NCBI RefSeq assembly: GCF_000021985.1
Contig: NC_011901.1
Location: 2,738,501-2,802,500, forward strand
Direction: 5' to 3'
From: Thioalkalivibrio sulfidiphilus HL-EbGr7
GTDB lineage: Bacteria; Pseudomonadota; Gammaproteobacteria; Ectothiorhodospirales; Ectothiorhodospiraceae
Length of the DNA: 64,000 bases
Position numbers and translations under genes: made by a program. Below, one piece after another: positions 1 to 64,000 of the stretch. Numbering within the stretch: position 1 is the first letter of the stretch; each line of letters opens with the position of its first letter. A model generated the notes under the pieces. The model did no database searches and was not told where the DNA came from. It saw only the letters and a program-made list of their open reading frames with translations.

Positions 1-9
1 AGGGTCAGG

Positions 10-774
10 TCACGGCACGTAGATCATCTTTCGAGTCATACCCCCATCCACCACGAAGTTCTGCCCGGTGATGAAGCCTGCGTCAGGCGAAAGCAGGAAT
101 GCCACCAATGCGGCGATATCCTGTGGCCGACCTACCCGACCCACGGGATGCTGCTCATGGTCCACTGCCCTATGATCAGCAGGATGTCGGTCGGAGCGCT
201 TGCGCCATTCACTGACATCGATCCAGCCCGGGCTGACGGCATTGACCCGGATCTCCGGCCCCAGGCTCATGGCCAGGGCATGGGTCAGGGCCACCAGCCC
301 GCCCTTGCTCGCCACATAGGCCTCGGTGTCGGGTTCCGACTGCAGGGCGCGGGTGGAGGCGATGTTGACGATGGCGCCCCGGGTCCGGCGCAGATGGGGG
401 GCGGCGTGTTTCACGGTGAGGAAGGCGCCGGTGAGATTGGTCGTGATCACGCGCTGCCAGTCCGCCAGCGACAGCGACTCGACCGGACCCAGGAAGGGAT
501 CGGCGATGCCGGCGTTGTTGACCACCCCGTCGAGACGCCCGAAGGCCTCGACCGTGGCCGCGATGCTGCCGGCCACCGCGGACTCGTCACGCACGTCCGA
601 GTGCAGAAAGCGCAGCGAATCCCCGGCCCCCAGCTCCTCCAGGCATTCCTGTCCCGCCTCGGCGTCGATGTCCGAGATGACCACCGCATAGCCTTCTCCA
701 AGCAGGTGGGCAGCGATCCCCTTGCCGATGCCCTGGGCACCGCCGGTGACATAGACCACGCGTCTGCTGCTCAT
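10..774 (-). CDS. SDR-family NAD(P)-dependent oxidoreductase
   Basis: A 254-residue short-chain dehydrogenase/reductase, the usual length for the classical SDR family. It has the N-terminal Rossmann motif TGGAQGIG (about residues 9-16), the NNAG motif near residue 85, an active-site Ser in NIAS, and the catalytic YxxxK in AYVASKG. The Asp at the end of the second beta strand (VISDID) suggests NAD(H) rather than NADP(H). The C-terminal '[11 protein letters not shown]' is typical of the family. The ATG at 774 is preceded by GGAGAG; the open frame continues upstream but has no SDR sequence there. The substrate cannot be told from sequence. Confidence 0.9.
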
Positions 775-803
775 CAGGCTCTCTCCGGGTTCGGGATTCG
801 GTT

Positions 804-1328
804 TCAGGGCGCGCGCCCGGGTTCGGCCTTCCGGGCCTTGAGTGCTTCCATGTGCTCGATGAGTCCGTCGGTGGTCTCCTTGAGCAATTCCAGTTCCTCG
901 ACGGACAGATCGTCGAGCCTTTCCAGGTTGTACTCGATGGTGTCGATGATCTGCTTCGCGGGGCGTTGCAGCGGGCGCATGAAGTAGGCCGTGACCGTGG
1001 CCACGATGGTGCCGAAGAACAGCACCGAGCCCAGCACGATCCAGAGCGCGCCGATGAATCGCGCCGTGCCCGTCACGGGGGTGTCCGCGATGCCGGCGGT
1101 GGAGAAGGCCGCCACGCCCCAGTAGAGCGCCGCGCCGTAGCCATCGATGGATGATCCGTCCGCAGCGCGCTCGGCCAGGAGCATGCCTGCGGCGAACAGC
1201 AACCACAGCCCCACGAGCAGCAACAACATCCACACGAACGGCGTATGGAACATCACGTCGCGCAGGAAGCGCTGCAGGCGTTTGCGATGTCTGTGTGTCA
1301 CAGGCCTGAATATACGCCCATTTGGCAT
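804..1328 (-). CDS. Two-TM ion-channel-like membrane protein
   Basis: About 174 residues. The arrangement is TM1 ([15 protein letters not shown]), a pore-helix-like stretch ([15 protein letters not shown]), TM2 ([17 protein letters not shown]), then an acidic helical cytoplasmic tail. This is the layout of the Ion_trans_2 potassium-channel fold, but the filter position reads TAGIAD instead of TVGYG, so K+ selectivity is doubtful. The start at 1328 (MPNGRIF) is chosen because the longer frame, to 1469, would run into the promoter region of the divergent gene at 1484. It lies 29 bp downstream of the SDR gene on the same strand. Function as a channel is an inference. Confidence 0.7.
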
Positions 1329-1483
1329 GGGCAACAGCGGCCCGCGGCAGTGACCCGCCGCAGCTTCTATACTTTTGAATTGTACCCACACCCCGCCGTC
1401 CGGCCAGCCAGGCACGGTGCCGGGCTTGTTCCCCAGGGATGACCAGAGGAGGACACACGCACCATCCAACCGGAGGAATCATC

Positions 1484-1960
1484 ATGACTGCACACGTCTG
1501 TCGTCAGTGCAGTGCCGATGTCTCGGTACTGCGACTGGATCGCGTCGAGGGCGAGAACAGCGGCATCCACGTCACCATCGAGGGCCTGCCCGTCCTGGAC
1601 TGCAGCAACGGCCACCGGCGCTTTCCCACGCCGGACTTCCCGCTTGAATTCATCCGCCACCTGGTGGAATCCGAGGCCCTGGATGGCGTCACGCCCGCCG
1701 TTCAGAAGGGCCTGTTCCGCAAGCGCCTGCTCTGCCCAGCCTGCGGCAAGGAACTCTCCTCGGTGGCCGAAGACCGGCGCAACGGCCGCGCGCACGTAGC
1801 GGTGCCGGAAGGAGACCCGGTGGCGGTGGAAGTGATCGTGCCCCTGTATCGCTGCCCGGCCTGCGACAAGCAGGCCAGCGAACCGGAGTCGGGGCTTCAG
1901 CGCGATGTCATGCAGGCGGTGGCCAACGCGTTTCGCAGCGCGGAGATCCCGCCGGGCTAA
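1484..1960 (+). CDS. Zinc-ribbon-like hypothetical protein
   Basis: A 158-residue soluble protein with three CxxC pairs: CRQC near the N terminus, CPAC around residue 85 and CPAC around residue 125. This suggests one or two structural zinc sites. A strong GGAGG lies 8 bases before the ATG at 1484, so longer upstream readings are rejected. It is convergent with the protease gene and the two stop codons overlap by 2 bases. No catalytic motif is recognisable; the family is not identified. Confidence 0.75.
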
Positions 1961-2991
1961 TCCGATTCGCCCAGGGTGGTGGTCAGGGAGATCCGCTCGC
2001 CCGCACGCAGGACGCTGATGGTGACGCTGTCGCCAGGATTGAGCCCGCCCAGATGCTGACGGACACGCTGATACCCATCATCGTCCGCAAAGGAGATGCC
2101 CGCGACGCTCAGGATCACGTCGCCGCCGAGGATCAGGGTCTCGCCGGCGATGTCCACCTCCACCGTGCCCGCGCGCAGGCCGATGCGCGCCGCGGGCGAA
2201 CCCGAGGCCATGCCCTGCACCAGCAGGCCCCGCGCCTGCGGGATGTTTAGGAGCCGGGCCAGGTTGCCCTGCACCCAGTAACCGTTCAGGCCGTTCCAGA
2301 AGGCCCGCTGCTCCAGCAGCAGCTCGCGCACCTGGTTGGAGGTCACCGCAAACCCCAGGCCCTGGGAGCCGCCGGAACTGGTGAGGATGCGGCTGACGAT
2401 GCCCACCACTTCACCTGAATGGTTGAACAACGGTCCACCGGAGTTGCCGCGGTTGAGGGAGGCATCGGTCTGCAGCAGCTCGCCCAGGCCGAAGTCGCCG
2501 GTGATGTCGCTGCCCCGATGGCGGGCGCTGATGTGTCCCACGCTCAGGGCATGGGCCAGGCCGTGGGGCGCGCCGATGGCGAACACCGGCTGGCCGATGC
2601 GCACGCCGTCCGAGTCCCCCAGACGTGCCACCGCGGCACTCGCAGGCACCGCCTCCACCTTCAGCAGGGCGATATCCGCCGCGGGCTCCGAACCGATCAC
2701 CCGGGCATCCACCGTGCTGCCATCGGCAAAGCTCACCTGGATCTGGTCCGCGGACTGCACCACGTGGGCGGCGGTCACGATGCGGCCGTCCCCGGACACC
2801 AGCACCCCCGACCCGACGCGCTGGATGGTACGCCACGCCAGCTGGTCGGTGCCCCGCGCCACCTGCTCCTGGGACTGGATCACCACCACGCTGGGATTGA
2901 CCCGCTCGAACAGATCGGCGAGATCCGCTGCCTGCGCCGAGGCGGATGCAAGGATCAGGAGTGAAAGAAGACAGGCAAGAAACCGGGGCAT
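1957..2991 (-). CDS. HtrA/DegS-like trypsin-type serine protease, one PDZ domain
   Basis: 344 residues with a cleavable signal peptide (MPRFLACLLSLLILASASAQA). The S1C protease triad is visible: His in VTAAHVV, Asp in PAADIALLKV, Ser in NRGNSGGPL. A single PDZ domain follows (about residues 235-340, including GLLVQGMASGSPAARIGLRAG). It is shorter than DegP (two PDZ) and closer to DegS/DegQ in size, but the N terminus looks cleaved rather than membrane-anchored. Likely role: periplasmic protein quality control. The start at 2991 is the one that gives the signal peptide; the frame extends to 3081 without meaning. Confidence 0.9.
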   Translation of the reverse strand: MPRFLACLLSLLILASASAQAADLADLFERVNPSVVVIQSQEQVARGTDQLAWRTIQRVGSGVLVSGDGRIVTAAHVVQSADQIQVSFADGSTVDARVIGSEPAADIALLKVEAVPASAAVARLGDSDGVRIGQPVFAIGAPHGLAHALSVGHISARHRGSDITGDFGLGELLQTDASLNRGNSGGPLFNHSGEVVGIVSRILTSSGGSQGLGFAVTSNQVRELLLEQRAFWNGLNGYWVQGNLARLLNIPQARGLLVQGMASGSPAARIGLRAGTVEVDIAGETLILGGDVILSVAGISFADDDGYQRVRQHLGGLNPGDSVTISVLRAGERISLTTTLGESD

Positions 2992-3230
2992 TGAGAAGAC
3001 TCCGCTGATGTTGGGCTTGTAGTCGTCCCTGCCATTTGAAGCGATCGGCGCGACGAGGTCCACCCCGGATCGGCCGGTCAAGGCATGACGGAATCCTTAC
3101 CCTGCCCGGAATGCGGGTCGTAGGCACCCCGGCAGCCGGATTTGCGCTTCCTTGCCTTTAAGCGCTGAGGCACTATGGTGACTGAACAAGGCCCCATATC
3201 CACATGCCCTACCCGCCGGAGCATACCCGG

Positions 3231-3638
3231 ATGACCGAACTCAACATCCGCAGCGGCAGACGTCGTCTCTCGACCCTGGCCAGCATTCCCTGGACACTGG
3301 TGATCATCCTGTACATGGTGGTGGTGCACTACTCCGCCCTCGACATGAGCGGGATCACCGGCTACGTCTTCATCGGCCTCGGCGTGTTCGTGCTGTTCGT
3401 GGAATTCTTCAAGAGCGGGGACATCAACGCCGCGGCGTTCCTGATCGATCTCAGCAGCGCGGTCCTGTCCCTGATCGTCGCCACCGTACTGCTGAGCTAC
3501 CTGTATTTCTCGCTCGATCAGGTCCCGACCTTCTACCACTGGTTCGGTTTCGCCATCATCCTGGGCGACGCCATCCTGAGTCCCTTCAACGCGTTCCGGA
3601 CTGCCCTGCGCAACCTGGGCCTCGGGGTTTCGACCTGA
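3231..3638 (+). CDS. Conserved four-TM inner membrane protein
   Basis: 135 residues from the ATG at 3231, which has GGAG 11 bases upstream; an alternative ATG at 3204 adds nine residues. Four hydrophobic segments are seen: TLVIILYMVVV, YVFIGLGVFVLFVEFF, LIDLSSAVLSLIVATVLL and WFGFAIILGDAIL. A charged N terminus (RSGRRR) points to the cytoplasm. It precedes the DUF190 gene by 18 bp and the two probably share a transcript. Function unknown. Confidence 0.75.
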   Translation: MTELNIRSGRRRLSTLASIPWTLVIILYMVVVHYSALDMSGITGYVFIGLGVFVLFVEFFKSGDINAAAFLIDLSSAVLSLIVATVLLSYLYFSLDQVPTFYHWFGFAIILGDAILSPFNAFRTALRNLGLGVST

Positions 3639-3656
3639 GACGCACGCACCGGGATC

Positions 3657-3962
3657 ATGCCCATGACCGAAGTAACCGTGGTTCGACTCTATCTCAGCGA
3701 AGGCGAGGCGCAGCTGGACAGCCTGATGCGGCGGCTGCGCGACTGGGAGAAACTGCGGGGTCTGACCGTGTTCCGGGGGATCTCCGGTTTCGGCGATGAC
3801 GGCGTGATCCGTCGCGAAGGCCCTGTTCGCCTGGAACCGGACCTGCCGGTGGTGGTGGAGTTCTTCGACACCCCGGAGAAGATCGAGGCCGTGCTCCGGC
3901 ACCTGCAGACCGAGATCAAGCCCGGTCATCTCCTCAGCTGGACGGCGCGGATCAATCAGTAA
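3657..3962 (+). CDS. DUF190-family PII-like protein
   Basis: 101 residues matching the DUF190 pattern: an N-terminal beta strand (VTVVRLYLSEGE), the 'GLTVFRGISGFG' segment and the 'DLPVVVEFFDTPEKIEAVL' segment. DUF190 proteins have a PII-like ferredoxin fold and often lie beside fluoride channels or small membrane proteins. Here the partner is the four-TM protein 18 bp upstream, which is not recognisable as CrcB. A second ATG lies two codons further in (3663). The ligand is unknown. Confidence 0.88.
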   Translation: MPMTEVTVVRLYLSEGEAQLDSLMRRLRDWEKLRGLTVFRGISGFGDDGVIRREGPVRLEPDLPVVVEFFDTPEKIEAVLRHLQTEIKPGHLLSWTARINQ

Positions 3963-4014
3963 CAGCGCCGCTGCAACCTCATGATCCGCCCCCTTCTGCC
4001 ATGGATCGACCGGG

Positions 4015-4863
4015 TCAGCGGAACTCGGTCACCCGCAGCCTGTAGCGGTGAAAACCCTCTGCGACGCTGCCGACGAACACCTCGTAGCGTCCGGCAGGCC
4101 AGCGCCCCTGGACCACCGGGTTCAGGCCGTCAGTGTCGTCATTGCATCGCAGCCCGTCCGGCCCCCGGATGACCAGGCTGGTGTCCGCGTCGCTCAGCAC
4201 GTGGAGTTTCAGATAAGCGAACTCGTTGCTGAGGGTCACCACATGATCCGGCGTCCCGTCGATCTTGCCCACGCACGGCCCGTGATAGCTGCTGCCCATG
4301 GAGGCGGCATCGGTGCCGCCGCCCGAGGTGCCGGTCAGGATCCGGGGATCGGGCTCAAATCCCGGGGCAAGCACCACGCTCTCGTAATCGCCGCTTGCCG
4401 ACCCCGGCAAACTGGCCCCGGGAGGCAACTCGCTGATCGAGATGGTGTACGAGTGGGCGCCGGTGTCCACGCTGCCCACGTAGATCTGATAGGTACCGGC
4501 AGGCCAGTAACCTTCGATCACGGGGTTGAGCCCATCGCCATCATCATTGCAGCGATAGCCGGCAGGTCCCCGGATGACCAGGCTGGTGTCCTTGGCCGAG
4601 TTCACCTGAACGCGCAGCTGCGAAAAATCGGCCCTGAGGACCAGGGTGTGATCGGGGGTCGTGTCGATCTTCCCCGTGCACGGCCCGCTGGATGTGCTGC
4701 CATGCCCGGCCGCATCCACGCTGCCGCCGGAGATCCCCGTACCGGTCGCCGGATCGGGCGTAAAGCCCGGTGACAGATCAAAGTCCTCGAATTGAGCTGA
4801 TGCCGTCGCGGCCCACAGAACAGCCACCAGGATGACTGCGATACGCCTGATCATGAACATCAT
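4015..4863 (-). CDS. Secreted protein with a tandemly duplicated beta-rich domain
   Basis: 282 residues with a signal peptide (IRRIAVILVAVLWAATASA) and two copies of one roughly 125-residue domain, residues 24-145 and 165-282. Each copy contains 'LxPGFxPDP', 'GPCxGKIDxTPDH', 'DTSLVIRGPxGxRCNDDxDGLNPV' and 'WPAGxYxxxVGSV'. Each has two Cys, so one disulfide per domain is likely. The last motifs resemble the ends of pre-peptidase C-terminal (PPC-like) beta-sandwich domains, but no catalytic domain is attached. AGGGAG sits 5 bases before the ATG at 4863. Role unknown; exported and probably periplasmic or extracellular. Confidence 0.75.
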   Translation of the reverse strand: MMFMIRRIAVILVAVLWAATASAQFEDFDLSPGFTPDPATGTGISGGSVDAAGHGSTSSGPCTGKIDTTPDHTLVLRADFSQLRVQVNSAKDTSLVIRGPAGYRCNDDGDGLNPVIEGYWPAGTYQIYVGSVDTGAHSYTISISELPPGASLPGSASGDYESVVLAPGFEPDPRILTGTSGGGTDAASMGSSYHGPCVGKIDGTPDHVVTLSNEFAYLKLHVLSDADTSLVIRGPDGLRCNDDTDGLNPVVQGRWPAGRYEVFVGSVAEGFHRYRLRVTEFR

Positions 4864-5131
4864 TGCACTCCCTGATTATCGTTGTGGTGGTATGCAGGCC
4901 TGCCTCCGTGTTGCCGCGTCGGTCCCCAAACCGACGAGCCCCGGCACCCGGTCATGCGGGATAATCCGCACAATCTGTAAGCCTTGCGGATAGGGTCCTC
5001 CTGAGCAGGTCAGCCCGTCAAGACAGACGTCTGACCTTCCGTCTGCCGTTCTGCACCGGCTGCCGATGGCATCTGCCGGGCCACCCCGACAGGCAAACAC
5101 GCGTGCGCCATGGGCCCACTCACGGCCTCCC

Positions 5132-5548
5132 CTACCTGGCGAAGATCTGACCGAAGTCGGCGAAGGCCTTGAACTCCAGGGCGTTGCCGCTGGGGTCGAG
5201 CACGAACATCGTCGCCTGCTCGCCGGGCTCGCCTTTAAAACGCACGTAGGGCTCGATGACGAACGTCACCTGCGCCTCACGCAGCCGCTCGACCAGTGCA
5301 TGCCACTGGTCCATGGTCAGGATCACCCCGAAGTGAGGCACCGGTACCTGGTGAGCATCCACCTCGTTCTCCACGGCAGGACGGGACAGGCCCTCGGCCA
5401 GGTGCGCCACGATCTGGTGGCCGTAGAGATCGAAGTCCACCCAGGTCTCTGCGCTGCGCCCCTCGGGGCAGCCCAGGATGCCACCGTAGAAGGCGCGGGC
5501 GGCGGCGAGGTCGTGGACCGGGAAGGCGAGATGGAAGGGGTTGTTCAT
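5132..5548 (-). CDS. VOC-family (glyoxalase/dioxygenase-like) protein
   Basis: 138 residues with two beta-alpha-beta-beta-beta halves typical of the vicinal oxygen chelate superfamily. The first half starts '[22 protein letters not shown]', the second includes 'PHFGVIL' and ends '[15 protein letters not shown]'. The His in PVHD, the His in PHFG and the Glu in NALEFK are at the usual metal-ligand positions. The start at 5548 gives the standard N terminus. Substrate unknown. Confidence 0.85.
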
Positions 5549-5580
5549 ACGCGGGCTCACTCGGACCATGGGCTGTGCGA

Positions 5581-6972
5581 TCAGCTGGCGTCCTCGCCGC
5601 TGATCAGGTGCGTCGGCAGGTCGGACGCCGCATGCCGGCTGTCGCCCCGCAGCAGATCACGGGCGAAGCGTTCCTCGTCCACCTTCGCGCCCAGGAACTG
5701 CGCCACGGCGCGCATGTCCACCTCGGCGTTCTCCAGGCAGCAGGTGGCGCCCGGTGAGGGCGTCATGTTGAAGATCGCGCCGAGCCCGGTGTCGATCTTC
5801 GCCTCGCCCATCATCAGGCGCCGGTTCTCCTTGTCGATCAGCTGCGGGCGGATGCCGCCCACGTGGCGGGCGAACTTCAGATCCCGGAACTTGATGTCCG
5901 GGACGATCTTGCGCACGTCGCGCAGGAACAGGTCGCGGCGCAGCACCGGCACCTCGAACAGGAAGTTCTTGAGCATGTAGTTGCGGATGTCCGGCACCTT
6001 GAGCAGGTCGTAGAGCACGTCCCAGACCTTGCGATCGAAGTTGAACACCCGCATGAAGTCCTTCACCGTCTCCCAGTTGTAGCGCTCCAGCACCGGCAGC
6101 ACCAGGGCGGTGGGCCCCCAGCGGGTCTTGCCCGGCACCATCACGTCCGGATCGCCGTGGATGGCGGCGAACGGCAGCTTGTCGTTCTGCACCGTGTAGA
6201 CCTTGCCGCGCAGCACCTGGGGGGTGAAGTAGTAACTGCCCGCCACCGGCAGCACCGAGAAGTGGTGGCCGTAGCCGAGGTCGTGGGCGAGCTTGAGGCT
6301 GTGCCCGCCGGCGCAGACCACGATGCTGCGCGCCTGGAAGCTGGTGTCGCCGGTCTCCACCACGAACACCTCGCCCTTGCGGCGGATGTGCAGCACCCGC
6401 TGGTTGTACTCCACCGACACCTGCTTGTCCCCGACCCGCTGGGCCTGGCGCACGAAGGAGCGGGCCAGGGCCTCGAAGTTGACCGCGGTGTATTCGTTCT
6501 CGGAACCCAGCGCGACGATCTCGTCGGCGCGCGGGCTGCCCTTGCTGTAGGCCACTGCCGGTTCCATGCGGGCGATGTCCTTCGCCTCCAGCAGGCGCAG
6601 CTTCGGGTAGTGGGGTGAAAGGGTCTCGAATCGCTTGCGCAGCTGCTGGCACTCCCGTTCGCCGACCCCCAGCACCATCTTGGGATAGCGGAAGATCAGG
6701 TGGTCGATATCCGGCTGGGCGACGGCGTAGTTCTCCACCATGCGCGCCGCGCGCTGCACCTTGAGGGCCTTCTCCAGGCTGTAGTTGGTCTCGATGTCGC
6801 CGCAGTGCAGGGTCTGGCTGTTGTTGCTGTGCAGGGAATTGACCCGCGCCGGCGCGGCATACTTCTCCAGCATGCCGATGTGCTTGATATCGGTGTAGCG
6901 GCTCGCGACGTACAGCAGCGCCGAGCCGGTGACACCGCCGCCGACGATCAACAGATCGAAAACCTGGGCCAT
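5581..6972 (-). CDS. mqo: Malate:quinone oxidoreductase-like FAD enzyme
   Basis: 463 residues of the Mqo/FAD-dependent oxidoreductase family: N-terminal dinucleotide motif [13 protein letters not shown], then '[25 protein letters not shown]', and '[26 protein letters not shown]' near the C terminus. Such enzymes are peripheral membrane flavoproteins that oxidise malate and reduce quinone, bypassing soluble malate dehydrogenase. It is slightly shorter than E. coli Mqo (about 550). GAGG precedes the ATG at 6972. A related dehydrogenase specificity (for example 2-hydroxyglutarate) cannot be ruled out. Confidence 0.8.
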
Positions 6973-7119
6973 TGCAAAACCTCAAGATACCGGGTGGATT
7001 CGCAACCCGTTGTTTCGTTTAAACATAATCGGTCAATCATAACTCATGGGCCGGCATCCGTGCTGGTCGAACAAAGATTCTACCCATGGTGTCTAGGACA
7101 GGGCGGGACCCCTGGCGGG

Positions 7120-7329
7120 CTACACATCCAGCAGCCACTCGATCAACTGCTTGATGCCGAACCCCAGCATGCCGAAGGCCAGGACGAAGAACAGCACGAA
7201 GGTACCCAGCCGGCCGGCCTTCGACTTGCGCGCCAGGTCCCAGATGATGAACAGCATGAAGCCGATGAACAGGCCCAGGCCCCAGGTCATGCCGAACCGC
7301 GCGATCTGCTCTTCTGTGAAGCCGAACAT
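7120..7329 (-). CDS. DUF2788 small membrane protein
   Basis: 69 residues with two TM segments (GLGLFIGFMLFIIWDLA and GTFVLFFVLAFGMLGFGIKQLI) separated by a short basic loop (RKSKAGR). Sequence pattern and length match DUF2788, a small inner-membrane family of gammaproteobacteria with no known function. It is divergent from the next gene. Confidence 0.8.
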   Translation of the reverse strand: MFGFTEEQIARFGMTWGLGLFIGFMLFIIWDLARKSKAGRLGTFVLFFVLAFGMLGFGIKQLIEWLLDV

Positions 7330-7526
7330 GGGGTTACCTGTCTGTGAATGTGTCAGCCTGGCCGCCTCGTGCCCGGCGGGAGCCTGACATCCTTTGCCAC
7401 CCCCTGCGCTGATTCTGGAGCAGTGAGCACGGAACCAACACCCGAAATCCCTTTCTAATCCTACGCCAATCCCGTATCGCGGGGTGCGCCGGTTCGGCCC
7501 GTGGCCGTGTAGCGGAGAATGCTTCG

Positions 7527-8048
7527 ATGCGCTTGCTGTTGGGTATTGCGGCCGGTCTGGCCGCCGTGACAGGCATCAGCCTGTTGTTCCTTGTTCCCCT
7601 GTTCCTGATCCTGGGTCCCGAACACGCCCTGGTGGCTGGCACCCTGCAGTTCAACACTGCCTGGATCGGGGTCGCCCTGATCGTGAGCCTCACCGCCGCC
7701 AGCATCGGCGGCTGGATCGCGCACCGGGTGTCCGACTCCATCGGCGCCGTATTCGGCGTGATCGCCCTGGTGCTGGGCTTCGGCCTGATCGATGCCGGCT
7801 ATCACCAGTGGCTGGCGCCCGCCACTCTGGCCCTGCCCGGCCAGCTCCCCTGGTATGAGCTGCTGCTCGGCCTGCGCGAACCGCTCTGGTACGACATCAC
7901 CCTCCCCTTGCTCATGGCCGCCTTCATCTGGGTGGCCGGTTCCAGCCGTCAGTTCGAACAGCACCCAGACGCCGGGCGCGGCTGGCTCCTGGGCGGTGCC
8001 GGCTCGGTGAGGCAAAAGGGTGGTCAGCGCGCTGATCCAGAGTCATGA
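7527..8048 (+). CDS. Hypothetical four-TM membrane protein
   Basis: 173 residues with hydrophobic segments at about 3-30, 42-62, 70-92 and 118-140, plus a short charged tail. The region after about residue 150 (RGWLLGGAGSVRQKGGQRADPES) reads like run-on into repeat DNA, so the original C terminus may have been altered by the REP-like sequence just downstream. No family recognised. Confidence 0.6.
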   Translation: MRLLLGIAAGLAAVTGISLLFLVPLFLILGPEHALVAGTLQFNTAWIGVALIVSLTAASIGGWIAHRVSDSIGAVFGVIALVLGFGLIDAGYHQWLAPATLALPGQLPWYELLLGLREPLWYDITLPLLMAAFIWVAGSSRQFEQHPDAGRGWLLGGAGSVRQKGGQRADPES

Positions 8049-8082
8049 GGCAAGCAAGATGAGGCAAGGGGTAAGATGAGGC

Positions 8083-8125
8083 AAGGGGTCGGTGACAAAT
8101 GATTCTCATTTGTCACCGACCCCTT
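8083..8125. repeat. REP-like palindrome (copy 1)
   Basis: A perfect 20-bp inverted repeat, AAGGGGTCGGTGACAAATGA and its complement, around a TTC loop. It is preceded by two 'gatgaggcaagggg' words. A diverged copy occurs at 9748-9790. The unit resembles REP sequences mobilised by REP-associated tyrosine transposases; no such transposase is in the window. Confidence 0.8.
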
Positions 8126-8362
8126 TTCACTCTCTCAGAGCGCGGGGAGCACCGAAAGATCGTCGGCGCAGATCACTATACCATCGTCACTCATGAACGA
8201 TTCGCGCAGGAAGTGGCGGCGGTCGTCCTGGAGGTGGTATGGGCTGCCAGCAGCCAGTGATCTTGAGAGTGGAATGAGCACGTAATCGTTTTTATCGAAC
8301 ACGAATTAGTCCATCAGCCTATAGACATCCCAAATATAATTGATGACCGTCCATGACCTCTT
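8126..8362. other. Gene-free spacer
   Basis: About 240 bases between the REP-like palindrome and the methyltransferase stop codon. It is AT-richer than the flanks. It contains fragments that look like degraded coding DNA, but no open frame with start and ribosome binding site was found. Confidence 0.5.
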
Positions 8363-9151
8363 CTAACTGCTTCGCGAGGAGATGTTGCGCTGAAAGTATG
8401 CTCCTGCATCGGCACGCGCCTCGATTAGAGTGCAACCACTCTCGGAGAGAAAAGGTTTCTCAGAAACCGTCGACACCACAATCGACCGGAAGCCACACAT
8501 GGTCAACTCCTCCACGACTCGCTCAACGCTGTACATCCTCAGGATCAATTCCTCATGCTCCGTATCAATAACATGGCCTCCTCGACGCTTCTCATACAGC
8601 CCGGTGAAACGGACCGAATCCGCCCAACTCGATTTTGAAACGGTGCAAGAGTAGGTGATCGAAGCACCATCAGCGCAGACTACTGTGCGTGATTCGAGTC
8701 GCACTTTCTCGCTGGACACCTGCTCGCAGGCCGGAACCTCTAGCAGAAACTCTGCATTGGGCTGCATGTGTGAACGAATACGTGTAAGCCCAGTGCGGAG
8801 TTCTTCGTCCTCGGCAAGGAGCCCAATAGATCCAGAGGGGATGAAGACCATGGAGTACCATTCAGGCAGCTGCAGTGACGCCACCTCCTGCTGATAAACG
8901 CAAACATGAACCCCTAGCCTTCGTGCGCTGGCCCGGCAGGACTCCAGCATCGCAGACGATGCGTCGACGCCGTCAACCTGGAATCCAGCCTGGATCATTG
9001 GCAAGAGGAAGCGACCTGAACCACACATTGGCTCAAGCACTCTACCACCGGAAGCGCGAGCTTTGCCAAGATAGAAGGCGAGTGACTCCGGCGGGGCGGA
9101 CGGCTTGTCCGCATTGTAGAATTCTGTACAGAGATTTCCGTACGTTGCCAT
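8363..9151 (-). CDS. Class I SAM-dependent methyltransferase
   Basis: 262 residues. Motif I is VLEPMCGSGRFL (about residues 37-48), followed by the acidic end of beta 2 (VDGVDASSAML), and a motif IV region 'YSMVFIPSGSIGLL'. This is the Rossmann-like class I fold; the 'EPMCGSGRF' form is common in small-molecule methyltransferases. Base composition is visibly AT-richer than the neighbours, suggesting recent acquisition together with the GNAT gene. Substrate unknown. Confidence 0.82.
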   Translation of the reverse strand: MATYGNLCTEFYNADKPSAPPESLAFYLGKARASGGRVLEPMCGSGRFLLPMIQAGFQVDGVDASSAMLESCRASARRLGVHVCVYQQEVASLQLPEWYSMVFIPSGSIGLLAEDEELRTGLTRIRSHMQPNAEFLLEVPACEQVSSEKVRLESRTVVCADGASITYSCTVSKSSWADSVRFTGLYEKRRGGHVIDTEHEELILRMYSVERVVEELTMCGFRSIVVSTVSEKPFLSESGCTLIEARADAGAYFQRNISSRSS

Positions 9152-9241
9152 GTCTGACCCTGGTGCCTGGTGATACCTGCAGTGATAGCTCTGAAGTTGG
9201 GCGAGATAGCGACCTGTGTTGCAGGCTTTTACGAGTGCAAT

Positions 9242-9670
9242 TTAGTATGAGCGATATTCCATAATGAGCTCGGGGTGGCCAGTATAGCTATCCATTTGCT
9301 CGCCTCTTGAATGAAATCCGTGCCTCTCATAAAACTTGATGCTTCGATCGTTTGCACGATAAACAGTTAGCGTCAAGCTCTCTCTTCGACTCTTCGCATC
9401 GTTAAGCAAACAAGCACCGATACCCCTGCCCTGATAATCCGGGGAAACGAAGATTGCAGCCAGAGCATTCCCGAATAGGCAATAGAATCCAGCCACTTGG
9501 CCATTGACCTCGAATACAAAGGTTTCTGATGTGGGGATGTACACACTCCGCATGTCGCTAAGCTTGGACTCCCAATAAGCAGGCTCGACAAAGTCATGTG
9601 CTTTAATTGATGCTGACAACCAGATATCCATGACCTGATCGATATCCGCTTCTCTATAGTCACGAATCAT
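9242..9670 (-). CDS. GNAT-family N-acetyltransferase
   Basis: 142 residues with the acetyl-CoA binding motif A 'LAAIFVSPDYQGRGIGACLL' (Q/RxxGxG/A form QGRGIG) and a C-terminal 'VYRANDRSIKFYERHGF' segment. This arrangement is like the YjaB/PanM-type small GNATs. It shares the low GC of the neighbouring methyltransferase. Substrate unknown. Confidence 0.87.
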   Translation of the reverse strand: MIRDYREADIDQVMDIWLSASIKAHDFVEPAYWESKLSDMRSVYIPTSETFVFEVNGQVAGFYCLFGNALAAIFVSPDYQGRGIGACLLNDAKSRRESLTLTVYRANDRSIKFYERHGFHSRGEQMDSYTGHPELIMEYRSY

Positions 9671-9747
9671 GAGGGTGTTCCTGGCAACTCCAAAAGCCTG
9701 GCATCTGCAGGAAGTGTCATCGCCTTTGCGAGCAGTAAGAGAGCAGC

Positions 9748-9790
9748 AGGGGGAGGCGGTGACAAATGATTCTCATTTCTCACCACCCCC
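9748..9790. repeat. REP-like palindrome (copy 2, degenerate)
   Basis: Contains the same core as the palindrome at 8083-8125 (GGTGACAAATGATTCTCATT) with imperfect outer arms (GGGGGAGGC against CACCACCCCC). The two copies lie on either side of the AT-rich methyltransferase/acetyltransferase pair. Confidence 0.75.
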
Positions 9791-9826
9791 TATTCAACCC
9801 CTAGTAAACAGGCCCCAGTGCTCACG

Positions 9827-10675
9827 TCATCGGGCCATGCGTATGCAGCGCCCTCTGACTCCGCCTGCAGGCTTGGATGTGATGGTCACACTGCCATTCA
9901 AGAAAGACTGTGTCTCGGCCAGATTACTGTCGACCTCCCGAGACGACCAGTAAGTCGCGTTTGCAAAACCGCCGACCACGGCGCGATTCAGAAACAACTG
10001 GTTCAGTTCAAACGGCGAGGGCACGTACCAGTCGCCATAACAGACCTCTCCGGCATCACCCGGCGAGCCACACGGGGTCACACCATCCGCCTGGACGGCA
10101 TACTCGGCACAGACTGCCGGGACGCTGAGCTGGTTGTAGGAACCAACATTTGCGAAGGCAGCAATGATCAAGTCCGTGTTCCTGATCCCTGCGCCGATCC
10201 CGTTGCCTCTCGCACCGGTGAGTACATTCGGCCCCCAAGGATAGCTCTGGCCAACCGTGTCCTGCCTGGCCGCGACCAGGACATAGCCCGCTGTCGGATC
10301 AACCCAGAAGATGACACCACCCAATGCCTCCTGACCCACGACATACTGCGGTGGGGCATCGGACCATTGCGTGTCAAAATCAGTATCCCCCGCCTTCGTC
10401 AGCACCTGACCGGTCACGCCACCGGCGGGAACGCCGGGCCCTGCTTCGCCCATCGGTCCCGCAGGCCCCACGGACCCCGTCAGGCCTTGTGGCCCCGGGG
10501 GGCCCATGGGCCCGACGTCGCCCTGCTCACCCTGTGGCCCGACCGCACCGGTAGGCCCCGTATCGCCGGTTTTGCATCCCGCCTGCATCACCAGCAACAT
10601 CACCACCAGGGTGCAAGTCATTCCTCTACGAACATGGCGAAAACTCGAGACATTCATTGAATCGATGACGGTCAT
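9827..10675 (-). CDS. Collagen-like putative lipoprotein with Lcl/DUF1566-type C-terminal domain
   Basis: 282 residues from the ATG at 10675. A hydrophobic signal segment ([12 protein letters not shown]) ends in a lipobox-like Cys at residue 34. About 16 Gly-X-Y triplets follow (residues 36-85, for example [20 protein letters not shown]), then '[18 protein letters not shown]' and a C-terminal domain with [21 protein letters not shown] and '[10 protein letters not shown]'. This domain order is typical of Lcl-like surface or adhesion proteins. The -3 residue of the lipobox is Gln, which is unusual, so lipidation is uncertain. A start at 10657 is also possible. Confidence 0.75.
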
Positions 10676-10802
10676 GTGAAGGGTCCAGATGAACAGGGTC
10701 AGGGTGCAATTATTATTGATATTAGCGAAGATCTCTCTCTGATCCGGTTTATACATCGACATCGACACCGGCACCACCCCCGACTGGATACCCTGACCGG
10801 CC

Positions 10803-11741
10803 ATGCCCAAGCCCATCTACGTCATCGGACACCGCAATCCGGACACCGACAGCATCGGCGCGGCGATCGCCTATGCGCAGTTCAAGAACCTGCAGGGCGA
10901 GTCGCATGTCCGCCCCGCGCGCGCCGGAGAACTGAACGCGGAGTCCCGATTCGTGCTCAAGCACTTCCACGTGCCGGCGCCGGAACTGCTCAGCGACGCC
11001 ACCGGACTCGACCTCATCCTGGTCGACCACAGTGAGATCGGCCAGGCCCTGCCGAACATCGAGCAGGCCAGGGTGCACGAGATCCTGGAACACCACCGGA
11101 TGGGCGATCTGCGCACGCCGGAACCCATCCTGATCCACTGCGAGCCCGTGGGGGCCACTGCCACGCTGATCGCCGAGCGCTACTTCTCCAGCCGCCTCAC
11201 GCCCAGCCCCGCCATGGCGGGGCTGATGATCGCCGCCATCCTGTCCGACACGGTCGGGTTCCGCTCACCCACGACCAGCGACAAGGATCGCGACGTCGCG
11301 GCCCGGCTGGCGCCGCTGGCGGGCCTGGACCTCGAGGACTTCGACCGGCGTCTGCGGGAGATCCGCACACAGGCCACCGCCAGTCTCAGCGCGGCGGCGA
11401 TCCTGGGCAGCGACTTCAAGGAATTCCACATGGGCGAACTGCGCCTGGGGATCGGCCAGGTGGAGGTCATGGGGGCGGACGCGCTGGCGCACCGCAAGCA
11501 GGACATCCTCACCGAGATGCGCGAGGTGCTCGAGGCGCGGGGGCTGGCGCTGGTCATACTCATGGTCACCGACATCGACGCCCAGGCCAGCGACCTGTGG
11601 GTCGTGGGCGATCGTCTCGATGTGGCCGAACAGGCCTTTGGCCCGATCAGCCAGGGCCGCGTACACCTGCCCGGCTGCCTGTCGCGAAAGAAACAGGTGG
11701 TGCCGCCGCTCGAGGAAGTGCTGGCCCGGCGGGGCGCGTGA
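10803..11741 (+). CDS. ppaC: Manganese-dependent inorganic pyrophosphatase (family II)
   Basis: 312 residues of the DHH/DHHA2 superfamily: [13 protein letters not shown] at residues 8-20, [10 protein letters not shown] around 76, HHRMGDLR around 98, and a C-terminal DHHA2 domain with '[20 protein letters not shown]'. It hydrolyses pyrophosphate to phosphate in the cytoplasm with Mn2+/Co2+. Length fits the form without CBS domains. Divergent from the collagen-like lipoprotein gene, with a 127-bp spacer. Confidence 0.93.
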
Positions 11742-11796
11742 AACGCGTCAGTCAAACCGGGGGAAGATCAGCAAGTCGCGACAGATCCATATTCAC

Positions 11797-12276
11797 TCAA
11801 AGGACGAGCCGAATATCCCTAGACGCTTCCCTCGCATCACTCTCCATTCGCTTCTTCCAGGCCTTGATTCGATAGACGATGTAGTAGTCGATTGCCAGAA
11901 CGAACCAAACCCCGACACCCAGGCTCAGCAAGACGTCTCTCAACGCGCCAGGTACAAGTGCGGCCAGCCACAAAATGCCCGCGGCCAAGATCGCGACGGC
12001 GATGGAATGCCAGAGCGGCCTGCGAAGGACCACTGTGAACAGGACAGGCACCGCGACAGCGAGCATCAATGCAGCCAGGGAGGTGGTTGCAAGGCCCTGC
12101 TGGAAGCTGCCGTCCAGTGAGACGTAGCTGTAATAGATGGCGACCACGACAGCCAGTATCCACAGCAGGGCAAGCACGAGCATGACAAAAACCAGCTTGA
12201 ACAGGTTCGCTAAGCCAGTGAGCGCAGCGGACTCCGGCGTGTTGACGCCCGCAGGTTCTTCGTCTCGATTTTCCAT
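11797..12276 (-). CDS. Hypothetical membrane protein
   Basis: 159 residues from the ATG at 12276, which has GGAAG at good spacing. Four hydrophobic segments follow an acidic N terminus (MENRDEEPAG): FKLVFVMLVLALLWILAVVVA, ATTSLAALMLAVAVPVLFTVV, IAVAILAAGILWLAALV and VLLSLGVGVWFVLAIDYYIVY. A basic C-terminal tail follows. No family recognised. Confidence 0.65.
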   Translation of the reverse strand: MENRDEEPAGVNTPESAALTGLANLFKLVFVMLVLALLWILAVVVAIYYSYVSLDGSFQQGLATTSLAALMLAVAVPVLFTVVLRRPLWHSIAVAILAAGILWLAALVPGALRDVLLSLGVGVWFVLAIDYYIVYRIKAWKKRMESDAREASRDIRLVL

Positions 12277-12376
12277 AACGGATTCTTCCGCTGAAAGAAA
12301 TGACAGGGTCATTGTCGCGCTGTAAAAATCGATCTGTCACCTTTTCCAACGGTCCCGGCAGGGATGACGGATGGCC

Positions 12377-13291
12377 TTAACCCCGTACCGAAAGACGCAT
12401 GCGCATGGCATGGCTCGCCCCGGCCTTCAGGGCATAGGCATCCTCCAGGGCATTGGCCACTTCCACGCACACGGTCTTGCGGTACTGGTCGTCGGGCATG
12501 TCGGCAAAGGCCTTGACGCCCTCGGGACCGGGATTCCATAGCACGCTGCTCGCGCTGTTTTCCCGTTCGATCACGATCTCGCGCCCGTTGCCCCGGTCCT
12601 CGATCACCAGGGGGCCGCCATGACCCAGGAACACCTGCTCCATGGGCATGCTCATGCGCACCTCACCGGCCTGGACACCCCGGGCGCCGCCGGCGAGCTT
12701 GTCCACACGGGGCGTGCCGTCCAGACCGCGCACCACCAGGCCCTCGGCGTCCGCCACGCTGAAATAGGTATGGAAGGCCTCGGAGACCTGCCAGTCACGA
12801 TCGCTCAGGTTCTCGCCCACGAGCGTCATCTCCAGTGACTGACCGAGGCTCACCTTCAGGCGAAGAATGAAATCCAGCGGCCAGGCCTTGCGGATCTCGT
12901 CATCGGGCCTGAGCACGAAAACCACCTGCGTGGCATCACCCACCGTCTCGACGGACTCCACGTCCCAGAGCGCATAACGCGCGACGCCGTGGCCCTTCTT
13001 GTGTGCATCGCTGGGATCCGCGCCCAGCGCAGCGGGATCGTAGGCCCCGAACCACGGCCAGCACACCGGCACCCCGCCCCGCACCGGCTTCTTGCCGTCA
13101 TACAGCGCGGTCTCGCTGACCCAAAGCACGTCCTCGCCGCCCCGGGGACGGTAGCTCAGGAGCGTGGCGCCGAAGGTGGTCAGGCTTGCATGCCCGTGAT
13201 CGTTCTCCAGATCCACCATCATCAGCGCCTCGTGCTGGCTGAAGCGCACATGGGGATTGGAAAAACGCTTGTTCAGGGATTCGATGCTCAC
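12377..13291 (-). CDS. yeaD: D-hexose-6-phosphate mutarotase (aldose 1-epimerase family)
   Basis: 304 residues resembling E. coli YeaD. Visible motifs: TTFGATLLSYRPRGGEDVLWVS, RGGVPVCWPWFG (substrate-binding Arg), 'EAFHTYFSVAD' with the catalytic His, and 'LWNPGPEGVKAFADMPDDQYRKTVCVE' with the catalytic Glu. It interconverts the anomers of glucose-6-phosphate and related sugars. Stands alone on the minus strand. Confidence 0.88.
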   Translation of the reverse strand: MSIESLNKRFSNPHVRFSQHEALMMVDLENDHGHASLTTFGATLLSYRPRGGEDVLWVSETALYDGKKPVRGGVPVCWPWFGAYDPAALGADPSDAHKKGHGVARYALWDVESVETVGDATQVVFVLRPDDEIRKAWPLDFILRLKVSLGQSLEMTLVGENLSDRDWQVSEAFHTYFSVADAEGLVVRGLDGTPRVDKLAGGARGVQAGEVRMSMPMEQVFLGHGGPLVIEDRGNGREIVIERENSASSVLWNPGPEGVKAFADMPDDQYRKTVCVEVANALEDAYALKAGASHAMRMRLSVRG

Positions 13292-13395
13292 GCCGGGCTC
13301 CTTGGATTAGCTAGAGAAACAGGGGTCACAGGGTAACTCGCTGTAATAGCCAGAGAAAATCCCGCTCTGATCTGGTGTGCTCTCGAATTTTGGGT

Positions 13396-13465
13396 GTCCC
13401 AAAGCGTCCCCCCTGACGGACAAAAGCGCAGCTTTTGGCCGGTCAGGTGCAGCGACTTGTTAGAG
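13396..13465 (-). repeat. attC-like site downstream of the first cassette gene
   Basis: Read on the minus strand it starts CTCTAAC, forms an inner stem (CCTGACCGG..AAAAGC/GCTTTT..CCGTCAGG) and ends with a decayed core, TTTGGGAC in place of GTTRRRY. The gene stop codon lies one base before the site. The peptide read through it includes SNKSLHLT, typical of translated attC DNA. About 70 bp, within the attC range. Confidence 0.7.
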
Positions 13466-13466
13466 G

Positions 13467-14282
13467 TCAGTCCCACCCAGTGAATGAAGTGCTTCCACCA
13501 GTCATCAAGTCCGATACATATACACCAATGAGTTGACCAACCGAACTGAGGTCTACGGCCTGAATCCCCTGATTCCAGAGCGTGCGAATGTGCTGACCCA
13601 GGGGCGACTCAAGCATGGCGGGATCAAACTCGCTTGAGTTCTTCTGAGACAAAATTGCGGACAGATCTCTGGAAATGATTGGCGTGTACTTAAGGCAGGA
13701 GATTGACTCCAAGTGAAGCAAATCCAGATTTGTGAAGGCCAGAGAGGCGTATGGACTGAATCGTACCTCGAACCATTGCTTGAACGCCGATGATGGCAGG
13801 GGAGATCCCGGGTTGACGTAAAGCAGGTCGGCAACCAATGCAAGAAGCTTCATCTGAGAGGGGGTCATGTACCCGATAGCATCAAGTGCCATTTTACTCG
13901 CCATTGCGCGGAGCCCTTCTGGCTTCGCGCCTAGCCGCTCTGAAAGTGTACGAGCAAGCAATTGATGTTTTTGCTTATCGTCTGTTTGCGCTGCAGTAAG
14001 CAGCGCTTTCTGTAGGGCAATTGAGAAATCTGGATGCTCTTGAGCAGTTTCAATGTCATGTTTCGAGATAGCTCCGCGGTCTTCCAGCGCCTTAATGCGT
14101 TGTGCCAATTCGTTCAGGAAATCTGCGGAATTTTCCTGCGCTTGCGCTATTGCCTTGGGACGATGATCGGCGAAATAGGATGTAATCCATTTATCGCCGG
14201 AGTCCCATGCCTTCTCAACGAACTTACCTGCAGCACCGCCAACTGCGGCGCCCAGTGCAATAAGGGATAGCGGATCTGCCAT
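13467..14282 (-). CDS. Cassette-borne hypothetical protein (helical, accessory-type)
   Basis: 271 residues, no clear TM segment apart from a glycine/alanine-rich start (LSLIALGAAVGGAAGKFVEKA). A helical middle contains 'FSIALQKALLTAAQTDDKQKHQLLARTLSERLGA'. This segment reminds me of proteins named LPO_1073/Vpar_1526 family, but that is a weak recollection. The start codon lies 10 bases after the GTTAGAG core of the upstream attC and the stop is directly before the next attC, the standard layout of an integron cassette. AT-richer than the flanks. Function unknown. Confidence 0.65.
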   Translation of the reverse strand: MADPLSLIALGAAVGGAAGKFVEKAWDSGDKWITSYFADHRPKAIAQAQENSADFLNELAQRIKALEDRGAISKHDIETAQEHPDFSIALQKALLTAAQTDDKQKHQLLARTLSERLGAKPEGLRAMASKMALDAIGYMTPSQMKLLALVADLLYVNPGSPLPSSAFKQWFEVRFSPYASLAFTNLDLLHLESISCLKYTPIISRDLSAILSQKNSSEFDPAMLESPLGQHIRTLWNQGIQAVDLSSVGQLIGVYVSDLMTGGSTSFTGWD

Positions 14283-14292
14283 TGTTTATGAC

Positions 14293-14358
14293 CTCTAACG
14301 CAGAGTTGAGGTGACGGCCCGCCGCAGGTGGGCCGTCAGCTCGAACGCCTGGTTAGCG
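14293..14358 (-). repeat. attC site between the two cassette genes
   Basis: On the minus strand it runs CGCTAAC ... GTTAGAG, with an inner perfect stem TGACGGCCC/GGGCCGTCA and outer arms CAGGCGTTCGAG/CTCAACTCTGCG that pair imperfectly, as in genuine attC sites. The TAA stop of the upstream gene is inside the CGCTAAC box. Length is 66 bp. Cassette junction predicted between G and TT of GTTAGAG at about 14299. Confidence 0.82.
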
Positions 14359-15231
14359 CATTTTCTCCATTACTGCCGCATGCGCTTGTTCGGGCGGAAC
14401 GCCTTCGTCAATGGCCTGACCAAGCGCCCGAAAGAACTCATCATGGCGAACTTCTCTGCGGAGAAGAATAGCCCTGCTCGCCTCGTACGCTGCGAAAAAC
14501 TCGCCCGGAGTTGCCTTTACGCCCCTCAGAATATCGCGAACCTCCTCGGCTACTTTCTCGAACTCACCTACCGTCTGCACATCTAGGCGCTTGATCAGGT
14601 CCACCAAGAAGCTGCTGAGCTTCTCGTGGTCGGTTCGCGTTAGCTTCACAAGCCGCTCGGTTTCCAGGACAACAGGGCTGAAGAGCGCCTCCTTCACCCC
14701 TCGGTACGCCATCAACCGGAATGTCTCGGCAACTCCCTCGTAGCCAAGTAAACCAATTTTGAGTGAGTCTGCCAGCGCAGTAATCTCTTTCTCCTTCGAG
14801 GCGGCTTCTTGACGACTATCGGAAAGACGTTGCGCGATGTCTCCGTAAATGATCTGTAGATCAGCGTTTGAGCGGATGGCTGAGATGATGAACGCCAAAC
14901 CCGCAAAGGCAACCCAGGCAAAGTTGAAAGCGATTAGCCCGCCTGTCGTCCAGTCCACTGAGAAGATCCCAACCAAGCCGAAGATCAACGCCAGAGCACC
15001 TTCACCAAAGCTTTGAGTGCTTACAAACACAGCGAGCGAAACAGAGAACACTACTGTCATGGTGATGGCGATCAGCAATCCAGTCGAAATCGCGCTGACA
15101 AGCAGGAAAAGCAACCCTATCAGCACCAGGATCATTACGACGCCGTGCATCAGGTGATCGAGACTGCGCGCGGCATTCTTGGCTTCGCGCATGACATCGT
15201 GGAGCTGCTCTTTGATCTTACCGTCGCCCAC
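14353..15231 (-). CDS. Cassette-borne membrane protein with coiled-coil cytoplasmic domain
   Basis: 292 residues from a GTG with GGAG 7 bases upstream. A short polar N terminus is followed by four hydrophobic segments (about 28-50, 52-75, 77-92, 98-120). The long soluble C-terminal half starts with a heptad-like stretch (IAQRLSDSRQEAASKEKEITALADSLK). The protein ends in the attC box. No enzymatic motif. Membrane anchor plus coiled coil is a layout seen in some phage-defence effectors, but that is only a hint. Confidence 0.65.
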   Translation of the reverse strand: MGDGKIKEQLHDVMREAKNAARSLDHLMHGVVMILVLIGLLFLLVSAISTGLLIAITMTVVFSVSLAVFVSTQSFGEGALALIFGLVGIFSVDWTTGGLIAFNFAWVAFAGLAFIISAIRSNADLQIIYGDIAQRLSDSRQEAASKEKEITALADSLKIGLLGYEGVAETFRLMAYRGVKEALFSPVVLETERLVKLTRTDHEKLSSFLVDLIKRLDVQTVGEFEKVAEEVRDILRGVKATPGEFFAAYEASRAILLRREVRHDEFFRALGQAIDEGVPPEQAHAAVMEKMR

Positions 15232-15257
15232 TCAGACTCCAATTACGCTAACAGTAT

Positions 15258-15328
15258 GTTAGACGGAATCTGTGATATTGGTGATAGACTGATTCCGCCT
15301 ATCACCAATATCACAGATTCCGTCTAAC
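15258..15328. repeat. 71-bp element with a perfect 30-bp stem and core-site-like ends
   Basis: Arms at 15258-15287 and 15299-15328 are perfectly complementary over 30 bp around an 11-base loop. The outer ends are GTTAGAC and GTCTAAC, exact matches to the integron GTTRRRY/RYYYAAC consensus but turned outside-in compared with an attC. GCTAAC follows 5 bp beyond one end (15247-15252), next to the start of the cassette gene. It may be a modified attC, an attC-targeting insertion, or a bidirectional terminator. Confidence 0.7.
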
Positions 15329-15523
15329 ACCCCCAGCCCCCAAACAAAAAGGGGCACCCCCACCGGGGCACCCCTCTCAATCACACTACATCCCGTTGCG
15401 GGTTCTTCCTGTTATGGCTCCAATCACCACTCCTGCAGTGGTTCCTGCATTCAATCCCTTGAACATTCCCCCAAGTCACTTCGTGCCCTGTCCCTCGGCG
15501 CCTTCGCGCCTCTGCGGCATTCC

Positions 15524-15691
15524 TAAACCCGAATGTTTCATGAATTGCGCACGCCCTCGCTTGTCTCTTGCCCGCACAAGGGATTTTCCTCAGTCGGCCG
15601 TATAGCCAGATACGACGCTCGTTCGGAAAATCCCTTGTGCGACCAATATCCGGCGCGATCATCGCACGATTTCATGAAACCTTCGGGTTAA
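15524..15691. repeat. Nested inverted-repeat element (MITE-like)
   Basis: Outer arms at 15524-15544 and 15671-15691 match at 19 of 21 positions (around TTTCATGAA); inner arms at 15574-15589 and 15625-15640 are a perfect 16-bp repeat (GCACAAGGGATTTTCC). The element ends 10 bp from the nrdB stop. It encodes no convincing protein. Between it and the 71-bp hairpin are 'ggggcacccc' repeats (15351-15375) and a fragment of the 'cgcctctgcggc' repeat. Confidence 0.65.
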
Positions 15692-15701
15692 ATAAAGCAC
15701 A

Positions 15702-16928
15702 TCAATCCCAGCTCAGCGCACCGCCCGTCTGGTATTCGGTCACGCGCGTCTCGAAGAAGTTCTTTTCCTTCTTGAGATCCAGCACTTCGCTCATCCAGGG
15801 GAAGGGGTTCTCGGCGCCGGGGTAGATCTCCGCCAGGCCAATCTGGGCGCAGCGGCGGTTGGCGATGAAGTGCAGGTATTCCTCGAACATGGCGGCGTTC
15901 ATGCCGAGCACGCCGCGGGGCATGGTGTCGCGGGCGTACTGGGCCTCGAGCTCCACGGCGTCGCGGATCATGGTGCGCATCTCTTCCTTGAACGCGGCGG
16001 TCCAGAGGTGGGGGTTCTCCACCTTGATCTGGTTGATGACATCGATGCCGAAGTTCATGTGCATGGACTCGTCGCGCAGGATGTACTGGAACTGCTCGGC
16101 GACGCCGGTCATCTTGTTGCGCCGGCCCATGGACAGTATCTGCACGAAGCCCACGTAGAAGAAGATGCCCTCGAAGATGACGTAGAAGGCGATCAGCTCG
16201 CGCAGGAGCTTCTGGTCGTTCTCGGGGGTGCCGGTGTGGAAGTCGGGATCGGCGAGGTAACGGGTGAAGGGCAGCGCCCACTCGGCCTTGCGGGCGACCG
16301 CGGGCACTTCCCGGTACATGTTGAAGATCTCGCCCTCGTCCAGGCCGAGGGACTCCACGCAGTACTGGTAGGCGTGGGTGTGCAGGGCCTCCTCGAAGGC
16401 CTGGCGCAGCAGGTACTGGCGGCACTCGGGGTTGGTGATGTGGCGGTAGACGGCCAGCACCAGGTTGTTGGCCACCAGGGAATCGGCGGTGGAGAAGAAG
16501 CCCAGGTTGCGCTTGACGATGGTGCGCTCGTCCTCGGTCAGACCGTTGGGGTCTTTCCACAGGGCGATGTCGGCGTTCATGTTGATTTCCTGGGGCATCC
16601 AGTGGTTGGCGCAGCCGTCCAGGTACTTCTGCCAGGCCCACTGGTACTTGAAGGGCACCAGCTGGTTGAGGTCGGCGCGGCAGTTGATGATCTTCTTGTC
16701 ATCCACGCGGATGCGCTCGGCACCCAGCTCGATGTCTTCGAGGCCGGTGTTGCCCGTGCCCTCGGCCTCCACGTCCGCCAGGGCGGCCATGGGATCGGGG
16801 TTCACGCTCGGCGCAGCGCCGGCGGTGTTCATCAGGGATTCGTTGTCCTGAAAGCCCATGCCTGGACGAACCTGCGGTTCGGGCTGCTTTTTGGTGACTG
16901 CGGCGATGGGGTCTTCCCATGAGAGCAT
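15702..16928 (-). CDS. nrdB: Ribonucleotide reductase class Ia, beta subunit
   Basis: 408 residues. Iron ligands and radical site of class Ia are visible: [11 protein letters not shown] carries ExxH with the radical Tyr four residues after the His, and RDESMHMNF carries the second ExxH; 'EGIFFYVGF' forms the helix with the further Glu. The first 70 residues are a variable extension. It holds the di-iron tyrosyl radical and works with NrdA to make deoxyribonucleotides. GGAGGAAT precedes the ATG. It lies 232 bp downstream of nrdA on the same strand. Confidence 0.96.
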
Positions 16929-16974
16929 GTTGATTCCTCCAGTTCTTATTCGGTATGGGTGCTGGGCAGCCTAG

Positions 16975-17155
16975 TGGCTAGTCTCAAGTGGCTAGTGGCA
17001 AGGGGGACCACCCTCACCCCGGCCCTCTATTCCGGGCGTCCTGCCCTCCACCCTTCGGGCCAGCCTTTCGGCTGTTCAAATCCGCTCCCGGCGGATTTGT
17101 CCCTGAGGGAGAGGGGGCTTAAACCTTGAGACTTGCCACTAGCCACTTGCCACTG
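16975..17155. repeat. Inverted-repeat spacer between nrdA and nrdB
   Basis: Outer words 'agtggctagtggcaag' and 'cttgccactagccact' form an inverted repeat; an inner pair is 'cctcaccccggccctct' and 'tccctgagggagaggg'. The same 'caagtggctag' words recur at 28870 and 37455. No open frame. The hairpin could change the nrdA:nrdB transcript ratio. Confidence 0.55.
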
Positions 17156-17160
17156 CCTGC

Positions 17161-20076
17161 CTATTGGCAGGCTTCGCATTCGGGATCGAGGATCGAGCAC
17201 ATCTTCGGCGCCTCGGTGGCGGGCGCGGCCGCATCGGCGCCCTTCACCGCGTTAAGCTTGTTAGCCCGGCTGGCATCGGCCACGGTGCTCTTCTCCACGT
17301 GGGTGGCGCCCATGGAGCGCAGGTAGTAGGTGGTCTTCAGACCCCGCACCCAGGCGAGCTTGTAGAGATTGTCCAGCTTCTTGCCGGAGGGCTCGGCCAT
17401 GTAGAGGTTCAGGCTCTGGGCCTGGTCCAGCCACTTCTGGCGGCGGGAGGCGGCCTCCACCAGCCAGCGGGCGTCCAGCTCGAAGGCGGTGGCGTAGAGC
17501 TGCTTGAGGTCCGCGGGCACCCGGTCGATGGGCTGCACGGAGCCGTCGTAGTACTTGAGGTCGTTGACCATCACCTCGTCCCACAGCTTGCGCGCCTTCA
17601 GGTCGTTCACCAGGTTCGGGTTGATCACGGTGAACTCGCCGGAGAGGTTCGATTTCACGAACAGGTTCTGGTAGGTGGGCTCGATGGACTGGCTCACGCC
17701 GCAGATGTTGGAGATCGTCGCCGTCGGCGCGATGGCCATGGTGTTGGAGTTGCGCATGCCCACGGTCTTGACCCGGTCGCGCAGGCTGTCCCAGTCGAAG
17801 GTCATGCTGGTGTCCTGCTGCAGGTACTGGCCGCGGGACTTGGCCAGCAGCTCGATGGAGTCGATGGGCAGCACGCCCTGGCTCCACAGGGAGCCGTCGA
17901 AGCTCTGGTAGCGGCCGCGCTCCTCGGCGAGATCCGTGGAGGCCTTGATGGCGTAGTAGGAGACCGCCTCCATGGAACGGTCGGCGAACTCCACGGCATC
18001 TTCCGAGGCGTAGGGGATGCGCTGCTGGTAGAGGGCATCCTGGAAACCCATGATGCCCAGGCCCACCGGACGGTGGCGCAGGTTGGAGCGCCGGGCCTGG
18101 GGCACGGAGTAGTAGTTGTAGTCGATGACGTTGTCCAGCATGCGCATGGCGGTGCTCACCGTGCGCTCCAGCTTCTCCAGGTTCAGGCCGTTCTCGTCCA
18201 CGTGGGCGGCCAGGTTCACGGAGCCCAGGTTGCACACGGCGATCTCGTCGTCCGAGGTGTTGAGCGTGATCTCGGTGCAGAGATTCGAGCTGTGCACCAC
18301 GCCCACGTGCTGCTGGGGGCTGCGCAGGTTGCAGGGGTCCTTGAAGGTCATCCAGGGATGGCCGGTCTCGAACAGCATGGCGAGCATCTTGCGCCACAGG
18401 TCCACGGCCTTGAGCTTCTTGAACACCTTGATCTCGCCCCGGGCGGCCTTGGCCTCGTACTCGGCGTAGCGCTGCTCGAAGGCCTCGCCGACCAGGTCAT
18501 GCAGGTCGGGGGTCTCGTTGGGGGAGAACAGGGTCCACTCGCCCTCTTCCGCCACGCGCTTCATGAAGAGATCGGGAATCCAGTTGGCGCTGTTCATGTC
18601 GTGGGTGCGGCGGCGGTCGTCGCCGGTGTTCTTGCGCAGCTCGATGAACTCTTCCACGTCCACGTGCCAGGTCTCGAGATAGGCGCACACGGCGCCCTTG
18701 CGCTTGCCGCCCTGGTTCACGGCGACCGCCGTGTCGTTGGCGACCTTCAGGAACGGCACCACGCCCTGGGACTTGCCGTTGGTGCCCTTGATGTGGGCGC
18801 CCATGCCGCGCACCCGGGTCCAGTCGTTGCCCAGGCCACCGGCAAACTTGGACAGCAGGGCGTTGTCCTTGATGGCGCCGAAGATGCCGTCCAGGTCGTC
18901 GGGCACGGTGGTCAGGTAGCAGGAGGAGAGCTGCGGACGCAGGGTGCCGGAGTTGAACAGGGTCGGCGTGGAGCTCATGAAGTCGAAGGAGCTCAGCAGG
19001 TTGTAGAACTCGATGGCGCGGCCTTCACGGTCGATCTCGTGGATGGCCAGACCCATGGCCACGCGCATGAAGAAGGCCTGGGGCAGCTCGAAGCGCACGC
19101 CGCCGGAGTGGATGAAGTAGCGGTCGTAGAGGGTCTGCAGGCCCAGGTAGGTGAACTGCAGGTCGCGCTCGGGCTTGAGCGCGGCGCCCAGGCGGTCCAG
19201 GTCGTAGCGGGTCAGCTCGCTGTCCAGCAGTTCCAGCTCGGCGGCGCGCTTCACGTAGGCCTTGAAGTATTCCGGGTAGCGCTGGGTCATCTCCGCCTGG
19301 GTGGCGGCCTGGGGCAGGCCGGCGATGAAGGACAGAGCCTCGCGGCGCAGGGTGTCCATGAGCAGGCGGGCGGTGACCTGGGAGTAGTTGGGCTCCTTCT
19401 CGATGAGCACCCGGGCGCTCATGACCAGCGCGGTGCCCACGTCCTTCTCGGCCACGCCGTCGAACAGGTTGCGCTGGGCCTCGTTGAGGATCAGCTGGCC
19501 GTCCACGGCCTCGAGACCGGCGCAGGCCTCTTCCACCACCTTGACCAGGCGGGCGGTGTCCAGGGGGGCACGGGTGCCGTCGGGACGGGTGACGTGGATG
19601 ACGGCGGCCTCGGCCTGCCGGGCGGGCTTCCTGGTGGCGGCCTCGGCGGCGCGCTTCTGGGCCTGCTGCTCCCGGTAGAGCACGTAGGCGCGGGCGATCT
19701 TGTGGTGGCCGCCGCGCATCAGGGCCAGTTCCACCTGGTCCTGGATGTCCTCGATGTGCACGGTGACGGCGGAGCCGCCGGCGCGGCGGAACAGGTTCTC
19801 GCACACCTGCTCGGCGAGCTCGGCGACGATGTCGTGGATGCGGCGGCTGGCGGCGGCATTGCCGCCCTCCACTGCCAGGAAGGCCTTGGTGATGGCCACC
19901 TTGATCTTGGAGGCGTCGAAGGCGGTGACCTTGCCGTTACGGCGGATCACGTGGTGCTGACCGGGGGCGGTGGCCGCCAGTTCGGCGGCGGTCACCTGGG
20001 ATTCTGGGCTGACTTCGGGTGCGGCGCCTGCGGCGGCCGGGCGGGTATTCTGTTCGGTGCTGACGTCCGTTTGCAT
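17161..20076 (-). CDS. nrdA: Ribonucleotide reductase class Ia, alpha subunit with two ATP-cones
   Basis: 971 residues, about 200 longer than E. coli NrdA. An extra N-terminal ATP-cone (about residues 40-135, starting HHVIRRNGKVTAFDASKIKVA) precedes the standard one (about 158-245, starting VTRPDGTRAPLDTARLVKV). Catalytic cysteines are at SSCYLTTVPD, NLCTEITLN and IAVCNLGSVNL; the C-terminal redox pair is CEACQ. The double-cone layout is like the Pseudomonas aeruginosa enzyme, where ATP/dATP at the first cone sets overall activity. Start chosen at 20076 because the upstream extension covers the promoter and NrdR boxes. Confidence 0.95.
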   Translation of the reverse strand: MQTDVSTEQNTRPAAAGAAPEVSPESQVTAAELAATAPGQHHVIRRNGKVTAFDASKIKVAITKAFLAVEGGNAAASRRIHDIVAELAEQVCENLFRRAGGSAVTVHIEDIQDQVELALMRGGHHKIARAYVLYREQQAQKRAAEAATRKPARQAEAAVIHVTRPDGTRAPLDTARLVKVVEEACAGLEAVDGQLILNEAQRNLFDGVAEKDVGTALVMSARVLIEKEPNYSQVTARLLMDTLRREALSFIAGLPQAATQAEMTQRYPEYFKAYVKRAAELELLDSELTRYDLDRLGAALKPERDLQFTYLGLQTLYDRYFIHSGGVRFELPQAFFMRVAMGLAIHEIDREGRAIEFYNLLSSFDFMSSTPTLFNSGTLRPQLSSCYLTTVPDDLDGIFGAIKDNALLSKFAGGLGNDWTRVRGMGAHIKGTNGKSQGVVPFLKVANDTAVAVNQGGKRKGAVCAYLETWHVDVEEFIELRKNTGDDRRRTHDMNSANWIPDLFMKRVAEEGEWTLFSPNETPDLHDLVGEAFEQRYAEYEAKAARGEIKVFKKLKAVDLWRKMLAMLFETGHPWMTFKDPCNLRSPQQHVGVVHSSNLCTEITLNTSDDEIAVCNLGSVNLAAHVDENGLNLEKLERTVSTAMRMLDNVIDYNYYSVPQARRSNLRHRPVGLGIMGFQDALYQQRIPYASEDAVEFADRSMEAVSYYAIKASTDLAEERGRYQSFDGSLWSQGVLPIDSIELLAKSRGQYLQQDTSMTFDWDSLRDRVKTVGMRNSNTMAIAPTATISNICGVSQSIEPTYQNLFVKSNLSGEFTVINPNLVNDLKARKLWDEVMVNDLKYYDGSVQPIDRVPADLKQLYATAFELDARWLVEAASRRQKWLDQAQSLNLYMAEPSGKKLDNLYKLAWVRGLKTTYYLRSMGATHVEKSTVADASRANKLNAVKGADAAAPATEAPKMCSILDPECEACQ

Positions 20077-20146
20077 GTAGGTTGGCCTCGCGGGATGAGC
20101 GGTGTGGTGGGGGAGGTCGGGGTCTTGTGGGGCCCCGTGACTCGAA

Positions 20147-20162
20147 ACACTATAGGACGGGG
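20147..20162 (-). promoter_or_regulatory. NrdR box 1 (half-conserved), overlapping the -10
   Basis: A 16-bp site starting ACACTATAGG on the plus strand; only one half matches the NrdR consensus well. Its centre is 32 bp from the centre of box 2, the three-helical-turn spacing known for NrdR box pairs. It covers the nrdA -10 hexamer. Confidence 0.65.
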
Positions 20163-20178
20163 TTCCGAAAACCGTCAA
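20149..20178 (-). promoter_or_regulatory. nrdA sigma-70-type promoter
   Basis: On the minus strand TTGACG (20173-20178), an 18-bp spacer, then TATAGT (20149-20154). Both hexamers are close to consensus. NrdR box 1 lies over the -10 and box 2 abuts the -35, a repressing arrangement. Confidence 0.75.
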
Positions 20179-20194
20179 GCACAAGATCTTGTGT
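20179..20194 (-). promoter_or_regulatory. NrdR box 2 (palindromic)
   Basis: GCACAAGATCTTGTGT, containing the 14-bp perfect palindrome CACAAGATCTTGTG. This fits the NrdR consensus form acaca-at-tgtgt. Together with box 1 it is the expected operator for the zinc-finger/ATP-cone repressor NrdR. Confidence 0.78.
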
Positions 20195-20223
20195 GTAAGA
20201 GGGTGCACAGCATGGGGACAGGC

Positions 20224-20232
20224 TGTGGATAA
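20224..20232. promoter_or_regulatory. DnaA box
   Basis: TGTGGATAA, the exact complement of the consensus TTATCCACA, lies about 45 bp upstream of the nrdA -35. In E. coli nrdAB transcription is tied to replication through DnaA boxes in the same position. Confidence 0.65.
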
Positions 20233-20509
20233 ACTGGGCATGAATGGCCCCTTCGGGGCGCAAACCCGCGCCCCGTCTGGGTTTGCGACCGGCGCCGGGA
20301 CAGGGGGGCATCAGAGGCTCTAAAATGACCTGATCGGGACCATAGAAAAGTTTCATGGAAGAGCGGCTCGGACGCGGTATGACGGCGTGCTTCCGGACAT
20401 CGCTGTCGGCCTGAAGGCCGACCTACGGGTGGACCCGTGTCAGCAGGCCTCTGGGGCAACGCCCCAAACCCTTGTATCTTGTATCTGCCAACTTGCCTCT
20501 GGATCCTTC
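20233..20509. other. Spacer between the nrdA control region and the PP0621-like gene
   Basis: No gene seen. It holds a short inverted repeat CGCAAACCC/GGGTTTGCG (20259-20267, 20279-20287), a 'cggcctgaaggccgacctacggg' half palindrome and the simple words 'cttgtatcttgtatctgccaacttgcctct' that recur in other spacers of the window (25392-25470, 34108-34145, 37441-37530). Confidence 0.5.
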
Positions 20510-20749
20510 ATGCGCATCCTTTTCGTCATCGCCGCCATCGTCATCGTGTTCATGATTGCCCGCACCCTGCTGAAGCGGCCGAAGAAGACCCTGAAGCGGG
20601 ACGAGCGCAAGCCCCTGGGGGCGGAGAAGATGGTGCGCTGCGACCACTGCGGCCTGCACGTGCCGGAACACGAGGCGATCCTCGCCGACGGGCACCGCTA
20701 CTGCAGCCCGGAGCACGAACACCAGGCCCGCCTGGGCCGGGACGGCTGA
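20510..20749 (+). CDS. PP0621-family small membrane-anchored zinc-ribbon protein
   Basis: 79 residues: an N-terminal TM segment (ILFVIAAIVIVFMIARTLL), a Lys-rich linker (KRPKKTLKRDERK) and a C-terminal zinc-binding motif MVRCDHCGLHVPEHEA...YCSPEH. This is the PP0621 pattern, usually found directly upstream of pilS in gammaproteobacteria, as here (6-bp gap). Function unknown; likely co-transcribed with pilSR. Confidence 0.85.
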   Translation: MRILFVIAAIVIVFMIARTLLKRPKKTLKRDERKPLGAEKMVRCDHCGLHVPEHEAILADGHRYCSPEHEHQARLGRDG

Positions 20750-20755
20750 CACGCC

Positions 20756-22351
20756 GTGCGCCTGCGTTCCGGCCCCCGCAAGGATTCCCACTGGCGTTCC
20801 CTGCGGGCCTTTTCCCTGTACCGCCTGCTGGTGGTCTGCCTGCTGCTGGCGGTGGAGTGGCTGGGCACCGGCCCGGAGCTGCTCGGCGAGGCCCTGCCCC
20901 AGGTATTCGACACCGCCCTGCTGGCCTACCTGGTCGCCGGCCTGGTGCTGCTCGCCCTGGGCCTGCTGCGCCGGCCCGCCTACGAGACCCAGGTGGGTCT
21001 GCAGGCGGCGGTGGACCTGCCCCTGATCACCGCCCTGATGTACGCCAGCGGCGGTGTGGCCAGCGGCCTGGGCATGCTCATGATCCCCGCCGTGGCGGGC
21101 CTGGCCCTGCTGGTGTCCGGGCGCTGGGCCCTGCTGTTCGCGGCCCTGGCCACCCTGTCCCTGCTGGCGGCCCAGGGCCAGGGCCTGGTGCTGGGGGTGA
21201 TCGACGACGGCGCCTTCACCCAGACCGGCCTGCTGGGCGCGGCCCTGTTCGCCACTGCCCTGCTGGCCCTGGCCCTGTCGCGCCGGGCCCGGGAGAGCGA
21301 GGACCTGGCCATCCGCCACCGCATCGACCTCGCCAACATGGCGGAGCTCAATGCCCACATCATCGACCGCATGCAGTCGGGCATGATCGTGGCCAACGAC
21401 CAGGGGCACATCCACCTGATCAACGAGGCGGCCTGGGCCCTGGTGGGCAACCCGGACACGGACAACCCCAGCGACCTGGCCCATCTCTCGCCGCGCCTCT
21501 ACGCCGCCCTGCAGGAATGGCTCATGGACCCGGCCCAGGCCTCGGCCCTGACCCTGCCCGGCGATGCCCGGGGACCGGAGCTGCGGGTGCGCTTCACCCG
21601 CCTGGGGGTGGACCGGGCGGTGGGCACCCTGATCTTCCTGGAGGACACCGCCGAGCTGCGCCGCCAGATGCAGGCGGACAAGATGGCCTCGGTGGGCCGG
21701 CTCACCGCCAGCATCGCCCACGAGATCCGCAACCCGCTCGGCGCCATCAGCCATGCCGCCCAGCTGCTGGGGGAGTCCGAGGACCTCAACACCCCGGACA
21801 AGCGCCTGGCGGGCATCATCCAGGCCCAGAGCCAGCGCATGAACGCGGTGATCCAGAGCGTGCTGCGCCTGTCCCGGCGCGAGGACGCGCGCCGGGAGGA
21901 ACTGAGCCTGGCGGCCTGGGTCACCCAGTTCGCCGAGGAGTTCCGCCGCCAGAAGGGCCTGGACGAGATCCAGCTGGAGGCGCTGATCGAGCCCGCCGAC
22001 AGCCGGGTGCTGTTCGACCCGGACCACCTGCACCAGGTGCTCTGGAACCTGTGCGAGAACGCGCTCACCTACGGACGCTCCGCCGACGGACGCGCCTACA
22101 TCCGCCTGCAGGGCGGCGCCCGCCAGGTGGGCCGCCACGCCACCCTGGACGTGATGGACCAGGGCCCCGGGGTGAGCGCCGAGATCAGCCACAAGCTGTT
22201 CGAACCCTTCATCACCAGCGGCCGTGACGGCACCGGACTCGGCCTGTACATCGCCCGGGAACTGTGCGAAAACAACGGCGGCGGCCTGGAATACCTTCCC
22301 CTGCCCACCGGCGGCAGCTGCTTCCGCATTCATTTCCCCGTGCCCGAGTGA
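20756..22351 (+). CDS. pilS: Two-component sensor histidine kinase PilS
   Basis: 531 residues starting with GTG. Several TM segments occupy about residues 20-180, then a PAS-like region (HIIDRMQSGMIVANDQGHIHLINEAA), the H-box SIAHEIRNPLGAISHAAQLL with phospho-His, and the ATPase motifs NLCENALTYG, DQGPGVS and GTGLGLYIA. PilS senses pilin in the membrane and phosphorylates PilR to control type IV pilus genes. It is 11 bp upstream of pilR. Confidence 0.92.
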   Translation: MRLRSGPRKDSHWRSLRAFSLYRLLVVCLLLAVEWLGTGPELLGEALPQVFDTALLAYLVAGLVLLALGLLRRPAYETQVGLQAAVDLPLITALMYASGGVASGLGMLMIPAVAGLALLVSGRWALLFAALATLSLLAAQGQGLVLGVIDDGAFTQTGLLGAALFATALLALALSRRARESEDLAIRHRIDLANMAELNAHIIDRMQSGMIVANDQGHIHLINEAAWALVGNPDTDNPSDLAHLSPRLYAALQEWLMDPAQASALTLPGDARGPELRVRFTRLGVDRAVGTLIFLEDTAELRRQMQADKMASVGRLTASIAHEIRNPLGAISHAAQLLGESEDLNTPDKRLAGIIQAQSQRMNAVIQSVLRLSRREDARREELSLAAWVTQFAEEFRRQKGLDEIQLEALIEPADSRVLFDPDHLHQVLWNLCENALTYGRSADGRAYIRLQGGARQVGRHATLDVMDQGPGVSAEISHKLFEPFITSGRDGTGLGLYIARELCENNGGGLEYLPLPTGGSCFRIHFPVPE

Positions 22352-22362
22352 TCAGGACGTCC

Positions 22363-23724
22363 ATGAGCATCCAGCACGTACTCATCGTCGACGACGAGCC
22401 CGACATCCGCGAACTCCTGGAGATCACCCTGGGGCGCATGAAGCTCAGCACCCACGCCGCGGGCAGCGTCACCGAGGCCCGGGCGCTGCTCTCCAGGCAT
22501 GACTTCGACCTGTGCCTGACCGACATGCGCCTGCCCGACGGCAACGGCATTGAGCTGGTGGAACACATCCAGCGACACTGCCCCTGCCTGCCGGTGGCGG
22601 TGATCACCGCCTACGGCAGCATGGACACCGCCGTGGCGGCGCTCAAGGCCGGCGCCTTCGACTTCGTCTCCAAGCCCGTGGACCTGTCCATGCTGCGGGA
22701 CCTGATCAACACCGCCCTGCGGCTCTCGGAGAAGGACAAGGCGCGGGAGAGCAGCGAGGATCATGACGACGGCTCCCAGCTACTGGGCCAGGCGCCGGCC
22801 ATGCGCAAGCTCAAGGAGACCATCGCCAAGCTCGCCCGCAGCCAGGCGCCGGTGTGCATCCTGGGCGAGTCGGGCAGCGGCAAGGAGCGGGTGGCCCGGG
22901 AGATCCACCGCCTGGGTCCGCGGGCGGAGCGGCCGTTCGTGCCGGTGAACTGCGGCGCCATCCCCACGGAGCTCATGGAGAGCGAGTTCTTCGGCCACGT
23001 GAAGGGCGCCTTCACCGGCGCGACCGGAGACCATCCCGGCCTGTTCCAGTCCGCCCAGGGCGGCACCCTGTTCCTGGACGAGGTGGCGGAACTGCCCCTG
23101 CACATGCAGGTGAAGCTGCTGCGCGCCATCCAGGAGCGGGCGGTCAAGCCCGTGGGCGGCAGCCGCGAGATCCCCGTGGACGTGCGCATCCTCTCCGCCA
23201 CCCACCGGGACCTGGCCGCCCTGGTGCGCGAGGGCCAGTTCCGCCAGGACCTCTATTACCGGCTCAACGTCATCGAACTGCGCGTGCCGCCGCTGCGCGA
23301 ACGCCTGGAGGACCTGCCGCTGCTGTCGCGCCGCATCCTCGCGCGCATCGCCCAGGACTGGGGCACCCAGCCGCCGCAGCTCTCCGAGGACGCCCTGGCC
23401 GCGCTGCGCGCCTATCCCTTCCCCGGCAACGTGCGCGAACTGGAGAACATCCTGGAGCGGGCCGCGACCCTGTGCGAGGGCGATATCCTGGAGGCCGCCG
23501 ACCTGCACCTGCCCGAAGCGGGCGCGCCCCTGGGCATCACCGCCCGAACCGGCGCCGACGGCCTGCCCCTGGACGACGTGCTGGAAGACCAGGAACGCCA
23601 GGCCATCCTCGCCGCCCTCGCCAAGACCTCCGGCAACCGCACCGCCGCCGCCAGGCTCCTCGGCATCAGCTTCCGCCAGCTGCGCTACCGGCTGAAGAAG
23701 CTGGATATCGATGTGCCGGGGTGA
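22363..23724 (+). CDS. pilR: Sigma-54-dependent response regulator PilR
   Basis: 453 residues. Receiver domain (about 5-115) with phosphoacceptor Asp in CLTDMRLPDG; AAA+ domain with Walker A GESGSGKE, the sigma-54 contact loop GAFTGA, and Walker B GGTLFLDEV; Fis-type C-terminal helix-turn-helix (RTAAARLLGISFRQLRYRLKKL region). It activates RpoN-dependent pilin transcription. Start at 22363 gives the exact receiver N terminus; the longer frame overlaps pilS. Confidence 0.94.
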   Translation: MSIQHVLIVDDEPDIRELLEITLGRMKLSTHAAGSVTEARALLSRHDFDLCLTDMRLPDGNGIELVEHIQRHCPCLPVAVITAYGSMDTAVAALKAGAFDFVSKPVDLSMLRDLINTALRLSEKDKARESSEDHDDGSQLLGQAPAMRKLKETIAKLARSQAPVCILGESGSGKERVAREIHRLGPRAERPFVPVNCGAIPTELMESEFFGHVKGAFTGATGDHPGLFQSAQGGTLFLDEVAELPLHMQVKLLRAIQERAVKPVGGSREIPVDVRILSATHRDLAALVREGQFRQDLYYRLNVIELRVPPLRERLEDLPLLSRRILARIAQDWGTQPPQLSEDALAALRAYPFPGNVRELENILERAATLCEGDILEAADLHLPEAGAPLGITARTGADGLPLDDVLEDQERQAILAALAKTSGNRTAAARLLGISFRQLRYRLKKLDIDVPG

Positions 23725-23734
23725 GGAAGGCGTT

Positions 23735-23977
23735 GTTCTCTCGCGAAGGCGCAGGGGCGCGGAGAAAGACCTGAAGATCAAAAGAAGATGCTCTCGCAGA
23801 GGCGCAGAGACGCGGAGAACTGCATCAATAATGCTTTCCCCGTGCCTCCGTGGCCCCGTGAGAGGATGGTTTTGCAGGGAACATCCCAAAGACTTGTCCT
23901 CTCACGGGGCCACGGAGACACGGAGGAAAACACATCCAGAAATCTTTTCTCCGCGCCCCCGCGCCTCCGCGAGAGAA
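23735..23977. repeat. Nested palindromic repeat element (family B)
   Basis: Outer arms 'ttctctcgcgaaggcgc' (with a second 'ctctcgcagaggcgcagag' copy at 23790) and 'gcgcctccgcgagagaa' (to 23977). An inner inverted repeat is 'cctccgtggccccgtgagagg' (23846-23866) against 'cctctcacggggccacgg' (23898-23915). A 195-bp relative lies at 36601-36795. No coding content; it fills the pilR-tag gap. Confidence 0.75.
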
Positions 23978-24024
23978 TGCTTTTCTTCCGTGTCCTCTGT
24001 GCCCTCTGTGGCTGAGCAACAACC

Positions 24025-24600
24025 ATGACCGACACACACGACCCCCGCTGCCCCTGGTGTCTCGCGTTTCCCGAGTACGTGCGTTATCACGACGAGGAAT
24101 GGGGCGTGCCGAGCCACGACGAGGCACACCTGTTCGAGATGCTGATCCTGGAGGGGGCGCAGGCGGGGCTGTCCTGGGCGACCATCCTGAAGAAGCGCGC
24201 GGCCTACCGGGCCGCCTTCGATGGTTTCGATCCGGAGAAGATGGCCCGCTACACGCCAAAGAAGATCGAGAAACTGCTCGCGGACCCCGGCATCGTGCGC
24301 AACCGGCTCAAGGTGCAGGCGGCAGTCAGCAACGCGCAGGCGTATCTGAAATTGCGGGACGAACGGGGCGGACTCGCGCCCTATCTCTGGGACTTCGTGG
24401 ACGGCGAACCGGTGGTGAACCGATTCAGGACGCTTTCAGAAGTGCCCGCCCAGACCCCCGTGTCCGAGGCCATCAGCCGGGATCTCAAGAAGCGCGGCTT
24501 CCGCTTCGTGGGGCCGACCATCTGCTATGCCTACATGCAGTCGGTGGGACTGGTGAACGACCATCTCATCGATTGTCCGAGTCACCCGGACAAGCGATGA
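24025..24600 (+). CDS. tag: DNA-3-methyladenine glycosylase I
   Basis: 191 residues, standard length. N-terminal zinc ligands CPWC, then 'YHDEEWGVPSHDEAHLFEMLILEGAQAGLSWATIL' containing the catalytic Glu, and the C-terminal zinc motif HLIDCPSH. It removes 3-methyladenine from alkylated DNA as the first step of base excision repair. Confidence 0.95.
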   Translation: MTDTHDPRCPWCLAFPEYVRYHDEEWGVPSHDEAHLFEMLILEGAQAGLSWATILKKRAAYRAAFDGFDPEKMARYTPKKIEKLLADPGIVRNRLKVQAAVSNAQAYLKLRDERGGLAPYLWDFVDGEPVVNRFRTLSEVPAQTPVSEAISRDLKKRGFRFVGPTICYAYMQSVGLVNDHLIDCPSHPDKR

Positions 24601-24633
24601 AGTGGGAAGGGTGAATTGGGAAGTGGGAATGGA

Positions 24634-24704
24634 CGTAGGTCGGGCTTCAGCCCGACGCCCATGTCTCACGAAGCATCGCTTGTCGGGCTGAAGCCCGACC
24701 TACG
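24634..24704. repeat. REP-type palindrome (TAGGTCGGGCTTCAGCCCGAC)
   Basis: Two divergent copies of the 21-base self-complementary word around a 22-bp centre. Only sequence resemblance to common bacterial interspersed palindromes supports the call. Confidence 0.7.
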
Positions 24705-24738
24705 GATCACGATCGCACCGGTTGAGACCGCGCCCCTT

Positions 24739-24807
24739 CGTAGGAGGCCCGACCCCGGGCCGAATTCACCGGGCTTGGGCGTTCGGCCCGGGGTCGGGCC
24801 TCCTACG
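24739..24807. repeat. Long palindrome with GGCCCGACCCCGGGCCGAA arms
   Basis: Arms 'cgtaggaggcccgaccccgg' and 'ccggggtcgggcctcctacg' around a short centre. A close relative is at 51962-52022 ('gtaggagccccgaccccggg'). It lies downstream of both dcd (minus) and tag (plus), and may end transcription from both sides. Confidence 0.65.
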
Positions 24808-24819
24808 GGGGCGAAGGAC

Positions 24820-25386
24820 TCAGGTCTTTGGCAGCGTCACCCCCACCTGCCCCTGGTACTTGCCGCCCCGGTCCTTGTAGGAGGTCTCGCAGACCTCGTC
24901 GGACTCCAGGAACAGCATCTGGGCCACGCCCTCGTTGGCGTAGATCTTGGCGGGCAGGGGGGTGGTGTTGGAGAACTCGAGCGTCACGTGGCCTTCCCAC
25001 TCGGGCTCGAGCGGGGTGACGTTGACGATGATGCCGCAGCGGGCGTAGGTGCTCTTGCCCAGGCAGATGGTGAGCACGGAACGGGGGATGCGGAAGTACT
25101 CCACCGTGCGCGCCAGGGCAAAGGAGTTGGGCGGGATGATGCAGACGTCGGATTTCACGTCCACGAAGCTGCGCGCATCGAAGGCCTTGGGGTCGACGAT
25201 GCTGGAGTTGATGTTGGTGAAGATCTTGAACTCGTCGGCGCAGCGCACGTCGTAGCCGTAGCTGGACGTGCCGTAGGAGACGATGCGCTCCTCTCCGGCA
25301 TGACGCACCTGCCCCGGCTCGAAGGGCTCGATCATGCCGTGTTGCTCCGCCATGCGGCGGATCCAGCGGTCGGATTTTATGGACAT
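24820..25386 (-). CDS. dcd: dCTP deaminase
   Basis: 188 residues, exactly the family length. '[43 protein letters not shown]' holds the active-site Arg and Glu. It deaminates dCTP to dUTP, feeding dTMP synthesis. Start at 25386 ([13 protein letters not shown]) is the standard one. It neighbours mrp on the same strand. Confidence 0.95.
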
Positions 25387-25391
25387 AGGAA

Positions 25392-25472
25392 ATCGCCAGT
25401 TACTAGAGGCAAGATCCAAGATACAAGAAGGGTTTACTTGCCTCTTGTCTCTTGCATCTTGCCTCTGCGCCG
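25392..25472. repeat. Inverted word repeat 'caagatacaagag / cttgtctcttgc'
   Basis: 'actagaggcaagatccaagatacaag' is followed after a few bases by 'cttgcctcttgtctcttgcatcttgcctct', forming a hairpin. Similar word pairs occur at 37455-37530 and a half copy at 34108-34140. Confidence 0.6.
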
Positions 25473-26564
<1,092 letters not shown>

Positions 26565-26798
26565 GTCTGGGCTCCTTGGGGGCTATCGAATCGGGTTACG
26601 GGCCGGCCTGCGGCTGGACCGGACACAGCCTCGGGATTCTACACCAACGGCGCCCCGGCAAAAAAACCACAGAATGGGGGTTTATGGCGCGCAAGGGTCC
26701 GGATCAGGCCGGCAAGCGGGGTCAACGGCCCGTGAAATATGGCGATCAGGGCGCCAACCTGCTAACTTAGTTCACTTTTCCCGCCGATCCGTGCACCC

Positions 26799-28841
26799 AT
26801 GACCCAGACCCCCGACAACTCCCCGGCCACCCGGCAGATCCTGGTCACCAGCGCCCTGCCCTACGCCAACGGCCCGATCCACCTGGGCCACCTGGTGGAA
26901 TACATCCAGACCGACATCTGGGTGCGCTTCCAGCGCATGGGCGGGCACCGCTGCATCTACGTGTGCGCCGACGATGCCCACGGCACCCCGATCATGCTCA
27001 AGGCGCGCGCCGAGGGCATCGAGCCGGAAGAACTCATCGAGCGCATCGGCCACGAGCACCGCGCCGACTTCGCCGGCTTCCACGTGGCCTTCGACCAGTA
27101 CCACAGCACCCACTCGCCGGAGAACCAGCACTTCGCGGAACTCATCTATACAAGGCTTCGCGACGGCGGGCACATCGCCCGGCGCACCATCCGCCAGGCC
27201 TACGACCCGAAGGCGGGCATGTTCCTGCCGGACCGCTTCATCAAGGGCGAGTGCCCCAAGTGCGGCGCGGCGGATCAGTACGGCGATTCCTGCGAGGCCT
27301 GCGGCGCCACCTACGCGCCCACGGACCTGAAGAACCCGGTGTCCGCCATCTCCGGGGCCACCCCCGTGGAGAAGGAGTCGGAACACTATTTCTTCAAGCT
27401 GGCGGATTTTGAGCAGTTCCTGCGCGAGTGGACCGGCTCCGGCAGCCTGCAGCCGGAGATCCGCAACAAGCTGAACGAGTGGTTCAAGGCGGGCCTGACC
27501 GACTGGGACATCTCCCGGGACGCCCCCTACTGGGGCTTCGAGATCCCCGATGCACCGGGCAAGTATTTCTACGTGTGGCTGGACGCGCCCATCGGCTACA
27601 TGGCGAGCTTCAAGCGCTACTGCGAGGGCCACGGCCTGGACTTCGACGCCTGGTGGTCGCCGGACAGCCAGGCGGAGCTGTATCACTTCATCGGCAAGGA
27701 CATCGCCTACTTCCACACCCTGTTCTGGCCCGCCATGCTCACGGGCGCCGGTTTCCGCGCCCCCACGGCGGTGTTCTGCCACGGCTTTCTCACCGTCAAC
27801 GGCCAGAAGATGTCCAAGTCCCGGGGCACCTTCATCAAGGCGCGCACCTACCTGGATCACCTGAACCCCGAGTACCTGCGCTACTACTTCGCCGCCAAGC
27901 TCGGCTCCGGGGTGGACGACATCGATCTGAGCCTCGATGACTTCATCGCCCGGGTGAACAGCGACCTGGTGGGCAAGGTGGTGAACATCGCCTCGCGCTG
28001 CGCCGGCTTCATCCACAAGCGCTTCAACGGCCAGCTGGCCGACAGCCTGCCCGACGCCGACCTCTACCAGCGCTTCGCCCGCAGCCGGGACGAGATCGCG
28101 AAACTCTTCGAGGCCCGTGAATTCGGCCAGGCCATGCGCGAGATCATGGCGCTGGCCGACGTGGCCAACCAGTACATCGACGAGCACAAGCCCTGGGTGC
28201 TGGCCAAGCAGGAAGGCATGGAGGACCGGGTGCAGGCGGTCTGCACCCAGGGCCTGAACCTGTTCCGGGTGCTCATGACCTATCTGAAGCCCGTGCTGCC
28301 CGCCATGGCGGAGAAGGCCGAGGGCTTCCTGAACGTGGCGCCGCTCGCCTGGAACCACGTGGCCGAGCCCCTGCTGGCGCACAGGATCAACCCCTTCGAG
28401 CCGCTCATGACCCGGGTGGACCCGGACGCCGTGGCGCGCCTGCAGGAGGCCTCCAGGGAGGATCTCACCGCCGCCACCGCGCCGAAGCAGGAACTGGAAG
28501 GCGGCCCCATTGCCCAAGAAATCGGCATCGAGGATTTCGGCAAGATCGACCTGCGCGTGGCGCGTATCGTCAAGGCCGAGCACGTGGAGGGCGCCGACAA
28601 GCTGCTGCGCCTGTCCCTCGATCTCGGCGGCGAGATGCGCCAGGTGTTCGCCGGCATCAAGTCCGCCTACGACCCGGCGGACCTGGAAGGCAAACTCACG
28701 GTGATGGTGGCCAACCTCGCCCCGCGCAAGATGAAGTTCGGCATGTCGGAAGGCATGGTGCTGGCCGCGGGGCCGGGCGGGAAGGAATTGTTCATTTTGA
28801 ACCCGGATGATGGCGCGAGGCCGGGGATGCGGGTTAAGTGA
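26799..28841 (+). CDS. metG: Methionyl-tRNA synthetase
   Basis: 680 residues. HIGH-type motif HLGH near residue 28, zinc knuckle [18 protein letters not shown] around 150, KMSKS at about 340 (KMSKSRGTF), an anticodon-binding helical domain, and a C-terminal tRNA-binding OB domain ([20 protein letters not shown]). Full length, dimeric E. coli-type enzyme. Divergent from mrp; the metG-mrp pairing is common in gammaproteobacteria. Confidence 0.97.
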
Positions 28842-28905
28842 GCCGCGGCAGTGGCGAGTGGCATGTCTCAAGTGGCTAGGAAAATCAGGACACGATAGGT
28901 AACGG

Positions 28906-29529
28906 ATGGACGAGCGGGATCCCAGATTCAAGGTGCGCGCGGCGGAGCTGATCGCGGCGGGGCACTTCTTCTTCGAGCGGGGCTGGGTGCCGGCCACGGC
29001 GGGCAACTTTTCCGCGCGCCTGGACGGGCACCACATGGCCGTGACCGTCTCCGGGCGCCACAAGGGCGAGCTCACCGAGGACGACCTGATGGTGGTGGAC
29101 CTGGACGGCAACGTGATCTCCGAGGGCAAGCGCCCCTCGGCGGAGGCCTTCCTGCACATCGTCCTGTACCGCCGCTTCCCGGACCTGGGCGCCGTGCTGC
29201 ACACCCACTCGGTGAACGCCACGGTACTCTCCAAGCTGTCCCCCGGCGGGCTGGTGATCGAGGACTACGAGGTGCTGAAGGCCTTTCCCGGCATCGACAC
29301 CCACCAGACGCACCTGAACGTGCCGGTGTTCGCCAACGACCAGGACATCCGCCAGCTGGCGGCGCGGGTGGACGAGCTGATGAACCGGGAGCCCAACATC
29401 CCCGGTTACCTGATCGAGGGCCACGGCCTGTACACCTGGGGCCAGGACGTGGCGGCGGCGCGCCGGCACATGGAGGCCTTCGAGTTCCTGTTTGAATGTG
29501 ACATGCAAATGCGGAGGTTGAGATCGTGA
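28906..29529 (+). CDS. mtnB: Methylthioribulose-1-phosphate dehydratase
   Basis: 207 residues of the class II aldolase fold: '[13 protein letters not shown]' N-terminal phosphate/zinc motif, '[10 protein letters not shown]', the catalytic Glu in SAEAFLH, zinc His in VLHTHSVNA and the second zinc His in [10 protein letters not shown]. Acts in methionine salvage from methylthioadenosine. Its last four bases overlap the GTG of mtnD, so the two are translationally coupled. Confidence 0.94.
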
Positions 29530-30068
29530 GCGCACTGAGCATCTACGCGGACAACGACCCGGGCCAGGCCCGGCGCTTCACCGAGTTCGACGACATCCGC
29601 CGCGAACTCAACGCCATCGGCGTGCGCTTCGAGCGCTGGGATGCCAGCAAACCCGTGGCCCCCGGCGCCAGCCAGGAGGAGATCCTCGAGGCCTACCAGG
29701 CCGACGTGGACCGGCTGATGCGCGAGAACGGCTTCAAGTCCGTGGACGTGGTGAGCCTGACCCCGGACCACCCCCAGCGGGAGGCCCTGCGCGCCAAGTT
29801 CCTGGACGAGCACACCCACAGCGAGGACGAGGTGCGTTTCTTCGTGGACGGCCAGGGCCTGTTCTACATCCACAAGAACGACCGGGTCTACGCCATGCTC
29901 TGCGAGAAGGGCGACCTGATCAGCGTGCCCGACAACACCACCCACTGGTTCGACATGGGCCCCGAGCCGCGCTTCACCGCCATCCGGCTGTTCTCCAACC
30001 CGGAAGGCTGGGTGGCCAACTTCACCGGCAGCGACATCGCCAGCCGCTTTCCTCGCTTCGGCGAGTGA
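29526..30068 (+). CDS. mtnD: Acireductone dioxygenase
   Basis: 180 residues, cupin fold. The metal-binding HxHx4E motif is [11 protein letters not shown], with the final His in TTHWFDMG. Converts acireductone to the 2-oxo acid precursor of methionine (Fe form) or to CO and other products (Ni form). GTG start overlaps mtnB. Confidence 0.94.
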
Positions 30069-30086
30069 GATTGGGGCCCGCTGTCG

Positions 30087-30170
30087 ACGCAAAGGGCGCA
30101 GAGGCGCGGAGAGCGCAAAGAGATTCGAGTCAAAATCTTTGCGACCTCTGCGCCTCTGCGCTCTCTGCGT
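30087..30170. repeat. Imperfect inverted repeat 'cgcaaagggcgcagaggcgcgg'
   Basis: Left arm 'gacgcaaagggcgcagaggcg' and right arm 'cgcctctgcgctctctgcgt' with an inner 'gcgcaaagagatt/aatctttgcg' hairpin, between mtnD and mtnC. Related in word content to the family A elements, without the 'caggatttacatgat' centre. Confidence 0.6.
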
Positions 30171-30207
30171 TGATTACAAAAGCGCCCCGACTCACCGATA
30201 AACAACC

Positions 30208-30882
30208 ATGACCAAGATCATCCTCACCGACATCGAAGGCACTACCTCCAGCCTGTCCTTTGTGAAGGACGTGCTGTTTCCCTATGCCCGGGAACACCTG
30301 CCCGAGTTCGTGCGCGGCCACCGGGACGACACCGAGGTGAAGCGCCTGCTGGCCGACGCCCGGGCCTATGCCGGCGGGGACCTGGACGAGGAGGCGCTGA
30401 TCGAGCGCATGATCGGCTGGATCGACAACGACCAGAAGATCACCCCGCTGAAGGCCCTCCAGGGCCTGATCTGGGAGGACGGCTACGCGCGCGGCGACTT
30501 CCAGGGCCACGTCTACGAGGACGCCGTGGCGCACCTGCGCCAGTGGCACCAGCAGGGCCTCCGGCTCGCCGTCTACTCCTCCGGCTCGGTGCATGCCCAG
30601 AAGCTGCTGTTCGGCCACACCGCCTTCGGTGATCTCAACCCCCTGTTCGAGGCCTACTTCGACACCCGCATCGGCGGCAAGCGCGACACCGCCTCCTACA
30701 AGGCCATCGCCAAGGAACTGGGTGTCGAGCCCCGGGAAGTGCTGTTCCTCTCCGACCTGCGCGCCGAACTGGACGCCGCCGCCGAGGCCGGCATGAAGAC
30801 CACGGCGCTGGACCGCGCCGGCAACGGCGAAGACTTCGGCCCGCATCCGGTGGCTCGGGATTTTGCCGGGGTCGGGGTTTGA
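30208..30882 (+). CDS. mtnC: Acireductone synthase (enolase-phosphatase E1)
   Basis: 224 residues, HAD superfamily. Motif I DIEGTTSS with the nucleophilic Asp, motif II YSSGSVHAQKLLF, a conserved Lys in GKRDTASY, and motif IV LFLSDLRAELDAA. It enolises and dephosphorylates diketomethylthiopentyl phosphate in methionine salvage. mtnA and the MTA phosphorylase/nucleosidase are not in this window. Confidence 0.94.
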   Translation: MTKIILTDIEGTTSSLSFVKDVLFPYAREHLPEFVRGHRDDTEVKRLLADARAYAGGDLDEEALIERMIGWIDNDQKITPLKALQGLIWEDGYARGDFQGHVYEDAVAHLRQWHQQGLRLAVYSSGSVHAQKLLFGHTAFGDLNPLFEAYFDTRIGGKRDTASYKAIAKELGVEPREVLFLSDLRAELDAAAEAGMKTTALDRAGNGEDFGPHPVARDFAGVGV

Positions 30883-30895
30883 AAAGCGCAAGATT

Positions 30896-31052
30896 GCCGC
30901 AGAGACGCGGAGGCGCAGAGAAGTTAAAACACTGGACAGGATTTACATGATGAACAGGATTAAATAAGGAAATCCGAACGGCCTTTTGAAATCATGTTCA
31001 TCATGTAAATCCTGTCAAATCGATTGTCTCTGCGCCTCCGCGCCTCTGCGGC
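30896..31052. repeat. 157-bp inverted-repeat element, family A copy 1
   Basis: Outer arms 'gccgcagagacgcggaggcg' and its near complement, inner arms 'acaggatttacatgatgaac' and 'gttcatcatgtaaatcctgt'. The copy at 32285-32441 has the same length and a nearly identical centre in reverse orientation. No coding content; directly upstream of rnfA. Confidence 0.8.
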
Positions 31053-31125
31053 AAGCCCTTCCATCCTTTAACCCCAATCCCAACCCGGTTGCAGCCCGAA
31101 GGCTGGCGCCGGATACTGACGAACG

Positions 31126-31704
31126 ATGACCGAATACGCCCTCATCCTGATCAGCACCGTGCTGGTGAACAACTTCGTCCTGGTGAAGTTCCTGGGGCTG
31201 TGTCCGTTCATGGGGGTGTCGCGCAAGGTGGAGACCGCCACCGGGATGGGGCTGGCCACCACCTTCGTGCTCACGCTCTCCTCCGTGTGCTCCTACCTGG
31301 TCAACGAATACCTGCTGGCGCCGCTGGGCCTGGAATACCTGCGCACCATCGCCTTCATCCTGGTGATCGCCGCGGTGGTGCAGTTCACCGAGATGGTGGT
31401 GCACAAGACCAGCCCGCTGCTCTACAACGTACTGGGCATCTTCCTGCCCCTGATCACCACCAACTGCGCGGTGCTGGGCGTGGCCCTGCTCAACGTGCAG
31501 GAGGCCCACGGCTTCATCGAGTCCGCCCTCTACGGCCTGGGTGCCGCGGTGGGCTTCTCCCTGGTGCTGGTGCTGTTCGCCTCCATCCGCGAGCGGGTGG
31601 CGGTGGCGGACGTGCCCCTGCCCTTCAAGGGCAACGCCATCGCCCTGATCACCGCGGGGCTCATGTCGCTCGGCTTCATGGGCTTCATCGGCCTGGTGAA
31701 GTGA
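31126..31704 (+). CDS. rnfA: Rnf electron transport complex subunit A
   Basis: 192 residues, six TM segments, standard length. Motifs '[18 protein letters not shown]' and '[16 protein letters not shown]' carry the conserved Cys that in RnfA/RnfE holds the intramembrane [2Fe-2S] cluster. First gene of the ion-pumping ferredoxin:NAD oxidoreductase (Rsx in E. coli). rnfB starts 7 bp after it. Confidence 0.96.
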
Positions 31705-31711
31705 GGCCCCC

Positions 31712-32272
31712 GTGAGTGTGCTTGCCGCCATCCTCGCCATCAGCACCCTGGCCGCCGTGTTCGGCCTGCTGCTGGGCTATTCCGCCGTGCGCTTTCGGGT
31801 GGAAAGCGACCCGGTGGTGGACCAGATCGACGCCCTGCTGCCCCAGACCCAGTGCGGTCAGTGCAGCTACGCCGGCTGCCGCCCCTACGCCGAGGCCATC
31901 GCCGCCGGCGAGGCGGACATCAACCGCTGTCCGCCCGGCGGCGAGGCCACGGTGCTGGCGCTCGCCGACCTGCTGGGCCGGGACCCCAAGCCCGTGGAGG
32001 GCGAGACCAAGCCGCCCAGCGTGGCCATCATCGACGAGCAGGTGTGCATCGGCTGCACCCTGTGCATCCAGGCCTGCCCGGTGGACGCGATCCTCGGCGC
32101 CGCCAAGCAGATGCACACGGTGATCGAATCCGAGTGCACCGGCTGCGAGCTGTGCATCGAACCCTGCCCGGTGGACTGCATCGACATGGTGCCCATCGCC
32201 CAGGACATCAGCACCTGGAAGTGGCCCTTCCCGGCCGGCGAGACACCCGCCCGGGAGCCGGTAGTGTCCTGA
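31712..32272 (+). CDS. rnfB: Rnf complex subunit B (iron-sulfur)
   Basis: 186 residues from GTG. An N-terminal TM anchor ([20 protein letters not shown]), then the four-Cys motif CGQCSYAGC...RCPPGG, then two 4Fe-4S ferredoxin motifs [14 protein letters not shown] and [14 protein letters not shown]. It takes electrons from ferredoxin. It is the short form, without the additional C-terminal ferredoxin modules of some anaerobes. Confidence 0.96.
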
Positions 32273-32284
32273 ATTCCACGCTGC

Positions 32285-32441
32285 GCCGCAGAGGCGCGGA
32301 GGCGCAGAGAACTGAAAACACTGGACAGGATTTACATGATGAACATGATTTCAAAAAGCCGTTCGGGTTTCGTTATTTAATCCTGTTCATCATGTAAATC
32401 CTGTCAAATTGATTTTCTCTGCGCCTCCGCGCCTCCGCGGC
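32285..32441. repeat. 157-bp inverted-repeat element, family A copy 2
   Basis: Begins 12 bp after rnfB. Same 157-bp length and arms as the copy at 30896-31052, with the centre reversed, so the two copies face each other around rnfA-rnfB. It splits rnfB from rnfC in an otherwise tight operon. Confidence 0.8.
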
Positions 32442-32482
32442 GTCTTTAGATAGCCCGAACCGGGTTAGAATGCTTCACCATC

Positions 32483-34081
32483 ATGACCGAACAGGCCCAC
32501 AAGCTGCATCGCTTCCACGGCGGGTTGCACATGCCCCGCCACAAGGAGGAGAGCACCCGGGATCCGGTGCTGCCCATGCGCATCCCGGCGCGCCTGATCG
32601 TGCCCCTGCGCCAGCACATCGGCGAGGCCGCCGAGGCCTGCGTGGCGCCGGGGGATCGGGTGAACAAGGGTCAGGTGATCGGCCGCTGCGACACCTACGT
32701 GGGTGCGGCGGTCCATGCCCCCACCTCCGGGCGCGTGGTGGAGATCGCCGATCACCCGGTGCCCCATCCTTCCGGCCTGTCCGCCCCCTGCGTGGTGATC
32801 GAACCGGACGGCCGTGAGTCCTGGGGCGAGAGCCGCCTGCCGCCCATCGAGGACTATCTCAACGCCGACCCGGTGAGCCTGCGCAACCGCATCCGCGAAG
32901 CGGGCATCGTGGGCCTGGGCGGGGCCGCCTTCCCCGCCGCCGTGAAGATCACGCCGCGCCCGGGTCAGACCCTGGACTGCCTGGTCATCAACGGCGCCGA
33001 GTGCGAGCCCTACATCACCTGCGACGATTCCCTGATGCGCACCCATGCCCGGGGCGTGATCGAGGGCATCCGCATCCTCATGCAGGCCCTCAAGCCGAGC
33101 TGCTGCCTGATCGGCATCGAGGATCACATGAGCGGCGCCATCGCCGCCATGCGCAATGCCCTGGGCGGGGACGAGGCCCACGGCATCCGCATCGTGCCCA
33201 TCCCCAGCCTGTATCCCGCCGGCGGTGAGCGCCAGCTGATCCAGGTGCTCACCGGCCGGGAAGTGCCCAGCCAGGGACTGCCGGCGGACATCGGCATGGT
33301 GTGCCAGAACGTGGGCACCGCCTACGCCATCTACCGGGCGGTGGCCCACGGCGAGCCGCTGATCTCGCGCATCATCACCGTCACCGGCAAAGGCGTGCAG
33401 CACCCGCGCAACCTGGAGGTGCTGATCGGCACTCCCATCGCCGACCTGGTGGCCGCCGCCGAGGGCTACACCGGCGAGGTGAGCCGGCTGATCATGGGCG
33501 GTCCCATGATGGGCTTCGCCCTGCAGAGCGACGCGATCCCCGTGGTCAAGGGCACCAACTGCATCCTGGCCGCCAGCCACGAGGACGTGGCCCCGCCCGG
33601 ACCGGTGATGCCCTGCATCCGCTGCGGCCAGTGCGCCGAGGCCTGCCCGGCGCAGCTGCTGCCCCAGCAGCTCTACTGGTTCGCCCGGGCCAAGGACTTC
33701 GACAAGGCCCAGGACTACAGCCTGTTCGACTGCATCGAGTGCGGCTGCTGCGCCTACGTCTGCCCCAGCAACATTCCTCTGGTACAGTACTACCGCTTCG
33801 CCAAGAACGAGATCTGGTCCCAGGAGCGGGAACGCCGGAAGGCGGACATCGCCCGCGAGCGACATGAGTTCCGCCAGGCACGCCTGGAACAGGAAGAACG
33901 GGAGAAGGCCGAGCGCCTGGCCCGCAAGAAGGCCGCCCTGGCCGCCAAGCAGGACGACACCGCCGACGACCCCAAGAAGGCCGCCATCCAGGCCGCCCTG
34001 GAACGGGCCAAGGCCCGCAAGGCCGCCCAGGAAGCCGAACAGATGAGCGCAGAGAAGGCAGATAAGGAACCGTCGGGCTGA
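32483..34081 (+). CDS. rnfC: Rnf complex subunit C
   Basis: 532 residues. RnfC barrel-sandwich N terminus (FHGGLHMPRHKEES), a flavin/NADH binding core with 'GLGGAAFPAAVKI' and 'INGAECEPYITCDDSLM', two 4Fe-4S motifs CIRCGQCAEACP and CIECGCCAYVCPSN, and a C-terminal charged helical tail (about 440-532, KKAALAAKQ-like). The NADH-oxidising cytoplasmic subunit. The tail is much shorter than the Ala/Lys repeat of E. coli RsxC. Confidence 0.96.
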   Translation: MTEQAHKLHRFHGGLHMPRHKEESTRDPVLPMRIPARLIVPLRQHIGEAAEACVAPGDRVNKGQVIGRCDTYVGAAVHAPTSGRVVEIADHPVPHPSGLSAPCVVIEPDGRESWGESRLPPIEDYLNADPVSLRNRIREAGIVGLGGAAFPAAVKITPRPGQTLDCLVINGAECEPYITCDDSLMRTHARGVIEGIRILMQALKPSCCLIGIEDHMSGAIAAMRNALGGDEAHGIRIVPIPSLYPAGGERQLIQVLTGREVPSQGLPADIGMVCQNVGTAYAIYRAVAHGEPLISRIITVTGKGVQHPRNLEVLIGTPIADLVAAAEGYTGEVSRLIMGGPMMGFALQSDAIPVVKGTNCILAASHEDVAPPGPVMPCIRCGQCAEACPAQLLPQQLYWFARAKDFDKAQDYSLFDCIECGCCAYVCPSNIPLVQYYRFAKNEIWSQERERRKADIARERHEFRQARLEQEEREKAERLARKKAALAAKQDDTADDPKKAAIQAALERAKARKAAQEAEQMSAEKADKEPSG

Positions 34082-34147
34082 CCACCATGCCACGGAAACC
34101 GGCTTTTACTTGTCTCTTGCCTCTTGGATCTTACCTCTAGCGCCTTC

Positions 34148-35206
34148 ATGCACTTCCGCACCCAAACCTCCCCCCACATGACCCCTGCCCACAACGTGGG
34201 CCAGGTGATGCGCCGCGTGCTCTACGCCCTGGTGCCGGGCACGCTCGCCATGGCCTGGTACTTCGGCTGGGGCGTGCTGATCAACGTGGCCCTGGCGGTG
34301 GTGCTGGCGGTGGGCCTCGAGGCGCTCATGCTGGTGCTGCGCCGGCGGCCGGTGATCCCGACGCTCTCCGACTACAGCGCGGTAGTCACCGGCTGGCTGT
34401 TCGCCCTGGCCCTGCCGCCGCTCACCCCCTGGTGGGTGACCCTGGTGGGCGTCGGTTTCGCCATCGTGGTGGCCAAGCACCTCTACGGCGGCCTGGGCTA
34501 CAACCCCTTCAACCCGGCGATGGTGGGTTACGTGGTGGTGCTGCTGTCATTTCCCCGGGAGATGACCCTGTGGCTGCCGCCCACGGCCCTGGCCGAGGTG
34601 AGCTTCAGCCCGACCCAGGCCCTGGCCATCACCTTCCTGGGCCAGCTACCGCCCGGACTGACCTGGGACGCCATCACCACCGCCACGCCGCTCGATCTCA
34701 TGAAGACCGAGCTGGCCAGGAACCTGACCATCACGGAGATCCGCGACAACCCGCTGTTCGGCGATTTCTCCGGCCGGGGCTGGGAATGGATCGGCAACTG
34801 GTTCCTGCTGGGGGGCATCGCGCTGCTGTTCATGCGCGTGATCACCTGGCACATCCCCGTGGCGGTGCTGGGCGGCCTGGCCGTCACCGCGGGTCTGTTC
34901 TGGATCGTCGACCCGGACGCCTTCGCCTCGCCCGCCTTCCACGTGTTCAGCGGCGCCGCCATCCTGGGCGCCTTCTTCATCGCCACGGACCCGGTGTCCG
35001 CCAGCACCACGCCGATGGGGCGCATCCTCTACGGCCTGGGCATCGGCGTGCTCATCTACGTGATCCGCACCTGGGGCGGCTACCCGGACGCGGTGGCCTT
35101 CGCCGTGCTGCTCATGAATATGGCCGCGCCCACTATCGATCACTACACCCGGCCAAGGGTGTTCGGCCAGAAGCCGCCACGGCGCGAGAACGGTGGCGCG
35201 CCATGA
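34148..35206 (+). CDS. rnfD: Rnf complex subunit D
   Basis: 352 residues with about ten TM segments. FMN is expected to be covalently bound at the Thr of ITTATPLDL (RnfD S/TxATP motif). 'GGLGYNPFNPAMVGYV' and 'ATDPVSASTTPMGRILYG' are family signatures. Start at 34148 (MHFRTQTSPH) chosen over an ATG eight codons upstream because it matches the family N terminus. The stop overlaps rnfG. Confidence 0.95.
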   Translation: MHFRTQTSPHMTPAHNVGQVMRRVLYALVPGTLAMAWYFGWGVLINVALAVVLAVGLEALMLVLRRRPVIPTLSDYSAVVTGWLFALALPPLTPWWVTLVGVGFAIVVAKHLYGGLGYNPFNPAMVGYVVVLLSFPREMTLWLPPTALAEVSFSPTQALAITFLGQLPPGLTWDAITTATPLDLMKTELARNLTITEIRDNPLFGDFSGRGWEWIGNWFLLGGIALLFMRVITWHIPVAVLGGLAVTAGLFWIVDPDAFASPAFHVFSGAAILGAFFIATDPVSASTTPMGRILYGLGIGVLIYVIRTWGGYPDAVAFAVLLMNMAAPTIDHYTRPRVFGQKPPRRENGGAP

Positions 35207-35904
35207 TGCGCAACATCGTCATCTCCGGCGTGCTGCTGGCCCTGTTCGGCGTGGTCGGCACGGCCCTGGTGGCCTTCGTGTACCAGGGCACGGAGGATCG
35301 CATCGCCGCCAACATCGAGGCGGCGACCCTCAACAGCCTGCACGAGATCCTCAGCCACGAGGCCTATGACAATGACATCCTCGCGGACAGCCTCCTGCTC
35401 TCCCACGAACTGCTGGGCGGGCGGGACCTGCGGGTCTACCGGGCGCGCCTGGGCGCAGAGCCGGTGGCGGCAGTGTTCACCGTGGTTGCGCCGGCCGGCT
35501 ACGGCGGCCCCATCCGCCTGCTGGTGGGCATCAATGTGTTCGGCGAGATCGACGGCGTGCGGGTGGTGAGCCACCGGGAGACCCCGGGGCTGGGCGACGA
35601 CATCGAGGTGGGCCGCTCCGACTGGATCCTGTCCTTCGACGGACGCAGCCTGCTCGACCCCTTCTACGACCGCTGGGCGGTGCGCCGGGACGGGGGCGTG
35701 TTCGACCAGTTCACCGGCGCCACCATCACCCCACGGGCCGTGGTGACGGCCGTGCGCGACGCGCTGATATACTTCGAGTCCCACCGTGACATCGTGTTCG
35801 CACCCCTGCCCGACGCGCAGCCCGTCGACGCAGCCCCGGCTGAAGAAGCCCAGACTGAAGCAGTCCAGACAGAAGCACTAATGGAGGCAAGCCCCCGTGA
35901 GTGA
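35203..35904 (+). CDS. rnfG: Rnf complex subunit G
   Basis: 233 residues. One N-terminal TM ([22 protein letters not shown]), a periplasmic domain with '[13 protein letters not shown]', and the FMN attachment motif TGAT in [15 protein letters not shown]. The C-terminal tail (after about 205) is low-complexity Ala/Glu/Thr. ATGATG start overlaps the rnfD stop; the end overlaps rnfE by 8 bp. Confidence 0.94.
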
Positions 35905-36583
35905 CATCAGCTACCGCGAGATCAATGCCAACGGCTTCTGGCACAACAACCCGGGGCTGGTACAGCTGCTGGGCCTGTGTCCGCTGCTGGCCATCTCCGG
36001 CACGGTGGTCAACGCCCTGGGGCTGGGCCTGGCCACCACCCTCACCCTGGTGGCCTCCAACGTCACCGTATCCCTGATCCGTCACTGGGTGCGCCCGGAG
36101 ATCCGCATCCCGGTGTTCGTGCTGATCATCGCCTCGGTGGTGACCGCCATCGAGCTGGCCATGAACGCCTTCTTCCACGAGCTGTACCTGATCCTGGGCA
36201 TCTTCATCCCCCTGATCGTCACCAACTGCGCCATCATCGGCCGCGCCGAGGCCTTCGCCTCCAAGCAGCCTATCCCCAAGGCCCTGGCCGACGGCCTGGC
36301 CATGGGCCTGGGCTTCACCTGCGTGCTGGTGGCCCTGGGGGCGCTGCGCGAGGCGGTGGGCCACGGCACCCTGCTGGCGGACGCGCACCTGATGTTCGGC
36401 GAGGCCGCGCGGGGCTTCAGCCTGACCCTGTTCGAGGAATACCGGGGCTTCCTGCTGGCCCTGCTCCCCCCCGGCGCCTTCATCGCCCTGGGCCTGCTGA
36501 TCGCGCTGAAGAACATCATCGACGCCCGCCTGCAGAAGCGCCAACCTGCCCAGGCCGCGGTGCCTGTGGAAGCGGCGGGCTGA
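35897..36583 (+). CDS. rnfE: Rnf complex subunit E
   Basis: 228 residues, six TM segments, homologous to RnfA: '[20 protein letters not shown]' and '[22 protein letters not shown]' with the conserved cluster-binding Cys. Starts at a GTG inside the end of rnfG. Closes the rnfABCDGE block. Confidence 0.95.
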
Positions 36584-36600
36584 GAAAGATCCAGAGCCTG

Positions 36601-36795
36601 TTCTCTCGCGGAGGCGCGGAGACGCTGAGAACCGCATAAATCATCATCTTTCGTTTTCCCCGTGCCTCAGTGGCTCCGTGAGAGGATGGATTTTCGAATC
36701 TGGCTCTGGGAAACCCGTCCTCTCACGGAGCCACGGGGACACGGAGGATCCCCATTTCTCGTGCTTTTCTCCGCGTCTCCGCGCCTCCGCGAGAA
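36601..36795. repeat. Nested palindromic repeat element (family B copy)
   Basis: Outer arms 'ttctctcgcggaggcgcggag' and 'ctccgcgcctccgcgagaa'; inner inverted repeat 'tggctccgtgagagga' (36671-36686) and 'tcctctcacggagcca' (36718-36733). Closely related to 23735-23977. The rest of the 413-bp rnfE-downstream gap (36796-36996) holds 'cttcccacctctaaattc' words and no gene. Confidence 0.75.
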
Positions 36796-36996
36796 CATGG
36801 GGTTTGCTTTTGACGCGCGCCCCGGACCGCGAACAGCGTGGAAAAACCCTACTTCCCACCTCTAAATTCACACCTCGCACTTCCCATCCCCCGCTTGGCG
36901 TTGCGGCGGTGAATCGGTAAACTTCAGCGGTTTCTAATTTTCCCAAGGGCTGCAAGTGCGGCCTCTGAACCTGCAAGACCGCAAGAGGACTTACAC

Positions 36997-37434
36997 ATGG
37001 CTGGACATTTCCCCTTCGCCGGCAAGCGCGGCACCCGCTACGGGCTGGCCCCGCGCAGCACCATGGCCGCCTTCTTCGAGGCCCACGACATGAGCGAGGC
37101 CGTGCAGGAGAAGTACTACAAGTGGTGGTATGACTGGGCCAAGGACTTCACCGAGAAGGACGCCGACCTGTCCTTCACCATGATCCGTCGCTTCGACAGC
37201 TACCCCATGGGTCAGCACGCCCACCACGCCTTCCACCTGAACGGCAAGTACTGGCCCTCCTGCATGGACGAGCTGGGCTCCTACATCGCCAACACCATCT
37301 TCCCCAAGCTGGACGGTGATGCCATGCACAAGCTGGAAGACGCCCACCACAAGCTGCTCAAGGACCTGGAAGCCGAGAAGGCCAGCAACCCCCGCGAGCC
37401 CTCCCCGGACGTGGGTCTGTTCCGCCACATCTAA
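36997..37434 (+). CDS. Unknown conserved-looking His/aromatic-rich protein
   Basis: 145 residues, soluble, no signal peptide. Very rich in His, Trp, Tyr and Phe: 'KYYKWWYDWAKDF', 'QHAHHAFHLNGKYW', 'KLEDAHHKLLKDLE'. The start is preceded by GAGG. Codon use looks like that of highly expressed host genes, so it is a real gene, but I do not recognise the family. Position between rnfE and nth (normally adjacent) and the clustered His suggest metal or haem contact; this is speculation. Confidence 0.75.
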   Translation: MAGHFPFAGKRGTRYGLAPRSTMAAFFEAHDMSEAVQEKYYKWWYDWAKDFTEKDADLSFTMIRRFDSYPMGQHAHHAFHLNGKYWPSCMDELGSYIANTIFPKLDGDAMHKLEDAHHKLLKDLEAEKASNPREPSPDVGLFRHI

Positions 37435-37454
37435 AAGCGCATAAAGGCGCAGAG

Positions 37455-37530
37455 ACAAGTGGCTAGAGGCAAGATACAAGTTAAGGACACGACCCTCTTG
37501 TATCTTGCCTCTTGTTACTTGCCTCTGCGT
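37455..37530. repeat. Inverted word repeat upstream of nth
   Basis: 'caagtggctagaggcaagatacaag' and 'cttgtatcttgcctcttgttacttgcct' pair as a long hairpin ending 7 bp before the nth start. Same words as in 25392-25472 and 16975-17155. Confidence 0.6.
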
Positions 37531-37537
37531 TCATGAG

Positions 37538-38215
37538 ATGAACGCCCATAAACGCCGCCAGATCTTTGAACGCCTGCGGGCGGCGAATCCCCATCCCACC
37601 ACCGAGCTGAACTACCGCACGCCCTTCGAGCTGCTGGTGGCGGTCACCCTGTCCGCCCAGGCCACCGACAAGGGGGTCAACAAGGCCACCGACAAGCTCT
37701 TCCCCGTGGCCAACACGCCCCAGGCCATCCTGGATCTGGGCGTGGACGGGCTCAAGCACTACATCAAGACCATCGGCCTCTTTAACAGCAAGGCCGAGAA
37801 CATCATCAAGGCCTGCGCCATCCTGGTCGAGCAACACGGCGGCGAGGTACCCCGGGATCGCGCCTCGCTGGAGGCCCTGCCCGGCGTGGGCCGCAAGACC
37901 GCCAACGTGGTCCTCAACACCGCCTTCGGCGAACCCACCATGGCCGTGGACACCCACATCTTCCGGGTGGCCAACCGCACCAGGATCGCACCGGGCAAGA
38001 CGGTGCTCGCGGTGGAGAAGAAGCTGCTCAAGGTGATCCCCGCGGAGTTCCTCAAGGACGCCCACCACTGGCTGATCCTGCACGGTCGCTACACCTGCAC
38101 GGCGCGCAGTCCGAAATGCCCGGAGTGCCTGATCGCGGATCTGTGTGAATACAAGGACAAGACCCCGCCGCCCGCACCGAGGCCCAAGCGGGTGATGGTC
38201 AAACCCCGCAAGTGA
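37538..38215 (+). CDS. nth: Endonuclease III
   Basis: 225 residues. Helix-hairpin-helix 'LPGVGRKTANVVLNTAFG' with the catalytic Lys, catalytic Asp in VDTHIFRVANR, and the C-terminal 4Fe-4S motif Cx6Cx2Cx5C (CTARSPKCPECLIADLC). Removes oxidised pyrimidines. The start at 37538 (MNAHKRRQIF) matches the family; the rnf-nth order is ancestral. Confidence 0.96.
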   Translation: MNAHKRRQIFERLRAANPHPTTELNYRTPFELLVAVTLSAQATDKGVNKATDKLFPVANTPQAILDLGVDGLKHYIKTIGLFNSKAENIIKACAILVEQHGGEVPRDRASLEALPGVGRKTANVVLNTAFGEPTMAVDTHIFRVANRTRIAPGKTVLAVEKKLLKVIPAEFLKDAHHWLILHGRYTCTARSPKCPECLIADLCEYKDKTPPPAPRPKRVMVKPRK

Positions 38216-38860
38216 ATGCCCCGGTCAGGCGCCCCCACCCGCCGGATTCCTCTCCTCTCCAGCTTCTTGTATCGTGTCTCGGCGCCCAAACCCGACACCC
38301 CGGTGACCGATCCCAACCCTGATCTGGAAAAACTGCTCTCCGCCTGTGCTCTGGGTGACCGGGACGCGTTTCAGCGGCTGTACCTGGCCACCTCGCCGAA
38401 ACTCTTTGGCATCGCCGTGCGTATATTGGGGAGCGAGGCCCAGGCGGAGGAGTGTCTGCAGGACGCCTATGTGAAGATCTGGCAGCGGGCCGGGGACTAC
38501 CGACCCCATCTGGCCAGCCCGGTCACCTGGCTGGTGACCATCGTGCGCAACGGTGCCCTGGACCGCCTGCGTCGCAACCGTCGCCAGCTGGAGCTGGCCG
38601 ACCCCGCCCACCTGGAATTCCTCATGGACGAACATGCCACGGCCCCGGGCCCGGCCGGCGAGGAGAGCGATGCCGTTCTGCTCAGGGAGTGCCTCAAGCA
38701 GCTGCGCGAAGACCAGCGGCGCTGCATCGAGATCGCCTATTTTGAAGGACTGAGCCATGGCGAAGTGGCCGAGCGCACCGGCAATGCGCTGGGCACGGTC
38801 AAGACCTGGATACGTCGCGGACTGCAGGAATTGAGGAGGTGTCTCGATGCCTCAGTCTGA
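38216..38860 (+). CDS. ECF RNA polymerase sigma factor
   Basis: Up to 214 residues. Region 2 around residues 40-105 (DAFQRLYLATSPKLFGIAVRILG, DAYVKIWQRAGDYRP, TWLVTIVRNGALDRLRR) and region 4 around 155-210 (DQRRCIEIAYFEGLSHGEVAERTGNALGTVKTWIRRGLQELR). The first ~29 residues are not sigma-like; a GTG at 38303 gives a more usual length (185). Followed 21 bp later by its membrane anti-sigma factor and then by the HvfA-like precursor, so a copper- or stress-responsive role is plausible. Confidence 0.88.
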   Translation: MPRSGAPTRRIPLLSSFLYRVSAPKPDTPVTDPNPDLEKLLSACALGDRDAFQRLYLATSPKLFGIAVRILGSEAQAEECLQDAYVKIWQRAGDYRPHLASPVTWLVTIVRNGALDRLRRNRRQLELADPAHLEFLMDEHATAPGPAGEESDAVLLRECLKQLREDQRRCIEIAYFEGLSHGEVAERTGNALGTVKTWIRRGLQELRRCLDASV

Positions 38861-38881
38861 CACCAACATGAGTATGCGGCC

Positions 38882-39580
38882 ATGAACTACAAGCATCCCG
38901 AACTCCGTGAGCGCCTGTCAGCCGAGTACGCCCTGGGCACCCTGCGTGGCGCCGCACGGCGCCGCTTTGAGCGACTCATGGCCCGGGACAGCGAGCTGAG
39001 CGCCCGGGTGGCGGCCTGGGAGGAGCGCCTGGCCCACATGGCCTGGAGCAGCGCACCCGTGGTCCGGGTCCCTGATCGCAACTGGTCGGCCATCCAGCAG
39101 CGGATTCAGCCCATGCCCAACAGGCAGCGCCCGGGTCTGTGGAACAGCCTGGCCTTCTGGCGCGGACTGGGTATGGTCGCCTCCGTCCTGGCCGTGGTCC
39201 TGCTCATCCTGCCAGGGCCACAGCCATCCGCGCCGGATGCCATGCCCGAACGTGTCGCCATGGTGACGGAGGCTGGCAGCGAATCCGCAAGCTGGCTCAT
39301 CACCGCTGCCGCAGGTGGCCAACAGATCATGGCCCGCGCCATATCCCCACCGGCCATGCCCGAGGGTGAGGTGTGTGTCCTATGGCTGGTATGGCCCGAC
39401 GGCGCAGTGCGCGCCATCGGCGTATTGCCCGAAGAAGGGGAGATGAGATTGCCCATGCCCGCCATGGACAGACAGCCCTATCAGGCACAGGTCGCCGTCA
39501 CCATCGAACGCAGCAGTGAGCTGCCCATGACCCGCCCTGCCGGACCCAAGGTGTTTTCCGGCCCCTGGATGCAGCTGTAA
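38882..39580 (+). CDS. RskA-type membrane anti-sigma factor
   Basis: 232 residues. N-terminal cytoplasmic helical domain (RERLSAEYALGTLRGAARRRFERLMARD), one TM segment at about 92-112 (RGLGMVASVLAVVLLILP) and a periplasmic RskA-like domain ending 'AQVAVTIERSSELPMTRPAGPKVFSGPW'. The C-terminal 'TRPAGPxVFSG' ending is typical of anti-sigma-K-type proteins. It should hold the adjacent ECF factor at the membrane. Confidence 0.88.
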   Translation: MNYKHPELRERLSAEYALGTLRGAARRRFERLMARDSELSARVAAWEERLAHMAWSSAPVVRVPDRNWSAIQQRIQPMPNRQRPGLWNSLAFWRGLGMVASVLAVVLLILPGPQPSAPDAMPERVAMVTEAGSESASWLITAAAGGQQIMARAISPPAMPEGEVCVLWLVWPDGAVRAIGVLPEEGEMRLPMPAMDRQPYQAQVAVTIERSSELPMTRPAGPKVFSGPWMQL

Positions 39581-39703
39581 GCATCCAGAAAATAGCTTCC
39601 ACTACCTGAATCCGCCAGACAACGCCACGCGTATCATCCAGTGACTCGATCGGCCTGAGGCATCGGGTCACGACCTCACTATCCAAAGAGAAGGAGCAAG
39701 ATC

Positions 39704-40057
39704 ATGTCCAACAACATTCGCAAGCCCCTCGGCGCCGCCGCCCTGGGCGCCCTGTTCGTCGGTTCCCTGGCAGCAGCCCCCATGGCCAGCGCAGTCGAGA
39801 ACCCCTTCGGCATGCAAAGCCTTCAGAGCGGCTACGCCGTGGCCAACAACCACGCGCGCGGCGGTGAGGGCCGTTGTGGCGAGGGTCGCTGTGGTGGTTC
39901 GGCCACTCAGCAGCAGGAGCAGCAGCAGGAACAGAAGGGCCGCGAAGGCAAGTGCGGCGAGGGCCGTTGCGGCGGTGCTGCCGCAGGCGACACGAAACAG
40001 GAACAGCAGAAGACCCAGGAGGGCAAGTGTGGCGAGGGCCGTTGCGGCAGCCGCTGA
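39704..40057 (+). CDS. hvfA: HvfA-type RiPP precursor with EG(R/K)CGEGRCG repeats
   Basis: 117 residues. Signal-type N terminus (residues 1-30, AAALGALFVGSLAAAPMASA), the leader motif VENPFGMQSLQSGYAVAN (31-48), then three core units EGRCGEGRCG (55-64), EGKCGEGRCG (81-90) and EGKCGEGRCG (106-115), separated by Gln/Glu-rich spacers. Its only Cys are the six in these units (58, 63, 84, 89, 109, 114). HvfA-type peptides carry such EGKCG motifs, which a DUF692 (MNIO) enzyme converts to copper-binding groups. GGAG precedes the ATG and a terminator follows at 40099. The matching enzyme and partner are at 44435-46050. Confidence 0.9.
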   Translation: MSNNIRKPLGAAALGALFVGSLAAAPMASAVENPFGMQSLQSGYAVANNHARGGEGRCGEGRCGGSATQQQEQQQEQKGREGKCGEGRCGGAAAGDTKQEQQKTQEGKCGEGRCGSR

Positions 40058-40098
40058 AGACCTGCTCTGAAACGGGATTCCCATCCGGCATCACCACT

Positions 40099-40132
40099 GG
40101 CCGCGACCCATCCGGGATCGCGGCCTTTTTTT
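40099..40132 (+). terminator. Rho-independent terminator after the HvfA-like gene
   Basis: GGCCGCGA (40099-40106) pairs with TCGCGGCC (40118-40125), followed by seven T. A perfect 8-bp GC-rich stem with U-tract, 42 bp after the stop codon. Confidence 0.92.
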
Positions 40133-40257
40133 GCCATATCCCGATCACCCATGCACCGGACTGCCCCTGCTGACGACCCGACGCCGGCGAACACTCACGC
40201 CCGCGACAGCGATCCCGGGCAGCCCGTGGCACCTTCTCATACCCCTCCACGGAGCTA

Positions 40258-40513
40258 GCCCGCATATCTCACCGGTCGGTCACCGGCGGGCGCGTAACAG
40301 GCTGAAACGCAAGTGGAATACACTGAAATGGTCGGCAACCTCAGCATGACAGTCTGTTCCCGCCGGAGTCCTATCGCGGTTCAGGCTCGTCTTCGCGTCC
40401 GTAGGCTTGCTCTTCACTCAACCCATAGCGATTGCTATGGGTTTCGCTCCAGAGCGGCGCCTACAGACACGAATCCTTCGCCTGCTCCCGCGATCCCGGT
40501 GAGATATGCGGGC
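40258..40513. mobile_element. 256-bp MITE-like element with 18-bp terminal inverted repeats
   Basis: GCCCGCATATCTCACCGG at 40258-40275 and its perfect complement at 40496-40513. A central hairpin AACCCATAGC/GCTATGGGTT sits at 40420-40443. No transposase. It lies between the HvfA-like precursor and the DoxX gene. The remaining spacer to 40621 holds a ribosome binding site for the DoxX gene and nothing else recognised. Confidence 0.65.
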
Positions 40514-40621
40514 TCGACCTTCTCAGGCCATACGGCCGTAATACTGCATCCACAGCAGGTTTATCTGCGTACTTACATACGGTGACGACAAACCCGATAC
40601 GGGCTGAGGAGGCATTACGCC

Positions 40622-41083
40622 ATGTGGTTGATTGAACTGACAAGACGGGTGTTCGGCGGACTGGATCAGGCCGGGCAATGGCTTGCGCCGGTGGGACTGA
40701 GACTGTTGCTGGCCTTCGAGTTCGGCCGGGCGGGTCTGGAAAAACTGGGCGGGGACAACTGGTTCGAGTTCATCAAGGATGATTTCATGTTCCCGTTCAA
40801 CATCATCCCGGTGGGCCTGTCCTGGTTCCTGGCCACCTGGACGGAGATCCTGGCCGCCATCGCCCTGATCATCGGCCTGGGCATGCGCTTCGCCGTGATC
40901 TCGCTCATCATCCTGGACATCGTGGCCTGGCACAGCGTGCACGCCGGCAACGGCTACAACGTATGCGACAACGGCTGGCTGCTGCCCCTGTTCTTCCTGG
41001 TCATGCTGGTGACCCTGCTGTTCACGGGCCCGGGCAAACTGAGCGTCGATGCGCTCATCAAGCGGCGCCTCTCCGTCCGCTGA
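40622..41083 (+). CDS. hvfD: DoxX-family membrane protein, HvfD-like
   Basis: 153 residues, four TM segments. Family features: 'GLRLLLAFEFGRAGLEKLGGDNWF', 'SWFLATWTEILAAIALIIGLGMRFA' and a C-terminal TM 'LLPLFFLVMLVTLLF'. DoxX proteins are the usual fourth member (HvfD) of HvfABCD-type loci, where they may deliver reductant or help at the membrane. GAGG precedes the ATG. Placement 560 bp after the precursor supports the link. Confidence 0.82.
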   Translation: MWLIELTRRVFGGLDQAGQWLAPVGLRLLLAFEFGRAGLEKLGGDNWFEFIKDDFMFPFNIIPVGLSWFLATWTEILAAIALIIGLGMRFAVISLIILDIVAWHSVHAGNGYNVCDNGWLLPLFFLVMLVTLLFTGPGKLSVDALIKRRLSVR

Positions 41084-41222
41084 GACCTGCGACGGGGAAT
41101 GCCTTTGCCACAGGACGGCGGCAGGGGACGGCGGGCACGGGACGGCGGGCACGGCCCGCCCTATGAAGTGCATATCGTAAGCTGTGTGGACAGCGGTGAA
41201 TCTCGGGGCAGGGAAAAGATAT

Positions 41223-41305
41223 CTCTCGCCAAGTCGCAAAGAACGCGAAGACAGGAGAGTTCTTAAAGCTCTTCCTGGCGTTCTTGGCGGCTTTGCGCGA
41301 AAACA
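41223..41305. repeat. Imperfect inverted repeat 'cgccaagtcgcaaagaacgc'
   Basis: 'ctcgccaagtcgcaaagaacgcgaag' pairs with 'tggcgttcttggcggctttgcgcg' after a short centre. Located downstream of hvfD and downstream of the convergent DUF1841 gene. Confidence 0.55.
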
Positions 41306-41351
41306 GATTCGCGGCGGGGAGTCATCGTGAAGCCCATGCCCTGCCTGCGGA

Positions 41352-41777
41352 TCAGGAAAGCCTCTTCACGCACTCCAGATAGGCCTGCTCATCCGGGGGG
41401 CGACCGAAGCGCTGGGCCTCCCAGAGCGCGGTGCCGAGGCATTCCATGATGGCGTGCTCGGCCTCGTGGGCGCCCAGCTTGCGCACGGCGTTCTGATAGG
41501 CGGCGGTGAAACCGGCGGGACGATTGGTGCCCGCCTGCTCACGGATGGCGAGATGCATGCCCATGTGCAGGAAGGGATTGCTCTGGCCGCCCTCGGGGGT
41601 GAACTCGGCTGCGAGCACCCCATCGGGGTCCTCGATCAGCGACTGGTATTCGGGATGCTCGGCCACCAGTTCGGCGATCTGCTTTTCCAGCGGCTCCAGG
41701 GCCTCCCCCGCCCGGTGCTTGCGCCAGGCATCGGCGTACATGCGGCGGAGTTGTTCACGGGAGGCTTTTTCAAACAT
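41352..41777 (-). CDS. DUF1841 family protein
   Basis: 141 residues with the family pattern: 'SREQLRRMYADAWRKH', 'NPFLHMGMHLAIREQ' and 'AEHAIMECLGTALWEAQR'. Several conserved His could bind metal. Widespread in beta- and gammaproteobacteria, function unknown. Not an obvious part of the Hvf system although it sits between its parts. Confidence 0.88.
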   Translation of the reverse strand: MFEKASREQLRRMYADAWRKHRAGEALEPLEKQIAELVAEHPEYQSLIEDPDGVLAAEFTPEGGQSNPFLHMGMHLAIREQAGTNRPAGFTAAYQNAVRKLGAHEAEHAIMECLGTALWEAQRFGRPPDEQAYLECVKRLS

Positions 41778-41830
41778 GGCGTGTCGTGTGTACTGAGGGC
41801 GGGACAGTATACCCGGCCCTGAAACCGCTT

Positions 41831-41983
41831 GCCGCAGAGACGCGGAGGCGCAGAAGTTCTTTGACAGGATTTACATGATTAACGGGATTAAGGCAAAGGC
41901 TAAAAACCCTTTTCAATAATCCTGTTAATCATGTAAATCCTGTCGATTGAATTGTTTTCTCTGCGCCCCAGCGTCTCTGCGGC
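41831..41983. repeat. Inverted-repeat element, family A copy 3
   Basis: Outer arms 'gccgcagagacgcggaggcg' and 'cagcgtctctgcggc'; inner arms 'gacaggatttacatgattaa' and 'ttaatcatgtaaatcctgtc'. 153 bp, diverged from the rnf-flanking copies mainly in the centre. Confidence 0.75.
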
Positions 41984-42022
41984 AAGTCCTTACATACCGA
42001 CAAGCGACAAGCAATCAGCGCC

Positions 42023-43531
42023 TTAATGCCCAATTCCGATGTCCTTGCCCTTGTCATGCAGGGCCAGTTTGTCGTGCAGGTCGCCGCTCTCGCCTTCGGG
42101 GCTGAGGACCTCCACCTCGATGCCGTTGCGGCGGAACTTGCTCACCACCTTGTCGATGCCGGCGATGGCGGAGCTGTCCCAGAGCCAGGCATGACGCAGA
42201 TCGATGATCACCTTGTTCACCTTCTCGCTGTAGTCGAAGGCGGCGATGAACTTGTCCACCGCCACGAAGAACAGCTGGCCGTAGAGGTGGTAGGTGCGCA
42301 CCCTGGTGGCTTCATCCAGTTCGCTCTCGATCTGGATGGCCTTGGCGATCTTGCGGGCGAAGAACACCGCGCTCAGGAGCACGCCGGCGAACACCCCCTT
42401 GGCCAGATCGTGGGTGATCACCACCACGGCCACGGTGACGATCAACACCGTGGCGTCGGTACGCGGCAGGCGGCGCAGACTGGGGATGGAGCGCCAGTCG
42501 AAGGTGGCGAAGGAGACAAACAGCATCACCGCCACCAGTGCGGCCATGGGGATCATGGACACCACGTCGCCCAGTACCACGATGAGGAACAGCAGGAACA
42601 CGCCCGCCGAGAGCGTCGAGAGACGCCCCTGTCCGCCGGATTTCACGTTGATCACCGACTGGCCGATCATGGCGCAGCCGGCCATGCCGCCCAGGAAACC
42701 GGTGGCGATGTTGGCGATGCCCTGGCCCTGGGCCTCGCGGTTCTTGTCGCTGGGAGTGTCGGTGAAATCGTCCACGATGGATGCGGTGAGCAGGGATTCC
42801 AGCAGACCCACCAGGGCCAGGGCCACGGCGGTGGGCAGGATGATCTGCAGGGTGTCCAGATTCAGGGGCACGTCCGGCAGCAGGAAGACCGGCAGGCCAT
42901 CGGGCAGGTCGCCCATGTCTCCCACGCTGAGCGTCGGCATGCCGCCGAAGATCACCACCAGGGTCAGCACCACCAGTGCCACCAGCGGCGGCGGCAGGGA
43001 CTTGGGATAGGCCGGGATCATGGGCAGGCCGTAGATGATGGCGAGCCCCGCGCCCACCAGGAGCCACATGGTGACATCACCGTCGATCAGATAAGGGACC
43101 TGAGACAGGAAGATGAGGATGGCCAGCGCGTTGACGAAGCCGACCATCACCGTGTGGGGGATGAACATCATGTAACGGGCCAGCTTGAGCCAGGCAAACA
43201 GCACCTGGAGCAGGCCCGTAAGGATGGTCGCAGCCAGCAGGTATTGCAGTCCGTGCTCCGCCACCAGGGTGACCATGAGCAGGGCCATGGCGCCGGTGGC
43301 CGCCGAGATCATGCCCGGGCGGCCGCCGGCAAAGGCGATGACCACCGCCATGGAGAAGGAGGCATACAGACCCACCTTGGGGTCGAGACCGGCGATGATG
43401 GAAAAGGCGATGGCCTCGGGAATGAGCGCGAGCGCGACCATGATGCCCGCAATCAGATCGCCCCGCACATTGAAAAACCACACCCGGCGGGTCGATGACC
43501 AAGCCCGGCGGATCCTGTCCGAAATGTCCAC
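42023..43531 (-). CDS. SulP-family anion transporter with STAS domain
   Basis: 502 residues. 10-12 TM helices with '[37 protein letters not shown]' near the N terminus and '[26 protein letters not shown]' in the middle, then a C-terminal STAS domain (about 405-495, '[23 protein letters not shown]'). SulP proteins move sulfate, bicarbonate or other anions. Substrate unresolved; in a sulfur-metabolising organism either is plausible. Confidence 0.92.
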
Positions 43532-43848
43532 GGACTCGCCCTCTGGAGAAATGAATTCAGGTCACGACCATCTGCGGCAAGCGATGCGACGCGCATTACT
43601 GGTGGTTCGATCCGGATGGATCCAGCGAAGAGCCGACCGGCATCAACTTCTGGCCAGCCTGTCTGTAGCGGGAAAGGTTTAGAACCCGGTGTGGCGTCGG
43701 CCAGCATGGGCAGACGCGCATTTGTTATGATGCGGGTATCCGACTATCGAGGGGCTGTATTCTATCGGCCAGCCCCGGGCCCATCAAGGCAAGGCCATCC
43801 CATCACGAGCCGGCGTCCACGCCGTCCTGACCATTGCAGGGGAAAAAC
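43532..43848. other. Divergent intergenic region, no gene seen
   Basis: 317 bases between the SulP gene (minus) and the universal stress protein gene (plus). It must hold both promoters; a TATGAT at about 43724 could serve as a -10 for the plus-strand gene. No repeat or convincing small open frame seen. Confidence 0.45.
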
Positions 43849-44301
43849 ATGCTGCGTCGCGTCCTGATTCCTGTGGATTTCTCGTCCGCCTCCGCCGAGG
43901 CCCTGGCGGTGGCCCGCCAGTACTGCCCCGGGGGCGTGAAGCGCCTGCTGCACGTGATCCAGCCCAAGGACCTGGCCCAGTCCAACAGCGGTTCCCCCAT
44001 CCACGCCAAGGACAGCCGCCGCGCCCTGGAGGAACAGATACTGGAAAAACTGCGCAGCTGGGCCCTGAACGACGACGAGGTGGCCTTCGCCGTGGGCAGC
44101 CCCGCCGACGCCATCATGCAGCACGCCGAGGAATGGCAGGCGGACCTGATCGTCATGGGCACCCGAGGACGCGGCACCCTGGCCAACTTCCTGTCCGGCT
44201 CCGCCACGGAATACCTGGTGCGCCACGCCAGGCTGCCCATCCTGGTGGTGCACGACGTGCCCATCGACTCGGCCACGGCCTGCCAGTTGCCGCCGAAGTG
44301 A
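43849..44301 (+). CDS. Universal stress protein (UspA family, ATP-binding type)
   Basis: 150 residues with 'RVLIPVDFSSASAEAL' at the start and the ATP-binding signature GTRGRGTLANFLSGSA (G-2x-G-9x-G-S). Start at 43849 follows AGGGGAA; upstream codons in frame lack one. Lies just upstream of the DUF692 gene, separated by a perfect inverted repeat. Confidence 0.9.
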   Translation: MLRRVLIPVDFSSASAEALAVARQYCPGGVKRLLHVIQPKDLAQSNSGSPIHAKDSRRALEEQILEKLRSWALNDDEVAFAVGSPADAIMQHAEEWQADLIVMGTRGRGTLANFLSGSATEYLVRHARLPILVVHDVPIDSATACQLPPK

Positions 44302-44315
44302 GCAAATACAATTCA

Positions 44316-44364
44316 AGATTCAAGATTCAAAGGCGGGTGCCACCCGCCTTTGAATCTTGAATCT
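44316..44364. repeat. Perfect 24-bp inverted repeat 'AGATTCAAGATTCAAAGGCG'
   Basis: Arms at 44316-44339 and 44341-44364, single-base loop. The tail words 'attcaagattcaa' recur at 59404-59515. May act as a terminator-like barrier between the stress protein gene and the DUF692 gene. Confidence 0.75.
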
Positions 44365-44434
44365 GGTTTCATCGCATCCACTCGCCCATCTCGCCCGTAT
44401 CCTGAATAGAACCCATCACTGACGGACTACACCC

Positions 44435-45280
44435 ATGTCAGACATCCGATCCTCAGGCGTGCGCCATGCCGTTCAAGGAGCCGGTCTGGGACTGCGCCGG
44501 GATCTGATGAAAGAACTGCAGACCGCCGCCCCCGGGCGGGTGGATTTCATGGAGGTGGCACCGGAGAACTGGATTGGCGTGGGCGGTGCCATGGGCCGGC
44601 AGTTTCGCGCCTTCACAGAGCGTTACCCCTTCGTCTGTCATGGCCTGTCCCTGTCCATCGGCAGCCCTGCCCCCCTGGACGAGGCCCTGCTGCACGACAT
44701 CCGGGACTTCCTGGACACGCACGGCATCGATCTCTACACGGAGCACCTCTCCTACTGCTCCGATGACGGGCACCTCTACGACCTGCTGCCCATCCCCTTC
44801 ACCGAAGAGGCCGTGCACTACGTGGCCGGACGGGTAAGCCGCGCCCAGGACATCCTGGGACGGCGCATCGCCCTGGAAAACGCCTCCTACTACGCCAGTA
44901 TCGGGGCCGAGATGAGCGAACTGGAATTCATCAACGCCGTGCTCGCGGAGGCCGACTGCAACCTGCTGCTGGACGTGAACAACGTCTACGTCAACAGCGT
45001 GAACCACGCTTACGACCCGGTGAACTTTCTCAGGGGACTGCCCGGCGAGCGCATCGTTTATGCCCATGTGGCCGGGCACTACAAGGAGGCCGAGGATCTG
45101 ATCGTGGACACTCACGGTGCGGACGTGATCGACCCGGTCTGGTCCCTGCTCGACACCGCCTACCGACATTTCGGCGTGTTCCCCACCCTGCTGGAGCGGG
45201 ATTTCAATTTCCCGCCGGTTGAGCGCCTGCTGGCTGAGGTGGACACCATTCGCCGCATCCAGACAGGGGCGTGGCGCTGA
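44435..45280 (+). CDS. hvfB: DUF692 multinuclear iron oxidase (MNIO), HvfB/BufB type
   Basis: 281 residues. Family metal ligands are all visible: [72 protein letters not shown] and [13 protein letters not shown]692 enzymes hold two or three iron atoms in a TIM barrel and rearrange Cys residues of peptide substrates; HvfB/BufB act on Cys-rich secreted peptides such as the one at 39704. The stop codon overlaps the start of the DUF2063 partner (ATGA), so the pair is translationally coupled. Confidence 0.9.
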
Positions 45281-46050
45281 TGTCGGAACCGCGTTTCCAG
45301 CAGCTGCAACGGGCACTCACCGCGCACTTGCGTGACCCCGAAGGCCATCCGCCGCCGGAGGTCGTTGAGGAGCGGCGCATCCGGGTCTACCGGGAACTGA
45401 TCTACAACAACGTGGAAGGATTTCTGCGCAACGGCTTCCCGGTCATCCGCAGCCTCTACGACGACACGTCCTGGCACGCCCTGGTGCGGGATTTCCTGCG
45501 CAGCCACCGGGCCCACACCCCCTACTTCCTGGAGATCGGCCGGGAGTTCGTGGCCTGGCTGCAGGACGTGCGCACCTCCCAGGGCGAAGACCCCCCGTTT
45601 CTCGCGGAACTGGCCCATTACGAATACATGGAAGTGGCCCTCAGCGTGGCCGAGGCCCCGCCGGACTGGGTGCCCGCGGCAGAACAGGACGATCTGCTGG
45701 AGATCCGCCCGACCCTCTCCCCCCTAGCCTGGCTGCTGGGGTATCGCTTCCCGGTGCACCGCATCGGCGCGGACCATCGCCCCGAACAGGCTTCGCAGAC
45801 ACCCCATCACCTGCTGGTGCACCGCACGCCACAGGATGGCATCGCCTTTCTGGAACTCAACCCGGTGACCGCCCACCTGGTGTACCTGATCCAGAACAAT
45901 CAAGACCGCACGGCGCGGAGCCTGCTGGAACAGATAACAGGGGAACTGGGACATGCCGATCCGCAGGTGGTGATCCAGGGTGGCCTGGAGATCCTGGAGG
46001 AACTTCGTGGGCGGGAGGTGCTAGGAAGGATGAATGGAAGTGGGAAGTGA
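45280..46050 (+). CDS. hvfC: DUF2063 partner protein, HvfC/BufC type
   Basis: 256 residues. N-terminal DUF2063 domain (about 1-100): 'FQQLQRALTAHLRDP', 'RRIRVYRELIYNNVEGFLRNGFPVIRSLYDDTSWHALVRDFL', 'THSPYF-like' HTPYFLEIGREFV; a second C-terminal domain about 150-250. These partners bind the leader of the precursor and present it to the DUF692 enzyme. ATG at 45280 overlaps the upstream TGA; a GTG at 45271 is possible but unneeded. Confidence 0.88.
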   Translation: MSEPRFQQLQRALTAHLRDPEGHPPPEVVEERRIRVYRELIYNNVEGFLRNGFPVIRSLYDDTSWHALVRDFLRSHRAHTPYFLEIGREFVAWLQDVRTSQGEDPPFLAELAHYEYMEVALSVAEAPPDWVPAAEQDDLLEIRPTLSPLAWLLGYRFPVHRIGADHRPEQASQTPHHLLVHRTPQDGIAFLELNPVTAHLVYLIQNNQDRTARSLLEQITGELGHADPQVVIQGGLEILEELRGREVLGRMNGSGK

Positions 46051-46150
46051 GATTGGAAGTCGGAAGTGAGAACAGGGAAGGGCGAAGTGAAAACCAGTGA
46101 CCGGATTCATAGGTATTCCATTCCCACTTCCCCGTTCTCACTTCCCACTG
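46034..46150. repeat. 'gaagtgggaagtgag / ctcacttcccac' inverted word repeat
   Basis: Overlaps the 3' end of hvfC and the end of the convergent hypothetical gene. Similar words occur at 24598-24632, 48805-48835 and 59940-60055. Confidence 0.6.
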
Positions 46151-46599
46151 CCAAACAGCTTCTGCCACCAGCGCCGACGGTTGCCCGTCTGGGGCAGGGC
46201 CTCGGGCAGGTCCACGGGCGGGATCAGGGACAGAGTCCAGCCGGGCAGTACGCGCAGGCCGCTGCTGCCGCAACTGCTGCCCAGGTGGTTGGGATCGTAG
46301 ATCTTCACGAAGCGGGGCTGCTGCAGATCATCGGCGTAGACCACGCCGCAGTAGTCCTCGTCGTGCTCCCTGCGCAGCAGGGCGTCCACTTCATCGATGA
46401 AACGCAGCAGGGACTCGGCATCGGCCGGTGACGCGGGCGGCGGTTCACCCACGGCATAGACATACCAGCCCTCCCCGCCCCGCGCGCGCAGACGTTCCCA
46501 GAGGGCATCCAGCTGATGCCAGCGCAGCACACCGGAAAAACCGCCCTGGAAGGCGGCGAGGTAGGGGGAATCAGTTTGTCTGGAGCGGGTTTCGCTCAA
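46138..46599 (-). CDS. Hypothetical protein coupled to tetR-dsrE2
   Basis: 153 residues, soluble, acidic middle. Features: 'YLAAFQGGFSGVLRWHQLDALWERL', 'WYVYAVGEPPP', 'EDYCGVVYADD', 'FVKIYDPNHLGSSCGSS' and a basic C terminus. Its ATG overlaps the tetR stop by 4 bases, so it is translated from the same messenger as tetR and the DsrE2-like gene. The 3' end lies in repeat DNA. Family not recognised. Confidence 0.75.
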   Translation of the reverse strand: MSETRSRQTDSPYLAAFQGGFSGVLRWHQLDALWERLRARGGEGWYVYAVGEPPPASPADAESLLRFIDEVDALLRREHDEDYCGVVYADDLQQPRFVKIYDPNHLGSSCGSSGLRVLPGWTLSLIPPVDLPEALPQTGNRRRWWQKLFGSGK

Positions 46600-47213
46600 T
46601 GGGGTTGCCCGTCGAGCACTGCGGTGACCCAGTGGCGTACACGGGCCATCTCCTCCACCAGCAGGTGGTGATCGCCGTAGGCGTGGGCCAGCAGGGTCAC
46701 GCCCTGGCTGCGGGTCAGGATCTCGCGGGCAAATTCCGGGGCATCATCCCGGCCCATGGCCTGCAGCTGGGTGGCGATCCACTCGCGGATGGTCTCCAGC
46801 AGCGACTGGGCCTGTTCCTTCATCTCGTGGCCGGTCTTGCACAGTTCCGCGCTGAGGGTGCCCATGGGACAGCCATAGCGCACGATGTCGTCCTCGCCGG
46901 CGCACAGGCCGGTGAGCAGGGTCATGAGCCGTTCGCGGGGATCATCGTACTGGGCGTTGAGGCCGCTCAGGAGCTTCTTCAGACACTGGCGGCGCCAGTC
47001 GATGACCCCTTCGAGCAGGGCATCCTTGGTCTTGAAGTAGTAGTAGAAGTTGCCCTTGGGCACCCCGGCGGCATCGGCGATGTCGCTGAAGGAGGTGGCC
47101 TGGAAGCCTTTTTCATAAAAAAGGCGGTCGGCCGCGGCGACGATCCGTTCCCGGTTCTCCGCACCTCGGCCGCCCGCCTCCACAGGCTGACGCTTGTCCG
47201 CCTGCTCTGCCAT
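46596..47213 (-). CDS. TetR-family transcriptional regulator
   Basis: 205 residues. N-terminal helix-turn-helix (ENRERIVAAADRLFYEKGFQATSFSDIADAAGVPKGNFYYYFKTKDALL, residues 19-67) and a C-terminal ligand domain with 'VRYGCPMGTLSAELCKTG'. Its start codon shares one base with the stop of the DsrE2-like gene. A 14-bp palindrome over the -10 of the operon (47753-47766) is the probable operator, so autoregulation is likely. Three Cys in the ligand domain could sense a thiol or sulfur species; that is a guess. Confidence 0.92.
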   Translation of the reverse strand: MAEQADKRQPVEAGGRGAENRERIVAAADRLFYEKGFQATSFSDIADAAGVPKGNFYYYFKTKDALLEGVIDWRRQCLKKLLSGLNAQYDDPRERLMTLLTGLCAGEDDIVRYGCPMGTLSAELCKTGHEMKEQAQSLLETIREWIATQLQAMGRDDAPEFAREILTRSQGVTLLAHAYGDHHLLVEEMARVRHWVTAVLDGQPH

Positions 47214-47680
47214 TACATGAACAGGCAGATATCGGATTCGCCGGCGAACTCGAAGAACGCGGCGGCACCGGCATATTCAACACCGTCGATGAACTGGGAA
47301 GGATCCATCTCGAACAGGTCCACGGTCATCTGGCAGGCGATCATCTTCACTTCCGCCTCGCTGCACAGCTCACGCAGGTCTTCCAGGCTGGCAACGCCCT
47401 TGGAGGCCATCTTCTTCTTCATCATCATGGTCATCATGCTCTGCATACCCGGCAGGGCCTGCAGCAGGACCGGCATGGGCATCGGCATCGGCATGCCCGG
47501 ATTGCCCAGGGAAGTGACCTTCAGGTCCAGCTTCTTCTTGAGCAGCTGCAGGCCGTAGAAGGTGAAGAAGATCTGCACCTGGTAACCCAGGGCAGCAGCG
47601 GTGGAGGCCAGAATGAAGGGAGGATAGCCCCAATCCAGAGAGCCCTTCGTTGCGATAATGGCCAGCTTTTTCTCAGACAT
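47213..47680 (-). CDS. dsrE2: DsrE2-like sulfur-relay protein
   Basis: 155 residues of the DsrE/DsrF/DrsH-like group: 'KLAIIATKGSLDWGYPPFILASTAAALGYQVQIFFTFYGL' (Rossmann-like half), a Met-rich central loop with short hydrophobic stretches (MPMPMPVLLQALPGM, MMTMMMKKK) and 'EAEVKMIACQMTVDLFEM' with the conserved Cys. DsrE2 proteins carry persulfide sulfur together with rhodanese and TusA in sulfur oxidisers. Rhodanese and tusA are not next to it here. Confidence 0.85.
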   Translation of the reverse strand: MSEKKLAIIATKGSLDWGYPPFILASTAAALGYQVQIFFTFYGLQLLKKKLDLKVTSLGNPGMPMPMPMPVLLQALPGMQSMMTMMMKKKMASKGVASLEDLRELCSEAEVKMIACQMTVDLFEMDPSQFIDGVEYAGAAAFFEFAGESDICLFM

Positions 47681-47752
47681 GAATCACTCCTGCTAGGGTG
47701 GATTGCCCCCTGATCCGGGGGGCTTTCAGCCCCCTCTCTTTCGAGGGATTCA

Positions 47753-47766
47753 TTGACTATAGTCAA
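47753..47766 (-). promoter_or_regulatory. Palindromic operator candidate over the dsrE2-tetR promoter
   Basis: TTGACTATAGTCAA is a perfect 14-bp palindrome. On the minus strand TTTCAA, 17 bp, then TATAGT reads as a promoter whose -10 lies inside the palindrome. Size and place fit a TetR operator for this operon. Confidence 0.7.
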
Positions 47767-47806
47767 GCGTCTGACTTTTTGAAAGTATCCCATTGGGGGG
47801 TAGGCG

Positions 47807-48727
47807 TCAGCCTGCACCCTCCCGGGAAACCATGGCCCACAGCCAGGCCGCGCCCCGCACCCCGCTGGAATCCCCATGCCGGGCGAGCTCAAGACGCGTA
47901 TCCACCTGATCCGAAAAGATATAGTTGCCCCAGCGGGCCATCACCCCCGGGATCAGCCCGGGCAGCCCGGAGACGCCACCGGCCAGCACGATCACGTCCG
48001 GATCGAGGATGTTGACCACGTGGGCCAGACCCCGGGCCAGGCGATCCTGGTGTCGGGCCAGGGTTGCCAGGCAATCCCGGTCTCCCCCGGCGGCCCGCGC
48101 CGCGATGGCACGGGTGTCCAGGGCCTCGCCGGTCATGCGCAGATGATCCGCCGCGATGCCCGGCCCCGACAGCCAGGTCTCCAGGCAGCCCTGCCGCCCG
48201 CAGTAGCAGGCCGGGCCCGGGCGCTCCTCGTCCCGGGGCCAGGGCAAGGGGTTGTGGCCCCATTCCCCGGCGATGGCATTGGCACCGGTCAGCACCCGGC
48301 CATTGACCACGATCCCCGCCCCGGTGCCCGTGCCCAGGATCACGGCGAACACCGTCCCGGCCCCCGCTCCCGCCCCGTCGGTGGCCTCGGACAGGGCCAG
48401 GCAGTTGGCATCGTTGGCGAGGCGCACCGGCCGCTCCAGGCGCGCCTCCAGGTCCTCCCGCAGGGGTTGCCCGTTGAGCCACACGGAATTGCAGTTCTTC
48501 ATGCGCCCGGTGCGCGCCGAGACGGCGCCGGGCGTACCGATGCCCACGGTCGCCGTGGCCCCCAGATCGGTCTCCGCCTCGCGCACCAGGGAGACGATGG
48601 TGGAGAGGGTTGCCTCATAGTCGTCCCGCGGCGTGGGCACCCGGCGGCGCAGGTGTTCGCGGCCCTGCCCGTCCAGCACGATGATCTCGGTCTTGGTGCC
48701 CCCCAGGTCGATGCCGATGCGGTACAT
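47807..48727 (-). CDS. ROK-family sugar kinase (fructokinase/glucomannokinase-like)
   Basis: 306 residues. ATP-binding DLGGTKTE at the start, 'GTGTGAGIVVNGRVLTGANAIAGEWGHNPLPW', and the zinc motif CYCGRQGCLETWLSGPG characteristic of ROK kinases. Closest in layout to Mak/NagK; the exact hexose is not decidable. Stands downstream of the btuB-adenosyltransferase pair, about 100 bp away. Confidence 0.88.
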   Translation of the reverse strand: MYRIGIDLGGTKTEIIVLDGQGREHLRRRVPTPRDDYEATLSTIVSLVREAETDLGATATVGIGTPGAVSARTGRMKNCNSVWLNGQPLREDLEARLERPVRLANDANCLALSEATDGAGAGAGTVFAVILGTGTGAGIVVNGRVLTGANAIAGEWGHNPLPWPRDEERPGPACYCGRQGCLETWLSGPGIAADHLRMTGEALDTRAIAARAAGGDRDCLATLARHQDRLARGLAHVVNILDPDVIVLAGGVSGLPGLIPGVMARWGNYIFSDQVDTRLELARHGDSSGVRGAAWLWAMVSREGAG

Positions 48728-48826
48728 GGGATCGTCAACCCGGCATCGCTGAACACGCGGAGGGCGCAGAGACGCAAAGCACGCAGAGGACTCTGCCCAC
48801 AGCCCCCACTTCCCAATTCGCCCTTC

Positions 48827-49390
48827 TCACTTCTCCGCGTCCTTCATCCTTCTGCTTTTCCAGAACACCTCCCCCTCCCCCACCTCCCGGGCCAGCACCC
48901 GGGCCATGACGAACAGCAGGTCGGAGAGCCGGTTCAGGTACTGCCGGGACACCTCGGTGACGGGCTCATCCCGCGACAGGTGCACCAGGTGACGTTCCGC
49001 GCGGCGGCACACGGCGCGGGCCAGCTGGCAGAGCGCGGCGGCCCGGCCGCCCCCCGGGAGGATGAATTCCTTGAGCGGGGGCAGGGTCTCGTTGATCTGA
49101 TCCAGGCGCGTCTCCAGCCACGCCACCCGGGCAGCCTGCATCAGGGACTCCCCGGGCATGGCCAGTTCGCCACCCAGGTCGAACAGGTCATGCTGGACCT
49201 CCAGCAACAGCTCCGAAAGCTGCACCGGCACCGGCTCGGCCAGCATGACGCCGAGCAGGCTGTTGAGTTCGTCCACGTCGCCCATCACCTCGATGCGCGC
49301 CGAGTCCTTGGGCACGCGCAGCCCCGTGGCCAGCCCGGTGCTGCCATCGTCGCCGGTGCGGGTATAGATGCGGGTGAGTCGGTTGCCCAT
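48827..49390 (-). CDS. pduO: PduO-type cob(I)alamin adenosyltransferase
   Basis: 187 residues. 'RIYTRTGDDGSTGLATGLRVPKDSARIEVMGDVDELNSLLG' binds ATP, and 'CRRAERHLVHLSRDEPVTEVSRQYLNRLSDLLFVMAR' is the second signature. It transfers the adenosyl group of ATP to cob(I)alamin. 25 bp downstream of btuB, so uptake and activation of B12 are on one transcript controlled by the riboswitch. Confidence 0.94.
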   Translation of the reverse strand: MGNRLTRIYTRTGDDGSTGLATGLRVPKDSARIEVMGDVDELNSLLGVMLAEPVPVQLSELLLEVQHDLFDLGGELAMPGESLMQAARVAWLETRLDQINETLPPLKEFILPGGGRAAALCQLARAVCRRAERHLVHLSRDEPVTEVSRQYLNRLSDLLFVMARVLAREVGEGEVFWKSRRMKDAEK

Positions 49391-49415
49391 GGCGACCTCT
49401 TGGTTGTGTGTTGGA

Positions 49416-51224
49416 TCAGAACCTGCCGCGCAGGGATACGTTCAATGCCTGCCCCGGCTGACGGTAACCGGCCACGGTCTCGTAGTCCCGGTCGAACACG
49501 TTGTTCCAGGCGGCGGAGAGTTCCCAGTGACGATCCAGCCGGTACCCCCCGCGCAGGTCCATGGTGACATAGCCGGGCAGTTCGAGGGTATTGGACGGAT
49601 CGTCATAGCGTCGTCCCTGCCCGATCAGGCTGAGACCGTAGCGCAGTGCGCCGAGGGATCGGTCCGCGTCCAGGCGGGCACTGTGACGTGCGCGACGGGG
49701 CAACTGATTGCCGGTCGCCTCGTCCCGGGCATGCAACCAGGTGTAGCTGGCCGCGAGCTGCCAGTCCCGCCCGGCCCACTGCCAGCTGGCCTCCGCACCG
49801 GTGATGCGGGCCCGGTTGATGTTCTGCATGGTGAACGTGTCCGTGTCATAGATGATCAGATCACGGACCCGATTCTCGAAGACATTCAGACCCAGCCGGT
49901 GGCCTGCCCGGCCGTACTCCAGGCCCGCCTCCAGATTGCGGGCGCGTTCCGGGTCGAGGTCCGGGTTGCCGAGTCCCCAGGGGAAGTACAGGTCGTTGAA
50001 GGTCGGTGCCCTGAAGGCCGTGCCTGCGCTGCCCCGGATCCGCCAGGCCTCGTCGAGCCTGTAGGCCCAGGCCAGGTCGCCGGTGCCATGGGTGCCGAAA
50101 TCGCTGTACCAGTCGTTGCGCAGGCCCGCGCCGAACTGATGGCGGGACCACTCCGAGTGCAGCTGCGCGAACACGGCGCGACTGTCGCGACTGTCCCGGG
50201 CAAAGTCCGTGCTGCCGGAGACCTGGTCATGCAGATAATCCGCCCCCAGGCTCAGCTGTGTACGGCTCAACAGCCAGTCCGTCTGCGCGCTGAGATTGCG
50301 GCGGCGGGTGTCATAGCGATAACGGCCATCGCCATCCAGGGTGTCGCGCTCATCACGGGTCTCGCCCGCGATCACGCGCCAGCCGCCCGCACTGCCCGCC
50401 GGGCCGGAAAGCTGCACCGAGGCGGCCTGCTGGACGAAGTCCTCCTCGTGTGTTCCGGACGTCCACAAGGAGTCGAACTCCGTGCGACCCTGGGCGCGCA
50501 ACAGCCGCCACTCAAGGTCAACGCCGTTGTCCATACGGTAGCCCAGGCGTGCATTGACGGCATCGTTGCGATAACCGTCATCGTCAGGGTCGCCGCCGCG
50601 CAGCACATCGTAGCCGTCGCTGGCCAGGTGACTGGCGCCCAGGTGGTAGCGCCAGGCACCGCTGTCCGCCGAGACGGACGCACTGGCCTGGCGGGTGTTG
50701 TAGCGCCCGTAGCCCACCATAAGCTCGCGCACGGGCTCACGCGCCGGGCTGCGGGTGAAGATCTGGATCACGCCGCCCACCGCATCGGCCCCGTAGGCGC
50801 TGGCCCTCGGACCGCGCACCACCTCGATGCGCTCGATCTGATCCACCGGGATGAATTCCCAGGCGGCGCCGCCGGCAGTGGCGGAACCCGCGCGCACACC
50901 ATCCACCAGCACGATCATCTGGTTGGCATTGGCGCCACGCAGGAACACACCGGTCTGCTTGCCGAAGCCGCCACTGGCGCCGACCTGCACACCGGGCAGG
51001 CCACGGATCAGCTCCGGCACGCTGTTCGGTTGCAGTCGTTCGATGTCTTCCCGGGTGATGACCGATACCGGGTGCAGGCTGTCATCCACGGTCTGCGCCA
51101 TGCGCATCGGCGTGGTGACGATGATGGGTTCCAGTTCGTCGGCGGCCTCAAGCGGTGCGACGAACAGGCAGGATGAAAGCACAAACGCCCCGGTGATCCG
51201 GGATCTGAAATGAAGCCCTTGCAT
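49416..51224 (-). CDS. btuB: TonB-dependent vitamin B12 receptor BtuB
   Basis: 602 residues. Signal peptide (ITGAFVLSSCLFVAPLEA), TonB-box-like 'EPIIVTTPM', plug domain (about 45-150, 'VRGLP-like' LIRGLPGVQVGASGG, IEVVRGPRASAYGADAVGGVIQIFTR) and a C-terminal beta barrel ending in Phe (VSLRGRF). Length close to E. coli BtuB (614). GGAGGG precedes the ATG at 51224; the longer frame upstream is riboswitch sequence. The specificity call rests on the cobalamin riboswitch and the adenosyltransferase neighbour. Confidence 0.92.
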   Translation of the reverse strand: MQGLHFRSRITGAFVLSSCLFVAPLEAADELEPIIVTTPMRMAQTVDDSLHPVSVITREDIERLQPNSVPELIRGLPGVQVGASGGFGKQTGVFLRGANANQMIVLVDGVRAGSATAGGAAWEFIPVDQIERIEVVRGPRASAYGADAVGGVIQIFTRSPAREPVRELMVGYGRYNTRQASASVSADSGAWRYHLGASHLASDGYDVLRGGDPDDDGYRNDAVNARLGYRMDNGVDLEWRLLRAQGRTEFDSLWTSGTHEEDFVQQAASVQLSGPAGSAGGWRVIAGETRDERDTLDGDGRYRYDTRRRNLSAQTDWLLSRTQLSLGADYLHDQVSGSTDFARDSRDSRAVFAQLHSEWSRHQFGAGLRNDWYSDFGTHGTGDLAWAYRLDEAWRIRGSAGTAFRAPTFNDLYFPWGLGNPDLDPERARNLEAGLEYGRAGHRLGLNVFENRVRDLIIYDTDTFTMQNINRARITGAEASWQWAGRDWQLAASYTWLHARDEATGNQLPRRARHSARLDADRSLGALRYGLSLIGQGRRYDDPSNTLELPGYVTMDLRGGYRLDRHWELSAAWNNVFDRDYETVAGYRQPGQALNVSLRGRF

Positions 51225-51341
51225 GGTTGCCCTCCGCAGCCATTGAAATAGGCCGGGTGGACAGATACAGGCGGGCGGCGTCACGGGAGTCGTAACGCCG
51301 TTATCCGCCGGACGGCCCACCGCGGTCCGGTTGCAACCCGT

Positions 51342-51552
51342 CAGGCCGGTCTCCGGGCTCGGGGAGTATCGATCGGATCGATCCCGCGAGACGCCTTCCC
51401 ACGCGAATGCGCAGTGGCGTGTGTGTCTCGCGGCGCCGCAGGCCATGGCTGGCCGGCGACCCTTCCCTTACCGTTGCGGGGGCAGCGCAGGTTTCTCACC
51501 TGCTTCCCGTTTAATTCCACGCCCGAGTGCGTCGGGGCGGAACACCTGGTGG
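51342..51552 (-). promoter_or_regulatory. Cobalamin (AdoCbl) riboswitch
   Basis: On the minus strand the conserved blocks appear in order: GGTG near 51548, 'TTAAACGGGAA', 'GGTGAGAAACCTGCGC', 'TGCCCCCGCAACGGTAA', 'GCCACTG', 'GGGAAGGCG' and the B12 box 'GAGCCCGGAGACCGGCC' at 51344-51360. It lies 120 bp upstream of btuB, in the expected orientation, and should shut off btuB-pduO when cobalamin is abundant. Confidence 0.95.
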
Positions 51553-51670
51553 GTTATGTGTGCCGGTCGGGGACCGGCGGGTGTCTCCATCACGGGGATG
51601 GATGGGGGCGGATGGTAGCTTGGTGGAGGGGGAATGTGAAGCGGACGTGGTGTATGCGCGTTGCGCGGGT

Positions 51671-52316
51671 TTAAAGTCAAAGGCTTCCGATCCCCGCGTT
51701 GCGGGGCTCGGGTTACTTTTCTTGCTTGTCCAAGAAAAGTAACCAAAAGAAGGACACCCCGATGCCGCACCCGCTGATCGCGGGTGCCCTGCGTTGCTCG
51801 GCTTCGAGGGGGTCGCCTGACAGGCCGTCCATGGCCTGGCAGGCGACGCGCCGCGTCCCTGCGGCGCCCCTTCGGGCTGTTTCCCTCGAAGCCTGCGCTA
51901 CTCGGTGCGGCATAAGGGGGAGGCAGGTCAAAACCGCTTCGATCAGTCTTTGGTTTTCATTGTAGGAGCCCCGACCCCGGGGCGAATGGTGGGAAATTCG
52001 CCCCGGGGTCGGGGCTCCTACGAAAGGACAACAAAATACCCAGGTTAAGGAGGTTGCTGCCTTTGACGTCCCCCCCGTTTTTCTCGCCGAGCACGGGGGT
52101 GTTCCGGGGTTAAAGCCCGCAGGGGCGCCGCAAGGATGCGGCGCGTCGGCTGTCAGGCCACGGACGGCCTGTCAGCCGACCTCCCCGGAACGCCCCCGCG
52201 CGCAGGGCACCCCGCAGGGGCGAGAAACTCGGGTGTCCTTTCTTTGGTTACTTTCTTTGGACAAGCAAAGAAAGTAACCCGAGCCCCGCATCGCGGGGAT
52301 CGGAAGCCTTTGACTT
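51671..52316. repeat. 650-bp compound inverted repeat (family D)
   Basis: Left arm 51671-51765 and right arm 52228-52316 are near-perfect complements built from 'gtcaaaggcttccgatcccc', 'cgggttac' and paired 'gcttgtccaagaaaag' hairpins. The two inner halves contain related 'ctgacaggccgtcc/ggacggcctgtcag' and 'gcggcgc' palindromes, so this is two copies of one unit head to head. At 51962-52022 a palindrome 'gtaggagccccgaccccggg' forms the centre. Open frames here are repeat-derived; no gene is called in 51553-52389. Confidence 0.75.
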
Positions 52317-52389
52317 AAGCTCTAAGAAAAACCCACTGCGAATCAAAACAACCCGGATCTACGACCCGACAAAGACACCAGCGAAAGAA

Positions 52390-53115
52390 TCACTCCGCCC
52401 GTTTCCCCAATGCCGCCTCTTCCATCTGATCAATACTGATGTGCCGCACATCCTTGCCCTTGACCAGATACACCACGTACTCGCACATGTTACGAGAGTG
52501 ATCCCCGATGCGCTCCAGCGCGCGGATCGCCCAGATCACGTCCATGGCACGGCTGATGGTGCGCGGGTCTTCCATCATGAAGGTGATGCTCTGGCGCATG
52601 ATGGCTTCGTAGTCGTTGTCGACGGCGGCATCGGAGCGGGCCACGGCGACGGCGGCTCCCACGTCCATGCGGGCGAAGGCGTCCAAAGCCTCGTGGACCA
52701 TCTTGAGCACACGCTCGCCCAGGGCCACCACGTCGGCATACTGGTTCTTGGGACGGTCCTTCTCGGCCAGGTGTATGGCCATACGGGCCACGCGTTCGGC
52801 CTGGTCGCCGATGCGCTCCAGGTCGGTAATGGTCTTGATGACGGCGAGCAGGAAACGCAGGTCGGTGGCGGCGGGCTGGTGACGGGCCAGGATCTGGGAG
52901 CACTGCTCGTCGATAGCCACCTCGAAGCCGTTGACCTTCATGTCATTGGCCATGACTTCTTCGGCCAGCTTGGCATCGCCGCTGCCCAGGGCCAGGATGG
53001 CATTGCTGATCTGTTCCTCGACCAGCCCACCCATGGACAGCACCCGGTTGCGCACCGACTCCAGTTCCTCGTCGTATTTCTCCAGGTAGTGACCGCCAAG
53101 ACGGGTTTTTTCCAT
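52390..53115 (-). CDS. phoU: Phosphate signalling/transport regulator PhoU
   Basis: 241 residues, two three-helix bundles with the metal-binding E/DxxxD signatures ('RIGDQAERVARMAIHLAE' and 'RIGDHSRNMCEYVVYLV'). It links the Pst transporter to the PhoR/PhoB system. Last gene of the pst cluster on this strand. Confidence 0.96.
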   Translation of the reverse strand: MEKTRLGGHYLEKYDEELESVRNRVLSMGGLVEEQISNAILALGSGDAKLAEEVMANDMKVNGFEVAIDEQCSQILARHQPAATDLRFLLAVIKTITDLERIGDQAERVARMAIHLAEKDRPKNQYADVVALGERVLKMVHEALDAFARMDVGAAVAVARSDAAVDNDYEAIMRQSITFMMEDPRTISRAMDVIWAIRALERIGDHSRNMCEYVVYLVKGKDVRHISIDQMEEAALGKRAE

Positions 53116-53155
53116 GACACTATGCTCCGGGTGGAATCAAGATAACTGCTATCTG

Positions 53156-53256
53156 TCGCAGAGAAACATAATTTGACTGGATTTACATGATTTGCAGGAT
53201 TAAATCAGAAGCGCTTGGAAAGACGTCTTTGAATCCTGTTAATCAGGTCATCCTGC
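53156..53256. repeat. Degraded family A element
   Basis: 'gcagagaaacataatttgactggatttacatgatttgcaggatt' and the partly complementary 'gaatcctgttaatcaggtcatcctg'. Outer arms mostly lost. Lies between pstB and phoU. Confidence 0.55.
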
Positions 53257-53297
53257 CGAATGATTTCGATTTTTGCCACACTGCGACGTCTATCAAA

Positions 53298-54155
53298 TCA
53301 GCCGTACCGGCCGGTGATGTAATCCTCGGTGGCCTTCTGGGCCGGGTTGGTGAACACCGTCAGGGTGTCGTCGAACTCGACCAGCTCGCCCAGGTACATG
53401 TAGGCGGTGTAGTCGGACACGCGAGCCGCCTGCTGCATGTTGTGGGTCACGATCAGGATGGTGTAGTTATCCTTGAGCTCGTCGATCAGCTCCTCGATCT
53501 TGGCCGTGGAGATAGGGTCCAGGGCGGAAGCCGGCTCGTCGAGCAGCAGCACCTCGGGCTCGATGGCGATGGCCCGGGCAATCACGAGACGCTGCTGCTG
53601 ACCGCCGGACAGGCCGAAGGCGTTCTCGTGCAAACGGTCCTTGACCTCGTCCCAGAGGGCGGCGCCCTTCAGGGAACGCTCCACCACCTCGTCGAGCACC
53701 TTGCGATCCTTCACACCCTGCAGGCGCAGGCCGTAGGCGATGTTCTCGTAGATGCTCTTGGGGAAGGGGTTGGGCTTCTGGAACACCATGCCCACCCGGC
53801 GACGCAGTTCCGCCACATCGACACCGCGGGCATAGATGTCGTTGCCATCCAGCGCGATCTCACCTTCCACACGGCAGCTGTCGATCAGGTCATTCATGCG
53901 ATTGAAGCAGCGCAGCAGCGTCGACTTGCCACAGCCGCTGGGCCCGATGAAGGCCGTCACACGCTTGCGCGGAATCTTCATGCTGACGTTCTTGAGCGCG
54001 ATGTCGTTCCCGTAGTAGAGGTTCAGACCCTTCACCTCGATCGAGATGTCCTCGTTGTCGAGATTCAGCTTCTTGCGCTCGAGGCCTTCGAAGAGCTTGT
54101 TGCCCATGCTGTGGGTCATGGTGTTCTGCTGGCTCATGGAATTAGTCCCGTCCAT
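53298..54155 (-). CDS. pstB: Phosphate ABC transporter ATP-binding protein PstB
   Basis: 285 residues (279 if the start is the second ATG at 54137). Walker [10 protein letters not shown], signature [14 protein letters not shown], Walker [14 protein letters not shown]-loop VTHNMQQA. Energises phosphate import through PstC-PstA. The N-terminal 30 residues before '[14 protein letters not shown]' are variable. Confidence 0.96.
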
Positions 54156-54191
54156 ATCTGTGATCTCTTTTGTGTCCGACAGGTTCGGTGA

Positions 54192-55844
54192 TCAGTCGGA
54201 TTCCGCGCGGTATTTCTCGCGCAGGTGGTTTCGGATGGTGATGGCCGTGAGGTTGAGCATCACGATCAGCAGCACCAGGATCAGGGCCGTGGCATAGACC
54301 AGCGCCTCGGCGGCCTCCGCATGGGGGCTCTGGAATCCGACATCGTAGATGTGGAAGCCCAGGTGCATGATCTTGCGCTCAAGATGCACGAAGGGGAAGT
54401 TGCCGTCGATGGGCAGGGTCGGCGCGAGCTTGACCACGCCCACCAGCATCAGCGGCGCCACCTCGCCGGCCGCCCGGGCGATGGCCAGGATCAGACCGGT
54501 CATCATGGCGGGGGTTGCAAGCGGCACCACCACCTTCCAGAGGGTCTCACCCTTGGTGGCGCCCAGGGCCAGTGAGCCCTGGCGGATGGTGGACGGGATG
54601 CGCGCCAGCCCCTCTTCTGTCGAGACGATCACCACCGGCAGGGTGAGCAGGGCGAGCGTCAGGGAGGCCCAGAACAGGCCCGGGGTGCCGAAGGTGGGTG
54701 CCGGCAGGGCCTCTGGATAGAAGATCCGGTCGATGCCCCCGCCCATGACGTAGACGAAGAATCCCAGACCGAACACGCCGAACACGATGGAGGGCACGCC
54801 CGCCAGGTTATACACGGAGATGCGGATGGTCCTGAGCAACGGCCCCTGCTTGGCATACTCGCGCAGGTAGATGGCCGCCAGCACGCCGAAGGGGGTCACG
54901 ATGATGGACATCACCAGCACCATGGTCACGGTGCCGAAGATGGCCGGGAAGATGCCGCCCTCGGTGTTGGCCTCGCGGGGGTAGCCGAAGATGAAGTCGA
55001 AGAAGGTCTTGGCGTAGAAGACCACCTTCGAGGGGATCGACATGTTGTTGGGCTGCCAGGCCTTCACGATGCGATCCATGCGGATGGTCACCTCGCGGCC
55101 ACCGGCCACGAGCATGACCAGGGAGTCCCGCTGGGCCTCGGCAATGAGCTTGTCCAGGCGCTCCTGCAGCACTGCGTATTCCTGATTCAGGGCCGCACGG
55201 CGTCCGGCGAAGTCCCGTTCCAGCTCAGGGGTCAGCGTATCGCGCAACTCGGCGCGACGCTGGTCCAGGCGCACCCGTTCGAGACGGAAGTTGATGTTGC
55301 CGATCTCGTGGCGCTCGATACGCCGGATCTCATCGAACAGGCTGGTGGTGCGCTTGATGCGTGCCTGCAACTCGTCCCAGACCGCCTCACCTTCAGCCAC
55401 GACCACCGTGCCTTCCAGGATTCGCAGGGGCCGCCCGTAGAAATCACCCCACTCACGGCGCTCCAGCACGGCCATGTCCCGGGGATAACGCCACTCGCCC
55501 ATGAAGTCGTCGATGTAGTACGAGAAGTCCCGCCCTGTCACGTCCCGGTTGCCGAGTTTGAAGAGGTGCCGTGTGGCCAGCAGCTGGGCCTGGGGCAACG
55601 GCACGCCGGCCTCACGCAGGGCCTGGCCGGTCAGGGTTTCGGAACGGCGCAGCTCGCCGATCACCTGGACGCGCTCCTGGCCCGGCATCTCGTAGCTGAA
55701 CTCCACCACCGCGTGGGGCCAGAAATGCCCGAACCCCCGCACCAGGATCAGCGTCAGCAGGCCGAACACCATGATGATGCTGATGCTCACGGCACCGCCG
55801 TTCAGCCAGATCCAGGGAGAACCGCTCTTCCACCACTCTTTCAT
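54192..55844 (-). CDS. pstA: Phosphate ABC transporter permease PstA (extended form)
   Basis: 550 residues, almost twice the E. coli length. After TM1 (SIIMVFGLLTLILVRGFGHFW) comes an inserted periplasmic domain of about 240 residues with a coiled-coil-like stretch (FAGRRAALNQEYAVLQERLDKLIAEAQ), then the permease core with 'TVTMVLVMSIIVTPFGVLAAIYLREYA' and the EAA-like loop 'RQGSLALGATKGETLWKVVVPLA'. Such extended PstA is known in several gammaproteobacteria. Confidence 0.93.
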   Translation of the reverse strand: MKEWWKSGSPWIWLNGGAVSISIIMVFGLLTLILVRGFGHFWPHAVVEFSYEMPGQERVQVIGELRRSETLTGQALREAGVPLPQAQLLATRHLFKLGNRDVTGRDFSYYIDDFMGEWRYPRDMAVLERREWGDFYGRPLRILEGTVVVAEGEAVWDELQARIKRTTSLFDEIRRIERHEIGNINFRLERVRLDQRRAELRDTLTPELERDFAGRRAALNQEYAVLQERLDKLIAEAQRDSLVMLVAGGREVTIRMDRIVKAWQPNNMSIPSKVVFYAKTFFDFIFGYPREANTEGGIFPAIFGTVTMVLVMSIIVTPFGVLAAIYLREYAKQGPLLRTIRISVYNLAGVPSIVFGVFGLGFFVYVMGGGIDRIFYPEALPAPTFGTPGLFWASLTLALLTLPVVIVSTEEGLARIPSTIRQGSLALGATKGETLWKVVVPLATPAMMTGLILAIARAAGEVAPLMLVGVVKLAPTLPIDGNFPFVHLERKIMHLGFHIYDVGFQSPHAEAAEALVYATALILVLLIVMLNLTAITIRNHLREKYRAESD

Positions 55845-55873
55845 TGTCGTTCAGCCTCGAATCGGGTCCGGGA

Positions 55874-58171
55874 TCACAGGGACGCGTAACGCTTGCGCAG
55901 CCGCTGGCGCACGAGTTCTGCCGCGGTGTTGAGCAGGAAGGTCAGCACCAGCAAGACCAGCGCGGAGAGGAACAGCACCCGGAAGTGGGTGGAGCCCACC
56001 GCGGTCTCGGGCAATTCCACGGCGATGTTGGCCGCGAGCGTACGCATGCCCTCGAACAGGTTGAAGTTCACGATAGGGCTGTTGCCCGAGGCCATGAGCA
56101 CGATCATGGTCTCGCCCACCGCGCGGCCGAAGCCGATCATCACCGCCGAGAAGATGCCCGGGCTCGCCGTGGGCAGTACCACGCCCACCACCGTCTGCCA
56201 GGCGGTGGCGCCCAGGGCCAGGGAGCCCTGGGTCAGGTGCTTGGGCACGTTGAACACCGCATCCTCGGCAATGGAGAAGATGGTGGGGATCACGGCGAAG
56301 CCCATGGCCAGGCCCACGATCAGGGCGTTGCGCTGGTCGTAGGGAATGCCCACGTCGGTGAACCACTGGCGCATGGAGCCGCCAAAGAAGGCCAGTTCGA
56401 TCCAGGGACTGGCGCTGACCGCGACCCAGCCCAGAATCAGCACGACCGGTACCAGCAGGGCCGCCTCCCAGCCCGGCGGCACGATGTGACGCAGATTGCT
56501 CGGCAACCGGGTCCAGGCGTAGCCGAAGACCAGCATGCCGAGCGGCAGCAGCACCAGCACGGTGACCAGGATGGGCAGGTTGTTCTCCACATAGGGCGCC
56601 AGCCAGATACCCGCCAGGAAGCCCAGGATCACGGTGGGCAGGGCCTCCATGAGTTCGATGGAGGGCTTGACGATGCGACGCATGGGACCGGCCATGAAGT
56701 AGGCCGTGTAGATGGCGCCCATGATGGCCAGCGGCGTGGCCAGCAGCATGGCGAACAGGGCCGCCTTCAGGGTGCCCACGGTCAGGGGCACCAGGGACAG
56801 CTTGGACTCGAAGGCGTCATCCGCCGAGGAGGACTGCCAGATGAACTCCGGCTGGCTGCGTCCCTCGTACCAGACGCGCCCCCACAGACCGCTCAGGGAG
56901 GTCTGGGGATGCGGGTTATCCACCGCCAGCACCCTGAGTACCTCGGATTCCTCGCTCTTCACCAGCACGGTCTGGTTGATGGGCGAGACGGCGATGCGGT
57001 TGATGGGCCGATCCGCAACCGGGATCATCTTCAGGGTCACGCTGGAAGTCGCATAGTGCAGACCCACGGTGCCGCTGGCATCACCGGCGAGGAAGCCCTT
57101 GCGGGTGTATTCCGGTTCGATGAAGGTGATGGCTCCCGGCTGGCTGCGGAAGCTGCGGATACGGGTCAGACGGGCCTCGTTGGTGGCCTCGTCCCGCACC
57201 AGGAACCACTGGTTGAGACTGCCATCGGAGCCGCCGACGATCAGGGAACGGGAGCCCACCAGGAACTCCGCGGCCGTGACCGTGACGCCTTCAGGCACCA
57301 GGGTGACGGTCTCCACCAGACGCGGGTTGTTCCTGTTGACGATGTCGAAGTGATACAGGACCCCCTGATCGTCGATGGCAAACAGGTCGCGCAGGGATTC
57401 GTTGACCAGCAGCTGGCGCACCGGGCGGGCGATGGCGGGCAACGCATAGTCCTCGCGGCTGACCTGCACGTCTCCGGTGAGCATGTTGCGGCGGGTCGCG
57501 TACAGGGCCATGGCGATGTCGCCTTCCCGGGTACCGGCCGCCACCACGTAACCACCCCGGCCTTCCATGACCGAGAGGGCGCTGTAATCACCTGCCTCGC
57601 GGTCTCCAATGCGAATCGCCGCCTCGCCCAGTGGGAAGCTGAGTTCCGGTGTCACCACCCGCACACCGTCCGGGAAACTCTGCACGTAATCCACCTTCAG
57701 CGGCAACACACTACCGTCGGAGAAGCCGTAGACGTACAGGCTGCGCCGGCTCTCTGAACGCCCGAAGGAGGTGACGGACTCACCCTCGGGCACGGCCACC
57801 GTCTCGCGAGACAGGATCTCGCCACTGTGCGGAGAGAAGAACGTGATGGTGCCGGAACTGGAGAAACGGCCACCAATATTTTCAAAGCGGTCCAGGGTCA
57901 GGTGGACCGTTGGTGCCGGCGACTCGTCACCGGGCACGGAAATCTCGGAAACCACTTCCATCGTCACCGGCTTGAGCAACGGGACGGTTTCGTAGAACAG
58001 ATATACAAAGATCAGCGCGAGGGCGAAGATGACACCGATGCCTCCAGCGCCCACCCCATAGAGAGAGACACCGTCGCGGATGCCACGAATCTTGCGCAGC
58101 TTTTCGCGACGCTCGGCACTCGGCAGCAGCGAGGCGCGGGGTGCATGCTCTTCGGGCAGGATCGCGGACAT
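55874..58171 (-). CDS. pstC: Phosphate ABC transporter permease PstC (extended form)
   Basis: 765 residues; the usual PstC is about 320. Between TM1 (GVIFALALIFVYLFYETVPLL) and the permease core (from about residue 470) lies a large periplasmic region of repeated beta segments with short 'GGSDGSLNQWF'- and 'YGFSDGSVLPL'-like blades, suggesting a propeller. The core ends with 'LTQGSLALGATAWQTVVGVVLP' and TM helices. It sits 29 bp from pstA. Confidence 0.93.
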   Translation of the reverse strand: MSAILPEEHAPRASLLPSAERREKLRKIRGIRDGVSLYGVGAGGIGVIFALALIFVYLFYETVPLLKPVTMEVVSEISVPGDESPAPTVHLTLDRFENIGGRFSSSGTITFFSPHSGEILSRETVAVPEGESVTSFGRSESRRSLYVYGFSDGSVLPLKVDYVQSFPDGVRVVTPELSFPLGEAAIRIGDREAGDYSALSVMEGRGGYVVAAGTREGDIAMALYATRRNMLTGDVQVSREDYALPAIARPVRQLLVNESLRDLFAIDDQGVLYHFDIVNRNNPRLVETVTLVPEGVTVTAAEFLVGSRSLIVGGSDGSLNQWFLVRDEATNEARLTRIRSFRSQPGAITFIEPEYTRKGFLAGDASGTVGLHYATSSVTLKMIPVADRPINRIAVSPINQTVLVKSEESEVLRVLAVDNPHPQTSLSGLWGRVWYEGRSQPEFIWQSSSADDAFESKLSLVPLTVGTLKAALFAMLLATPLAIMGAIYTAYFMAGPMRRIVKPSIELMEALPTVILGFLAGIWLAPYVENNLPILVTVLVLLPLGMLVFGYAWTRLPSNLRHIVPPGWEAALLVPVVLILGWVAVSASPWIELAFFGGSMRQWFTDVGIPYDQRNALIVGLAMGFAVIPTIFSIAEDAVFNVPKHLTQGSLALGATAWQTVVGVVLPTASPGIFSAVMIGFGRAVGETMIVLMASGNSPIVNFNLFEGMRTLAANIAVELPETAVGSTHFRVLFLSALVLLVLTFLLNTAAELVRQRLRKRYASL

Positions 58172-58218
58172 GATCTGGTTCCTGAATGCGTTTTCGTGAT
58201 GTCTTGACCGATCGAACT

Positions 58219-58254
58219 AAAAAACGGGCCCCGCCGCATCGGCGACGGGGCCCG
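58219..58254 (-). terminator. Terminator/attenuator between pstS and pstC
   Basis: On the minus strand CGGGCCCCG ... CGGGGCCCG followed by six T. It stands 18 bp after the pstS stop and about 50 bp before pstC, so most transcripts should end after pstS, giving excess binding protein over permease. Confidence 0.88.
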
Positions 58255-58271
58255 CAGACTTCAGGCCCTGA

Positions 58272-59243
58272 TCACTCCAGGCCCTTTTCCTTCATGAAGC
58301 GGGCAGCCACGGAGGCAGGCAGGGTCACGTAGCCGTCGCGGTGGACCACTTCCTGACCTTCCTTGGACAGCACCATGCGGAAGAACTCGCGCTCCAGCGG
58401 GGCCATGCCGGTGGTGGGGTTGGCGTTGGCGTAGACGTACAGGAAGCGGGCCAGCGGATAGTCACCGGAGACGGCGTTCTCGCCATTGGCCTCGGCGAAC
58501 TGACCGCCGTGCTCCTTGGCAAGCGGAACCACGCGCACACCGGAGGTCTTGTAGCCGATACCGGAGTAGCCGATGCCGTTGATGGTCTGCTCCACACCGC
58601 GCACCACGGCGGAGGAACCGGGCTGCTCGTTGATGGTGGACTTGAAGTCACCGCCGCACAGGGCGTTTTCCTTGAAGAAGCCGTAGGTGCCGGACACGGC
58701 GTTGCGGCTGTACAGGGTGATGTCACGGTTGGCCCAGGCGCCGGTCAGACCCACCTGACCCCAGGTGGTGATGTCGTTGGCGTAACCGCAGGCGCGGGTG
58801 GCAGAGAAGATGGCGTCCACCTGGGGCAGGGACAGACCCTGGATCGGGTTGTCCTTGTTCACGTACACGGCAACCATGTCGATGGCCACCGGGATCTCGG
58901 TGGGGGCGTAGCCGTGGCGGTCCTCGAAGGTACGGATCTCAGAGGCACGCATGGCGCGGCTCATGGGGCCCAGGTTGGCGGTACCCTCAATCAGGGCCGG
59001 GGGCGCAGTGGAGGAGCCAGCACCCTGGATCTGGATGTTGACGTTGGGGTAGAACTTGGCGAACTCTTCCGCCCACAGGGTCATCATGTTGTTCAGGGTG
59101 TCAGAGCCGATGGAGCTCAGGTTGCCGGAGATACCGGCGACACGCTGGTAACCGGGCAGGTTGGGATCGACCTCGGCGAGCACGGCGCCGGAGGTCAGCA
59201 GGGTGGCGGCGATGCCGGCGGTGAAGACTTTTTTCAGACTCAT
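58272..59243 (-). CDS. pstS: Phosphate-binding periplasmic protein PstS
   Basis: 323 residues. Signal peptide (KKVFTAGIAATLLTSGAVLA), then 'GNLSSIGSDTLNNMMTLWAEEF', 'GAGSSTAPPALIEGTANLGPMSRAM', 'SRNAVSGTYGFFKE' with phosphate-binding Ser/Thr/Arg residues. ATG at 59243 has GAGGG 8 bases upstream, better than a TTG (59258) or ATG (59249) further up. First gene of the operon, behind a Pho box. Confidence 0.95.
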   Translation of the reverse strand: MSLKKVFTAGIAATLLTSGAVLAEVDPNLPGYQRVAGISGNLSSIGSDTLNNMMTLWAEEFAKFYPNVNIQIQGAGSSTAPPALIEGTANLGPMSRAMRASEIRTFEDRHGYAPTEIPVAIDMVAVYVNKDNPIQGLSLPQVDAIFSATRACGYANDITTWGQVGLTGAWANRDITLYSRNAVSGTYGFFKENALCGGDFKSTINEQPGSSAVVRGVEQTINGIGYSGIGYKTSGVRVVPLAKEHGGQFAEANGENAVSGDYPLARFLYVYANANPTTGMAPLEREFFRMVLSKEGQEVVHRDGYVTLPASVAARFMKEKGLE

Positions 59244-59367
59244 GAGCATTTCCCTCAACTGGGTGGTTGGCGATCTCGTCGGGAGCCGATGGACTGATTC
59301 CCGTCCGTCAGGTCATGTCGACGGGACGCAGTATGGGGAGCTCGGGTGTCAAGTTTATGAACGGAAT

Positions 59368-59385
59368 GTGACAATCTTGTGACAG
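59368..59385 (-). promoter_or_regulatory. Pho box upstream of pstS
   Basis: On the minus strand CTGTCACAAGATTGTCAC, a close match to the PhoB consensus CTGTCATAwAwCTGTCAy. Two weaker 11-bp repeats follow towards the gene (CGTTCATAAAC, TTGACAC), as in multi-site Pho promoters. About 125 bp before the pstS start. Confidence 0.88.
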
Positions 59386-59403
59386 GGCTGGCGCAGGACG
59401 GGC

Positions 59404-59515
59404 AATTCAAGATTCAATATTCAAAATTCAAAGGAAAAGCCAATGCCCACCCCTCGCCAAAAATCAGATAACCACATGATTTACCTTTGAATTTTTAATC
59501 TTGAATCTTGAATTG
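59404..59515. repeat. 'attcaagattcaa' inverted word repeat
   Basis: 'caattcaagattcaatattcaaaattcaaagg' pairs with 'cctttgaatttttaatcttgaatcttgaattg' around a 40-bp centre. Same words as 44316-44364. Fills the gap between pstS control region and the SRPBCC gene. Confidence 0.7.
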
Positions 59516-59526
59516 AGTGGTATCCC

Positions 59527-59949
59527 TTGCCTGTCATCGAACATGAAGTCGAGATCGACGCCGCCCCCGAGGCGGTGTTCGCGCTGATCAGCCGGGTGGA
59601 GGACTTCGCCCTGTACACCGACTCCGTGGAGGAGGTGATCCCCCTGGGGGAGGACCGCTACCGCTGGCAGGTGCGGGCCCTGGGCATGGCCATGAGCTTC
59701 GAGGTGGAGGTGACCGAATGCGTGCCTCACGAACACCTGGCCTGGCGCTCGGTCACCGGGGTGAGGAACCAGGGCAGCTACCGGCTCAGCGCCGTGGAAG
59801 GCGGTACCCGCATCACCCTGAGCCTGGAATACAGCCTGAAGAGCCGGCTCATGGAGAAGGCGGTCAACAAGGCCGCCACGCCCCTGGTGCGCAAGCTCAG
59901 CGAGGAGATCGTGGGGCGCGTGGAAGCGCGTTTGAAGTCGGAAGTGTGA
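59527..59949 (+). CDS. SRPBCC (Coq10/polyketide-cyclase-like) protein
   Basis: 140 residues starting with TTG (first codons TTG CCT GTC ATC). 'IEHEVEIDAAPEAVFALISRVEDFALYTDSVEEV' at the N terminus and 'RLMEKAVNKAATPLVRKLSEEIVGRVEARL' as the C-terminal helix give the START/Bet v1-like helix-grip fold. Such proteins bind hydrophobic ligands such as quinone; specificity unknown. Confidence 0.82.
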   Translation: MPVIEHEVEIDAAPEAVFALISRVEDFALYTDSVEEVIPLGEDRYRWQVRALGMAMSFEVEVTECVPHEHLAWRSVTGVRNQGSYRLSAVEGGTRITLSLEYSLKSRLMEKAVNKAATPLVRKLSEEIVGRVEARLKSEV

Positions 59950-60055
59950 ATTGGGAAGTGCGAAGTGAACTCAAGCTCACCCCCTGCCTTAATGGGCAAG
60001 GAGAATGAAGCCGCAAATTCCCACTTCCTAATTCACATTTCTCACTTCCCCTGGC
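59940..60055. repeat. 'gaattgggaagtgcgaagtg' inverted word repeat
   Basis: Left words 'gaagtgtgaattgggaagtg' and right words 'cacttcctaattcacatttctcacttcc' are roughly complementary; overlaps the ends of the two convergent genes. Same family as 46034-46150. Confidence 0.6.
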
Positions 60056-61361
60056 GCTCAACAAGCGCCGCCAGTGTCACCCCCTCCAGCCGCTCGCCCA
60101 GTGCCCGATCCAGCGCCTCCATGAGCGTGTCCACCGATTCGTCCTCCCCCCGGGGTCCCGGCACGGTGCTGTCGGCGCCGCGCACGGCGTCCAGGCAGGC
60201 CTTGAGGGTGATCTGGCCGGTGTCCCGGCCGGGGACGAAACTGACCGGGTCCTGACCGGCGGTGACCAGCAGGCCCGCCTTGCGCAGGGCGTCGGTGACC
60301 CGCTCCACGGCCTCCACGGGCATGTCCAGTTCATGGGCCAGGTCGTCCAGAGGCGTGGGGCCCCTGCCCTCGTGAAAACGCGTGCCGATGGATTTCATCA
60401 CCCGCAGGGCCAGGCGCTCCTTCAGGGCGCTGGAGAGCTGCACCTGCCCGCGACGCACCAGCATGTACTCCGGATACTGGACGAAGAAGGCCACGTTGGC
60501 ACCGATCAGCAGGATCAGCCAGCTCAGGTAGATCCAGATGAGCAGCATGATCATGATGGCGAAGCTGGAGTAGATGGCCGCGTAGCGGGTGGAGCCGGCC
60601 ATCATGGCGGCGAAGATCCAGCCGGTGCTCTGCCAGAGCAGACCCGCCACCACGGCGCCCACCAGGGCGGGCAGGAGCTTCACCCGGGTATTGGGCACAA
60701 ACACATAGACGAACATGAAGGCGCCCATGATCAGCAGGTAGGGCACCATGCGCCCGGCCAGCTGCACCGCCTCGCCCAGCAGCTGCACCTCCATGGCCTG
60801 CTGCATCACCGAGGTGGCCATGATGGAGGCGGTGATCCCCAGGGCCGAGACCACCAGCACCGGACCCACCAGGATCACGCTCAGATAATTGCTGAAACGC
60901 TGGGCCAGGCCCCGGGTGCCGTTGATGCGCCAGGTGTAGTTGAAGGCGCTCTCGATCTTCTGCACCAGCGCGATCACGGTATAGATAAGGAATATCAGGC
61001 CGATAAAGCCCAGCACGCCGACACGCATGTTATCCACAAAACCAATGACGTTTTCCGCCACCTCCACCCCCTGGGGACCCAGGGGCTCCAGGAGGCTGAG
61101 CAGCAGGGGCTCCAGCTGGTTGTGAGCCCCGAAGGCCTTGAGCACGGAAAACGACAGGGCCAGCAGGGGCACCATGGACAGCAATGTGGTGTAGACCAGG
61201 CTCATGGCCCGCAGGGTGAGCTGCCCCTCGGTGACCTCCCGGCCGATGCCCCAGGCGATGCGCAGGGCACCGATCAGGGGGCGCTTCCAGCGCGGCAGGC
61301 TGCGCAGGTCCCGGTATTCCAGCACGGCCCGCATGCGGACCTGGATGTCATTGAGGGTCAT
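60042..61361 (-). CDS. yihY: YihY/virulence factor BrkB family membrane protein
   Basis: 439 residues with six TM helices in the first 290 residues ('LTLRAMSLVYTTLLSMVPLLALSFSVL', 'GVLGFIGLIFLIYTVIALVQKIESAFNYTW', 'YAAIYSSFAIMIMLLIWIYLSWLILLIGANVAF'), then a winged-helix-like cytoplasmic tail (about 320-439). Once thought to be RNase BN, now viewed as a membrane protein of unknown function. Its ATG overlaps the upstream small gene's stop by 4 bases. Confidence 0.92.
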   Translation of the reverse strand: MTLNDIQVRMRAVLEYRDLRSLPRWKRPLIGALRIAWGIGREVTEGQLTLRAMSLVYTTLLSMVPLLALSFSVLKAFGAHNQLEPLLLSLLEPLGPQGVEVAENVIGFVDNMRVGVLGFIGLIFLIYTVIALVQKIESAFNYTWRINGTRGLAQRFSNYLSVILVGPVLVVSALGITASIMATSVMQQAMEVQLLGEAVQLAGRMVPYLLIMGAFMFVYVFVPNTRVKLLPALVGAVVAGLLWQSTGWIFAAMMAGSTRYAAIYSSFAIMIMLLIWIYLSWLILLIGANVAFFVQYPEYMLVRRGQVQLSSALKERLALRVMKSIGTRFHEGRGPTPLDDLAHELDMPVEAVERVTDALRKAGLLVTAGQDPVSFVPGRDTGQITLKACLDAVRGADSTVPGPRGEDESVDTLMEALDRALGERLEGVTLAALVERQGK

Positions 61362-61618
61362 GGGCCGGCCTCCGTGCGTTTGCGGTAGAGGTGCATCAGG
61401 CCGATCAGGCTGATGCCGATCCAGAAGATCTGCAGGATCATGGTGGAGAGATTGAAGTCGAACACCAGGGACACGATGATCAGCGACGAACCACACAGGT
61501 TGAACAGCAGGTAGGGCAGGTCATGGAAGCCCCAGCGCCCGATCTGCAGGCGGAAATAGGCGAACACCACCATGGCCACGCCGATGTTGCCGATCAGGTC
61601 CGTGACGCTGTAGTTCAT
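61358..61618 (-). CDS. CBU_0592-like small membrane protein
   Basis: 86 residues, three TM segments ('LIGNIGVAMVVFAYFRLQ', 'YLLFNLCGSSLIIVSLVFDF', 'LQIFWIGISLIGLMHLY'), matching the CBU_0592 family pattern. Overlaps yihY (ATGA), so the two are coupled. Function unknown. The 284-bp gap upstream to 61902 shows no gene. Confidence 0.8.
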   Translation of the reverse strand: MNYSVTDLIGNIGVAMVVFAYFRLQIGRWGFHDLPYLLFNLCGSSLIIVSLVFDFNLSTMILQIFWIGISLIGLMHLYRKRTEAGP

Positions 61619-61902
61619 GGGCCCTCCCCCGGTCTCCTGAATAACATCATCGTCTCACCCCGGAAATCCCACACGTCCAGGGTGCAAATGCGTCACCCCG
61701 GAACACAGTGTGCCACAGCCTGCAGGGGCAGGCGCCCGCGCCCATGTCCTGTGGATGCAGCGCCACGCGGCCTGCTAGACTCATTGATTCAGCCAAGCTG
61801 CGCGGCTGAACGGAACCCGGACCCCATTCCGGCGTCGAAAAACCGGCCCGCCTCCCGGCGGTCTGAGAATAAAACTGATACACAGTCGGAGGAATCACTC
61901 AC

Positions 61903-63017
61903 ATGTCCATCAAGCGTCGTGATTTTCTGAAAGGTACCGCCGCGGCCGCCGGTGCCGCCATCGTCGGTGCCCCGCCATCGTCAAGGCCCAGGAGCGCTTC
62001 AACTGGCGCATGACCACCACCTGGCCCGCCGGTCTGCCCTTCTTCCAGGCCGGCCCCGGCAGCGCCACCGACTTCGCCCGCCGGGTGGAGGAGATGTCCA
62101 ACGGCCGCATCCGCATCCGCGTGTACTCCGCCGGTGAGCTGGTACCCGCCTTCGAGGGCTTCGATGCCGCCTCCGCCGGCCGCCAGGTGCAGCTCAACCA
62201 CGGCTGCGCCTACTACTGGGCCAACAAGTCCTTCGCCGCCCAGTACTTCACCACCGTGCCCTTCGGCATGACCTTCCAGGGCCACAACGCCTGGCTCAAC
62301 GAGGGCGGCGGCTACGAGCTGTATGAAGAGGTGTACCGTCCCTTCAACCTGGTGCCCCTGGTGGTGGGCTGCACCGGCGTGCAGCCGGTGGGCTGGTTCC
62401 GCCGCCCGGTGGAGAGCCTGGCCGACTTCCGCGGCCTGAACATCCGCATGCCCGGCCTGGCCGGTGACATCTACCGGGCCATCGGCGCCAACCCCCGCCT
62501 GCTGCCCGGTGGTGAGCTGTTCGCCGCCCTGGAGCGTGGTGCCATCGACGCCGTGGAATGGGTGGGCCCCTACTCCGACCGTGAGCTGGGTCTGCACAAC
62601 GCCGCCAAGAACTACTACTCCTCCGGCTGGCACGAGCCCGCCACCAGCACCGAGGTGGTGGTCAACCGGGCCGCCTGGGACTCCCTGCCCAACGACCTCA
62701 AGGCCATCATGCGCAACTGCGCCGCGGCCTGTAACATCACCTCCCACACCACCCTGGAGGCCCGCAACGCGGACGCCCTGGACGACCTCATCAACAACCA
62801 TGGCGTGAACTTCCGCCCGCTGCCCGATGACGTCATCAAGGCCCTGCTGGAGGCCACCAAGGACATCCTCACCACCCAGGCCAACCGGGATCCGCTGGTG
62901 AAGAAGGTCCACGAGAGCTACTTCAAGTTCAAGGCCAAGCACGACCGCTGGCAGGCCAACTCGGAGACCATGTTCCAGACCCAGATCCGCGACCTGGGCC
63001 GGGAAATCCTGAGCTGA
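61903..63017 (+). pseudogene. TRAP transporter substrate-binding protein, frameshifted in the signal peptide
   Basis: The frame from the ATG at 61903 (GGAGG upstream) encodes a Tat signal, MSIKRRDFLKGTAAAAGAA, but ends at 62013. The mature protein (GRIRIRVYSAGELVPAF, NLVPLVVGCTGVQPVGWFRR, LNIRMPGLAGDIYR, IDAVEWVGPYSD) is in another frame entered near 61974. One extra G in the GCCCCGCC run at 61967-61976 would join them into about 371 residues. The mature part is a complete DctP-family protein resembling 2-oxo-acid binding types. Either a real one-base deletion, a sequencing error, or expression from 62010 without export. Confidence 0.85.
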
Positions 63018-63039
63018 GCCATTCCCTAAACCCTTGGCA

Positions 63040-63069
63040 ACCGGGGCGGGCGTCACCGCCCGCCCCGGT
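63040..63069 (+). terminator. Intra-operon hairpin between the TRAP binding protein and permease
   Basis: Perfect 13-bp GC-rich stem (ACCGGGGCGGGCG and complement) with a TCAC loop, no T-run. Placement after the binding-protein gene suggests 3' end protection that keeps the binding protein in excess. Confidence 0.75.
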
Positions 63070-63080
63070 CGGGGAATTCC

Positions 63081-63638
63081 ATGTTACGACTGACACTGGG
63101 CCTTGAACGGGGCCTGAACTGGATCACGAGTTTCTCCGGCTGGATCTCGGGCATTGCCATGGTGCTGATGATCCTGCTCATCTTCTCCAACATGTTCGCC
63201 CGCTATGCCCTGGGCATGGGCGCCATGTGGTTGCAGGAACTGGAGTGGTACCTGCTGTCCCTGTCGGTGATGACCGGCATCTCCTACGCCATGCGCTACG
63301 ACGAACACGTGCGGGTGGACATCTTCTCTCACAACTTCAGCCGCGTCGGGAAACTGTGGCTCGACCTGCTCACCATGGTGCTGGTCGCCCTGCCCGTCTC
63401 CGCGCTGATGATCTTCTACGGCTGGGACTACATGATGGTCTCCTACACCCGCAACGAGGGCTCGCCCAACCCCGGCGGCATGCCCTGGCTGTTCCTGCCC
63501 AAGATGATGATCCTCATCGGCTTCGTGCTGATCATCGCCGAGGCCCTGCGCCAGGCCCTGCGCGCTGCGCGCAAGCTGGTGTTCCATTACCGCACGCCGT
63601 CCCGCAACGACAAGGAGAATCCGCGCCATGCCGCTTGA
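63081..63638 (+). CDS. TRAP transporter small permease (DctQ)
   Basis: 185 residues, four TM helices. Family features: 'ILLIFSNMFARYALGMGAMWLQELEWYLLSLSVMTGISYAMRYDEHVRVDIF' and 'GGMPWLFLPKMMILIGFVLIIAEALRQ'. Pairs with the large permease, whose ATG overlaps its end by 11 bp. Confidence 0.93.
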   Translation: MLRLTLGLERGLNWITSFSGWISGIAMVLMILLIFSNMFARYALGMGAMWLQELEWYLLSLSVMTGISYAMRYDEHVRVDIFSHNFSRVGKLWLDLLTMVLVALPVSALMIFYGWDYMMVSYTRNEGSPNPGGMPWLFLPKMMILIGFVLIIAEALRQALRAARKLVFHYRTPSRNDKENPRHAA

Positions 63639-64000
63639 GTACATCGCCCTGATGATGGTGGTGGCCTTCTTCGTGCTGGTACTGACCGGCATGCCGGTGG
63701 CCTTCGCCATCGCCGCGGTAGGCTTCGTGTTCGGCTTCATCGGTTTCGACGGCTGGCTGTTCGAGCTGCTGCCCTCACGCATCTTCGGCACCATCACCAA
63801 CTACACCCTGCTGGCCATCCCGCTGTTCGTGTTCATGGGGGTGATGCTGGACAAGACCCGGGTAGCGGAACGCATGCTGGATGTGATCGGTCATGCCGCC
63901 GGCGGCCTGCCCGGCGGCATGGCCCTGGCGGTGATCCTGGTGGGCGTGCTGATGGGCGCGGCCACGGGCATCGTGGGCGCGGCCATCGTCACCCTCACCC
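63628..64000 (+). CDS. TRAP transporter large permease (DctM), partial
   Basis: First 124 codons; runs off the window edge. 'FFVLVLTGMPVAFAIAAVGFVFGFIG', 'TITNYTLLAIPLFVFMGVMLDKTRVAERMLDVIGHAAGGLPGGMALAVILVGVLMGAATGIVGAAIVT' regions are typical of DctM. Substrate type is not determined by this subunit. Confidence 0.95.
   Translation, partial: MPLEYIALMMVVAFFVLVLTGMPVAFAIAAVGFVFGFIGFDGWLFELLPSRIFGTITNYTLLAIPLFVFMGVMLDKTRVAERMLDVIGHAAGGLPGGMALAVILVGVLMGAATGIVGAAIVTLT

Follow-up and report, generated by a model that had tools for sequence, protein, structure and literature searches.

An HvfA-type precursor with Arg-bearing EGxCG motifs and a putative ECF sigma factor switch in Thioalkalivibrio sulfidiphilus HL-EbGr7

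Thioalkalivibrio sulfidiphilus HL-EbGr7 is a sulfur-oxidising haloalkaliphile that comes from a reactor for biogas desulfurisation (PMC3072093). Within a stretch of 64,000 nucleotides of its genome (NC_011901.1, positions 2,738,501–2,802,500; the window hereafter), a short ORF encodes a peptide with six Cys in EGxCG motifs, most of which carry Arg at the place where described HvfA peptides carry Lys. The locus raises the question whether this peptide is a precursor of the HvfA (oxazolin/captophorin) type, and whether its Arg motifs, its paired Cys or the wiring of its genes set it apart from known members. The features discussed are listed in Table 1.

Table 1. Features at the hvf locus of T. 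sulfidiphilus HL-EbGr7 (positions in the window)
Feature	Position	Strand	Basis
ECF sigma factor (Sigma70_r2, Sigma70_r4_2)	38216..38860	+	Domain matches; order kept in L034, L035, L036
Anti-sigma factor, RskA_C domain	38882..39580	+	PF10099 E=3.3e-18
Predicted ECF promoter of hvfA, GAATCC-N16-CGTA	39608..39633	+	
hvfA-type precursor, 117 aa, six Cys	39704..40057	+	Translation; NF050137, NF050188 scores
Sec signal peptide-like N-terminus, residues 1-30, ...PMASA / VENPF	39704..39793	+	By eye from sequence
Core unit 1, EGRCGEGRCG, residues 55-64	39866..39895	+	
Core unit 2, EGKCGEGRCG, residues 81-90	39944..39973	+	
Core unit 3, EGKCGEGRCG, residues 106-115	40019..40048	+	
Predicted ECF promoter of hvfX, GCATCC-N16-CGTA	40546..40571	+	
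hvfX, DoxX-family RiPP maturation protein	40622..41083	+	NF050144 122.7 bits vs cut-off 80; PF07681
Predicted ECF promoter of hvfBC, GCATCC-N16-CGTA	44374..44399	+	
hvfB, MNIO (DUF692) maturase; pocket R21 R22 D256 F257	44435..45280	+	NF003818 448.3 bits vs 360; 3BWW E=5.6e-77
hvfC, DUF2063/PME1 partner	45271..46050	+	NF050145 302.2 bits vs cut-off 142; 3DEE E=2.9e-13

Translation of the ORF bore out what an earlier note had read from the letters: the six Cys of the product (positions 58, 63, 84, 89, 109, and 114) form three pairs five residues apart, no Cys is found elsewhere, the linkers between the core units are Gln/Glu-rich, and Arg stands for Lys in four of the six motifs (codons CGT/CGC/CGT/CGT for Arg versus AAG twice for Lys). 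The motif order is EGRCG-EGRCG, EGKCG-EGRCG, EGKCG-EGRCG; in every pair the second motif is the Arg form. When residues 32–117 were shuffled 200,000 times, none of the shuffles contained both the six Cys-Gly steps and three five-residue Cys pairs; taken singly, all six Cys-Gly steps occurred in 13 shuffles and three five-residue pairs in 328. The ORF overlaps other mechanically called ORFs on both strands, and the family searches at this place were made in the frame of the 117-aa ORF only.

The peptide was shown to match the HvfA repeat model of NCBIfam, NF050137, in two stretches with 42.2 bits (cut-off 19.5). With the strict HvfA equivalog model NF050188 it scored 36.9 bits, which is under the cut-off of 95, and this cut-off was reached by none of nine relatives scanned (79.5 and 68.7 bits for the all-Lys precursors of loci L051 and L060); the peptide was therefore placed in the wider HvfA/EGKCG family and not in the HvfA equivalog. 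No Pfam match was found up to E 0.1. Judged from its sequence, the peptide is an ordinary HvfA (oxazolin/captophorin) member, i.e., a small, presumably exported Cys-rich RiPP precursor. The three paired-Cys units to which the earlier note had drawn attention are not new, since three EGKCGEGKCG pairs with six Cys are the layout of Haemophilus HvfA (PMC13419390). Relative to that layout the novelty is modest and consists of the Arg-for-Lys variation and a likely stress-sigma switch common to peptide and enzymes.

Precursor matches were found in 19 of 47 genomes of the GTDB family, HL-EbGr7 included; the order-level search took in the same 47 genomes. On class level, 107 of the 369 genomes sampled gave a match, again including HL-EbGr7. 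The family set comprised 19 loci from 18 genomes (L033 and L034 both from G043), all of which carry a precursor. The precursor of L033 resembles those of genus g4, and L033 is perhaps a contaminant in G043, while the precursors of L034 and L035 are identical save for the chosen start. Matches to hvfB and hvfC were present in 18 of the 19 family loci, the exception being L034, a contig of 6.9 kb, and hvfX was matched in nine, strongly in L032, L035, and L036 and weakly in the other six. A separate search for related loci with the peptide as query yielded no confirmed relative.

In HL-EbGr7, the genes around hvfA encode an ECF sigma factor, an RskA_C anti-sigma factor, HvfX/DoxX, a DUF1841 protein, SulP, Usp, HvfB, and HvfC, and hvfBC lies 4.4 kb from hvfA with the DUF1841, SulP, and Usp genes in between. 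The SulP transporter and Usp genes were located at 42023–44301, between the DUF1841 gene and hvfB. The order in T. denitrificans (L032) is hvfA, hvfX, DUF1841, hvfB, hvfC; L035 has the same order with a sigma/anti-sigma pair ahead, and L036 (G011, another genus) has sigma, anti-sigma, hvfA, DUF1841, hvfX, hvfB, hvfC. Neither L032 nor L035 gave a SulP or Usp match. Among 30 class loci (L051–L080, flanks of 1.5 kb where the contig allowed), an nth match was found beside the precursor in 14 and a DUF1841 match in 10. Given these neighbours and the gene orders of the relatives, the chromosomal place looks old, and the SulP and Usp genes would appear to have been inserted in the HL-EbGr7 strain.

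A genome-wide search of HL-EbGr7 found one MNIO and one HvfA-type precursor, and no second copy of either elsewhere in the genome; HvfBC is thus the candidate modifier, if the peptide is modified. In the related enzyme FonB, R15/R16 are placed at the motif residue Glu1 and F250 at Lys3/Gly5 of the motif, and D249 is the proposed base (PMC12668002). These residues were equated with the pocket residues of HvfB (Table 1) by the local motifs LRRD and ERDF rather than from the FonB sequence. With its equivalog score above the cut-off and with these pocket residues, HvfB is predicted to belong to the Lys-Cys 5-thiooxazole MNIO group (HvfB/FonB). The RR/DF pocket is conserved in 80 of the 87 loci that have an HvfB-like ORF, a set in which some loci are copies from the same genome; the window and all 18 family loci with HvfB are among the 80. 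The remaining seven showed KRDF (three), RRDL, RGDN, KQDF, and one incomplete pocket. A compensating change was not seen among the four known pocket residues, to which the comparison was confined.

The residue at motif position 3 was then compared among precursors. In the 19 family precursors (126 motifs) it was Thr in 38, Ser in 35, Arg in 20, Ala in 16, Lys in 16, and Asn in one. In the class sample (578 motifs) it was Lys in 521, Ser in 30, Asn in 15, Gln in seven, Arg in two, Thr in two, and Ala in one, a sample that leans to Lys-rich precursors because better-scoring matches were taken. This sample consisted of 70 loci, of which 69 yielded 75 precursors in all (L079 and L168 are from one genome), and was drawn from 69 of the 107 matching genomes, among the matches listed. 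Arg at position 3 is thus rare in the class sample, but falls within a wider drift away from Lys in the GTDB family. Of 59 family pairs, 46 have Ser or Ala at the first position and 53 have Thr or Arg at the second, preferences that are a description and not a test because related genomes are not independent; 238 of 265 class pairs were Lys-Lys. Relatives of genus g4 (Thioalkalivibrio where named; among L033–L050) were observed often to have Ser or Ala followed by Thr in place of Lys, as in EGSCGEGTCG.

A scan for EG-x-CGEGRCG (x being codon MRN) gave 43 stretches. HvfA-like precursors with a signal-like start were found in 22 of these (L089, L102, L115, and L118 were already among the known contigs), 18 of which had an hvfB-like match in the flank (exceptions L101, L104, L118, and L121). 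The remaining 21 stretches comprised five repetitive ORFs without a signal-like start and 16 without an ORF of three motifs. Arg in the second motif was accordingly found in other Gammaproteobacteria too, and Arg use unique to HL-EbGr7 was ruled out. In the comparison of Arg/Lys use and repeat number with HvfA-like peptides that the earlier note had proposed, Arg was rare in the class sample and not restricted to this strain; many relatives were found to have odd motif numbers.

As to function, HvfC is reported to be needed for the active mixed-valent state of HvfB, and each Cys to be converted to a 5-thiooxazole (−4 Da) in a product that binds copper (PMC13419390; PMC12668002). H. influenzae HvfA has three AEGKCGEGKCG motifs, of which HvfBC oxidises the six Cys, about five in vitro (PMC13419390). 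By likeness to these systems, we infer that cytoplasmic HvfC would bind the unprocessed HL-EbGr7 peptide, that HvfB as a mixed-valent diiron oxidase would convert its Cys to 5-thiooxazoles by four-electron oxidation, and that the modified peptide would be exported by Sec to the periplasm, where the multi-thiolate product could bind Cu(I) and thereby buffer the metal. At position 3 of the motif, Arg would be a substitution that an HvfB with the usual pocket residues reads and tolerates. This whole reading, an HvfA/oxazolin-type precursor that is modified by HvfBC, exported, Cu(I)-binding, and under ECF control, is in our judgement highly probable.

Its competitors differ in what they take from the same data. 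That the ORF is a stand-alone low-complexity protein or a frame artefact, with no relation to the DUF692 genes at a distance of 4.4 kb, might be read from its Gly/Gln/Glu-rich composition and from hvfX and three other genes standing between hvfA and hvfBC. It is nevertheless contradicted by the NF050137 match, by homologs with similar N-termini, and by synteny, T. denitrificans (L032, the same as L102) having no SulP or Usp match between hvfA and hvfB; we regard it as extremely unlikely. The family model, the relatives' loci and the shuffles rule out a frame artefact or chance origin of the ORF. The family model and the hvfB neighbourhood support the proposal of the earlier note that the ORF encodes a RiPP precursor of HvfA type close to the gene of a DUF692 maturase, and the contrary case that it had named, a common low-complexity protein without a DUF692 link, does not agree with the presence of hvfB in all related loci except the one on a short contig. 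A further possibility is that the Arg motifs are poor substrates, such that HvfBC would modify either no motif or only the two with Lys, and the peptide would act as an unmodified metallothionein-like or thiol-buffering periplasmic protein. The two Arg among 578 class-sample motifs fit this, as does the literature consulted on the HvfA/MNIO class, in which no natural Arg-bearing precursor was found tested; the string EGRCG appeared in a single paper among those searched, one with an unrelated title. However, FonBC is described to accept FonAPE variants in which position 3 is Arg, Ala, or Thr, and to be severely impaired by Phe and Glu there (PMC12668002), and the known HvfB pocket residues are unchanged, so that Arg needs no new chemistry. 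Besides, Arg in the second motif of 3 of 3 pairs here and the Arg or Thr of most family pairs look like constraint, albeit among related genomes, and poor-substrate Arg motifs are in our view improbable.

Another suggestion, compatible with the HvfA-type reading, is that every Cys pair makes up a Cu(I) site of its own, so that one chain would carry three Cu. It draws on the recurrence of the pair as a unit, on the different residues preferred at the two pair positions in the family, and on FonBC, which of two short substrates modified the one with two repeats and not the one with a single repeat (PMC12668002). Against this stand the related products: fontiphorin, as an MBP fusion with seven modified sites, took up as many as four Cu and gonophorin one to two, copper induced large particles with EGKCG products, and the authors suspect stochastic binding (PMC12668002). 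Many relatives have odd motif counts, and an AlphaFold2 model of the unmodified peptide (13 sequences) gave no confident fold (mean pLDDT 48.3, pTM 0.13), a result that says nothing of the modified peptide. Three separate sites thus seem rather unlikely. For the HvfA-type reading, the natural Arg, Thr, Ser, and Ala variants beside enzymes with the same pocket provide a test set for MNIO substrate choice, and also for whether the charge beside the thiooxazole tunes copper affinity.

The order sigma, anti-sigma, hvfA was found in the window, L034, L035, and L036, and the contig of L032 ends short of that place. The anti-sigma factor is presumably membrane-anchored, as judged from its RskA_C domain. 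HMM searches detected the sigma factor in three of the 19 family loci and in two of 40 class loci that had flanks of up to 5 kb, and the anti-sigma factor in three and none of these, respectively; L034–L036 match by construction because the HMMs were built from them. By eye, TGAATCC...CGTA was seen before hvfA in L032, L034, L035, and the window; hvfA of L036 is preceded by a less exact copy, and hvfX and hvfB of the window each have a copy ahead of them as well. The pattern GCATCC-N15-17-CGTA had two matches in the window, before hvfX and hvfB (shuffle mean 0.31; at least two in 5 of 100 shuffles). In the HL-EbGr7 genome, TGMATCC-N15-17-CGTA gave five matches, two of which precede hvfA and hvfX, versus four in the reversed control. 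With a somewhat relaxed pattern, further sites emerged upstream of hvfB in L032 and upstream of both hvfX and hvfB in L035, and GMATCC-N15-17-CGTA added sites before hvfX of L032 and L036. Over the five loci (127,197 bp), this last pattern, which was fixed after some of the sites had been looked at, gave 13 matches, compared with a mean of 1.1 and a maximum of 4 in 40 Markov copies. Twelve of the 13 were correctly oriented and situated 47–105 bp upstream of hvfA, hvfX, or hvfB, the hvfX and hvfB starts of relatives being estimated from tblastn ends, and the spacer was exactly 16 in 11 of 11 listed sites. L032 and L035 are near-identical at hvfB; L036 has sites before hvfA and hvfX only, and hvfX, hvfB, and hvfC adjoin there. 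No copy of the motif was found before the sigma gene itself.

In 85 other loci (684,401 bp, 90 precursors) the motif had 16 matches, five of them before an hvfA (two being one site), and no RskA gene was found in these loci by HMM (55) or tblastn (30). The sites before hvfA in L066, L079/L168, L133, and L167 belong to four class genomes in which no RskA gene was detected nearby, hinting at ECF control in trans. Genome-wide counts versus reversed controls were 21 versus 26 in HL-EbGr7 and 39 versus 36 in G042, with no enrichment, and 46 versus 33 in G045 and 36 versus 18 in G011. The motif was ruled out as a genome-wide regulon finder in HL-EbGr7, and no regulon is claimed beyond the hvf genes because it is not enriched genome-wide in this strain. 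Its placement at hvfA, hvfX, and hvfB, here and in relatives, suggests one predicted regulon for the dispersed hvf locus. The RskA-type anti-sigma factor would hold the ECF sigma factor until envelope or metal stress frees it, and the freed sigma factor would transcribe hvfA, hvfX, and hvfBC from separate promoters of the same type. If this promoter reading holds, it explains the co-expression of a split hvf cluster, and an RskA-type anti-sigma factor joins the ECF switches known for this class in Caulobacter and Haemophilus. Among the papers listed on anti-sigma factors and this class, the main texts of those on MNIO genes did not mention RskA.

A joint reading of the data combines a dispersed oxazolin-type regulon (ECF sigma factor, RskA anti-sigma factor, and three GMATCC-N16-CGTA promoters) with non-equivalent Cys in each pair: the pair would be the unit of both processing and metal binding, its first position drifting to Ser/Ala/Lys and its second to Thr/Arg while the known HvfB pocket residues are unchanged. 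We put this forward tentatively, as a possibility that is somewhat doubtful in this full form.

Compared with known systems, the locus most resembles that of nontypeable H. influenzae, which shares three EGxCGEGxCG pairs, six Cys, and hvfB, hvfC, and hvfX, and has a signal peptide like the putative one of HL-EbGr7 (PMC13419390). A four-gene DoxX-DUF692-DUF2063 cluster of H. influenzae, taken here as hvf from its domains, is RpoE2-dependent (PMC7907618), an ECF control that in HL-EbGr7 is predicted from sequence. HL-EbGr7 differs in its Arg motifs, its Gln/Glu-rich linkers, an hvfBC that does not adjoin, and an RskA_C-type anti-sigma factor in place of the 67-aa cytoplasmic HrsE (PMC7907618). 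The captophorins fontiphorin (FonA) and gonophorin likewise have EGKCG 5-mers read by an MNIO-PME1 pair with an R/R, D/F pocket, whereas FonA has seven modified sites and Arg is there a test variant and here natural (PMC12668002). In a paper covering the Buf_EGKCG/oxazolin family, the sections drawn on here mention sigma/anti-sigma genes in connection with Buf1 clusters (together with NrsF) and not with the Buf_EGKCG group (PMC12452194). The Caulobacter Buf1 operons are similar in the ECF (sigma-F) control of DUF2282-DUF692-DUF2063(-DoxX) via a motif with a 16-bp spacer, GTAACC-N16-CGAA, and differ in precursor family, in a DUF1109 anti-sigma factor, and in promoter hexamers (PMC3511200). Overall, the locus encodes a real family member of ordinary architecture with mild sequence variation and plausibly new regulatory wiring. 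HL-EbGr7 being an environmental sulfur oxidiser, the pathway is open to study outside pathogens.

Some further observations were made on the loci. Tandem precursor ORFs were present at a single locus in L057, L064, and L072, the first ORF of L057 running off the contig. In the precursors of L094, L107, L109, and L123, EF-hand-like DxDxDG segments were seen by eye between EGxCG motifs, which recalls fusions with EF-hands reported in the paper on the MNIO landscape (PMC12452194). An inverted repeat at about 44316–44365, between usp and hvfB, is perfect by eye and terminator-like. Inverted copies of a CCGGTGAGATATGCGGGCT-like element were seen by eye at about 40255 and 40505, between hvfA and hvfX, and a similar stretch was seen by eye before hvfA in L032; the element is perhaps REP-like.
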